Positions 1 through 41,314 of a DNA stretch of 41,314 nucleotides are shown piece after piece. The stretch is taken from assembly GCA_009784235.1 (NCBI GenBank), contig WRCC01000002.1:48373-89686 (forward strand). The letters are read 5' to 3'. The notes beneath the pieces are model-generated. The model was not told where the DNA came from. It saw only the letters and a list, made by a program, of their open reading frames with translations, and ran no database searches. This DNA is from Alphaproteobacteria bacterium. GTDB taxonomy: Bacteria > Pseudomonadota > Alphaproteobacteria > Rs-D84. Position 1 is the first letter of the stretch. Every line of letters begins with the position of its first letter. The position numbers and the translations under genes were made by a program.

Positions 1-1683
1 CGCAATCTTCATCGAATCTGTAATTTTATCAGCATACAAAATCACCCGGCCGTTAACATTCCGCGCAGCGCGACCAATTGTCTGAATCAAAGAACGTGCG
101 CTGCGCAAGAACCCTTCTTTATCCGCGTCCATAATTGCGACCAGTTCGCATTCGGGAATATCCAATCCTTCGCGCAATAAATTAATCCCAACCAAAACAT
201 CGAATTTACCCATTCGCAATTCGCGCAATAATTCAATACGCTCCAATGTTTCAATATCAGAATGCAGATACCGCGCACGCACGCCGTTTTCGACCAAATA
301 ATCGGTCAATTGTTCCGCCATTTTTTTGGTAAGGGTGGTTACAAGAACCCGACCCGAAATATTTTTCACTTCATGCAACAAATCATCAACCTGATTCTTT
401 GTCGGACGAACGATTGTTTCCGGGTCCAATAATCCAGTCGGACGGATAACTTGTTCAGTGACGATGCCCTTTGATTGTTCAATTTCCCAATCATTCGGTG
501 TTGCGGATACAAACACGGTCTGCGGCCGCATGCCATCCCATTCGACGAATGTCAACGGCCGATTATCAATCGCCGACGGCAAACGGAATCCATATTGGGA
601 CAAGGTTTCTTTGCGTGCGCGGTCGCCTTTGGACATCGCGCCGATTTGCGGCACAGTAACGTGGCTTTCGTCCACGAATAAAATCGCATCTTTCGGCAGA
701 TATTCAAACAAAGTCGGCGGCGGTTGCCCCGCGCTGCGCCCCGACAGATACCGTGAATAATTTTCAATCCCGCGGCAAGTCCCAGTCGCATCCATCATTT
801 CCATATCGAAATTTGTACGTTCGCGCAGGCGCTGTTCTTCGACATATTTCATATTGTCTTTGAAATAATCCAATCGGTCGGCCAATTCTTTTTTAATTTC
901 CGAAATCGCGGCCATAATCGTTGGCATCGGCGTCGCATAGTGCGTATTTGGATAAATCGCCGCGCGTTCCATTTCGCGCGTCCGCTGGCCGGTCAAAGTA
1001 TCAAATTCATGGATTGATTCAATTTCATCACCAAAGAACGAAAACCGCCATCCGCGTTCTGCCGAATGCGATGGAAACAGGTCCAAAGAATCCCCCCGCA
1101 CGCGAAATTCCCCGCGATTAAATCCGATGTCATTGCGGCCATACTGAATACTGACCAGCGCATTAATAACATCCTTCATGCCGACTTTATCACCCGTGCG
1201 AAAAACAATTTTCATATCCATATATTGTTCCGGCGACCCAAGCCCGTAAATACTGGATACGGACGACACCACAATAACATCACGTTCTTCCAGCATGGCG
1301 CGCGTGGCACTGTGCCGCATGCGGTCCAATTGGTCGTTTATCGACGCGTCTTTATCAATATAGGTATCTGTCGTTGGCACGTATGCTTCCGGTTGATAAT
1401 AATCATAATAAGATACGAAATATTCGACATGGTTATTTGGAAAAAATGCCTTCATTTCCGTATATAATTGCGCCGCCAAGACTTTGTTATGCGCCATAAT
1501 CAGCGCGGGCCGACCGGTGTCGGCAATAATATTCGCCATCGTGAAAGTCTTACCCGAACCAGTAACGCCCAATAATACCTGATTCTGCACGCCCGCGTCC
1601 AGCCCACCGACCAATTCACGAATTGCACCCGGCTGGTCACCCGCCGGTTTATAGTCCGCAACTAAATCAAATACTTTTTTCAT
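1..1683 (-). CDS. uvrB: UvrB, excinuclease ABC subunit B (3' end cut by window)
   Basis: DNA-damage recognition helicase of nucleotide excision repair; it receives damaged DNA from UvrA and positions UvrC. The reading frame is open from an ATG at 1683 to the window edge, giving 561 visible codons. Visible motifs are the Walker A GVTGSGKT near residues 39-46, the Tyr-rich beta-hairpin [12 protein letters not shown] near 93-104, the VDESH helicase motif II and the late helicase motif TIGRAARN. The C-terminal UvrC-binding region lies outside the window. An in-frame ATG two codons upstream (1689) is possible. No Shine-Dalgarno sequence precedes either ATG, and a promoter-like pair ends only about 10 bases before 1683, so the mRNA may be leaderless. 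Divergent from the asmA-like gene. Identity is certain; the exact start is not. Confidence 0.97.
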
Positions 1684-1692
1684 TTGCATATC

Positions 1693-1720
1693 AATATAAT
1701 ACAATTTATCATATATTCAA
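1693..1720 (-). promoter_or_regulatory. Putative uvrB promoter
   Basis: On the minus strand, TTGAAT (1715-1720) and TATATT (1693-1698) are separated by 16 bp. The expected transcription start falls a few bases before the uvrB ATG, which implies a very short or absent 5' UTR. On the plus strand a TATAAT at 1695-1700 overlaps it and could serve the divergent asmA-like gene, although that one lacks a clear -35 box. Confidence 0.45.
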
Positions 1721-1735
1721 GGATTAGAGAGAGAA

Positions 1736-4336
1736 GTGAAAGCCCGCACAAAACGCAAACTGTTTTACACCATAATCGGCGTGATTTTGGCCGTCGTGCT
1801 TGCCGTCGCTATTGTGCCACCGTTTATAAATCTGGACCGTCTTGCGCCGGAAATCGAATCCGCCGTGCTGAACCAAACCGGAATCCGTATTAAAATCGGC
1901 GGACCAGTACGCGTGTCATTATTGGGCCGTGCAACAGTCACCGCAAACGACGTATCGATAAACGAATATCGCGGCCGCGCGGAATCGATATCTTTCTATA
2001 TCCCGTTTTCATCGCTGCGCAATATTAACACGGCCAGTATCAACAGTACTATCGTACTGCACGGTGCACATTTACACATAACGTCTTTGGCCGCACCGGC
2101 AAATATTCGCCCGGTAATTCTTATCCGAAATTCATCTGTGACATTTATGGATAAAACGTACGACCAGATTAATGGTGTATTTCGCGCAGGAATGTTCAAT
2201 GGCACTGTGCGAACGGATGAACATAAATACACCCTGGAATCAGACGGCGGAATGTTCCGTATTACAAATCCAAATGTAAATCTTGATATGGTCGGGCAAT
2301 TGGCAACGGAATCAGATGGTTCTATTTCCGCGGCTGGCCACATGTCTTTGGATACATCCAGTATCAATAAATGGTTTGGATTCGATGCGCCGCGCATCCG
2401 CGGCCGGATGAAGTTTCAGTCTGACTTTATTTGGGCAAATAGCGGTTTCAATTTCTATAACATATCGGGACAATATGCCGGTGGTGATTTTTCGGGCGAA
2501 ATATCGTTTGGCAATGACCAACCATTAAAAATTAATTTATTGGCAAACGATATAGATTATGATTTCGCACATATTGCGAATGATGCAAAATTCCTGCGAG
2601 ATGCGGAAATAATATTCAGCGCGAATGGAAAAATCAAATCACCAATACCATTTACAATTCCAATAAAACAATTCGCGCATAATAATTTTTCACGGTTTCA
2701 TATAACAATGAATGGCGATAACATCACCGACATGCGCGCGGAAAGTGCAAATGCAGCCATATCTGCATCGGGCAATATTGCATCTGGATTGGACACAGCG
2801 ATATATGATTTAACGCGCCGGACGGCGGCGCGATGTGAATTATATGGCACAGGCGCAGCGTGGGGATGTCGCCGATGGGATTACAAAGATGCAAATTTTG
2901 CCGCATCTGGAACTTTGATGGTTTCGGCCGACGCATTTGATTTGAAATTTGAATCTGCCAACTTGAAGCCCGAACAATTAAATATCGCAACCCTTCATTC
3001 TGTATTATCGGGACTGTTTGGGCGCACGCGCGGCACCACTGAATTCCGTTTGGAAAATGGATTATATGGCACATTAAAAATTGATGGCAAAAATCAAAAC
3101 TTGGAATATTTCGAACACAGCGGCACAACTTTGTCCGCATTGCCTGCGACCACGGAATTCTTGCGCGTATTGCCCGAATCAATGATGATGGCGCGCGGTA
3201 ACGTGAAATACGCGCATATTCAGAATGGAAAATTATTAACACTGGCGTTCGCGCGTGATGGACGTCGCGACCAATGGTCACTGGGCTGGAAAGATTCTGG
3301 ATTATTCCAAATTGACGCAGATGCGCGATATTTATTGTCGGCATTTTATCCAAATTTGTCGGCAGATTTCCTGCGCGATGAATTACCGGCCAACATAACA
3401 GGATATTATAAATCCGGATTTGCAACCGATATGAACATCGCAATTTTGAATACAAAATTAACCGGGAAATTCGATGGAAAAACATTTGATTTACGTGCCG
3501 ACACAATTGACCTGGATGAATTTATAAATCCGAATTATATCGCAAATTATGAATCGGCCCAATATATTACCGAAGAACCTAGTGTGTTCCCGTTCGCATT
3601 GAACATCAATATTACACTGGTCGCCGACAACATAAAGTTCCGTGGTGAAAAATATGAAAATTTCGTGTATTCGTTAAAATCCAACCAACAAACAATGTCA
3701 ATAACCGATGCTGCACGTGGGTCCATGCTGTTGTCTATTACCAAAAAGCTATCCAGATACGCGATTACGATTAAATCAAATCGGTTTGAAATTTTGGGGC
3801 TTGTTTTATCCGAACGGTCGCCTTTGAATGTTGCAGATACAACATTGACCGCGCGTGCGGATTTGGAAACAACCGGTATCACTGCGCATGATTTCTGGGA
3901 CAATATGGCCGGCGAAATCGATATTACATTCGAAGACGGAATCCTGGTCGGATTTGATATAGACCGGTTTTACGGGCGTGCACGCGACGTTACGCGTATG
4001 AACGCAGAATGGGCAATCAGCGACGCATTGTCCGGCGGCGATACGCGATTCAAATCTTTGCGACTGGTCGGACAATATGAAAACGGACGATTCCGCACGA
4101 CAACGCCGATGTCAATTGTTGCACGACATTCGGAAATTGCGGGCAATCTGCAAACTGCAAACGGTATTGCTTTTGGTGAATTTAATGTACTGCTTCGCGG
4201 CACTTCGCCCACGCCGGTACCGATACAATTGCGCGTGCATCCGAACGGCGGACGTGATTTTTCATTGTCTGAAATTATGCGAACTTTCGACCCAGATTTT
4301 ATGCGCGAATTTACGCGAATGCACGACAGATTTTAA
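1736..4336 (+). CDS. AsmA family protein
   Basis: An 866-residue envelope protein of the AsmA family. Members are inner-membrane-anchored proteins with long periplasmic beta-rich bodies, implicated in outer-membrane assembly and lipid transport. The start is GTG, with a purine-rich AGAGAGA just upstream. Residues about 9-29 form one hydrophobic membrane anchor, followed by the typical AsmA opening (PPFINLDRLAPEIE, then QTGIRIKIGGPV). The rest is repetitive beta-strand sequence without enzymatic motifs. The C-terminal part (AGEIDITFEDGILVGFDI to the end) resembles the conserved AsmA C-terminal region. No in-frame heptamer repeat is seen here, unlike several other long genes of the window. The family call is firm; the transported substrate is unknown. 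Confidence 0.85.
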   Translation: MKARTKRKLFYTIIGVILAVVLAVAIVPPFINLDRLAPEIESAVLNQTGIRIKIGGPVRVSLLGRATVTANDVSINEYRGRAESISFYIPFSSLRNINTASINSTIVLHGAHLHITSLAAPANIRPVILIRNSSVTFMDKTYDQINGVFRAGMFNGTVRTDEHKYTLESDGGMFRITNPNVNLDMVGQLATESDGSISAAGHMSLDTSSINKWFGFDAPRIRGRMKFQSDFIWANSGFNFYNISGQYAGGDFSGEISFGNDQPLKINLLANDIDYDFAHIANDAKFLRDAEIIFSANGKIKSPIPFTIPIKQFAHNNFSRFHITMNGDNITDMRAESANAAISASGNIASGLDTAIYDLTRRTAARCELYGTGAAWGCRRWDYKDANFAASGTLMVSADAFDLKFESANLKPEQLNIATLHSVLSGLFGRTRGTTEFRLENGLYGTLKIDGKNQNLEYFEHSGTTLSALPATTEFLRVLPESMMMARGNVKYAHIQNGKLLTLAFARDGRRDQWSLGWKDSGLFQIDADARYLLSAFYPNLSADFLRDELPANITGYYKSGFATDMNIAILNTKLTGKFDGKTFDLRADTIDLDEFINPNYIANYESAQYITEEPSVFPFALNINITLVADNIKFRGEKYENFVYSLKSNQQTMSITDAARGSMLLSITKKLSRYAITIKSNRFEILGLVLSERSPLNVADTTLTARADLETTGITAHDFWDNMAGEIDITFEDGILVGFDIDRFYGRARDVTRMNAEWAISDALSGGDTRFKSLRLVGQYENGRFRTTTPMSIVARHSEIAGNLQTANGIAFGEFNVLLRGTSPTPVPIQLRVHPNGGRDFSLSEIMRTFDPDFMREFTRMHDRF

Positions 4337-4390
4337 TCCTGGGATTAGCTTCTTATCCGGCGAATCGGCTGAATTTGGTATGATACAGCC

Positions 4391-4756
4391 ATGCCACGTA
4401 ACCGTATTGAAACGCTTTCTGCACTGCTCCGACTGACCCCGTATCAGTCTTATATCCTGTCCGTGAACCATGATAGATATGACTTGGAACATTTGCAAAA
4501 ACGTGGAAACGTGCTGTACGCGCCATATAAATGTGGGCTTTGCAAAACAATGTGGGAAAGCATCGTGCAATTTTTTACCGGACCGCGCGCTGATTTGATT
4601 GGCGCGGAAAAAGTACTGGTCATCGGCCAACGCGGCATCCGTCTGTATGCCGCCGGATTTTACAAAGCATGCGACCCGGATGGTCATTATTATTACGCGA
4701 CCCAAACCGGCGAACGAATTGAACGTAACGTTCTGGAAAATATTTTGGGATTATAA
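4391..4756 (+). CDS. Hypothetical protein, 121 aa, with a CxxC pair
   Basis: A basic 121-residue protein I do not recognise. It has no signal peptide or membrane segment. It contains one CGLC motif at about residues 48-51 (YKCGLCKTMW), a further Cys near 95, and a tyrosine-rich stretch HYYYATQTGER near the C terminus. It lies 54 bp downstream of the asmA-like gene on the same strand and ends exactly at a strong hairpin terminator, which supports a real gene. A TATGAT stands only seven bases before the ATG, so it may be read from a leaderless transcript, although I see no convincing -35 box. The single CxxC could be a metal or redox site, but that is a guess. Confidence 0.6.
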   Translation: MPRNRIETLSALLRLTPYQSYILSVNHDRYDLEHLQKRGNVLYAPYKCGLCKTMWESIVQFFTGPRADLIGAEKVLVIGQRGIRLYAAGFYKACDPDGHYYYATQTGERIERNVLENILGL

Positions 4757-4778
4757 AAACCGGCTTTCGCCGGTTTTT
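4755..4778. terminator. Bidirectional intrinsic terminator
   Basis: Perfect 10-bp stem (AAAAACCGGC / GCCGGTTTTT) with a TTTC loop, flanked by A and T runs on both sides. It sits between the 3' ends of the convergent orphan gene and aspS and overlaps the aspS stop codon by two bases, so it can end both transcripts. Confidence 0.85.
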
Positions 4779-6549
4779 AGTTTTTCTTTCTGAATTGAAT
4801 ATGCGCCTCGCGCAGCTGCTTTTCAAATGGAGTATTCGGTGAGCCCATCATTAAATCTTGCCCCCGTTGATTCGTCGGGAATGCGGTAATTTCACGCAAG
4901 TTCGGTTCGTCCAGCAACAAACACACAATACGTTCCACGCCCATGGCCAATCCACCGGTCGGCACGGCGCCGTATTGAAACGCAGTGTACATTCCACCAA
5001 ATTTTTCACGCACAACATCTTCGCCGTATCCGACTGCCTCGAACAGTTTCAGCATAGCCGCCGGGTCATAGTTACGCAATCCGCCGCCGCCGACTTCTTC
5101 GCCATTCATAACCATATCGTATTGTGCAGCTTTTAATTTCAGCGGTTCAGATAAATCCAGGTTCTGCAAATCACCTTGTGGGCGACCGAATGGATTATGT
5201 CCAAACATTATGCCTTTTTCAGATTCTTCGTCTGCTTCGAAAAATGGGAAATCCACGACCCAACATATTTTGAATTCTTTGGGGTCCAAGCCAATTTCTT
5301 CGCCAAAGCGTTTGCGCAGTTTGCCGGCGGCTTTGGCCGCAATACCCGGCTGTTCACAAACAAAGAATATGCTGTCGCCCACAGATACGCCGCAGCGCAC
5401 CCGAATTGATTCAACTTGTCCCGCGGTTAACTTTTTCGCAATTGGCCCCTTAGTTTCGATGCCGAATACGATGTATCCCAGTCCCGCCAACCCAAGTTCT
5501 GTTTTTGCAAATTCTTCCGTCTTGTCAAACCAGCTGCGCGGTTTGTCTGACGAACCCGGCGCGGGTATCGCACGCACAACCGCGCCCGATTTTACCGCAT
5601 CTGCAAAGATTGTAAAATCGGAATCGCGGAATATATCCGACACATCAACAATTTCAATCGGTATGCGCAAATCCGGCTTGTCCGAACCATATTTCAGCAT
5701 CGCATCATCGTATGTAATCCGCGGAATATCGGCATGCAATTTCGCGGTCGGCGCGAATTCTGTGACCAATCCGACCAGCAGATTTTCACAAACACCCATA
5801 ACATCTTCTTGTTCAACAAAAGACATTTCCAAATCCAATTGGTAAAATTCCAGCAATCGGTCGCTGCGTAAATCTTCATCACGAAAACACGGCGCAATCT
5901 GGAAATACCGGTCGAACCCGGAATATTGAATCAATTGTTTCCACTGTTGCGGCGATTGCGGCAAAGCATAAACATGTCCATGGTGCAGGCGGCTTGGCAC
6001 GATAAAATCGCGCGCGCCCTCGGGACTGGTCGCGCCCAAAATTGGTGTCTGGAATTCGGAAAATCCCATATCCCACATTTTATCACGCATGGATTTAATA
6101 ACGCGATTTCGGAATAAAATATTGTGATGCATACGTTCACGACGCAAATCCAAATAACGGTATTTCAAGCGCAATTCTTCGTTCGATTCTTCATCACCGA
6201 ATACTTGGAACGGCAAAACTTCGGATTCGGCCAGTATTTTTATGGCGACCGCAACAACTTCGATTTCGCCGGTCGGAATTTTGGCATTAATAACCGCGCT
6301 ATCCCGCGCAACAACGCTGCCCGAAACAGTAATCACAGATTCCGGTCGGATTTTTTCCACACCGGCCAGTTCCGGTTTTGTAATATCAACAACAACCTGG
6401 GTAATGCCGTAATTATCGCGCAAATCGATGAACAGCAGCCCGCCATGGTCGCGCTTGCGATGCACCCATCCGGACAGCGTGACAGATGCGCCGACATTCG
6501 CCGCGGTCAATTCACCACAGGTATGAGAACGATAAATATTTGATTGCAT
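4777..6549 (-). CDS. aspS: Aspartyl-tRNA synthetase
   Basis: Class IIb synthetase of 590 residues, the usual bacterial length, charging tRNA-Asp. The N-terminal OB-fold anticodon-binding domain carries the bacterial signature VTLSGWVHRKRDHGGLLFIDLR, shown here only as VHRKRDHGG near residues 30-38. The catalytic core has FLVPS-like residues (DFIVPSRLHHGHVYALPQSPQQ, positions about 175-196). The bacterial GAD insertion domain lies in the middle, and motif 3 (GLAMGVERIV) near 530. A good ribosome binding site (AGAGGUG) precedes the ATG. The gene lies downstream of tRNA-Thr and a T-box-like leader on the same strand. Whether it is discriminating or also charges tRNA-Asn cannot be told here. Confidence 0.97.
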   Translation of the reverse strand: MQSNIYRSHTCGELTAANVGASVTLSGWVHRKRDHGGLLFIDLRDNYGITQVVVDITKPELAGVEKIRPESVITVSGSVVARDSAVINAKIPTGEIEVVAVAIKILAESEVLPFQVFGDEESNEELRLKYRYLDLRRERMHHNILFRNRVIKSMRDKMWDMGFSEFQTPILGATSPEGARDFIVPSRLHHGHVYALPQSPQQWKQLIQYSGFDRYFQIAPCFRDEDLRSDRLLEFYQLDLEMSFVEQEDVMGVCENLLVGLVTEFAPTAKLHADIPRITYDDAMLKYGSDKPDLRIPIEIVDVSDIFRDSDFTIFADAVKSGAVVRAIPAPGSSDKPRSWFDKTEEFAKTELGLAGLGYIVFGIETKGPIAKKLTAGQVESIRVRCGVSVGDSIFFVCEQPGIAAKAAGKLRKRFGEEIGLDPKEFKICWVVDFPFFEADEESEKGIMFGHNPFGRPQGDLQNLDLSEPLKLKAAQYDMVMNGEEVGGGGLRNYDPAAMLKLFEAVGYGEDVVREKFGGMYTAFQYGAVPTGGLAMGVERIVCLLLDEPNLREITAFPTNQRGQDLMMGSPNTPFEKQLREAHIQFRKKN

Positions 6550-6551
6550 TT

Positions 6552-6718
6552 TGGCACCTCTTTTGTTTGATGTTAATCTTACAATGCAGGGGCGATGGAT
6601 TTACACCGCGGTGCCACCCTGATTTTTATCTTTATGGGATTCATTTTATTCCGCGGTCGTTAATCGCATCATTACAAAATTATGGTCCCAGCACCAGGAT
6701 TTCATAGATGCGCTGTGA
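6552..6718 (-). promoter_or_regulatory. T-box-like riboswitch leader of aspS
   Basis: Read on the minus strand, the leader contains AGGGTGGCACCGCG, an exact match to the 14-nt T-box consensus (AGGGTGGNACCGCG). It can fold as the canonical antiterminator: CAGGG (6617-6621) pairs with CCCTG (6587-6591), then a bulge TGGCACC (6610-6616), then GCG paired with CGC (6592-6594). The variable bulge base is C, which would pair with discriminator G73, as in tRNA-Asp. No U-run follows, so this is not a classic transcriptional T-box. Instead GGTGCCA at 6552-6558, overlapping the aspS Shine-Dalgarno, is the exact complement of the bulge, which suggests translational control. A 6-bp helix (CGCATC/GATGCG) lies upstream. 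I could not assign Stem I or the specifier codon. Confidence 0.7.
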
Positions 6719-6779
6719 CTTGCGGCAGGAACGCATAAAAAATACGTGACCAAAGCAAATCGCAGGCAGATATAAATCC

Positions 6780-6853
6780 TGGTGCCCGTAGCAAGAATCG
6801 GACTTGCGCCTCGTCCTTACCAAGGACGTGTTCTACCACTATACTATACGGGC
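6780..6853 (-). tRNA. tRNA-Thr (anticodon GGT)
   Basis: Cloverleaf on the minus strand: acceptor GCCCGTA pairs with TACGGGC, then A73 and an encoded CCA. The anticodon stem is CGTCC/GGACG with loop TTGGTAA, giving anticodon GGT. The T arm is GCAAG/CTTGC. The D stem is weak, with an A-A mismatch. It has its own promoter and lies in the same direction as the aspS leader that follows. Confidence 0.93.
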
Positions 6854-6863
6854 AACGGGGCTG

Positions 6864-6891
6864 ATTATACCGAAAAAATTCCGAAAATCAA
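6864..6891 (-). promoter_or_regulatory. Promoter of tRNA-Thr (and probably aspS)
   Basis: Minus strand TTGATT (6886-6891), 16-bp spacer, consensus TATAAT (6864-6869), ten bases upstream of the tRNA 5' end. No comparable promoter is seen between the tRNA and aspS, so the tRNA, the T-box-like leader and aspS may share one primary transcript. Confidence 0.65.
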
Positions 6892-6900
6892 CTATAAACC

Positions 6901-7575
6901 TTACCACTCTATCGGTTCTTTGCCTGCGGCAACCAAATATTCATTCGTTTTGGAAAATTGCTTGTTGCCAAAGAACCCGCGGTGCGCGGACAATGGCGAT
7001 GGATGAACAGATTTTAATATTAAATTTTCCGCGCCGTTCACGAATTCTGCTTTTCGTTGCGCGTAACTGCCCCATAATAAATACACAATGCCACTGCGCG
7101 CAGATAATGCACGTATCGCCGCGTCCGTAAATTGTTCCCACCCCTTGCCAGCATGGCTGGCAGCCAGATTTGCCTGGACGGTCAGCGTTGAATTTAATAA
7201 CAGCACACCTTGTTCCGCCCACCGGGTCAAATCGCCATGCGTGACTGACGGACGACCCAAATCGTCCGCGATTTCTTTATAAATATTTTGCAAAGACGGT
7301 GGAAATGCAACGCCGTCACGCACAGAAAAACATAATCCATGTGCTTGCCCCGGCTGGTGATACGGGTCTTGACCGATTATAACGACTTTAACTGCATCAA
7401 ACGGACACAAATTAAACGCATTAAAAATCTCTGCCGGCTTTGGATAAATCGGCGCGCCACCCGCCGCCCATTTATTATATTCACCCCGCACAAACGCCGT
7501 CAATTCCGTAAAGTATGGCTTTTCAAACTCCGCCGCCAACGCATTTTTCCAAGATTCTTCGATTTTCACGGTCAT
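6901..7575 (-). CDS. ung: Uracil-DNA glycosylase
   Basis: Family 1 UDG of 224 residues that removes uracil from DNA as the first step of base excision repair. The catalytic water-activating motif GQDPYH and its extension PGQAHGLCFSV are intact, as is the DNA-intercalation motif HPSPLSAHRGFFG near the C terminus. The chosen ATG at 7575 gives MTVKIEESW, where the family normally starts. The frame stays open 54 codons further upstream, but that extension is only the translation of a long palindromic repeat (7581-7688) and the end of the neighbouring gene. Third of three same-strand DNA repair genes (RusA-like, HhH-GPD-like, ung). Confidence 0.96.
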   Translation of the reverse strand: MTVKIEESWKNALAAEFEKPYFTELTAFVRGEYNKWAAGGAPIYPKPAEIFNAFNLCPFDAVKVVIIGQDPYHQPGQAHGLCFSVRDGVAFPPSLQNIYKEIADDLGRPSVTHGDLTRWAEQGVLLLNSTLTVQANLAASHAGKGWEQFTDAAIRALSARSGIVYLLWGSYAQRKAEFVNGAENLILKSVHPSPLSAHRGFFGNKQFSKTNEYLVAAGKEPIEW

Positions 7576-7580
7576 GTATT

Positions 7581-7688
7581 CCCCTCCTTTGGAGGGGTGG
7601 CATCGCGAAGCGATGACGGGGTGGTTTACCCAAACTTCGGATGCACCGTAAACCACTCCGCCCTTCGAGCACCCCTCCAAAGGAGGGG
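7581..7688. repeat. Long palindromic intergenic repeat
   Basis: A nested cruciform of about 108 bp that fills almost the whole gap between the HhH-GPD-like gene and ung. The outer arms are an 18-bp perfect inverted repeat (7581-7598 and 7671-7688; CCCCTCCTTTGGAGGGGT), each itself a small hairpin. The inner arms are GGGGTGGTTTAC (7618-7629) and GTAAACCACTCC (7648-7659), 11 of 12 pairing. A small hairpin CATCGC-GAA-GCGATG lies at 7601-7615. It resembles REP/BIME-type dispersed palindromes. No full second copy is present in the window. Confidence 0.85.
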
Positions 7689-7700
7689 AACTGCCACCCA

Positions 7701-8363
7701 TTACAATTTTATCAATCCGACCTGACAACTTTTCCATAAAACCACATCAATATATCCGCGGGGCAATCCGGTTTCACGAACCAGATGCGCGAACATTTCG
7801 TCGCACGCGGCCTTGACATCCGGGTCCAGATTTCCATTGTCGATTTTTGATTTTAAATCTTCACGGCCAACGAACGCCACGCCCAAGCGTTGAATCCAGA
7901 TATCGTATTTCACGATATCTTCGCCCAGATTTCGCGCCAAATGATTCGCAGTAATTTTTCCGATATGCGGCAATGATGATAAATAAGATAATTTCGATTC
8001 CAAATCCGAACCGGCCAGCGCATAATACCCGTCGCGATATTTCTGGCGATTTTCCCAGACTTTTATTATCGCATTCATTTTATTTTTATTGTTCAAGAAT
8101 TTGATAATGTCATCAAATTTCGGAACAGGATTAGCAGCAATATAGTCCATGACTTTTGCATGGATTTTCTTTGCGGTTTTTTGCGAAAATCCGCCGGCCA
8201 GGATTACATATATTGCTTGCCGTGCAAATTCGTCCGCGCTCGGCATTTCCGGTGACAACAAGCGTTTTTTTATTACATCAAAACTTTCCGAATCCGAATC
8301 CAGTCCGGCATCTTTCAGCCGCCGTTCCAAATCGAAAAAAGTTTCTTTTGATAATTTTATCAT
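7701..8363 (-). CDS. HhH-GPD superfamily DNA glycosylase-like protein
   Basis: A 220-residue protein resembling base-excision glycosylase/AP-lyases of the endonuclease III/OGG superfamily. The helix-hairpin-helix is visible as LPHIGKITANHLARNLG at about residues 130-146, followed by KYDIWIQRLG, whose Asp sits where the catalytic Asp of the family lies. GYIDVVLWKSCQ near the C terminus matches the closing helix of 8-oxoguanine glycosylase-like members. No C-terminal Cys cluster for a [4Fe-4S] centre is present, which argues against true endonuclease III. Its start overlaps the stop of the RusA-like gene by four bases, so the two are translationally coupled. The superfamily is fairly sure; the lesion removed is unknown. 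Confidence 0.65.
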   Translation of the reverse strand: MIKLSKETFFDLERRLKDAGLDSDSESFDVIKKRLLSPEMPSADEFARQAIYVILAGGFSQKTAKKIHAKVMDYIAANPVPKFDDIIKFLNNKNKMNAIIKVWENRQKYRDGYYALAGSDLESKLSYLSSLPHIGKITANHLARNLGEDIVKYDIWIQRLGVAFVGREDLKSKIDNGNLDPDVKAACDEMFAHLVRETGLPRGYIDVVLWKSCQVGLIKL

Positions 8364-8950
8364 ACCATAAAGGGAAGATTTTCCAGTGTCCCTTCTTCCA
8401 CGCGCACATTCACATCAATCAGTGCGAAAATTCTTTCTTCGTGTTCAGCGGATTTCGGTGCATTGGTCATGCATTCCGCATCGAACATCGTTGGTGATAA
8501 AAAGTGCGAAGTGTTTACGGACAATTTTGTCACCAGATGGTCGTCATCCAGCAGAGTATAAATCGGACCGATGTTCTTCGGCTGATTTTCGCCGATTTCA
8601 TGTTCATTCTGCGGACAGCGCAGCGCATCCAACAAAGTCTTCATACGATTATCGATATCTGCGCGTGCAACGCCAACAATTTCCGGGTGTAATAATTGCA
8701 CATCCAATTCACATATCAATTTTAATGACGGCGTAATAATCGGATTGAAGTCGACACCGCCGACATGTCGCGTATTCACGGGCGATTTTGTCGGATTCGG
8801 CATCATATATTTTTGCAGGTTGTTCCACGGACTTTTTTCGACCAGTTTTTTGAGCTGCGGATGAAACTGCATACGCAAGTCCGTGATGTGCTGGGCGCGT
8901 TTCTTTGGGTTGACGCGCAGCTCTCCAAAATAAAGTAATTTAAACTTCAT
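8360..8950 (-). CDS. RusA-like Holliday junction resolvase candidate
   Basis: A 196-residue protein. Its central DIDNRMKTLLDAL at about residues 98-110 matches the RusA signature: two Asp separated by one residue, Asn, and a Lys four residues after the second Asp. It is followed by LLDDDHLVTKLSV, where RusA proteins have their third catalytic Asp and a beta-strand. It is longer than phage RusA (about 120 residues) because of N- and C-terminal extensions. The start ATG at 8950 has a strong AGGAG ribosome binding site. Coupled to the glycosylase-like gene downstream, it looks like part of a small repair operon. The match is motif-level, so this remains a candidate. Confidence 0.5.
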   Translation of the reverse strand: MKFKLLYFGELRVNPKKRAQHITDLRMQFHPQLKKLVEKSPWNNLQKYMMPNPTKSPVNTRHVGGVDFNPIITPSLKLICELDVQLLHPEIVGVARADIDNRMKTLLDALRCPQNEHEIGENQPKNIGPIYTLLDDDHLVTKLSVNTSHFLSPTMFDAECMTNAPKSAEHEERIFALIDVNVRVEEGTLENLPFMV

Positions 8951-8969
8951 CCATTTCTCCTTTATTTGT

Positions 8970-8985
8970 GCGCAAATATGCGCCC
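8970..8985. repeat. 16-bp palindromic sequence, copy 1
   Basis: GCGCAAATATGCGCCC between the gyrB stop and the RusA-like gene start. The identical 16 bases recur at 39338-39353, after pheT, where they form a terminator with a T run. Here no T run follows on either strand, so a terminator role is doubtful. Confidence 0.5.
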
Positions 8986-8991
8986 CTGCAA

Positions 8992-11455
<2,464 letters not shown>

Positions 11456-11481
11456 GAAAATAATATGGAAAATTAGATACT

Positions 11482-11512
11482 AGATACCAGATAGTAGATA
11501 CTAGATATTAGA
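11482..11512. repeat. Left arm of inverted heptamer repeat
   Basis: Tandem 7-bp units of the form AGATANN; perfect inverse of 11886-11916. It overlaps the stop codon of the four-helix-bundle gene. Further units extend to about 11474. Confidence 0.9.
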
Positions 11513-11873
11513 CTGCAACATTGTTATATCTGGTGGTCTTTGTTGTTGAAATTAATAACTTCAAAACTTCTTCACAATCAGCCTTTATACTATCAAATTG
11601 CGGTTGTGTTATGTGTTTGGCTTCATATAATAATTCCAGCCAATTTAGCGTTTCTGCGCATTCTTTAAGAGCAATGTGGGATTTTGATAGAAAATCGCTT
11701 CTGCTTATGGCATAAATGGCTTCCGCCATATTTGCGCTAATACTTGTGCCAGAGCGTAAAATTTGATTGGATATTGCCATCGGACATCTGTTTGTCCGTA
11801 AATATTTATCAAGACGGATAACCCTTGCTGAAAATCTTTTACATTTTTCTAATGTGATACTATCTCTCGACAT
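11508..11873 (-). CDS. Four-helix bundle protein (S23/IVP family)
   Basis: A 121-residue helical protein of the family first seen in 23S rRNA intervening sequences, structurally akin to the Avd protein of diversity-generating retroelements. Diagnostic segments are present: QILRSGTSISANMAEA at about residues 37-52, SRSDFLSKSHIALKECAET, then NWLELLYEAKHI. The ATG at 11873 is preceded by an AAGG. The last codon and stop fall within the left inverted repeat. It is encoded in the same direction as pilR upstream and gyrB downstream. The biochemical function of this family is not established. No reverse transcriptase gene is present in this window. Confidence 0.88.
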   Translation of the reverse strand: MSRDSITLEKCKRFSARVIRLDKYLRTNRCPMAISNQILRSGTSISANMAEAIYAISRSDFLSKSHIALKECAETLNWLELLYEAKHITQPQFDSIKADCEEVLKLLISTTKTTRYNNVAV

Positions 11874-11885
11874 ATGAAAACCTTA

Positions 11886-11916
11886 TCTAATATCTAGTAT
11901 CTACTATCTGGTATCT
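11886..11916. repeat. Right arm of inverted heptamer repeat
   Basis: Perfect inverse of 11482-11512. It lies between the start of the four-helix-bundle gene and the stop of pilR, 13 bases from the former and one base from the latter. Confidence 0.9.
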
Positions 11917-11917
11917 A

Positions 11918-12991
11918 TCAAGACAAAGCCGCGGTAATCTGGTCCTGCATTTCGAACGTTCCAAATACGACCCATGCGATAACCAATGATACCAATAAGA
12001 TACCAAAAGAATTCATAAAACTGGACAATTTTTCCATGCGCCGAACCGATGAATCCAAATAATCGTTCGCGATTTTTGTTAAATTCTGATCGAATCCGGT
12101 CATATCGGCATATATCGCCAAATCGCCGATGATTTCTTTGTTTGGGAATTCTGTGCGCGTACTTTGCAATGCGCGACCCAGATTTTCACCATTTATAATA
12201 AACCGGTTTGTGCGTTCCAATATATCGCGCAAGTATTTACCGGAATTATCAGCCAGTGTTTTCAGCGCGACCGGAATACTGCCCCCGCTGGCCACCATTG
12301 CGGCCAATGACATCATCCAGCCGACAGATACCGAAATCTTGTACATTGACCATGGCGGCAGTCGGTCGAAAATAACACGCGTGCGACCCGCCCAATTTGC
12401 AAAAGACCACCATATTAATATACCGGCACCAACAAACCCGACCAGCAGCGCGGGCCAATAAACATTCGCCATATTTGATACATTCACAAGTGATGCCGCA
12501 ACGCCGCGCCATACTATGTCCTGGCCCGCGGCTTCAATTAATGGTGGCACCAAATAAATTCCAACCGCAACAATGATTATAAACGTCAAAATAAACAAGA
12601 ACAGTGGATACATAATCGCATCGCGCATTGCGGCGCTGATACGCTGAACACCTTCGCCAACACGCACAACGTTATCCAGCGCAATGGACAGTTTCGACAC
12701 GTCACCAACCGACAGCATCAATGCTTCGTTAATCGGCACCCATTGACGCACTGCATCCGGAAATGATAATCCGCGTTCCAAGTTCTCTTGCCATGATTTA
12801 AGCGCAATTGCGAATGGTTCGGTTTCCTTGCGCCCGCCTTCGGATTCGACTTGATATACGCGGTCCAGCGCATCCATCAAAGTAAAATCATTGCGCAATA
12901 ACGACGCCAGTTTCCGATACAATTCCATCCGCTTTGCCGTGGACATGCGGAAATATATTTTTGAATACAAGATGTCTAATTTAGTTGCCAT
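11918..12991 (-). CDS. pilR: Type IVb pilus inner-membrane platform protein (PilR/GspF family)
   Basis: A 357-residue platform protein of the T2SF/PilC family, on which the assembly ATPase acts to push pilin subunits. It has two cytoplasmic F domains. Three hydrophobic segments are seen: IMYPLFLFILTFIIIVAVGI, the LLVGFVGAGILIWW region, and a C-terminal helix with FGILLVSLVIAWVVFGTF. The ATG at 12991 starts one base after the pilQ stop, so the two are tightly coupled; a start 33 bases earlier would overlap pilQ. The gene order pilO-pilP-pilQ-pilR is that of IncI thin-pilus operons. The stop codon abuts the inverted heptamer repeat. Confidence 0.85.
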   Translation of the reverse strand: MATKLDILYSKIYFRMSTAKRMELYRKLASLLRNDFTLMDALDRVYQVESEGGRKETEPFAIALKSWQENLERGLSFPDAVRQWVPINEALMLSVGDVSKLSIALDNVVRVGEGVQRISAAMRDAIMYPLFLFILTFIIIVAVGIYLVPPLIEAAGQDIVWRGVAASLVNVSNMANVYWPALLVGFVGAGILIWWSFANWAGRTRVIFDRLPPWSMYKISVSVGWMMSLAAMVASGGSIPVALKTLADNSGKYLRDILERTNRFIINGENLGRALQSTRTEFPNKEIIGDLAIYADMTGFDQNLTKIANDYLDSSVRRMEKLSSFMNSFGILLVSLVIAWVVFGTFEMQDQITAALS

Positions 12992-12992
12992 T

Positions 12993-14630
12993 TTAATATA
13001 CGCCAACTTGGTCCAATAACCCAACCCAACGCTCTAATTCACTGGGGTCGATTTGCCCGCGCAGCACCAGTTCTATGGCCGATTCTTTCAGTGTCCGACC
13101 ATCCAAATCTTCCAACCAATAACGTACCGCACCAGCAATATCGCCGCCCAATGCTTTCGCCAAGAATTCATTATCTGTTATTATAATCTCGCCTGCTTTG
13201 ACACGGCCTGCAAATCCTTTGCCATCGCATAATTCGCAACCGGTGCCACGTGTGAATATTTGCCGCACGCCCAGTTCGCCGAATGCTTCGACAACGCGCC
13301 CGTATGCCGGATGATTCGGATTCGATGTTAATGGTTGTTTGCACTTTGGACATAATGTTCGGAACAATCGCATGGATACCAGACCGCGCATCATTGTTTC
13401 ATCTTGTAATTTAAATGATTCCACGCCCATGTCCAATAATCGCGTCAATGCGGCCATTGCAGAATTCGCATGGAGTGTCGTCCAAACAGCATGACCAGAC
13501 AACGCGCCCTTGACCGTCAATTGCGCCGCAGACAATGTGCGAACTTCGCCAACCATTAACGCATCCGGGTCAGAACGCAGCGCGGATGCCAATGCTTCGG
13601 TAAATTTTTCTTCGCGTAATTCTTCGTTGGACGCATTTACAACCGGAATTTGACGCGCGCCGAATATTTTGCGTTCAGCCGGGTCTTCCACAGTAATCAA
13701 ATTAATTTCATAATCACGTTCTTTCAGCATCAAAGACATATTATGAAACAAGGTTGTTGATTTACCCGAACTGGTCGGGCCGGCAACAACGACCAAGCCG
13801 GTCGGAAATGAACGCATACGCAGCAACAAACGCTGTTCATATTCACTAAATTCTTGTTCTGTCTTGATACCTTCGGATGGATTATCATACAGCAAACGCA
13901 TAACAACATAACGCGACCCGAATGCAATTGGGTTAAACGTCATACGAATACCCATCACGCCAGTCGGCAGATATAAGTCGCGTGTTCCGCGCAGTGGCGT
14001 ACGTCCGTCTTTTTGCGCGCTTTGATATTCATTTTGCGCATAGTTTGAATTAGATTGGTCCGCAGATGCAAATGCCGCACGCACAAACGATTCGCCCCAC
14101 TGGGAATTATATTCCAATACAGATTGCATGTTACCATCGATACGGAAATAAATTGTTGTTTGGTCGGCAACTTCGATATGAATATCTGATACTTTCATTG
14201 CGGCCGCGCGCGCGACAATATCGACAAAGTCTTTTTGCATCTGGTTGTCATAATCCAGACGCGACCGCGTTGCACCACCTGAAAATTTTGCATCATGCGC
14301 TTTGTAAATATTGGACAGCAATCCCAAATCAGAATAAAAGGGTGCCAATATTTTGCGATGTTCTTTGGCCAATAATTCCAAGAAAGCCAAAACGCGACCA
14401 TCATACCGATGCGTGCGCGATATTACAATTTCACCGCCAGAAAAGTATGCCAGCAGATTTTGCGTTTCCTTGGCCACTTCCAGTTCAGCCGCCGACGCAG
14501 TCAGCAATCGGTTGCCGTTCGAAAACAAATAATCCATCACGTCCTTGGCGGACGCGTTGTCCATATCCACAGGCACAGACCGCAATACGTCGTCCGGAAT
14601 ATTTTGCAAAACTTCTTTATCTGGTTCCAT
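12993..14630 (-). CDS. pilQ: Type IVb pilus assembly ATPase (PilQ/GspE family)
   Basis: A 545-residue secretion ATPase that powers pilus extension. Walker A is GPTSSGKSTTLF at about residues 282-293. An Asp box (LITVEDPAERK), Walker B (DPDALMVGEVR) and the His box (AVWTTLHANSAMAAL) follow. A zinc-binding insertion is present as CPKCKQ and CELCDGKGFAGR, as in PilB/GspE. The N-terminal 130 residues are family-specific. Its ATG directly abuts the pilP stop. In IncI plasmids the name PilQ means this ATPase, not the secretin called PilQ in Pseudomonas. Confidence 0.88.
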   Translation of the reverse strand: MEPDKEVLQNIPDDVLRSVPVDMDNASAKDVMDYLFSNGNRLLTASAAELEVAKETQNLLAYFSGGEIVISRTHRYDGRVLAFLELLAKEHRKILAPFYSDLGLLSNIYKAHDAKFSGGATRSRLDYDNQMQKDFVDIVARAAAMKVSDIHIEVADQTTIYFRIDGNMQSVLEYNSQWGESFVRAAFASADQSNSNYAQNEYQSAQKDGRTPLRGTRDLYLPTGVMGIRMTFNPIAFGSRYVVMRLLYDNPSEGIKTEQEFSEYEQRLLLRMRSFPTGLVVVAGPTSSGKSTTLFHNMSLMLKERDYEINLITVEDPAERKIFGARQIPVVNASNEELREEKFTEALASALRSDPDALMVGEVRTLSAAQLTVKGALSGHAVWTTLHANSAMAALTRLLDMGVESFKLQDETMMRGLVSMRLFRTLCPKCKQPLTSNPNHPAYGRVVEAFGELGVRQIFTRGTGCELCDGKGFAGRVKAGEIIITDNEFLAKALGGDIAGAVRYWLEDLDGRTLKESAIELVLRGQIDPSELERWVGLLDQVGVY

Positions 14631-15236
14631 CTAGTCGCCTATTCTGAGTCCCAAAGTTTCAATTTCGCCATCTTTTTCAAATACAACACCTTCATCCAAC
14701 GATACTGAATTAATCATAAATCCATCGATTTCACGGCCGGCCCAAACACGGCGACGCTGCATCGTTTTTGTATCTTCAATCGTTGCTTGCAATTGATTTC
14801 CAACACCAACAATATCAACCAAGCGATATCTTTCGGTGACCGTCATACGTGGTGTGGGCGGTGGCGCTTCCTTGGTTTGTTCCGGGCGTGGTGCGGCGGG
14901 TTGTTCCGCACTGCGTTCTGCGCTGCGTCGCATTGCTTCACGTTCTTGTTCCAGTTTTTCACGTTCGGCTTCTAATTTTCTGCGGTCTGCTTCGGCGCGA
15001 CCGGACAATTCGTCCATTTCATTACGTACACGCATTTGTTCCGTTGTCATACGGTCCAAATCCAGCATCAGTTGCGCTTTTTCTTTTTCCAATTGCAACA
15101 AGACTTTATCTTGTTCCAAATCCGCAATTTGCCGGAACACAGGTATATCCTGTTCGACAAAAATAATTTCTTCTTCGGCAACGGCCGCAAATGGCATCGC
15201 AAACATAATCGCAGCAATCAAATATTTATTTAACAT
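14631..15236 (-). CDS. pilP: Type IVb pilus biogenesis protein PilP
   Basis: A 201-residue exported protein with a Sec signal peptide (LIAAIMFAMPFAAVA, cleavage likely near residue 20). A long charged coiled coil runs from about residues 40 to 110, rich in Glu, Lys and Arg. A Pro-rich linker follows (PAAPRPEQTKEAPPPTP). The C-terminal compact domain contains YRLVDIVGVGNQLQATI and VWAGREIDGFMI, typical of PilP of thin pili. Family members bridge the inner-membrane complex and the secretin. The gene overlaps the pilO 3' end by 11 bases and abuts pilQ. Confidence 0.75.
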   Translation of the reverse strand: MLNKYLIAAIMFAMPFAAVAEEEIIFVEQDIPVFRQIADLEQDKVLLQLEKEKAQLMLDLDRMTTEQMRVRNEMDELSGRAEADRRKLEAEREKLEQEREAMRRSAERSAEQPAAPRPEQTKEAPPPTPRMTVTERYRLVDIVGVGNQLQATIEDTKTMQRRRVWAGREIDGFMINSVSLDEGVVFEKDGEIETLGLRIGD

Positions 15237-16473
15237 AGATTTTTACCTCATAGTTCCAGGTTCTGGACCGCGCATCCCATCTGACCAATGGCATTGTTGC
15301 GGAATCATAATCTTCAAATATACGCGCGAATTCTGGCGGTGTGATTTTCGACGCGGCTGATACGGTCACAATATTCACACTGCGCGCACCCGCGGGCGTG
15401 GATACTGTTTCAATACCGCTGCGCACATCTGCACGCATGCCCATTAATTGAAATATCGAATTTATCCGGCGCATGACGGATGCTGTATCATCCTCGGCCA
15501 GTCGAGATGACACCGGCAACGGTTCCAAATCCAAAATTAATGTAACATCGGCATCAGAATTTTCAATTATCCCAACACCCGCCATCTTGTCCCGCGCAAA
15601 ATCATAAACATCAGATAATATGCCGCGGCCGCGATGTAATTGCGCGGTTGCAGTGGTGGCATCACATTCCGCTGCAACTTGGTTCCATCCGGGAATAATC
15701 CGCATTAAATAAGTAATCGCATCAAAGCATTTTTCCGCGCGCAATCCCAAATCTGGAATTTCATCAAACGGATATATTACGGCCGGAACTGCGGATGCGG
15801 CCGCTTGCTTGTTTTCTGCGGCCAATGCGGCTTGCTTTGCTTTGAATTCTGCTTCGGCGGCGGCGCGCGCGGCGGCATTTGGGCCGGGTCGCAACATTTC
15901 TATAATCGGTTCGCGCATAAAATAAAGAATTCCTGCGAACATTAACAACAACAGCAAAATCGAAGTCATACTGCCCCAGAACTTGCTGACCGATTGCATT
16001 ATAAATCGAGAATCGCCTGTGACAATGTCTTCCAATCGCTTTTCTTCGGCGCGTGGCGCAACCCAATATCCCGGCGCAACCAATATACCCCAATCTGGCA
16101 ATTCAGCCAGCTGTTCATATTCAGCCTTTGCCGCTGATTCATCCGTATAAAGTTTATCCGCGATTATAATTCCATTTCGCGCGGCGACCAGCCAAAATCC
16201 TTGCTTGACCGCAAACACGGCCAAAAATGCGCTGTAATCTGCAAATGAATCCATAACTTCGGTTGCAGCGGCCGCCATACGACGACGATGTCCCAGCGCC
16301 GCAGAACCAACACCAATCAACCCACGATAAGGCGTGAAATATTTGATACGTCCCGGAACAAATTTGGCGATTTTTTGCGCAAAAGCACGGGCATTCTGCC
16401 CTTCGCCCGCTGGCTGCCAAAACAGGCCGACGGCATATTTTTTGCGTTCAATATTTATAACTTGCTGGGTCAA
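15226..16473 (-). CDS. pilO: Type IVb pilin accessory protein PilO
   Basis: A bitopic inner-membrane protein (415 residues from the chosen start) resembling PilO of IncI-type thin pili. The N-terminal cytoplasmic part begins with the characteristic KKYAVGLFWQP. One membrane segment follows (SILLLLLMFAGILYFM, about residues 194-209), then an Ala-rich stretch and a periplasmic domain. I chose TTG at 16473 because an AAGAGAG lies just upstream and a TATAAT at 16493. An ATG at 16569 would overlap lpxC by 44 bases and add a poorly conserved leader. First gene of the pilOPQR set; upstream pil genes (pilL, M, N) are absent. Confidence 0.68.
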   Translation of the reverse strand: MTQQVINIERKKYAVGLFWQPAGEGQNARAFAQKIAKFVPGRIKYFTPYRGLIGVGSAALGHRRRMAAAATEVMDSFADYSAFLAVFAVKQGFWLVAARNGIIIADKLYTDESAAKAEYEQLAELPDWGILVAPGYWVAPRAEEKRLEDIVTGDSRFIMQSVSKFWGSMTSILLLLLMFAGILYFMREPIIEMLRPGPNAAARAAAEAEFKAKQAALAAENKQAAASAVPAVIYPFDEIPDLGLRAEKCFDAITYLMRIIPGWNQVAAECDATTATAQLHRGRGILSDVYDFARDKMAGVGIIENSDADVTLILDLEPLPVSSRLAEDDTASVMRRINSIFQLMGMRADVRSGIETVSTPAGARSVNIVTVSAASKITPPEFARIFEDYDSATMPLVRWDARSRTWNYEVKIYVK

Positions 16474-16492
16474 ATCCTCTCTCTTTGACAGG

Positions 16493-16498
16493 ATTATA
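16493..16498 (-). promoter_or_regulatory. -10 box candidate for the pil operon
   Basis: Perfect TATAAT on the minus strand in the gap between lpxC and pilO, 20 bases before the chosen TTG start. No good -35 hexamer is visible at 16-18 bp, so activator dependence or read-through from lpxC are both possible. Confidence 0.35.
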
Positions 16499-16525
16499 GC
16501 AAAATAAAACGAAGCGGGGGAAGCA

Positions 16526-17467
16526 CTATTTTTCGGTTTCAATAACCTCGTAATTCTCTGGGTCTGCAAACAATTTTCGCAGCGCCAAATTATTCAAAGC
16601 ATGTGAACCCTTGTAACTTTCCACACGACCAACAATGCGGCCACCGGACGTGTACATATCGCCCAGAATATCAATGATTTTATGCCGTACAAATTCATCC
16701 GCCCAGCGCAGCGGATTCAATGTACCATCGCCTGATTCATTCAGTGCAATAACATTATTTTCATTCGCGCCGCGACCCATTCCACGTTTTTTCAACCATT
16801 CCCATTCATGCAACGAACCGAACGTCCGCGCCGCCGCAAAGTTTTTGATAAAATCATTGTGCGATTTTGCCGTACCGTCCGATATAAATTCCGCAGATTG
16901 CCGACCGATAATTTTATCCGGATACACCAGCGTCGCATCAACAACCATACCCCGATTGTCCGGCGACAATCGCACAAATCCGTCGCTTTTGCGACCTTTG
17001 ATAAAGTTATTAATTAAAAACGCCATACGCGTCGCAAATGGCATCTGGCGAATAATTTCGATGCGCCGCGCAATGATTTCTTTTTTAATTATTATCTTTT
17101 TCGAATTTCGAATTTCGAATTTCGAATTTCGTCCAAGCATTTCGCAGAACTGCTTGGCGCTGCCGTCCAAAATCGGCATTTCGGGGCCGTTCATTTCGAC
17201 CAAAGCCGCATCAATACCCATAATATAAAATGCCGCCATTAAATGTTCAATCGTTTGTACATGTGCGCCATTTGGGTCACCAACGGTTGTATTTTGCAGC
17301 TTTGATTCACCAACCTTATTATACCGCGCCGAGATAAGTTCTGATTTTAAATCTGTCCGCTTGAAAAAAATACCCGGCTTGTCATACGGCTTTATAACCA
17401 TATTTGCCGGCAATCCCGAATGCATTCCAATACCCGAAATTTTGATTGGTTTTGATACAGTATGCAT
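16526..17467 (-). CDS. lpxC: UDP-3-O-acyl-N-acetylglucosamine deacetylase
   Basis: Zinc deacetylase that commits the pathway to lipid A, 313 residues. The zinc and catalytic residues are in place: TIEHLMAA near residue 73 (Glu and His), FVRHKIIDILGD near 262 (His and Asp), and the catalytic His in GSHALNNLAL. Between the two domains, at about residues 113-123, the peptide RNSKFEIRNSKK is encoded by a tandem 7-bp array (17099-17131) and does not belong to the family; the flanking sequence is intact. The start overlaps the lpxK stop by one base (TAATG), so it is coupled to lpxK, an uncommon pairing since lpxC usually follows ftsZ. Confidence 0.95.
   Translation of the reverse strand: MHTVSKPIKISGIGMHSGLPANMVIKPYDKPGIFFKRTDLKSELISARYNKVGESKLQNTTVGDPNGAHVQTIEHLMAAFYIMGIDAALVEMNGPEMPILDGSAKQFCEMLGRNSKFEIRNSKKIIIKKEIIARRIEIIRQMPFATRMAFLINNFIKGRKSDGFVRLSPDNRGMVVDATLVYPDKIIGRQSAEFISDGTAKSHNDFIKNFAAARTFGSLHEWEWLKKRGMGRGANENNVIALNESGDGTLNPLRWADEFVRHKIIDILGDMYTSGGRIVGRVESYKGSHALNNLALRKLFADPENYEVIETEK
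17099..17131. repeat. In-frame heptamer array in lpxC
   Basis: 4.7 tandem copies of TTTCGAA. It encodes RNSKFEIRNSK in lpxC. The same peptide pieces (EIRNSKFE) occur in topA from a related array at 30280-30307. Confidence 0.92.
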
Positions 17468-18408
17468 TATTTAACCTTTTCTTTTAACCATTTGAAAAAC
17501 GCTGGCTCTATGGTGATGGTCAACGGCGCAACCAAAACCAATTTCTGCCATTTTGGTGACAAGCGCACATGGTCTTTCGCAGTCGTTACTAATTTCATAT
17601 TTTGCGCATCCGCAGTTTTTTTCATATCAATTAATTCGCGTTCGGAATATTGATGATGGTCTGGAAACGTACGTGACATAAAACCTTTGATACCACGGAT
17701 TGTGCGCAGCGCATCGAAAAACTTGCCCGGATATCCAATGCCCGCAAATGCAAAGATTCGCGGCGCACCGACCGGTTTGGCCGTTTCCGTCCCCGCATAA
17801 AAAATTGGTATTTTTGAATTTATTTTTTTTATTTTTGTTGATAGACTTTGTTCCCCTATTATTATAACCGCATCTGCACGTTTGATGCCGGAACACATCG
17901 TTTCACGAAGCGGGCCGGCCGGTAATAAAAAACCATTCCCAACACCAATTTTTCCATCAAAAACCAATATGGAAATATCTTTTTTTATGGTCGGATTTTG
18001 AAAACCGTCGTCCATAATTATCGGTAATTTATGATTTATGATTTCTGATTTCTGATTTAATTTGGTTATATTTTTAACCCTGTCCCCGACATATACATCT
18101 ATGCCTGCTTTTTGTAACATTTTTGCTTCGTCACCGCCTTTGTACCCGCGCATAACTACTGGTGATTTCAGATATTTTGCGATTTCGGCAACAATTGGCG
18201 TCTTACCAACCCCACCCGCCATTATATTACCGATGCAAATTACTTGCCGCGCCATAGCAGTGCGCAGGCGGGCCGGTCTTTTTGATGTTTTTTGCCGAAA
18301 AAGCCGGGAAATAAATACTAATTTGCTGACCAACCAATAAATTATCGAAAATGGCAATAATGCAATTGCAATAAAATTTCGTTTCAAAAACCAATTTGGT
18401 GTGCGCAT
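17467..18408 (-). CDS. lpxK: Tetraacyldisaccharide 4'-kinase
   Basis: Membrane-associated kinase that phosphorylates the lipid A disaccharide at the 4' position, 313 residues. The P-loop is GNIMAGGVGKTP at about residues 60-71. The N-terminal helix (IAIALLPFSIIYWLVSKL) anchors it to the membrane. MDDGFQNP is the family motif with the catalytic Asp. FPDHHQYS and TTAKDHVRL close the enzyme. At about residues 116-128, just before MDDGFQNP, the peptide NQKSEIINHK is encoded by a 5-copy heptamer array. Both ends overlap their neighbours by one base (TAATG). Confidence 0.95.
   Translation of the reverse strand: MRTPNWFLKRNFIAIALLPFSIIYWLVSKLVFISRLFRQKTSKRPARLRTAMARQVICIGNIMAGGVGKTPIVAEIAKYLKSPVVMRGYKGGDEAKMLQKAGIDVYVGDRVKNITKLNQKSEIINHKLPIIMDDGFQNPTIKKDISILVFDGKIGVGNGFLLPAGPLRETMCSGIKRADAVIIIGEQSLSTKIKKINSKIPIFYAGTETAKPVGAPRIFAFAGIGYPGKFFDALRTIRGIKGFMSRTFPDHHQYSERELIDMKKTADAQNMKLVTTAKDHVRLSPKWQKLVLVAPLTITIEPAFFKWLKEKVK
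18027..18061. repeat. In-frame heptamer array in lpxK
   Basis: Five 7-bp units (ATTTATG, ATTTATG, ATTTCTG, ATTTCTG, ATTTAAT). The first 34 bases are identical to 32461-32494 inside mrdA and are translated in the same frame there (LNQKSEIINHK). Confidence 0.95.
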
Positions 18409-19139
18409 TATTTTCTATCTGCTGGTTCAATCCGTGGTAAATCAAATATCGCATCCAGTTTTTGCAACTGCTCAATCATTATTTGTTCTAATTTTACACG
18501 CGCAATTTCTATATCATCGTCTTTGCCAATGTAAAATGGTTCGCCTGCTTCGATAATAACTTTTGAAAAAGGTGTGGCCAGCATATATTTATCCCACCGC
18601 CGCCATTGCAGCCATGGCCGGTCACACGTAAAGCACAACGGAATAATCGGCGCGCCCGTCATTTTCGCAAAATACAACGCACCATCATGAATTCGCATAC
18701 GCGGACCACGCGGACCATCAGGCGACAAGCATAAAAAATGTCCTTCCTTTATAACGCGTACACCTTCGCGTAAAACTGCAACCGCACCTTTACGTCCCGT
18801 TGAACCATATATACCGCGCAGACCGAACATGCGTTGCATTTTCGCCATCAGGCGCCCATCGCGATGCTGGGAAAATATGGCATATCCACGAAATCCGAAC
18901 TTTTTAAGCACTGCGGAAAGCATCATCGACCGCCCGTGCCAGAAAGCATATATCGCCGGTGCACCACCATATTTCTTTATAATTTGCGGATTTTTATACT
19001 GTATCCGGCATGTTAATTGCGCGAACCTGATACTGGCAAAGCCCAATGCCGCGCCCAGCCATTGCACCAACGGCAGTGTAAAAAACATACGCCAAAATTT
19101 CCGCCATAAATCAGCCAATTTTTTCCAAGTTTTTTTCAT
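18408..19139 (-). CDS. DUF374 lysophospholipid acyltransferase-like protein
   Basis: A 243-residue membrane-associated acyltransferase of the DUF374 group, found next to lipid A and Kdo genes in many Alphaproteobacteria. Family marks are YAFWHGRSMML at about residues 66-76, where the His is the proposed catalytic residue, followed by SQHRDGRLMAK, and then SPDGPRGPRMRI. The N-terminal hydrophobic region (FFTLPLVQWLGAALGF) probably sits in the membrane. The ATG at 19139 has an AAAGGA site eight bases upstream and is preferred to one 33 bases earlier. It is the first gene of the set that continues with lpxK and lpxC, which suggests a role in lipid A or its precursor acylation. The substrate is unproven. 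Confidence 0.85.
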   Translation of the reverse strand: MKKTWKKLADLWRKFWRMFFTLPLVQWLGAALGFASIRFAQLTCRIQYKNPQIIKKYGGAPAIYAFWHGRSMMLSAVLKKFGFRGYAIFSQHRDGRLMAKMQRMFGLRGIYGSTGRKGAVAVLREGVRVIKEGHFLCLSPDGPRGPRMRIHDGALYFAKMTGAPIIPLCFTCDRPWLQWRRWDKYMLATPFSKVIIEAGEPFYIGKDDDIEIARVKLEQIMIEQLQKLDAIFDLPRIEPADRK

Positions 19140-19212
19140 GTAATTGTCCTTTGTCCCACAGACTACCAGCAAAAATAAAAAAATTCAAGAACCACGATTA
19201 CGGCATTTTTCC

Positions 19213-19240
19213 TTGACAGTATGAATATAATATGTAAAAT
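19213..19240 (+). promoter_or_regulatory. Promoter of tRNA-fMet
   Basis: Consensus TTGACA (19213-19218), 16-bp spacer, TAAAAT (19235-19240), 12 bases upstream of the tRNA 5' end. Confidence 0.75.
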
Positions 19241-19252
19241 AAGCCATCTCGA

Positions 19253-19329
<77 letters not shown>

Positions 19330-19338
19330 AAATAAATA

Positions 19339-19362
19339 AAATGCCCCTTGCGGGCATTTTTT
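19339..19362 (+). terminator. Intrinsic terminator after tRNA-fMet
   Basis: An 8-bp stem AAATGCCC / GGGCATTT with a CTTGC loop, followed by a T run. Confidence 0.85.
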
Positions 19363-19396
19363 GTTTCTATTATGATTACCTCCAAAGGAGATTTAT

Positions 19397-20182
19397 ATGA
19401 AGATTTTATCTGCAATTAAAAGTGCACCAAAGTGTGAGCGTACAGATAACCACTGGAATGGCGTTGCGCTGATTTTGGCCATTGGTATTGCCATCGGTGG
19501 CTATTTTATCGGCAATGGCGTGTATGACGCATTTGCGCGGCGTACTGTGACTGTCAAAGGCTTGGCCGAACAAAATGTAGTCGCAGATACTGCGATTTGG
19601 AATATTAACATTTCCAACGTCGGTGGTGATTTGGCGGAATTGCAATCGCGTGTCGATGCTGATATTGTAAAAATCAAAGAATTCTTGAGTGAAGCCGGTT
19701 TTGCAGCCGACGAAATTCAAAATAATCGCGTCCAAGTTCGTGATAATTTCGCCGGATATTCGCCGGTCGAACTGCGTGAAAATATCGCATCTGCACGCAA
19801 TCAAAGCCGATATGTGATTTCAACCGGTGTTATGGTTCGTTCAAATAATGTGAACCTGGTCGATGCGACATCCCGCCGAATGGGTGAACTGGTCCGTCGC
19901 GGCGTTACGATTACCGAAGACTATTCCGGTCCGATTTATATATTCAACGGCCTGAACGATATAAAAATCCCAATGATTGAACAAGCAACGCGGAATGCGA
20001 CGGATGCAGGCCGACAATTTGCGTCTGACGCAGGAGCACGACTGGGCCGCATCCAAAGCGCGAATCAAGGCGTATTCAGCATCGAATCCCGCGATCCAAT
20101 CGACCGCTGGAACAACGATGAAAAACAATCCATTCACAAAAAAGTCCGTGTTGTTTCAACGGTTGTGTTTTATTTGCGGTAA
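19397..20182 (+). CDS. SIMPL domain-containing protein
   Basis: A 261-residue envelope protein of the SIMPL (DUF541) family. It has an N-terminal membrane anchor at about residues 26-45 (LILAIGIAIGGYFIGNGVY). The family start RTVTVKGLAEQNVVADTAIW follows, and the body ends in a beta strand KKVRVVSTVVFYLR. SIMPL proteins are periplasmic or surface beta-rich proteins of uncertain role. A strong AAAGGAG ribosome binding site precedes the ATG. It lies alone between the tRNA-fMet terminator and convergent ychF. Confidence 0.88.
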   Translation: MKILSAIKSAPKCERTDNHWNGVALILAIGIAIGGYFIGNGVYDAFARRTVTVKGLAEQNVVADTAIWNINISNVGGDLAELQSRVDADIVKIKEFLSEAGFAADEIQNNRVQVRDNFAGYSPVELRENIASARNQSRYVISTGVMVRSNNVNLVDATSRRMGELVRRGVTITEDYSGPIYIFNGLNDIKIPMIEQATRNATDAGRQFASDAGARLGRIQSANQGVFSIESRDPIDRWNNDEKQSIHKKVRVVSTVVFYLR

Positions 20183-20223
20183 AAATAGGTTCTAGTATCT
20201 TTCGATAGAAACTATCAAATTGT

Positions 20224-20251
20224 AGGCGTCCCAAAAATATTTTTCACGCCT
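20224..20251. terminator. Possible terminator between convergent genes
   Basis: Hairpin AGGCGT / ACGCCT enclosing a second palindrome AAAAATATTTTT, in the gap between the SIMPL gene and the ychF stop. It lacks a trailing T run, so the assignment is weak. A smaller hairpin GATAG-AAA-CTATC lies just upstream. Confidence 0.35.
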
Positions 20252-20299
20252 CGTTGTTTACTAGAAGGAACTTTATTTATAAAATAAAAAATACCATTG

Positions 20300-21403
20300 T
20301 CAATTATTAAATAAAAAGTGTGCGATATCGCCGGGATTCATAATATAATCTCGGCCGACAAGGCGCATTTTTCCGGCTTCTTTGACGGCCGTTTCGCTGC
20401 CCAGTTCCAAATAATCTGCTGGTTGGATAATTTCCGCGCGGATAAATCCTTTTTCGAAATCAGTATGTATTTTGCCGGCTGCTTGCGGTGCGGTCATGCC
20501 GACACTAATCGTCCAAGCATGCGCTTCTTTTGGACCAATTGTGTAAAAAGTTTGCAATCCAAGTGTTTCGTATCCGGTACGTATAACCTGGCTCAACCCA
20601 GATTCGGCCAGGCCAAGCTCGTCCAAAAATTCACGTTGTTCGGCTGGGTCTGTAATCTGTGCGATTTCCTGTTCTATTTTTGATGAAATAACCAGAACCG
20701 GTGCAGTGGCGACAAATTTTTCGCGCACCTGGTCTGAATATTTATTACCAGCGGCGGCCGCGGATTCATCGACATTACAGACATAAATTACGGGTTTTGC
20801 GGTTAATAGATTAAACCCAGTAGGGGCCGCCCCAGGGCGCGAGTACGCGCCCCTACAAAATTCACGAACTGGCACACCCTTCTCCAATCCGGTTTTGATT
20901 TCATTTGCGGTCGCCAACTGTGCAATGGCTTCTTTATCTTGACCGCGGGCTTTCTTGGTCAGGTTTGCAATTTGTTTTTCGATGGATTCCAGGTCGGCCA
21001 GCATTAGTTCTGTTTCAATCGTCGCAATATCGTCCAGCGGGTCAACCCGGCCGGAAACATGGACTATGTCGTCGTTATCAAAACAACGTACGACGTGAAT
21101 AATTGCATCCACCGCCAGAATATTGCCCAAGAATTTATTGCCAAGCCCCTCGCCCGCTGATGCCCCCTTGACCAGGCCAGCAATATCAACAATTTCCAAT
21201 TGGGTAGGAATGATTTTTGCAGATTTTGCAACCGCGGCCAATTTGTGCAATGTTTCATCCGGCACGATTACGCGGCCGGTATTCGGCTCTATCGTACAGA
21301 ACGGATAATTTTGCGCAGCCGCGGTCACACTGGCCGTCAATGCATTAAACAAAGTTGATTTGCCAACATTAGGCAGTCCGACAATACCACAATTAAAACC
21401 CAT
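20300..21403 (-). CDS. ychF: Redox-regulated ATPase YchF (OLA1 family)
   Basis: Obg-related ATPase of 367 residues that associates with ribosomes. G1 is GLPNVGKSTLFNAL, G3 is DIAGLVKGASAGEGLG, and the noncanonical G4 region follows LLTAKPVIYVCNVDE. The TGS domain with FYTIGPKEAHAWTI and the closing RDYIMNPGDIAHFLFN are intact. At about residues 183-195, directly before NLLTAKP, the peptide CRGAYSRPGAAPTGF is encoded by a 37-bp palindrome (20820-20856). It replaces the usual acidic helix of the family. The ATG has a GGAGTG site. Upstream lies the inverted heptamer hairpin. Confidence 0.96.
   Translation of the reverse strand: MGFNCGIVGLPNVGKSTLFNALTASVTAAAQNYPFCTIEPNTGRVIVPDETLHKLAAVAKSAKIIPTQLEIVDIAGLVKGASAGEGLGNKFLGNILAVDAIIHVVRCFDNDDIVHVSGRVDPLDDIATIETELMLADLESIEKQIANLTKKARGQDKEAIAQLATANEIKTGLEKGVPVREFCRGAYSRPGAAPTGFNLLTAKPVIYVCNVDESAAAAGNKYSDQVREKFVATAPVLVISSKIEQEIAQITDPAEQREFLDELGLAESGLSQVIRTGYETLGLQTFYTIGPKEAHAWTISVGMTAPQAAGKIHTDFEKGFIRAEIIQPADYLELGSETAVKEAGKMRLVGRDYIMNPGDIAHFLFNN
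20820..20856. repeat. Palindromic insert inside ychF
   Basis: Outer arms GTAGGGGC (20820-20827) and GCCCCTAC (20849-20856) enclose a competing inner stem GGGCGCG / CGCGCCC with an AGTA loop. It is translated in frame in ychF, as palindromic elements are in Rickettsia genes. GTAGGGGC-type palindromes usually lie between genes. Confidence 0.85.
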
Positions 21404-21417
21404 AAATTCACTCCGTT

Positions 21418-21515
21418 CATAGATACTAGATATTAGATACTAGATATTAGATAAATGTCCAATTAAAAATTCACTTTACTATCTGCTATCTAGTATCTAA
21501 TATCTAGTATCTATG
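21418..21515. repeat. Inverted heptamer hairpin without an ORF, covering the sufD-like start codon
   Basis: Arms 21418-21453 and 21480-21515 are inverted repeats matching at 34 of 36 positions, built of AGATAYT 7-bp units, with a 26-bp loop. The arms belong to the same sequence family as those around the four-helix-bundle gene (shared AGATACTAGATATTAGA). The ATG of the sufD-like gene is the last three bases of the right arm. Confidence 0.92.
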
Positions 21516-22232
21516 TCATATTTATGGGAAAAATTTAATATCAAAACATTTCCAGCGCGACCGCTGGTGTTTGCTGATGGTGAATTTCAGCCAGAATTAT
21601 CCGATTGTGACGCTGCAAAATTGGAAATTAATGATAATAATATTGAAATAATTGTTGATTCGGCCGGCGAATTGCCAATTCATATAATATACGTCGGTGA
21701 AATTATTGGTGATAAAGTAATAAAAATAAAACAATCCGAATCTCGAATCTCGAATCTCGAATCTCGAATTTATTTGACCGCAAAACTGTCAAATAAATTA
21801 CCGGCCTTTTTGACGTTTTTTATCGATTCGGCCGGGAAAAATTCCAAAATTAATGCAAAAATCGTGATTCAGAACTTTTCTGGGCTGAAACTGAGTATTT
21901 TTGCCGACCACTTGGCCGAAAATACCGGCCTTTTCGTGCAAAATCGTGTTTTGGCGCACGCCGGTTCTGAAACCGAACTTTACGGATTGGCCAAAATTGT
22001 CGGCGATTGCCCAGACTGCGAATCTGATATATCTTTTACCGCGATGTGTGCGCCGGATGCAAAAATTACCATGTCGCCAAATCAAAGAATCGTATCCATT
22101 CCGAAATCCGCCGAACATTCGGCCAGTATTTACCGCGGGACGCAGCCACAAATCCAGTATTTGGCCGCGGCCGGACTGACGCCCGACCAGATTAAAACCA
22201 CTCTTGAAAAAGCATTTTTAGAATTATCTTGA
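21513..22232 (+). CDS. sufD: Short SufB/SufD-like protein
   Basis: A 239-residue protein resembling the C-terminal beta-helix part of SufD/SufB, scaffold partners in Fe-S cluster assembly. The best match is the C-terminal end, where SAEHSASIYRGTQPQIQYLAAAGLTPDQ follows the family pattern of a His-containing strand, then a Tyr-Leu, a Gly turn and a final helix. It is much shorter than the roughly 400-residue norm, lacking the N-terminal region. At about residues 75-86 the peptide SESRISNLESRI comes from a heptamer array. The ATG lies at the tip of the inverted repeat arm, with no Shine-Dalgarno. No other suf gene is nearby. Family moderately sure; function uncertain. Confidence 0.6.
   Translation: MSYLWEKFNIKTFPARPLVFADGEFQPELSDCDAAKLEINDNNIEIIVDSAGELPIHIIYVGEIIGDKVIKIKQSESRISNLESRIYLTAKLSNKLPAFLTFFIDSAGKNSKINAKIVIQNFSGLKLSIFADHLAENTGLFVQNRVLAHAGSETELYGLAKIVGDCPDCESDISFTAMCAPDAKITMSPNQRIVSIPKSAEHSASIYRGTQPQIQYLAAAGLTPDQIKTTLEKAFLELS
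21735..21769. repeat. In-frame heptamer array in the sufD-like gene
   Basis: Five 7-bp units (TCCGAAT then four CTCGAAT). It encodes RISNLESRI, the same nonapeptide that the inverse-oriented array at 30131-30162 encodes in topA. Confidence 0.95.
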
Positions 22233-22256
22233 TTTTAATATAAAAAGATATAAAAT
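22229..22256 (+). promoter_or_regulatory. Promoter of rpmJ
   Basis: TTGATT (22229-22234), 16-bp spacer, TAAAAT (22251-22256), about 30 bases upstream of the rpmJ ATG. The -35 overlaps the sufD-like stop codon. Confidence 0.6.
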
Positions 22257-22286
22257 CGGACGGCAAATGAAACAAAGGTTATTATT

Positions 22287-22421
22287 ATGAAATTTTTATC
22301 GTCATTGAAAGCTTGGAAAAAACGCGGCAATATCAAACAGATTCGCCGTGGTAAACAGGTTATACTTATCGATCCAGATAAACCAAAATTCAAAGCTAAA
22401 CAGGGCTTTAAGAAAAAATAA
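22287..22421 (+). CDS. rpmJ: Ribosomal protein bL36, zinc-free type
   Basis: A 44-residue basic protein starting MKFLSSLKAWKKRGNIKQIR and ending in PDKPKFKAKQGFKKK. It matches bL36 of the long form that lacks the Cys/His zinc-ribbon (the family consensus has MKVRSSLKSLKxR and NPRFKARQG). It binds 23S rRNA in the large subunit. An AAAGG site precedes the ATG. It has its own promoter and a strong terminator right after the stop, so it is a single-gene unit. Confidence 0.92.
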   Translation: MKFLSSLKAWKKRGNIKQIRRGKQVILIDPDKPKFKAKQGFKKK

Positions 22422-22447
22422 GAAATCCCGACAATCGTCGGGATTTC
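22422..22447. terminator. Terminator after rpmJ
   Basis: Perfect 11-bp stem GAAATCCCGAC / GTCGGGATTTC with an AATC loop, beginning at the base after the rpmJ stop codon and followed by TTATTTA. Confidence 0.85.
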
Positions 22448-22455
22448 TTATTTAA

Positions 22456-22485
22456 CTGGATTGCTTCGCTTGCGCTCGCAATGAC
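22456..22485. repeat. REP-like palindrome upstream of murI
   Basis: A sequence of the CATTGCGAGCGCAAGCGAAG type (minus strand), forming a hairpin with ATTGC/GCAAT ends. Palindromes of this kind are dispersed in many proteobacterial genomes. Single copy in the window. Confidence 0.6.
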
Positions 22486-22518
22486 AACTTGATATATTGT
22501 TTCCAACTGGATATTTAT

Positions 22519-23304
22519 ATGAAAATTGGAATTTTTGATTCTGGGCTTGGCGGCCTCCTTATGATGCGTGCGATTACCGCGGCGTTGGACCAATATGATT
22601 ATGTTTATCTGGGCGACACAGCGTATTTACCATATGGCGCACGGTTAAACGAATTGATTTATGAACGAACACAAAAATGTATTGATTGGCTGATGCGTGA
22701 ACAAAATTGTGTGTTGGTCATAATAGCGTGTAACACTGCTACTATTGCCGCACTGCGCCAAATTCAGCAAGAATGGTTGCCTGCTCATTTTCCAGACCGG
22801 CGTGTTCTTGGGATTGTTGTACCAACCTTGGAATGTGCTGTGGGTGCAAAAAACATTGGGCTTATTGGAACAACGGCGACTGTGGCGTCAAAGGTTTATG
22901 AAGAAGAGCTTCGCAAAATCACACCGAATGCGAAAATTAAATCTGTTGCCACACCACTGCTTGTTCCTTTGATTGAAAACAATGGTGATAAATACGCGCG
23001 TGCAATTTTATCAGACTATCTTGCGCCACTGGATGATGTTGAAACTTTAATTCTCGGATGTACACATTATCCAATTTATAATGATTTAATTCGTGAATTA
23101 ATGCCGCACACCAATATAATTTCCCAAGATGAAATATTACCACTAAAACTTATCAACTATCTTTCGCGCCATCCGGAAATAGAATGTCGACTAACACAAA
23201 ACAGTTCGCAGGCCTTCTACGTAACAGATTCAACACAAGGCTATATTAATACCGCCAACAAACTGTTCGATAAAAATGTAATTATCAACAAAATTATTAT
23301 TTAA
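22519..23304 (+). CDS. murI: Glutamate racemase
   Basis: Racemase of 261 residues making D-glutamate for peptidoglycan. The substrate and catalytic motifs are present: IFDSGLGG at residues 5-12, GDTAYLPYG, the first catalytic Cys in ACNTAT near residue 75, and the second in LGCTHYP near 182. The ATG at 22519 gives the family start MKIGIFDSG; an upstream in-frame ATG would only translate the intergenic region. No strong Shine-Dalgarno is seen. It precedes the virB3/virB4 unit by an AT-rich gap of 257 bases. Confidence 0.96.
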   Translation: MKIGIFDSGLGGLLMMRAITAALDQYDYVYLGDTAYLPYGARLNELIYERTQKCIDWLMREQNCVLVIIACNTATIAALRQIQQEWLPAHFPDRRVLGIVVPTLECAVGAKNIGLIGTTATVASKVYEEELRKITPNAKIKSVATPLLVPLIENNGDKYARAILSDYLAPLDDVETLILGCTHYPIYNDLIRELMPHTNIISQDEILPLKLINYLSRHPEIECRLTQNSSQAFYVTDSTQGYINTANKLFDKNVIINKIII

Positions 23305-23561
23305 TTTTTCAAATATATTTTATTGTTATTGTTGTTATAGCTGTTGGTTATTGTTAATGAAACTTATTTTGATTTATAAACAGGTTTTTAAACAAAAAAC
23401 ATTAATATTTTTAAGGGTTTTATAGAAATTGTTAATTTTGTAATATATAAATAAACATGTTAAAAATCAGCTTATTTTGATGGTTTTCCACATCCACCCA
23501 TCAGAAAATTTTATTGTTGTTAAAAATTGTTGAAATGTTGTAGAATTTCGGTATCGAGAGA
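23305..23561. other. AT-rich intergenic region with repeated TTGTTA motifs
   Basis: The largest plain intergenic region of the window. It has TTGTTA at 23323, 23332, 23351, 23429 and 23517, long A/T runs, and one near-DnaA-box TTTTCCACA at 23484-23492. No ORF, terminator or tRNA is visible. It probably carries control sequences of the virB3 unit. Confidence 0.5.
23517..23546 (+). promoter_or_regulatory. Putative promoter of virB3-virB4
   Basis: TTGTTA (23517-23522), 18-bp spacer, TAGAAT (23541-23546), ending 15 bases before the virB3 ATG. A GAGAG lies just before the start codon. Confidence 0.4.
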
Positions 23562-23858
23562 ATGAGACAACAAGTCCTGAAAGCTTTGGCGAATCCAGCG
23601 CGCATATTTTATGTGCCTTATTCGTTGGCTGTACTTAATTTTGCCGTGCAGTATGTATTATTTATTGTCGCAATTGGAATAAATTTTATTTTTACTGGCG
23701 CAATTGGTTCTGTGGTTCCAATGGTATTTTTAATATCCGTTATTGTAACACATATTATTTTAATAGGCATGACTAAATCAGAACCCCAATTAGCAAATAT
23801 TATCGTTGCGAAAATAAAATTGTTCCAGCGGCGTGTTCCAATGCAAATGGAAGTATAA
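23562..23858 (+). CDS. virB3: Type IV secretion protein VirB3
   Basis: A 98-residue inner-membrane component of type IV secretion systems. It opens with a short amphipathic N terminus (VLKALANPARIFYVPYSLAVLN), whose RIFYVPY fits the family. Two hydrophobic segments follow (about residues 28-50 and 53-70), then a basic cytoplasmic tail. VirB3 normally acts together with VirB4, and here the virB4 ATG overlaps the virB3 stop (TAATG). No other vir genes except virB4 are in the window. Confidence 0.85.
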   Translation: MRQQVLKALANPARIFYVPYSLAVLNFAVQYVLFIVAIGINFIFTGAIGSVVPMVFLISVIVTHIILIGMTKSEPQLANIIVAKIKLFQRRVPMQMEV

Positions 23859-26278
23859 TGAATGAAATATTAAACTATTTTGTCAGTGATGCTTTCCCTG
23901 TAACACCAGTCTTGGTTGGTTCGGCACTACTTTTATTATTTATTATTCTGTCTTTGTATTCTGGAATTTTAATGCGGGCGATATTTCCAAAGTTCGGATA
24001 TAAAAAATATTCCGAATATCTGCCGTTTGATTCTATTATGGGTGATAATACAACTGTGCGTCTGCATGATGGTGCGCTGGTTCGGGCTTTTTCCATCGAT
24101 GGAATTCAAACATCAATGAAAGATGATGCAGAAAAAATAAAATTACTGGATTTGCGGGCGGCACTGTTGAATCAAATTAAAGACCCATCGGTGATTTTAC
24201 GATTTTTTACAATTCGCGACAAGATTTCTGAAAAAACAGACCATGAATTTGATCAGCCGACATTGCAAAGGATTAACGACCAATGGGTTGCCCAGGGCCT
24301 GAAAATTTACAAGAATTCATATTATATCGTACTTTCTGTGCGTGGCGCGGGTGCGAATGACAAAATCACACAATATACGAATTTTATTGAATCAATTTTG
24401 GCGGCTTACAAAGTATCATTGTTGCGCCATAATTCGCGAAATAATTTTGCTGAACTGATGGGCCGGATATTATCACCAGTGACCAAGCCGCAAATTGAAA
24501 AATGTGATGCGAACATGGCAAGTTTGGCAACCGTTGATTCCGTTGAATTTATGGACGGTGGAATTGTACGATATTCTAATGGAAAACGTCGGTCGTACGC
24601 AGCGATGTGTTCATTCAAGACCGCGCCAGATTATATGGATGAAGACTTTTTTGATTCAATTACAACAATCCAAGCAGAAACAATCATTATGAATGCGATG
24701 CAAATCGTTGGCGCCGCGGGCGTTGAAGCCGCAATACGGCAACAGTTATCCACGGCCGCCACAGACGAAGCATCCGAAATAGTGTCCGAACAAATCAGCG
24801 AAGCTACATACAGGATGAGCGAGAATGTTGCCGGAACACAAAGCATGGTTAATTATTATCCATTGTTCTTGATTTTTGGTGATACGGAAAAAGAACTGGA
24901 AAATTCAGTTGCTGAATTCAAGAAAATATGCGCTGGGTTTGGCGTGTCGCCGGTTGTGGAAAATTTTGCCGCACGCGTTTCCTGGTTTGTCCAGATTCCG
25001 GGATTTGATGCTTTTCCACGAAACCTTAAAATGTTATCGCGGACAGCCGCAATTTCAACGCCAATGTCGTCTGTGCCGGATGGTGTTCCGAATTCAGATT
25101 GGGGTCCCGGACCAATTGTGGTATTTCCAACAGCCCAAGGCACACCATACCAATTCCAATTTCATGTATCAGAAGCCCAAGGCGCCGTCGGCCACACATT
25201 AACAATTGGGCCGACCGGCGGCGGAAAAACGACACTATTTTCGTTTCTGATTGCACAATCTTTGCGTCATCCAAAGTTAAAAGCATTCTTTTTCGACCGT
25301 AATCGTGGTGCAGAAATATTTACATTATCCACCGGTGGAAAATATCTGACATTCCAAGGTAAATCCAAAGAATCCGACAAAGTGGTTGCTGGGTTTGAAA
25401 CAAAATTAAACCCATTCAAGATGGAAGATTCTGTTGTTAATCGTGCGTTTTTGCGCCGTTGGTTATCAATGATTTCCGGGCAAAACGACCCACGGTCTTT
25501 GGATGAAATTGCACGCGCGGTATCGATTAATTTTGATTATTTGGAAATGGGTGACCGTAAATTATCTAATTTGTGGGCCAGCTGTTTTGCATCTGATGGC
25601 ACAATGCGCCCGGCGCTGAAAAAATGGACAGACCCACTGCAATACGGTGAAGTATTTAACGAAGACAAAGATACACTTGATTTGTTTTCGCGCCTGACAA
25701 CGTTCGATTTTACTGAAATATTTAACGATGAAACATTGGCGCCGGCGGTAATTTCATACATTATACATCGTATTAATCAACTGACTGTTTCACGTGGCGA
25801 ACCATCGCTGATTATGATTGATGAAACGGCACCGATGTTGCAAAACGCGATGTTTCGCGAAAACTTTATTACCGGATTGCAAGAAGGTCGCAAAAATCGC
25901 CAAGCATATATGGCCGCGTTCCAGCGCGCGAATGTAATTGATAAACTGGGCATTGGCGATGTTGTGCGCGGCCAGGCGCAAACAGTGATGTTTTTCCGAA
26001 ATCCCGGCGCGGACGCGGCGGATTATGAACATTGGAAATTAAACCCGCTGGAAATGGCGTTTATCCAAGGCAAAGCATATCCGAATATCAAACGTGGCGT
26101 GTTATTATCGCGACCAGTTAATAATGAATCAGTTGTTTTGAATACAGAACTGGGCGGTCTTGGCCCAATGTTGCGATTGTTTGAATCGGGTCGTGCGTCG
26201 GTAATGCTGGCCGAAGAATTGTATAAAATGTTTGGCACGGAATTTGTCGAAGAATATTTAAAGCGTCAAAACGTCTGA
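23858..26278 (+). CDS. virB4: Type IV secretion ATPase VirB4
   Basis: The largest conserved ATPase of type IV secretion systems, 806 residues. The N-terminal part has a hydrophobic segment (LVGSALLLLFIILSLYSGIL) and the CagE/TrbE/VirB family region. Walker A is GPTGGGKTTLF at about residues 451-461. Walker B is SLIMIDETAPML near 650. The C terminus carries the VirB4-type MFFRNPGADAADYEHWKL. It overlaps virB3 upstream and the secreted HExxH gene downstream (TGATG), so the three are translationally coupled. The pairing recalls the virB3-virB4 units of Rickettsiales. Whether it drives conjugation, effector export or competence cannot be told here. Confidence 0.95.
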   Translation: MNEILNYFVSDAFPVTPVLVGSALLLLFIILSLYSGILMRAIFPKFGYKKYSEYLPFDSIMGDNTTVRLHDGALVRAFSIDGIQTSMKDDAEKIKLLDLRAALLNQIKDPSVILRFFTIRDKISEKTDHEFDQPTLQRINDQWVAQGLKIYKNSYYIVLSVRGAGANDKITQYTNFIESILAAYKVSLLRHNSRNNFAELMGRILSPVTKPQIEKCDANMASLATVDSVEFMDGGIVRYSNGKRRSYAAMCSFKTAPDYMDEDFFDSITTIQAETIIMNAMQIVGAAGVEAAIRQQLSTAATDEASEIVSEQISEATYRMSENVAGTQSMVNYYPLFLIFGDTEKELENSVAEFKKICAGFGVSPVVENFAARVSWFVQIPGFDAFPRNLKMLSRTAAISTPMSSVPDGVPNSDWGPGPIVVFPTAQGTPYQFQFHVSEAQGAVGHTLTIGPTGGGKTTLFSFLIAQSLRHPKLKAFFFDRNRGAEIFTLSTGGKYLTFQGKSKESDKVVAGFETKLNPFKMEDSVVNRAFLRRWLSMISGQNDPRSLDEIARAVSINFDYLEMGDRKLSNLWASCFASDGTMRPALKKWTDPLQYGEVFNEDKDTLDLFSRLTTFDFTEIFNDETLAPAVISYIIHRINQLTVSRGEPSLIMIDETAPMLQNAMFRENFITGLQEGRKNRQAYMAAFQRANVIDKLGIGDVVRGQAQTVMFFRNPGADAADYEHWKLNPLEMAFIQGKAYPNIKRGVLLSRPVNNESVVLNTELGGLGPMLRLFESGRASVMLAEELYKMFGTEFVEEYLKRQNV

Positions 26279-26889
26279 TGAAAAGATTTTTATTAACTTT
26301 TTCACTCTTGCACTTTTACACTCTTACACTTTTTGCTGCTGACTGCATCGCGCACAAAATATCCCCCGAAATAAATATTATTGTTCCGGAATGGACGCAC
26401 TCGGTTATCCAGCCGGATGAACCAATGGATTTGCATCATGGTGTTGTTATCGCTACACTGGCGGAACGATATAATATGGTTGTATCCGCAGAACCGGTTA
26501 TAGGCGGATACTGTATAGTATTGAACAGTGTTGATGCAACATTTGGATATACAGAATTTTTGATTAAAATCGATTCGCGGCATTTGCCTGATTCTTGCGA
26601 ATATAATCTGACATTGGAACATGAAGAATTGCACATCGCGGCGCATTTGTCGGCTGCTGATGATGCGGCCAATGATATCAGGCGCAGTGTTACAGTGGCC
26701 GCATCCAGTGTGATGCCGATATTTGTACCATCCAGCGATGATATAGATTCCGCGATGGACCGGATGCAGCGCGTAATCCAAGAACATCCAGATATTATCT
26801 TGATGAAGCAAAAAATGGATGCAGACCAAGAAATTAAAAATAAAAAAATCGACCAGCGGGGCGATGGCCGACGTATAAACGAATGCTAA
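26278..26889 (+). CDS. Secreted protein with HExxH zinc-peptidase-like motif
   Basis: A 203-residue protein that I cannot place in a named family with confidence. It has a signal peptide (FLLTFSLLHFYTLTLFAADC); the Cys right after the Ala-Ala-Asp could be a disulphide residue or, less likely, a lipobox variant. The body contains HEELHIAAH near residues 118-126, an HExxH motif with a third His four residues later. The C-terminal tail is charged and ends RRINEC. It is coupled to virB4 by a TGATG overlap and overlaps convergent dnaG by four bases. A minor secretion-linked peptidase is a plausible role, but the active fold is unproven. Confidence 0.6.
   Translation: MKRFLLTFSLLHFYTLTLFAADCIAHKISPEINIIVPEWTHSVIQPDEPMDLHHGVVIATLAERYNMVVSAEPVIGGYCIVLNSVDATFGYTEFLIKIDSRHLPDSCEYNLTLEHEELHIAAHLSAADDAANDIRRSVTVAASSVMPIFVPSSDDIDSAMDRMQRVIQEHPDIILMKQKMDADQEIKNKKIDQRGDGRRINEC
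26303..26334. repeat. Octamer tandem repeat within the signal peptide
   Basis: Four 8-bp units of CACTYTTR type. They encode part of the hydrophobic core of the signal peptide (SLLHFYTLTLF) of the HExxH protein. Confidence 0.8.
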
Positions 26890-28532
26890 ATTTCCGACAA
26901 AGCAGATGATTTTTCCAGTGACTTTTCAATTTCGGAATCAATAAATTTTATTTTACTAATTATATCCTGTTGGACATTTTCTGTGGCATTCAACATTTTT
27001 GTTGTCAAATCTTTCTTTTCATTTTGCAGATTTTGAATATAGTTTTTCAACTTTAAAGACACGATAAATTTTTCCGCATCATTATATGATAAGTTCGAGG
27101 TTTGAAGTTTGAAATTTGAAAAATCAGAGTTAATACCAACCTTAGCTAAAAACTCTGCATGTTTTTCAATCAATTCTGGATACGCCACTGCAATTTCGGA
27201 TAGTGTTTTTTGTGTGAATGTGTCGACTTTCGGAATTTCAATTGATTCTCTTTTTCCTTTTTCTCTCTGCCACTTATGCCACCGATTAAATTTTCTTTGG
27301 TCGAATTCCACGCGGAATTCGTTTTTAAGATTTGGGTCGGTGATTTTTTCAATTTCAGTTTTTAAGAATTTTTCTGCCTGGGTCCGACCATTCGGTGTGT
27401 TAATAACAAAATTCTTGTTCGCGATATTCCATAAAAAATCGACCAGTGGAATTGCGGAATCGATAATTTTTTTCATGACGCTTGTGCCGCCCGGCGTACG
27501 CAATATGTCATCCGGGTCTGTGCCGGTCGGCATAAATACAAATCGTACATCCGAATTATCGCGCAGCAATGGCATCACAATAGACGCGCCGCGCGCCGCG
27601 GCTTTCTGGCCCGCGCCGTCGCCATCGAAACAGAAAATAATATTCCGATTTGCCTTGGCCAAAATTTGCAAATGGTCTTCGGTCAGCGCGGTGCCCAGCG
27701 GCGCAACAGTTTCACCAAACCCATGAATTTGCATCTGGATTGCATCAATTTGACCTTCGACAACAATTGACCGGTTTGCTTTGTAAATCGCATCGCGTGC
27801 GAAATTTAATCCAAATACAGTTTTGCGTTTATGGAATAATTCTGTGTCTGTTGTGTTTATATACTTTGGTTCACTGCCGTCCATTGACCGCCCACTGAAC
27901 GCGATAACCTGGCCATTTGGATTAAATATCGGAAACATTAATCGGTTACGGAAAAAATCATACGCGCCGCGTTCATTCTGGCGCACCAGACCAGTCGCCA
28001 TAACGTTTGATAATTTTTGGTCGCTGAATTTTGCCGCAATTGTATTAAATTTATTCGGCGCAAAACCCAGACGATACTTTTTAATAACTTCATCTGAAAA
28101 TCCGCGTTTGCGTACATATTCCAACGCGGCCGCACCATCCGACGACCACAGAGCATTTTGATAAACGCGACACGCATTTTCCATTATATCGAAATAAGAT
28201 TGTTCGCGGGCCGCTTGTTCCGGCGATTTCGGCCGAAATTCTGGCATTTTCATTCCGGCCGCCATCGCCAATTCTTTGATAGCGTCGATATATTGCATAT
28301 TTTGCGATTTCATAACGAACGAAATAATATCGCCGTGTTCACCGCATCCGAAACAGTGGTAAAAACCCTTTGATTCATTGACCGAAAAAGACGGAGTTTT
28401 TTCATTATGAAAAGGGCAGCATCCCCAGAAATTATGACCTTTCTTGGTCAGCGGAACGCGTTTGCCCACAATGTCAACAATGGACAATTTCGCGCGCAAT
28501 TCGTCGTTAAAATGGTTGGAACTTCCGGCCAT
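26886..28532 (-). CDS. dnaG: DNA primase
   Basis: Primase of 548 residues making RNA primers at the replication fork. The N-terminal CHC2 zinc finger is CCPFHNEKTPSFSV with HCFGCGEHGD. The catalytic core includes YRLGFAP and FRNRLMFPI, then the TOPRIM domain with VVEGQIDAIQM and FCFDGDGAGQKAA. The C-terminal helicase-binding part is short and poorly conserved. At about residues 471-480 the peptide SNFKLQTSNL is encoded by a heptamer array in a linker. A consensus promoter ends six bases before the ATG, implying a leaderless mRNA. It follows topA on the same strand. Confidence 0.96.
   Translation of the reverse strand: MAGSSNHFNDELRAKLSIVDIVGKRVPLTKKGHNFWGCCPFHNEKTPSFSVNESKGFYHCFGCGEHGDIISFVMKSQNMQYIDAIKELAMAAGMKMPEFRPKSPEQAAREQSYFDIMENACRVYQNALWSSDGAAALEYVRKRGFSDEVIKKYRLGFAPNKFNTIAAKFSDQKLSNVMATGLVRQNERGAYDFFRNRLMFPIFNPNGQVIAFSGRSMDGSEPKYINTTDTELFHKRKTVFGLNFARDAIYKANRSIVVEGQIDAIQMQIHGFGETVAPLGTALTEDHLQILAKANRNIIFCFDGDGAGQKAAARGASIVMPLLRDNSDVRFVFMPTGTDPDDILRTPGGTSVMKKIIDSAIPLVDFLWNIANKNFVINTPNGRTQAEKFLKTEIEKITDPNLKNEFRVEFDQRKFNRWHKWQREKGKRESIEIPKVDTFTQKTLSEIAVAYPELIEKHAEFLAKVGINSDFSNFKLQTSNLSYNDAEKFIVSLKLKNYIQNLQNEKKDLTTKMLNATENVQQDIISKIKFIDSEIEKSLEKSSALSEI
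27093..27120. repeat. In-frame heptamer array in dnaG
   Basis: Four 7-bp units (GTTCGAG, GTTTGAA, GTTTGAA, ATTTGAA) in the C-terminal linker of primase. Confidence 0.88.
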
Positions 28533-28538
28533 GCCGGA

Positions 28539-28567
28539 ATTATAGTCTGCAATTTACCCAATGGCAA
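28539..28567 (-). promoter_or_regulatory. dnaG promoter, probably leaderless
   Basis: Minus strand TTGCCA (28562-28567), 17-bp spacer, perfect TATAAT (28539-28544). Only six bases separate the -10 from the dnaG ATG, so transcription should start at or next to the start codon. The whole promoter sits in the 37-base gap after topA. Confidence 0.65.
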
Positions 28568-28569
28568 AA

Positions 28570-30912
28570 TTATTTTTTCCGGCCCCATGCCTTTTTCGCA
28601 GATGGTTTTTTGTTATTAATTAAATCTGCAGCGGTATCTAAATCAGGTTGTTCTTTGACCGAAACATTGACTTTGTTTGATGAAATATACGGGCCGAATC
28701 GTCCGGTCGGATAGAATAAGATTTCTTTGTCGGTTGCGGGATTTGTGCCCAATTTTATCGGTTCAGCCTTTGCACCGCCGGCCAACAATTCTTTGGCGAT
28801 ATCAAGAGTAATCGTTTCCGAATTATATTGCTTGGCGGATGCGCGCTTTGCATCTTTGCCGATGCCCTGTTGCACATAAGGCCCAAATCGTCCAACCAGA
28901 AACTTTATATCTTCGCCCAAATCTGTGTTTCCGGTGGCGGTTGTGTTGGCGGACTTATCGTCTGTATTACTTGCACTTACACTGTCACTTGCACTCAGGT
29001 TTTTCGTATATTTACATTCTGGATATTTATCACAGCCCAAAAATGCGCCATAGCGGGATACTTTTAATTCCAATTTACCAGCACATTCCGGACACGAATT
29101 ATTTTCATCCGGGAATAAATGCGATGCCAAATCTTCGTTTATCCCTGCGATAATTTCTGGCGTTGGAACATCTTTCGCAGATGCCAAAACTTTACTGAAC
29201 GGATTCCAGAATGCGGCGAGTGCCACCAATCTTTTCTGTTCGCCCGCCGCGACTTCGTCCAAAGTATCTTCGGTTTTTGCAGTAAAATCCACTGCGACAA
29301 TATCGGCGAAATAACGTGATAAAAATGCCGCAACGACCCAACCGGATGGCGTTGGAAAAAATCTTTGTTTATCGATTTTCACATATTCGCGGTCAACAAT
29401 CGTGGACATAATCGCTGCGTAAGTCGACGGGCGACCAATACCCAATTCTTCCAGTTTTTTTACCAAAGATGCTTCGGTATATCTTGGTGGTGGCATCGTA
29501 AAATGTTGTTCGGGCAGCAATTTTGTAATATCGATTTTATCGCCAACGGCCAATGGCGGCAATTTTGCTTCTCCGTCTTTGGTGTCTTCTTTATCATCTT
29601 CGTCTTCGATATAAACCTTCATAAATCCGTCAAATGTGCGCGTTGTGCCGACTGCGTGGAATACCGCGTCGGTATGATTTGTTTTTAAATCAACGACAAC
29701 AGAATCAAATTCTGCGTTGTTCATCTGGCATGCGACCGCACGTTTCCAAATCAAGTCATACAATTTATACTCATCGCCTTCCAGTTCTGAACCGATTTTA
29801 TTAGCATCTGTCGGACGAATTGCTTCGTGTGCTTCTTGGGCATTTTTTGATTTAGTCGTATAAACGATTGGTGATTTCGGCAAAAATGCATCGCCGTATT
29901 TCGCACCGATAAATTCGCGGATTCCAGCAACCGCATCGGACGACAAAGTCGTCGCGTCGGTACGCATATAAGTGATGTAACCCTGTTCGTATAATTTTTG
30001 TGCCACGCCCATTGTGCGTTTAGATGAAAATCGTAATTTCCGCGCAGCTTCTTGTTGCAGTGTTGAAGTTGTAAATGGCGCCGCCGGCTTGCGTGATGTT
30101 TTCTTTTTTTCTACACTCACTACGCTCGCCGAGATTCGAGATTCGAGATTCGAGATTCGATTAATATCATCCGGTTCTTTATATTCACCCGATAAAGATT
30201 GTAAAATTGAAAACATTTTTTCTTTGTTCTCAATCGACAATTTATCAATTTTTTCACTGTTGAATTTGGTCAGATTGGCTTCGAATTTCGAATTTCGAAT
30301 CTCGAGTTTCGTCGGGGCACAAAGTGCCCCGAGAGACCAATATTCAACCGGCTTAAATGCTTCGATTTCGCGTTCGCGGGCAACTACCAGTGACACAGCC
30401 ACAGATTGAACACGACCCGCAGATTTGCCCAGATTGCGACGCCATAATACAGGTGATAATTTAAACCCAATTAAGAAATCAAGTGCGCGGCGGACCAAAT
30501 AAGCATCGACCAGATTCTGGTCAATTTCGCGCGGATTTTCGATTGCAAGCGTTACGGCCTTTTTTGTAATTTCATTAAAGACTACGCGGTAAATTGGTTT
30601 GTCTTTCAATACGCCGCGTTCGTTCAGAATGTCCAAGACATGCCAAGAAATTGCTTCCCCTTCGCGGTCCGGGTCGGTTGCCAAATACAGTGCATCGGCT
30701 TTTTTCATTGCATCCGCGATAAGTTTTATCTGTTTTTCTTTACCAGGCATAATTTGCCATGTCATTGCGAAATCTTTGTTCACATCGACACTGGCTTCTT
30801 CCGGAACCAAATCGCGTACATGACCAACGGACGCCAAAACTTTCCAATCATTGCCCAGATATTTTTCAATGGTCTTTGATTTTGCCGGAGATTCCACAAT
30901 TAAAAGTTTCAT
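28570..30912 (-). CDS. topA: DNA topoisomerase I
   Basis: Type IA topoisomerase of 780 residues relaxing negative supercoils. The TOPRIM domain starts LIVESPAKSKTIEKYLG; the acidic cluster is LATDPDREGEAI. The catalytic Tyr is in GYITYMRTDAT near residue 315. One C-terminal zinc finger is seen (CPECAGKLELK, then CDKYPECKY), followed by two Topo_C repeats (VGRFGPYVQQG and TGRFGPYISS). Three repeat-derived inserts break family-variable loops: about residues 194-211 (palindrome plus heptamers), 251-261 (RISNLESRIS) and 638-648 (a Ser-rich hexamer run). An AAGGAA site precedes the ATG. It lies downstream of rodA and upstream of dnaG. Confidence 0.97.
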   Translation of the reverse strand: MKLLIVESPAKSKTIEKYLGNDWKVLASVGHVRDLVPEEASVDVNKDFAMTWQIMPGKEKQIKLIADAMKKADALYLATDPDREGEAISWHVLDILNERGVLKDKPIYRVVFNEITKKAVTLAIENPREIDQNLVDAYLVRRALDFLIGFKLSPVLWRRNLGKSAGRVQSVAVSLVVAREREIEAFKPVEYWSLGALCAPTKLEIRNSKFEANLTKFNSEKIDKLSIENKEKMFSILQSLSGEYKEPDDINRISNLESRISASVVSVEKKKTSRKPAAPFTTSTLQQEAARKLRFSSKRTMGVAQKLYEQGYITYMRTDATTLSSDAVAGIREFIGAKYGDAFLPKSPIVYTTKSKNAQEAHEAIRPTDANKIGSELEGDEYKLYDLIWKRAVACQMNNAEFDSVVVDLKTNHTDAVFHAVGTTRTFDGFMKVYIEDEDDKEDTKDGEAKLPPLAVGDKIDITKLLPEQHFTMPPPRYTEASLVKKLEELGIGRPSTYAAIMSTIVDREYVKIDKQRFFPTPSGWVVAAFLSRYFADIVAVDFTAKTEDTLDEVAAGEQKRLVALAAFWNPFSKVLASAKDVPTPEIIAGINEDLASHLFPDENNSCPECAGKLELKVSRYGAFLGCDKYPECKYTKNLSASDSVSASNTDDKSANTTATGNTDLGEDIKFLVGRFGPYVQQGIGKDAKRASAKQYNSETITLDIAKELLAGGAKAEPIKLGTNPATDKEILFYPTGRFGPYISSNKVNVSVKEQPDLDTAADLINNKKPSAKKAWGRKK
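28969..28998. repeat. Hexamer tandem repeat in topA
   Basis: Five 6-bp units of ACTTGC type. They encode LSASDSVSAS between the zinc finger and the first C-terminal repeat of topoisomerase I. Confidence 0.75.
30131..30162. repeat. In-frame heptamer array in topA (I)
   Basis: Four GAGATTC units plus a partial one. It encodes RISNLESRIS, shared with the sufD-like protein. Confidence 0.95.
30280..30332. repeat. Heptamer array plus palindrome in topA (II)
   Basis: Four 7-bp units of TTCGAAT type (30280-30307) are followed by a hairpin TCGGGGCAC-AAA-GTGCCCCGA (30312-30332). Together they encode SLGALCAPTKLEIRNSKFE, whose second half matches the lpxC insert. Confidence 0.93.
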
Positions 30913-30923
30913 AATTTATTTCC

Positions 30924-32105
30924 TTATGCGCCACCGGCGGACAATTGTTGGTCTTTATTTATATGTGCATTTTGGACCAGGCCCAGCCCGAACATCAGCG
31001 CAAGCAACGACGACCCACCGAATGATACCAGGGGCAGCGGCACGCCAACTGTCGGCATCAAACCCAAAACCATGGCGATATTTATAAAGTAATACACAAA
31101 GAAATTCAAGCAGAATCCAAAACATACCAATTGCCCAAATCGGTTTCGGCACGTTTTTGCATACCAGAATATTATCGCCGTCATTGCGGAATATAAAAAT
31201 ATCAATATAAACCCGCCGATAAAACCGAATTCTTCACCCATCATTGTGAATATAAAGTCAGTTTGTTTTTCCGGTAAAAATGATAATTGCGATTGCGTTC
31301 CGGACAAATATCCTTTGCCGATTATGCCGCCGCTGCCGAATGCAATTTTGGCTTGGTTAATTTGATATCCGGCACCCTGCAAATCGGCGGTTGGGTCCAT
31401 AAAAGTGGTTATACGTGCGCGTTGGTAATCATGCAGCCCGCCGAACCACAGTGCGGGCGCGGCCAATATGCCAAGGATACCCAATATCATAAACCACTTG
31501 CGCTGGGCACCCACGATATAAAAGAATCCCAGTGCAATAAACGCCAATGATACCGCAGTTCCTAAATCCGGTTGGGCCATAATTAATAAAAACGGTACGC
31601 CGACCATTGCTGCCGGAATCCAATAGTTTTTATGCCGTTCCAGTTCAACTGAATTCATCCATGCAAAATACCGCGCAAGCGCCAAAACAAGTCCGATTTT
31701 AATTAATTCCGATGGCTGGATACTGAAAAAACCAAGGTTTAACCAACGCTGGGCACCCATGCCGGTATGTCCGACAAACGTCACCAATAACACCAATATT
31801 AACGCACCGGCATAAAGCGCATACGATGAACGCAGCCATGTTTTGATATCTGAAAATGCTGCGATAAAAAATACAATTAATGCAATTGCGATTTTACCCA
31901 GCTGTGACAAAGCATACGGCCGCCATGCACCGAATGTGCAATTTTCCATATTGCCAGCGCATCCCGATGAGCCTGCGGAATACAGCATAATCATCGAAAA
32001 CGTTAAAATCAGCGCCATAATGATAAATAATGGCCAACCAAACCGCGACAGACGTTCAAAGAACGTCATGTGTTGTGATTTTGAAACGCGTATTTGTCGT
32101 GCCAT
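30924..32105 (-). CDS. rodA: Peptidoglycan glycosyltransferase RodA
   Basis: SEDS-family polymerase of 393 residues that builds side-wall peptidoglycan with its partner PBP2. About ten hydrophobic segments are visible. Typical sequences are AQRWLNLGFFSIQPSELIKIGL, with the conserved WL and QPSE, then MAQPDLGTA, and the loop GKGYLSGTQSQLSFLPEKQTDFIF with the conserved Thr/Asp region. The end is GVPLPLVSFGGSSLLA. The ATG overlaps the mrdA stop by one base (TAATG), so the two partner proteins are made together. Confidence 0.96.
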   Translation of the reverse strand: MARQIRVSKSQHMTFFERLSRFGWPLFIIMALILTFSMIMLYSAGSSGCAGNMENCTFGAWRPYALSQLGKIAIALIVFFIAAFSDIKTWLRSSYALYAGALILVLLVTFVGHTGMGAQRWLNLGFFSIQPSELIKIGLVLALARYFAWMNSVELERHKNYWIPAAMVGVPFLLIMAQPDLGTAVSLAFIALGFFYIVGAQRKWFMILGILGILAAPALWFGGLHDYQRARITTFMDPTADLQGAGYQINQAKIAFGSGGIIGKGYLSGTQSQLSFLPEKQTDFIFTMMGEEFGFIGGFILIFLYSAMTAIIFWYAKTCRNRFGQLVCFGFCLNFFVYYFINIAMVLGLMPTVGVPLPLVSFGGSSLLALMFGLGLVQNAHINKDQQLSAGGA

Positions 32106-33907
32106 TATTTCGTTCTCAGTATTTCCCGCATTACGCCGGCGGCCGTTTGTGCAGCTGGGCCGGATGTTCCAGAATGTTCTGTGATAACAGATACAGCATA
32201 ACGCGGATTATCCAGCGGTGCGTATCCGACAAACAAACCATGATTTCGCAAATGCCGTGATAATTGGTTTCCGGTGCGGATTCCGGTTGCGCGTTCTTCG
32301 GCGCTGATGCGGCGAACTTGCGATGTGCCGGTTTTTCCACCCATGCGTGCACCATTAATATTTACAGCAGAACCAAACGCAGTACCACCCTGCTCCAACA
32401 CTTTTCGTAATCCATCCATTACCAATTTGATATTTTGTTCTTTAAGCCCAAGGTCTTCAAATTTATGATTTATGATTTCTGATTTCTGATTTAAGACCAG
32501 TCGCGGAATAATGATTTTATTCGATACTGCCCTTGCCTGCATAACGCATAATTGCAAACAGTTGGTCAGTATGAATCCTTGGCCGATACCAGATATAATC
32601 GTATCGCCGTGTTGCCAACGCGTGCGGATGTTTTTTTCTTTCCATTCGCGGTCTGGCATAATTCCAACTGTTTCGCGCGGCAATTCATTTAATAGTCGCG
32701 TGGCCAATCCCAATCGCAATGCCATTGCTTTTATTGCATCAATTCCAATGCGCAATGCGATTTGATAAAAATAAATATCGCAAGAATGCGCCATTGCGCC
32801 GACCATATCCATCCATCCATGACCATGTTTTTCCCAGCAATGGTACATATGCCGCCCGTATTCCCAGTAACCCGGACAGTGTATTTTTTCCGTTGGTGTT
32901 ACCGCGCCGGATTCCAGCGCGGCCAGCGCGACAGCAATTTTAAATGTTGACCCGGGTGGATATAACCCCTCTATTGCCTTGTTCATAAATGGTTTCAGCG
33001 GGTCGCCCCGTAATTCTGCCATAATTTCCGGACCGTCTTCGGACCGAAAAGAATCCGGATTAAACGTCGGTGCAGATGCCATCGCGATTATATTTCCGGT
33101 TGGAATATCCATTACAACACCGCATCCGGCATCGTGTGACGCCAACAATTCTTCCAGCCGTCTTTGAATCGGTTCACGCAATGTTGTTATTAAATCATGG
33201 CCGTTTACCGGTTTTACTTCGCGGGATTCGTCTTCACCGACAATGCGTCCCATTGCATCGACGCTGATGACCGATTGACCAGGCGTGCCGGCAAGATGTT
33301 CGTTAAATTGGCGTTCCAACCCTGCTTGGCCCGTCATTAAGAACGGACTATCGTTCGCAGTGCGCATATCAGTTGCGCGTAAATTTGTTGCGCCACCAAC
33401 ATATCCAACAACATGCGCGGCGGATGTGCGTCCCGGATACCGACGTGAAAATCCATGTTCGATATATACGCCGGAAAGTTCTGATGCGCGAAATGCAGCG
33501 ATTTGTTCAAACGTTGCACTTTCTTTGACGATAACCGGCGAAAATCCACGTGCAGCGGTTATGCGGCGCAGCGCGCGCGCCAAATTCTGCGGCCGCAATC
33601 CGGATTCACGCGCAACCAATTCCAACAAAGCATCCATATCGCGCACTTCGGCTGGAACAATATATATTCGATATACTGCATCATCACGCGCCAACGCAAC
33701 GCCATCGGATGCCATGATTTTCCCACGAATTGGTAAATTAACACGCACGCGGAAAGTATTGTTTTCGGCCAAACGACGATATTTTTTATGTTGAAAAACC
33801 TGTAATTGCAACATGCGCATGACCAAAATACTGGTCAGCAAAACACCGCCGGTAATAAACAGCGCAGAACGTCTATCAAAAGTACGGGATACTTCCCAAT
33901 CTAGCAT
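32105..33907 (-). CDS. mrdA: Penicillin-binding protein 2 (transpeptidase)
   Basis: Class B PBP of 600 residues, the cross-linking partner of RodA. An N-terminal membrane anchor is at about residues 14-33 (LFITGGVLLTSILVMRML). The catalytic Ser lies in PPGSTFKIA (SxxK) near residue 322. The second motif is AHSCD, in the SxN position but with Asp in place of Asn, and KTGT is in MGGKTGTSQV. At about residues 471-482 LNQKSEIINHK is encoded by a heptamer array identical over 34 bases to the one in lpxK. It sits between mreD and rodA with a one-base overlap to rodA. Confidence 0.95.
   Translation of the reverse strand: MLDWEVSRTFDRRSALFITGGVLLTSILVMRMLQLQVFQHKKYRRLAENNTFRVRVNLPIRGKIMASDGVALARDDAVYRIYIVPAEVRDMDALLELVARESGLRPQNLARALRRITAARGFSPVIVKESATFEQIAAFRASELSGVYIEHGFSRRYPGRTSAAHVVGYVGGATNLRATDMRTANDSPFLMTGQAGLERQFNEHLAGTPGQSVISVDAMGRIVGEDESREVKPVNGHDLITTLREPIQRRLEELLASHDAGCGVVMDIPTGNIIAMASAPTFNPDSFRSEDGPEIMAELRGDPLKPFMNKAIEGLYPPGSTFKIAVALAALESGAVTPTEKIHCPGYWEYGRHMYHCWEKHGHGWMDMVGAMAHSCDIYFYQIALRIGIDAIKAMALRLGLATRLLNELPRETVGIMPDREWKEKNIRTRWQHGDTIISGIGQGFILTNCLQLCVMQARAVSNKIIIPRLVLNQKSEIINHKFEDLGLKEQNIKLVMDGLRKVLEQGGTAFGSAVNINGARMGGKTGTSQVRRISAEERATGIRTGNQLSRHLRNHGLFVGYAPLDNPRYAVSVITEHSGTSGPAAQTAAGVMREILRTK
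32461..32495. repeat. In-frame heptamer array in mrdA
   Basis: Five 7-bp units. The first 34 bases equal 18027-18060 in lpxK. It sits in a variable loop of the transpeptidase domain between the PRLV and LGLKEQNI segments. Confidence 0.95.
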
Positions 33908-33908
33908 A

Positions 33909-34367
33909 TTATTTAATCTTGTTGTTTATATATATGCATCCAGCATATGCGGCGATGCACAGGCCAAACATCCAAATCATTTGGAATATTGCGGCAACCG
34001 ACCATGTTAAAACAAATGCACGAAAACCAAGCATAAATAACCCAACGCCAACAAATCCGGCAAATGCAGCGAATCCACCACCACGTTGGATGGATGGCTT
34101 TAATGCGACAACGAACCCATTGATTGCATAAACCGTGCAGAACAGCGTTGTCCAAAATAACATCGTATCGAAATTATAATCGACCAAAAAACATCCAATT
34201 AATGCAGCGGGTAAAAAATTCGGCCGAACAGAGATAATCGAATAATAAAATATGGGAACCAATGCCAAAATTCCACCTGGATTAAAAATGTGCGAAGACA
34301 TCCGCCACAGCAACAGAGTGATTGCGAATGGAAATATGGATATTAAAAACTGCTTTAATGTTTTCAA
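33909..34367 (-). CDS. mreD: Rod shape-determining protein MreD
   Basis: A 152-residue integral membrane protein of the elongasome with about five hydrophobic segments. The call rests on size, hydrophobicity and its place between mreC and mrdA (MreD is poorly conserved). The N terminus is FLISIFPFAITLLLWRMS; the C terminus ends IYINNKIK. It directly abuts mreC upstream and is one base from mrdA downstream. Confidence 0.8.
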   Translation of the reverse strand: MKTLKQFLISIFPFAITLLLWRMSSHIFNPGGILALVPIFYYSIISVRPNFLPAALIGCFLVDYNFDTMLFWTTLFCTVYAINGFVVALKPSIQRGGGFAAFAGFVGVGLFMLGFRAFVLTWSVAAIFQMIWMFGLCIAAYAGCIYINNKIK

Positions 34368-35216
34368 TTATTTATATCTGTCGTTTTTATCAAATTCCAG
34401 CACCAGGACTTCATGTACGCTTGATGTCGGCGCGCCGATTTTTACGCGTGCCGCGCGTGCGTTTTCGTCGATGACTGTGCCAACTGGGATATCATTTGGC
34501 AATTGTCCGTTTATACCGCTGGTGACCAGTCGTATCCCGGCGGTTGGCCGAAATTCCGTATCGCTGAAAAATTCAAATACTGGTGCGGATGCACCATCGC
34601 CGCGCAGGAATCCATATACACCAGAACCGGCGACACGCACCGGAATGTTGGATTTCATATCTTCCAACCCGCGAACTTTGGCCCCAATCGCGGTGACTTC
34701 GGTTACAATGCCAACCAAGTGCCCGGTTGTTGATATTGCAACCATGCCGGGCCGTATGCCGGATGATTCGCCGCGGTCCAAGATTAATATATTATTCGAC
34801 AGAATACTGTGGTCGCGGGTTACACGTGCCAGGATTGTTTTGTGCGGAATGCTTTGCGAAAAATTCAGAATTTTTGCCAATCGCTGATTTTCAGCGCGTA
34901 ATATGTCGATTTCAGCCGCGTCCGTCAAAGCCGCATCCAATTTACGACGCAAATCACGGTTTGCATTTGTTGCATTCAGATGTCGAAGTGTACCATCAGC
35001 AACCTTGCCAACAATGCGAAATGGCCAAGAAACGCCGTCACCAACAGTCTGGGCAACTGGGACAACCACATAAGATGCCGCATTCAGTATCTTGTAATCT
35101 GGTTTATCAATCAAAATATAAAGGAAAAACACCGGGACAAGTATGGCGGCAATGCCGCTGCGCACGATTTCCATCGTCCGCCTGGATGTGTTTGAAACGG
35201 TTGATTTTTTTGTCAT
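34368..35216 (-). CDS. mreC: Rod shape-determining protein MreC
   Basis: A 282-residue bitopic protein that activates PBP2-RodA. A membrane anchor lies at about residues 17-34 (GIAAILVPVFFLYILIDK). A coiled coil follows to about residue 110, containing DAAEIDILRAENQRLAKIL. The beta-barrel region shows the family pattern DRGESSGIRPGMVAIS. The promoter -10 box ends nine bases before the ATG and no Shine-Dalgarno is seen, so a leaderless start is likely. First gene of the mreC-mreD-mrdA-rodA set. mreB, its usual upstream neighbour, is not here; the divergent gene is rpmI. Confidence 0.92.
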   Translation of the reverse strand: MTKKSTVSNTSRRTMEIVRSGIAAILVPVFFLYILIDKPDYKILNAASYVVVPVAQTVGDGVSWPFRIVGKVADGTLRHLNATNANRDLRRKLDAALTDAAEIDILRAENQRLAKILNFSQSIPHKTILARVTRDHSILSNNILILDRGESSGIRPGMVAISTTGHLVGIVTEVTAIGAKVRGLEDMKSNIPVRVAGSGVYGFLRGDGASAPVFEFFSDTEFRPTAGIRLVTSGINGQLPNDIPVGTVIDENARAARVKIGAPTSSVHEVLVLEFDKNDRYK

Positions 35217-35225
35217 ATTGCCGCA

Positions 35226-35253
35226 ATCATAGCGGGTATTTGACTGTTTTCAA
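35226..35253 (-). promoter_or_regulatory. mreC promoter, probably leaderless
   Basis: Minus strand TTGAAA (35248-35253), 16-bp spacer, TATGAT (35226-35231). The start is expected about three bases before the mreC ATG. Confidence 0.55.
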
Positions 35254-35261
35254 TAAAAACC

Positions 35262-35289
35262 TTGATTTTTCAAAATTTTCGGTAATAAT
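35262..35289 (+). promoter_or_regulatory. Putative rpmI-rplT promoter
   Basis: TTGATT (35262-35267), 16-bp spacer, AATAAT (35284-35289). The roughly 65-base leader that follows holds a small hairpin GCGGC / GCCGC. It might serve r-protein autoregulation, as known for L20 operons, but that is inference. Confidence 0.45.
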
Positions 35290-35357
35290 AGCCAAGCTTA
35301 AAGCGGCCAAGGCAGCCGCAAGAGTGTAAAATATTAACTCATTATACGGAGTACATA

Positions 35358-35561
35358 ATGCCAAAAATGAAAACAAAGTCAGGCGTGAAAAAACGCATGT
35401 CCATGACCGCGACTGGTAAAATAAAAACCGGGCGCAGCGGACACAATCACTTTCTGCGTCAAAAATCCAAACGCGCCAATAAAGAAGGCGCCAAAGTCAA
35501 CTATCTGGACGAAACCCACGTTGCCCAAGCAAAACTGCTGGCCCCGTATGGTCTGAAATAA
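35358..35561 (+). CDS. rpmI: Ribosomal protein bL35
   Basis: A 67-residue, strongly basic large-subunit protein with the family start MPKMKTKSGVKKR and the internal RSGHNHFLRQKSKRANK. It stands before rplT as usual, but infC, which normally leads this operon, is missing; the gene has its own leader and promoter instead. Confidence 0.96.
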   Translation: MPKMKTKSGVKKRMSMTATGKIKTGRSGHNHFLRQKSKRANKEGAKVNYLDETHVAQAKLLAPYGLK

Positions 35562-35573
35562 AAGGGGATAAAA

Positions 35574-35942
35574 ATGGCACGTGTAAAACGCGGAACAACC
35601 GTAAAACAAAAACATAAAAAAGTATTATCAAAGGCCAAAGGATATTTGGGCCGTCACAGCACCACGTACCGCGCTGCGCGCGAAAAAGTGGAAAAAGCGG
35701 GACAATACGCATACCGCGACCGCCGCAATAAAAAGCGCGAATTCCGGTCTTTGTGGATTATCCGCATTAATGCCGCTGTGCGCGCTGCTGGATTAACTTA
35801 CAGCCAGTTCATGAACGGTTTGAAAAAAGCCGGTGTTGAATTAGACCGCAAAGTCTTGGCCGAAATGGCGTATGCCGGTGATGCAAAATTTGAAAAATTA
35901 GTTACCGAAGCAAAACGATTTATCACACCAGAATCAAAATAA
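35574..35942 (+). CDS. rplT: Ribosomal protein bL20
   Basis: A 122-residue protein needed early in large-subunit assembly, and in other bacteria the repressor of its own operon. The family start [21 protein letters not shown], shown in part as KQKHKKVL, is followed by [21 protein letters not shown] and a C-terminal RNA-binding domain. An AGGGG site lies before the ATG. Twelve bases separate it from rpmI. A hairpin follows before pheS. Confidence 0.97.
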
Positions 35943-35976
35943 TTCGGTGGCGATTTATCGTGCGATATGCAACAAT

Positions 35977-35998
35977 AAAACCGCCGCAAGGCGGTTTT
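35977..35998 (+). terminator. Terminator or attenuator between rplT and pheS
   Basis: A 9-bp stem AAAACCGCC / GGCGGTTTT with a GCAA loop, extendable through CAATAA / TTATTG to a longer imperfect hairpin. The T run is short and interrupted by G. It ends about ten bases before the pheS ribosome binding site, so it could make pheST expression partly dependent on read-through. Confidence 0.6.
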
Positions 35999-36017
35999 GT
36001 TATTGAAGGACAATAAA

Positions 36018-36977
36018 ATGTTAGAGCAAATTAAAAATATAAAATCTTTGGACGAATTGATGGCCTTGCATTCCGCAACATTTGGTAAAACCGGCACAAT
36101 GACGGCGCGTCTGAAAGATATGAAAAATCTGGACAATGATGCACGCGCAGCATTGAATGCCGAAGTGGCCGCCATGCGTGATGCATTTAAAGCCGCCCAA
36201 GAAGAATTGGAAAACACAGCAATGTTGGTCGCGCTTGCAGAACAAAAACTTGATGCCGCCGATACCAGCCACCAGTACCAGCCACCAGTTACCAATGGCA
36301 AACTTCATCCACTGACCCAGACGATGTCTGAAATTGCAGCCATTTTCGAATCCATGGGATATGGATTGCGGACTGGCCCAGATATTGAAGACGATTGGCA
36401 TAATTTTGGTGCGCTGAATTTTCCGGAACATCATCCGGCGCGCGATATGCACGATACTTTCTTTGTTGATGGTGGAAATTTATTGCGTACGCATACGTCG
36501 CCCGTTCAAATTCGTTCGATGGAATCTGACGGCGTGCCGATAAAGATATTTTGTCCGGGCGCGACATATCGCACTGAAATGGACGCAACGCATTTTCCAA
36601 TGTTCCACCAGGTCGAAGGATTGCACATCGATAAAAATGTAACCATGTCTGATTTAATCAGCGATGTAAAAATATTCTTGGCGCGTTTTTTTGAAATGGA
36701 TTCAGTTGATTTGCGCGTACGACCGTCGTATTTCCCATTTACAGAGCCCAGTATTGAAATCGACATAAAATGGCGTGGCGATAAATGGCTGGAAATCATG
36801 GGCGCGGGGATGGTGCATCCGAATGTTCTGAAAAATGTTGGCGTCAATCCAGATGAATTTCAAGGGTTTGCGTTTGGCGCTGGTATTGACCGCCTGACCA
36901 TGCTGAAATACGGATATAACGACGGCCGTAAATTATTCGAGGGCGACATTCGCTGGATTAAAGCAAAGGGGTTTTAA
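36018..36977 (+). CDS. pheS: Phenylalanyl-tRNA synthetase alpha subunit
   Basis: Catalytic class II subunit of 319 residues. The N-terminal coiled-coil arm (about residues 1-80) includes KDMKNLDNDARAALNAEV. The catalytic domain starts LHPLTQTMSEIAAIFESMG; motif 2 is CPGATYRTEMDATHFPMFHQVEG and motif 3 GFAFGAGIDRLTMLKYG. Between arm and core, at about residues 83-94, the peptide TSHQYQPPVTN comes from a tandem repeat (36264-36297). The ATG at 36018 has a GAAGGA site; one 21 bases earlier would overlap the hairpin. pheT follows after one base. Confidence 0.97.
   Translation: MLEQIKNIKSLDELMALHSATFGKTGTMTARLKDMKNLDNDARAALNAEVAAMRDAFKAAQEELENTAMLVALAEQKLDAADTSHQYQPPVTNGKLHPLTQTMSEIAAIFESMGYGLRTGPDIEDDWHNFGALNFPEHHPARDMHDTFFVDGGNLLRTHTSPVQIRSMESDGVPIKIFCPGATYRTEMDATHFPMFHQVEGLHIDKNVTMSDLISDVKIFLARFFEMDSVDLRVRPSYFPFTEPSIEIDIKWRGDKWLEIMGAGMVHPNVLKNVGVNPDEFQGFAFGAGIDRLTMLKYGYNDGRKLFEGDIRWIKAKGF
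36264..36297. repeat. Tandem repeat in pheS
   Basis: Units ACCAGCC, ACCAGT, ACCAGCC, ACCAGTT, ACCAATG (one is six bases). The unit is the same ACCAGCC found in two arrays of pheT. Confidence 0.88.
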
Positions 36978-36978
36978 A

Positions 36979-39330
36979 ATGCGTTGGACACTTGATTGGT
37001 TAAAAGATTATTTGGATACGGATGCGACGGCAGATGGAATCGCAGATACTTTGACGCGTATTGGACTGGAAGTCGAAGACATTGAATATCCAATTGTTCC
37101 AATTGCGGCAAAGATTGTTGAATGCGATGTGATTCCGGATACTCATTTACATTTGTTACGCGTTGATGATGGCACGGACAATTTGCGACAAGTCGTATGC
37201 GGCGCGCCGAACGCGCGATGCGGCCTCGTATCCGCGCTTGCCCTGCCCGGTTGTAAAATCGGCGATATGGAAATCAAATCCGGAAAAATTCGCGGCGTCC
37301 TGTCCGATGGCATGATGTGCAGCGGAAAAGAACTGGGCATCAACAACGGCCACGAAGGCATTATTGAATTGGATGAAGCAGTCGAAACAATCGGCGAATC
37401 AATTTCACGAGCCACCAGCCACCAGCCACCGGTCGTCTTTGATGCGGGAATTACTCCAAATAGGCCAGATTACTTGGCGGTACGTGGAATTGCGCGGGAC
37501 TTGGCTGCGTCCGGAATCGGCAGTTTCCAACCTCCAACTTCCAACTTCCAACTTTCGGACAATCCGGGAACAAAAAAAGCGGTAATTGAAAACTATGCCG
37601 CGTGCCCGGTTTATTGCCTTTGCGAAATTAAAAATATCAAAATGGTATCGTCAAGTTCGAAAATTGCATCACGCTTGGCCGCCATTGGAATTACGCCGCG
37701 GAATAGCTGTATCGATGCGACCAATTATGTTTGCTATGATATCGGCCAACCGATGCATTGCTTTGATGCTGATGAAATAGTGGGCGACATAACAATTCGC
37801 AACGCGGCAACAGGCGAAAAATTCACAGATTTATTTGGCGCGGAACATGAATTAATTAGTACTGATTTGGTAATTGCTGACGATATCGGAATTCTTGCGC
37901 TGGCCGGAATCATCGGCGGCGCGCGCGGTATGACCACAGATGCGACGAAAAATATAGTTTTAGAATCTGCATATTTTGCATCTGTTGGCATACGAAAGAC
38001 TGCGAAACGATTGGGCTTGCAGACCGATTCGTCATACCGTTTTGAACGCGGTATCGACCCGACAATTGCAATGCAAGGAATCGCAGCGGCCGTGAAAATA
38101 ATCCATGATACATGCGGAGGTGAAATTACCGACACTTATATGACCGGCGAAATACCGCGTGAAATACGTAAAATCGAATATCGCCCTGGCCTGTTCAAGC
38201 AAAAAACCGGGATTGATTTACCTGTTGACAAACAGAAAGAAATCTTGGAGTTGCTTGGATTCGGAATAGAAATATCCGATGATAAATGGGTTGTTGTGCC
38301 AACGCCTGCGCGTGTTGATGTGGTGATTCCGGAAAATATAGTCGCAGAACTGATAAGAATATATGGTTATGAAAATATAAAAACGGGGGTCTGGAAACAG
38401 GAAACGGGAAATATAAATCAGAAATCAGAAATCAGAAAACAGAAATCGGCCTTGGCGGTGCGCGGATTTAACGAAATCGTATCCTATAAATTCGGCGATT
38501 CAAAAAAAGAATCTTTGCTGTCCGACCGGCCGCAAGTTCATGTTATTAATCCAATTATCGATACATTCGACACAATGCGAAATTCATTGGTCCAAGGCGC
38601 GCTGGACGTTATTGCAAACAATGACCGGTTCAGGCGGTCTAATTTGGCTTTATTTGAATTTGGTGCAGTATTTGATGGCAACCATCCGGGTCAACAGCAT
38701 GACCAATTAATAATCGCACGTACGGGTATATATGGCGACAAAATCGGCGTCAAGCACGGCCATGAAGTATCAATCTATGACATACGTGAAGATTTACTGG
38801 CATTATTCCCGGGCGCAATGGTTGAAAATGACACAGCGCCGCAAAAATGGAGCCATCCATTCCGCGCCGGTCGCATTATCAAAGACGGTGCGCCAGTTGC
38901 ACGATTCGCAGAATTGCATCCGGTAATTGCTAAAAAATTCGGCATAAAAACCAAGGTTGTAATTGGTTTGATTGATAATGTTTCAGCGATTCCAGAACAA
39001 AAAATTCAAACGCAAGCCAACAGCACGAGCCACCAGCCACCAATCAATGATTTCCCCGATTTCCCGCTTATCACGCGCGATTTCGCATTTATTGTGGATA
39101 ATTCTGTATCACCGGATAAATTGTTTGAAAATATCATGGTGAATAATTCATTGGTATATGAAACCAATATATTCGATGTGTTTGACTTGGGTGATGGCAA
39201 GAAATCGGTTGCGCTGGAAATCGTAATCCAGCCGACCGGCAATATGTCAGATACAGATTTAATGGATTTGCAGAATAAAATTATTTCTGAAATTGAATCC
39301 AAATTCGATGCAAAAATTCGGGATAAATAA
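36979..39330 (+). CDS. pheT: Phenylalanyl-tRNA synthetase beta subunit
   Basis: Large subunit of 783 residues. It contains the N-terminal tRNA-binding OB domain (about residues 40-145), the B3/B4 editing region (PRNSCIDATNYVCYDIGQPMHCFDAD, about 235-260), the B5 domain, the catalytic-like core and the C-terminal ferredoxin-fold anticodon-binding domain (LITRDFAFIVD to the end). The total length matches the family although four repeat arrays interrupt it at about residues 144-152, 183-192, 471-490 and 681-690, all in variable loops: before FDAGITPNRPD, after ARDLAASGIG, in the core, and in a linker before the last domain. It is separated from pheS by one base and followed by a terminator. Confidence 0.97.
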   Translation: MRWTLDWLKDYLDTDATADGIADTLTRIGLEVEDIEYPIVPIAAKIVECDVIPDTHLHLLRVDDGTDNLRQVVCGAPNARCGLVSALALPGCKIGDMEIKSGKIRGVLSDGMMCSGKELGINNGHEGIIELDEAVETIGESISRATSHQPPVVFDAGITPNRPDYLAVRGIARDLAASGIGSFQPPTSNFQLSDNPGTKKAVIENYAACPVYCLCEIKNIKMVSSSSKIASRLAAIGITPRNSCIDATNYVCYDIGQPMHCFDADEIVGDITIRNAATGEKFTDLFGAEHELISTDLVIADDIGILALAGIIGGARGMTTDATKNIVLESAYFASVGIRKTAKRLGLQTDSSYRFERGIDPTIAMQGIAAAVKIIHDTCGGEITDTYMTGEIPREIRKIEYRPGLFKQKTGIDLPVDKQKEILELLGFGIEISDDKWVVVPTPARVDVVIPENIVAELIRIYGYENIKTGVWKQETGNINQKSEIRKQKSALAVRGFNEIVSYKFGDSKKESLLSDRPQVHVINPIIDTFDTMRNSLVQGALDVIANNDRFRRSNLALFEFGAVFDGNHPGQQHDQLIIARTGIYGDKIGVKHGHEVSIYDIREDLLALFPGAMVENDTAPQKWSHPFRAGRIIKDGAPVARFAELHPVIAKKFGIKTKVVIGLIDNVSAIPEQKIQTQANSTSHQPPINDFPDFPLITRDFAFIVDNSVSPDKLFENIMVNNSLVYETNIFDVFDLGDGKKSVALEIVIQPTGNMSDTDLMDLQNKIISEIESKFDAKIRDK
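37411..37431. repeat. Heptamer array in pheT (I)
   Basis: Three units GCCACCA, GCCACCA, GCCACCG. It encodes TSHQPP, shared with pheS and with array IV of pheT. Confidence 0.85.
37525..37552. repeat. Heptamer array in pheT (II)
   Basis: Four units TTCCAAC, CTCCAAC, TTCCAAC, TTCCAAC. It encodes FQPPTSNFQL. Confidence 0.9.
38393..38448. repeat. Heptamer array in pheT (III)
   Basis: Eight 7-bp units grading from GGAAACA to GAAATCA. The second half encodes NQKSEI, the same hexapeptide and frame as in lpxK and mrdA. Confidence 0.9.
39021..39045. repeat. Heptamer array in pheT (IV)
   Basis: About three and a half units of the CAGCCAC type. It encodes STSHQPPIN, again the TSHQPP peptide. Confidence 0.82.
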
Positions 39331-39335
39331 ATTAT

Positions 39336-39357
39336 GGGCGCAAATATGCGCCCTTTT
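39336..39357. terminator. Terminator after pheT
   Basis: A 7-bp stem GGGCGCA / TGCGCCC with an AATA loop and TTTTATAA tail. It ends at the gpsA stop codon, between convergent genes. Sixteen of its bases are identical to 8970-8985. Confidence 0.85.
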
Positions 39358-40240
39358 ATAAAATAATCCCGGCCAAAAAGTCCAAATTTGGGGTTAAAAG
39401 CCCGCGCGTTTGTGCAATTTTGATAATCCCATGGATTGCAGAAATACCTTCGACCGTACCGCATGGCGTCTCGCCGTTGGCAATCGCTAATCCGGCGGTG
39501 TAATTGCGGCTGGTGCGGCTGGTCGCGGTCAGGAACAAGTCCCCTGTGCCGCAAATTCCCAAAAATGTTTGTTCTTTTGCGCCCAATACCCGACCGATTT
39601 GCACAATTTCAGCCCATAAGACGGCCAGTTTCAGCGCGCGCATCGATTCAGATTCGCCGCATCCGTCCAAATATCCCATTAAAATCGCAACTGCGTTTTT
39701 GCCCGCGCCGCAAACCTGGGCGCCGATAATATCATCTGATTCTTGGATATAAAATTCTGGGAAAATTTTGCGCGCGGCATTGATTATTTCCGCGTTGCCC
39801 GCGACAGTGCATCCTGTTTTGCCGCCATTTGCGACATCATTTGCGAATTGCGGACCGGCCAAAACACCAATTCGACCGGGAAAATAGTCCAAATCAATTA
39901 AAATTTCTGACATAAACTTATCGTCGGCCATGCCTTTGGTACATATTATTATCGATTGATTTTGCCAAAAAGACCGGCTTTTTTGCATAATTTCGGTAAA
40001 ATAATCCGACGGAGTCGTGGCAATCCATGCATAGCATCCGCCTAAATCCGCCAAATTTTCAGTAATTTCGATATTTTTCGCTAATTTTACGCCCGGCAAA
40101 TAATCAGATTCCCGGCCGAATTGCATGTTTTTGACGTTTTGGCCGGCAAATTCCCATAAAATTATGTCGTGCCCTGCCCGCGATGCAGATACTGCCAAAG
40201 CAGTTCCCCATGCGCCCGCGCCAATGATTCCGATTCGCAT
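39356..40240 (-). CDS. gpsA: Glycerol-3-phosphate dehydrogenase (NAD(P)+)
   Basis: Cytosolic enzyme making sn-glycerol-3-phosphate for phospholipids, 294 residues. The Rossmann loop is GIIGAGAWGTALAVSASRAG at residues 4-23. Substrate-site motifs follow: ICTKGM, VLAGPQFANDVANG, the catalytic Lys region GAGKNAVAILMGYLDG, and GICGTGDLFLTATSRTSRNY. It is shorter than the usual roughly 330 residues, with a trimmed C terminus after ARG-like GLLTPNLDF. The ATG at 40240 has an AGGGTG site. Ten bases downstream of the TPR gene. Confidence 0.96.
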   Translation of the reverse strand: MRIGIIGAGAWGTALAVSASRAGHDIILWEFAGQNVKNMQFGRESDYLPGVKLAKNIEITENLADLGGCYAWIATTPSDYFTEIMQKSRSFWQNQSIIICTKGMADDKFMSEILIDLDYFPGRIGVLAGPQFANDVANGGKTGCTVAGNAEIINAARKIFPEFYIQESDDIIGAQVCGAGKNAVAILMGYLDGCGESESMRALKLAVLWAEIVQIGRVLGAKEQTFLGICGTGDLFLTATSRTSRNYTAGLAIANGETPCGTVEGISAIHGIIKIAQTRGLLTPNLDFLAGIIL

Positions 40241-40250
40241 TATTATCACC

Positions 40251-41314
40251 CTATTTCAATCGTTTGATTTCTTGTTCCAGGTTTCTGGTAATTGTTAATC
40301 CATCACCGGATAATTCCAATGCGCGCACAAACATGTTTCGTGCCATTCGCGTATCGCCGATTTCAAGATATATATTGCCCAGATTTGCGAACAACGATGA
40401 ATCTTGCGTAGCCACACGTGCAACACGTTCCAGAATTTCAATTGCTGCATCCGGGCCTTCTTTGGCCCAAACCACCATCCCCAGCATGTTCCACGCGCTG
40501 ATATCCGTTGGGAAACGATTCACCATCGCCATTGCGAACTGATATGCTTCGTCCAGATTTTCACCGCGGTAAATCCAAAGCCATGATTGTTCAATCAAAA
40601 CATTTGCATCGCGCGGCGAAATATCCAGCGCACGTGATACATCGTCTTGGGCACGTTCAAAATCACCCGAAATCCGCCATGCACGTGCGCGCAGCGACAA
40701 TAAATACACATGGCCGCCATCTGAAAGATTTTTATTTTTCAATGCCCGATTAATTATTCGCACCGCGCCCCGGCTGTTGCCGGCCGACACATCCATTTCG
40801 ACCAGGCGGTTTATCGCCGGTATAAATAACGGGTTTTGCGACAGCGCGCGATTTAATTCGCGGCGCATAGTGCGGTCAGATTTGATTTCAGCCACTTTCA
40901 TTTTCATGAACGGATAAAACAGGCTTTCCCGCGGAATACTATCCCAATATTCAGCATAAATATCCGACCCAGCATTATAAAAAAACATTCCAAAATAATA
41001 ATTCAGCGCGTCGCCATCACCGTCTGCGACTTCGGCCAATCGCAACAATAACAGCGGTAAATTAGTCATATTCAAAACCGGCGTATGTGACACTGTTTGT
41101 ATCAAGCTGAATGCCAAGTTGGCGCGTGGGCCACCGATATCCGGCAGATTATCGGCAATATTATAATGCAGCATGTACAATCCGGCCGGGCGTTCCGTGA
41201 AACGCGTTCGCAAATCGTCCGCCAAATCATTCAAATCATGCTTTTTATAGAATGCCATCAAATACAGGTAATCGTTCAGATTCATAAAATTCAAATCAAC
41301 AGATGCGAATTCTT
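40251..41314 (-). CDS. Tetratricopeptide repeat protein (5' end cut by window)
   Basis: At least 354 codons of a TPR protein whose frame stays open to the window edge. A TTG at 41294 and an ATG at 41285 are internal candidates, but the preceding residues (EFASVDLNF) look like the region just after a signal peptide. The C-terminal two thirds carry TPR-like helix pairs: for example GHVYLLSLRARAWRISGDFERA, ANVLIEQSWLWIYRGENLDEA, AWNMLGMVVWAKEGPDAAIEIL and SLFANLGNIYLEIGDTRMARNM, given here by key residues only. Such proteins act as scaffolds in the periplasm or cytoplasm. The function is unknown. It is followed by gpsA. Confidence 0.8.
   Translation of the reverse strand, partial: EFASVDLNFMNLNDYLYLMAFYKKHDLNDLADDLRTRFTERPAGLYMLHYNIADNLPDIGGPRANLAFSLIQTVSHTPVLNMTNLPLLLLRLAEVADGDGDALNYYFGMFFYNAGSDIYAEYWDSIPRESLFYPFMKMKVAEIKSDRTMRRELNRALSQNPLFIPAINRLVEMDVSAGNSRGAVRIINRALKNKNLSDGGHVYLLSLRARAWRISGDFERAQDDVSRALDISPRDANVLIEQSWLWIYRGENLDEAYQFAMAMVNRFPTDISAWNMLGMVVWAKEGPDAAIEILERVARVATQDSSLFANLGNIYLEIGDTRMARNMFVRALELSGDGLTITRNLEQEIKRLK

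Follow-up and report, generated by a model that had tools for sequence, protein, structure and literature searches.

Proteins of the S23/IVP family are widespread and structures of them have been solved, and we know of neither a function for them nor a catalytic domain or motif in IVP. REP/RAYT systems consist of one gene flanked by inverted short repeats, accompanied by dispersed inverted pairs of these repeats that lack the gene. The 23S rRNA intervening sequence (IVS) of Coxiella burnetii, about 430 nt long, contains an S23p ORF and ends in inverted repeats of ~28 bp, and its stem includes GACAGAT heptamers in tandem, more of them in some strains than in others (PMC4990558). Xanthomonas genomes carry arrays of GGGAATC in 70–75 convergent inverted pairs each (PMC4692102), and for the TAACTGA arrays of Beggiatoaceae the author suggested that a repeat-binding protein might be the mobile element (PMC4679880). 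Heptanucleotide arrays—in cyanobacteria, Xanthomonas, Beggiatoaceae, and the Coxiella 23S insert—have been noticed before without an agent, and a search of largely open-access literature found no link between S23/IVP proteins and heptamer arrays in general. The layout described here, an IVP gene between such arrays, suggests a type of mobile element not recognised so far, which would also account for dispersed 7-base repeats; the repeats would thereby gain a candidate agent, and the protein a candidate substrate.

Architecture of the element

Within the window (the whole 41,314-nucleotide stretch analysed), a gene for a 121-aa S23/IVP four-helix-bundle protein (11508..11873, minus strand) lies between a left terminal heptamer array, (TAGATAN)n (11474..11512, plus strand), and the inverse of that array on the right (11884..11917, minus strand). 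An earlier note on this DNA had described 31-bp perfect inverted repeats of 7-bp units around one complete S23/IVP gene with its stop codon in an arm, located between pilR and gyrB. The enclosed gene and its stop codon at 11508–11510, inside the left arm, were borne out, as were the perfect heptameric repeats; the exactly paired arms, 11481–11512 and 11886–11917, are however 32 nt rather than 31, one base longer on each outer side, and are 100% complementary with 373 nt between them. The right array adjoins the stop codon of the upstream gene, which is not pilR but encodes a type II secretion F-like protein (T2SSF, PF00482; 11918..13024, minus strand), whereas gyrB (Pfam DNA gyrase B; 8992..11391, minus strand) had been correctly placed downstream.

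The protein belongs to the S23/IVP family by its matches to PF05635 (81.1 bits, cut-off 33.8, E 8.4e-23) and to TIGR02436 of NCBIfam (90.2 bits, cut-off 24, E 9.3e-26), and its AlphaFold model has the four-helix bundle of that family (pLDDT 95.9). In Foldseek, the nearest solved structures were 2rld (TM 0.88) and 2gsc (about 0.79), both members of the same family, followed by bAvd (4dwl, 0.76), and the search also placed IVP near chains of DGR RNPs. The 2gsc entry, which is XCC0516 of Xanthomonas campestris ATCC 33913, and the 2rld entry each list five chains, which would form a functional pentamer.

In ungapped inverted-repeat scoring the element reached 32 at best, compared with 6–11 in matched windows; period-7 arrays were absent from shuffled sequence, and the predicted RNA fold had a z of -5.6, so that the arrangement is not a product of chance. 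With its complementary 32-nt ends, the transcript would form the stem around the ORF that had been proposed earlier and that is typical of an IVS. When the order of heptamers was shuffled within the arms, a similar complementarity was obtained (p = 0.12 for the window; median p 0.85 over 38 elements), and we discarded exact mirror symmetry as a sign of a stem maintained base by base. The significant feature is the presence of two arrays of one heptamer in opposite orientation, not the exactness of the mirror, and as the arms share a word rather than a base-by-base mirror, word recognition is favoured over a conserved long stem.

The window also contains a gene-less mini-element that is cognate with the IVP element (21420..21513, no strand assigned), in which a TAGATAN array and an inverted array are separated by a 25-nt spacer; its predicted RNA fold is -46.3 kcal/mol (z -10.95). 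Further heptamer families, TTTCGAA, ATTTATG, and CGAGATT among them, fall within open reading frames, at 17099–17131 (lpxC), 18027–18059, 21733–21769, 27091–27120, 30130–30160 and 30280–30311 (topA), 32461–32493 (PBP2), 37406–37430, 37525–37554, and 38415–38447, where they translate into peptides, for example NSKFEIRNSK and SNLESRIS. The words of these in-frame families were not found with any IVP of this genome.

Recurrence across phyla

We counted a locus as having inverted arms when its ungapped inverted-repeat score was at least 12, a value not reached by matched control windows at the family level (at most 11). Within the genus, inverted repeats surrounded 13 of 13 IVP genes; nearly all of these repeats were heptameric, with another heptamer for almost every copy. 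The score of 12 was reached by 36 of 39 IVPs in the family sample; in the rest of the class, inverted arms flanked all 15 strong matches and none of three weak, distant ones. A further set of IVPs had them in 19 of 20 cases. Across the phylum, 16 of 28 loci had inverted arms, and several others were arrayed on one side. A cross-phylum set comprising Desulfobacterota, Nitrospirota, Planctomycetota, Bacteroidota, Chloroflexota, CPR, and others, which was found with a three-sequence alignment and represents one IVP subfamily (the window IVP belongs to the other), showed inverted arms in 46 of 70 loci versus 6 of 708 matched control windows. The best arm period in these 46 elements was 7 in 35, 6 in seven, and 8 in four. 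Annotated plasmid IVPs (Nostoc, Calothrix, Trichormus, Azospirillum) had inverted arms in six out of six cases. Because loci within a genus are related by descent, the counts are not independent of one another, and more weight attaches to the distribution over many phyla. Arms that were weak, one-sided, or missing (12/28 phylum-level and 24/70 cross-phylum IVPs) count against the mobile-element reading.

The earlier note had suggested a search for other IVP genes with AGATANN arms. Inverted, mostly period-7 arms do recur around IVP genes in many phyla, but AGATANN itself is confined to the window's own IVP lineage; other IVPs use other words. IVP presence was patchy (35/142 genomes), with 12 matches in one relative (G006) and a single IVP in the genome of the window.

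Heptamers and protein lineages

Among 82 elements with clear arms we counted 72 distinct heptamers. Where two proteins were at least 70% identical (three pairs only), their words always differed by at most one base; at 60–70% identity, 15% of pairs had words no more than one base apart, and below 50% the agreement was at chance level. TAGATAN-armed IVPs of two relatives (G002, G017) are 68–74% identical to the window IVP, and that of G006 is 63% identical. By these comparisons the heptamer is private to each IVP lineage and common only to closely similar IVPs, a pattern expected if protein and word change together; common descent of whole elements could also give it, and by itself it falls short of proving recognition. 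Genomes rich in IVPs, such as G006 with its 12 matches, provide natural protein–word pairs from which a specificity code might be read.

IVPs evolve under purifying selection: dN/dS was 0.02–0.20 over 16 element pairs, arguing that the protein is maintained, and the ORFs were intact in nearly all copies.

Gene, arms and orthologous sites

Element copies at different sites were homologous from arm to arm, where the homology ended (L001/L007, -69..+53; L010/L013; L036/L039). The junction of T2SSF and gyrB had been proposed for comparison in relatives lacking the gene, and in several of them it held neither IVP gene nor arrays—an empty site. In a sister genus, an IVP upstream of lepA was missing in many species, and alignments crossed the empty lepA-leader site, which had no arrays. 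Between nuoC and nuoD of two close species (L080/L088), the flanks were 94% identical, the IVPs 63% identical in DNA, and the arms and heptamers unrelated. Several same-site pairs had elements more alike than their flanks (for L031/L032, 99.7% versus 85–88%), as lateral exchange would give, while other pairs showed no such excess. Judged from these alignments, arms and gene behave as one unit: comparison of orthologous sites between species shows it either complete or missing altogether; no transposition event between strains was observed. Together with the recurrence in many phyla and the own-genome array matches described below, the empty sites support the earlier idea that gene and arms form a mobile unit terminated by the heptamer arrays.

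IVPs recur in the nuoC–nuoD gap of several alphaproteobacterial families (L080, L088, L059, L075, L078, L089, L096), and close species hold different IVPs there.

The neighbours of IVP genes were diverse, including gyrB, lepA, nuoD, gltX, and cyanobacterial nrd genes. By automatic ORF calling, and with many of the loci orthologous to one another, the IVP gene pointed the same way as its two neighbours in 130 of 162 loci and was antisense to both in three, suggesting expression from host transcripts or insertion at the RNA level. This 130:3 bias is unlike an indifferent DNA transposon and speaks against a mobile DNA element; it is not absolute, as two of the six plasmid copies were antisense.

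Dispersed arrays and gene-less pairs

In samples of 100–400 kb per genome, five IVP-bearing genomes had 9–27 period-7 arrays per 100 kb and few of other periods (80 arrays of period 7 in 400 kb, compared with at most two of any other period); a 100-kb sample of one IVP-free genome had no period-7 arrays. Triples of TAGATAN occurred in five of 134 family genomes, and in four of these five an IVP has TAGATAN arms. The arrays outnumber IVP genes and exist also without them: G005 has 21 TAGATAN matches, yet its three IVPs all lack arms of this kind, and G000 has several array families alongside one IVP, which indicates that arrays outlive a cognate IVP or do without one. Counted per pair, 12-mers common to an array outside the IVP elements and an IVP arm were ~3–28 times as frequent within a genome as in comparisons with 37 IVPs from other genomes. 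The words of arrays elsewhere thus match the heptamer of the resident IVP, in keeping with the link between arrays and protein family that had been surmised from the window.

Neighbouring arrays in the IVP-bearing samples formed 40 inverted pairs and one direct pair. The inverted pairs were bimodal, with either a gap of at most 150 bp and no gene (39 pairs) or a distance of 330–480 bp and an IVP inside. Arms around many unrelated single genes would have spoken against an association with IVP; in the five samples, pairs at 330–480 bp enclosed IVP genes only. One inverted pair (G000:C2:193815-194147) enclosed no whole gene, its second array lying within a coding frame. Within an inverted array pair, at L293 13845–13965 (G000:C2 about 193,850–193,960), lies a long imperfect palindrome (ACTGGATTGC...GCAATCCAGT), possibly another repeat family.

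The mini-elements are homologous copies at several sites: three AGATAG mini-elements of G006 have a common 70-nt loop at unrelated sites, and in G008 loops are common to mini-elements with different heptamers. At two G008 loci (L280 14945 and L282 5237), arms of different heptamers surround a 33-nt loop that is 91% identical, as if the arms had been exchanged. An origin of gene-less pairs by internal deletion of IVP elements was dismissed, as their loops do not match IVP genes. Arrays of GGGAATC were not found in number among the genomes examined.

Search for partners

PF05635 was the only domain of IVP, and no transposase was found for the element. The Y1 transposase family PF01797 had no match in G000 and scattered weak matches elsewhere. 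Target-site duplications were absent from 118 elements, in which the mean common flank substring was 3.19, compared with 3.15 after shuffling. Reverse transcriptase (RT, PF00078) had no match in G000 or in G017. Across 142 genomes, RT was present in 17 of 35 with IVP versus 38 of 107 without, a weak difference that is probably due to chance, and for want of an association across genomes we rejected RT as a partner. DGR-like RTs occur in several IVP-rich genomes; in G006 (genome about 1.1 Mb), one lies beside its own Avd-like gene (L307 300–2343). A known RNA family was ruled out, as Rfam returned nothing for the element or for ten related loci and found only two tRNAs in the window, and a defence system was rejected, with no PADLOC match.

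Interpretation and alternatives

The recurring unit, its private word, the dispersed cognate arrays, the presence or absence of the element as a whole, and the purifying selection on its protein are best explained, with a probability that we put at roughly 0.6, by one copy of a mobile family: a single S23/IVP gene bounded by inverted arrays of its own short word, usually 7 bp, which IVP would recognise, with gene-less copies served in trans. We infer that an IVP oligomer would recognise its own heptamer, either as DNA or as the RNA or single-stranded DNA stem formed by the arms, and bring the element ends, those of gene-less copies included, to a nuclease or polymerase of the host or of other origin, not encoded by the element. 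The recruited enzyme would then copy the element ends to new intergenic sites. In the transcript the stem would probably be cut by RNase III, as in 23S rRNA intervening sequences, and we propose that the stem would make insertions inside transcription units tolerable. Should mobility be confirmed, movement would occur without a known recombinase.

The sense bias within transcription units, the way that elements adjoin neighbouring genes, and the stable predicted RNA stems would also suit a regulatory or RNA-processing cassette, in which IVP binds RNA, the arrays are mRNA-binding or RNase III sites, the dispersed arrays form a regulon, and movement is incidental. The Coxiella IVS is indeed cut by RNase III in its heptamer-containing stem (PMC4990558), and a translational role has been proposed for TAACTGA arrays (PMC4679880). 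Yet a regulon has no need of a different word for each IVP, and neighbours as unlike as gyrB, lepA, nuoD, gltX, and the nrd genes, the patchy presence in 35 of 142 genomes, and homologous mini-elements at unrelated sites fit such a cassette poorly; we regard it as unlikely. A retroelement served by an RT in trans, with the excised stem RNA copied back, would account for the sense bias by RNA-level insertion and for the resemblance of IVP to bAvd (Avd being the partner of a DGR RT) and to DGR RNP chains, and DGR-like RTs do occur among IVP-rich genomes. Against this stand the probably fortuitous co-occurrence of RT and IVP, the two RT-free genomes G000 and G017, and the Avd-like gene that the RT locus of G006 already possesses, making this account quite improbable.

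The surplus of arrays over IVP genes and arm lengths that vary like slipping repeats would be expected if the arrays were independent simple repeats acting as insertion hot spots, in or between which an IVP gene merely lands. Empty sites had no array, however, the arms were always inverted rather than two halves of one interrupted array, the heptamer tracked the protein lineage, and the IVP-free sample was devoid of arrays, so that we hold this origin to be very improbable. Least credible of all is that the element is an inert remnant whose gene and arms are decaying, a view put forward for S23p of Coxiella, where decay has been reported (PMC4990558); a single IVP in this genome would agree with it, but dN/dS values of 0.02–0.20 in 16 pairs, ORFs intact in nearly all copies, and several same-site pairs in which the element is better conserved than its flanks argue to the contrary.

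Comparison with known systems

Like the 23S rRNA IVS, the window element is about 430 nt long and has a PF05635 protein and terminal inverted repeats enclosing its ORF; unlike them, it sits between protein genes, here T2SSF and gyrB, and so do the others studied, rather than in a 23S rRNA helix. The Coxiella IVS paper (PMC4990558) describes neither a rule of heptamers in general nor words private to an IVP, nor dispersed pairs that lack the gene. STRRs and heptanucleotide SSRs of cyanobacteria, Xanthomonas, and Beggiatoaceae resemble IVP arrays as dispersed 7-bp arrays; the Xanthomonas and Beggiatoaceae papers (PMC4692102, PMC4679880) do not mention S23/IVP, whereas the arrays sampled here match resident IVPs. 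With MITEs and insertion sequences, IVP elements share non-autonomous copies with inverted ends and patchy insertion, but neither a transposase nor a target-site duplication was detected in them. DGR Avd has a homologous fold (TM 0.76) and is a partner of nucleic-acid machinery, as IVP might be, although IVP has no RT or template repeat beside it and no association with RT.

It is about an even bet that S23/IVP elements constitute a bacteria-wide mobile class with no recognisable recombinase, in which protein and private code co-evolve and whose dispersed gene-less products would make up much of the STRRs of bacterial genomes; the 23S IVS would be a special case. REP/REPIN-RAYT systems likewise have a gene between inverted repeat copies and gene-less inverted pairs of the same repeat dispersed elsewhere; they differ in using a Y1 protein and single palindromes in place of a four-helix bundle and tandem heptamer arrays. 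On our best reading, the IVP element has a REP/RAYT-like layout but an unrelated protein, and IVP would provide the specificity for the heptamer code of its own element.
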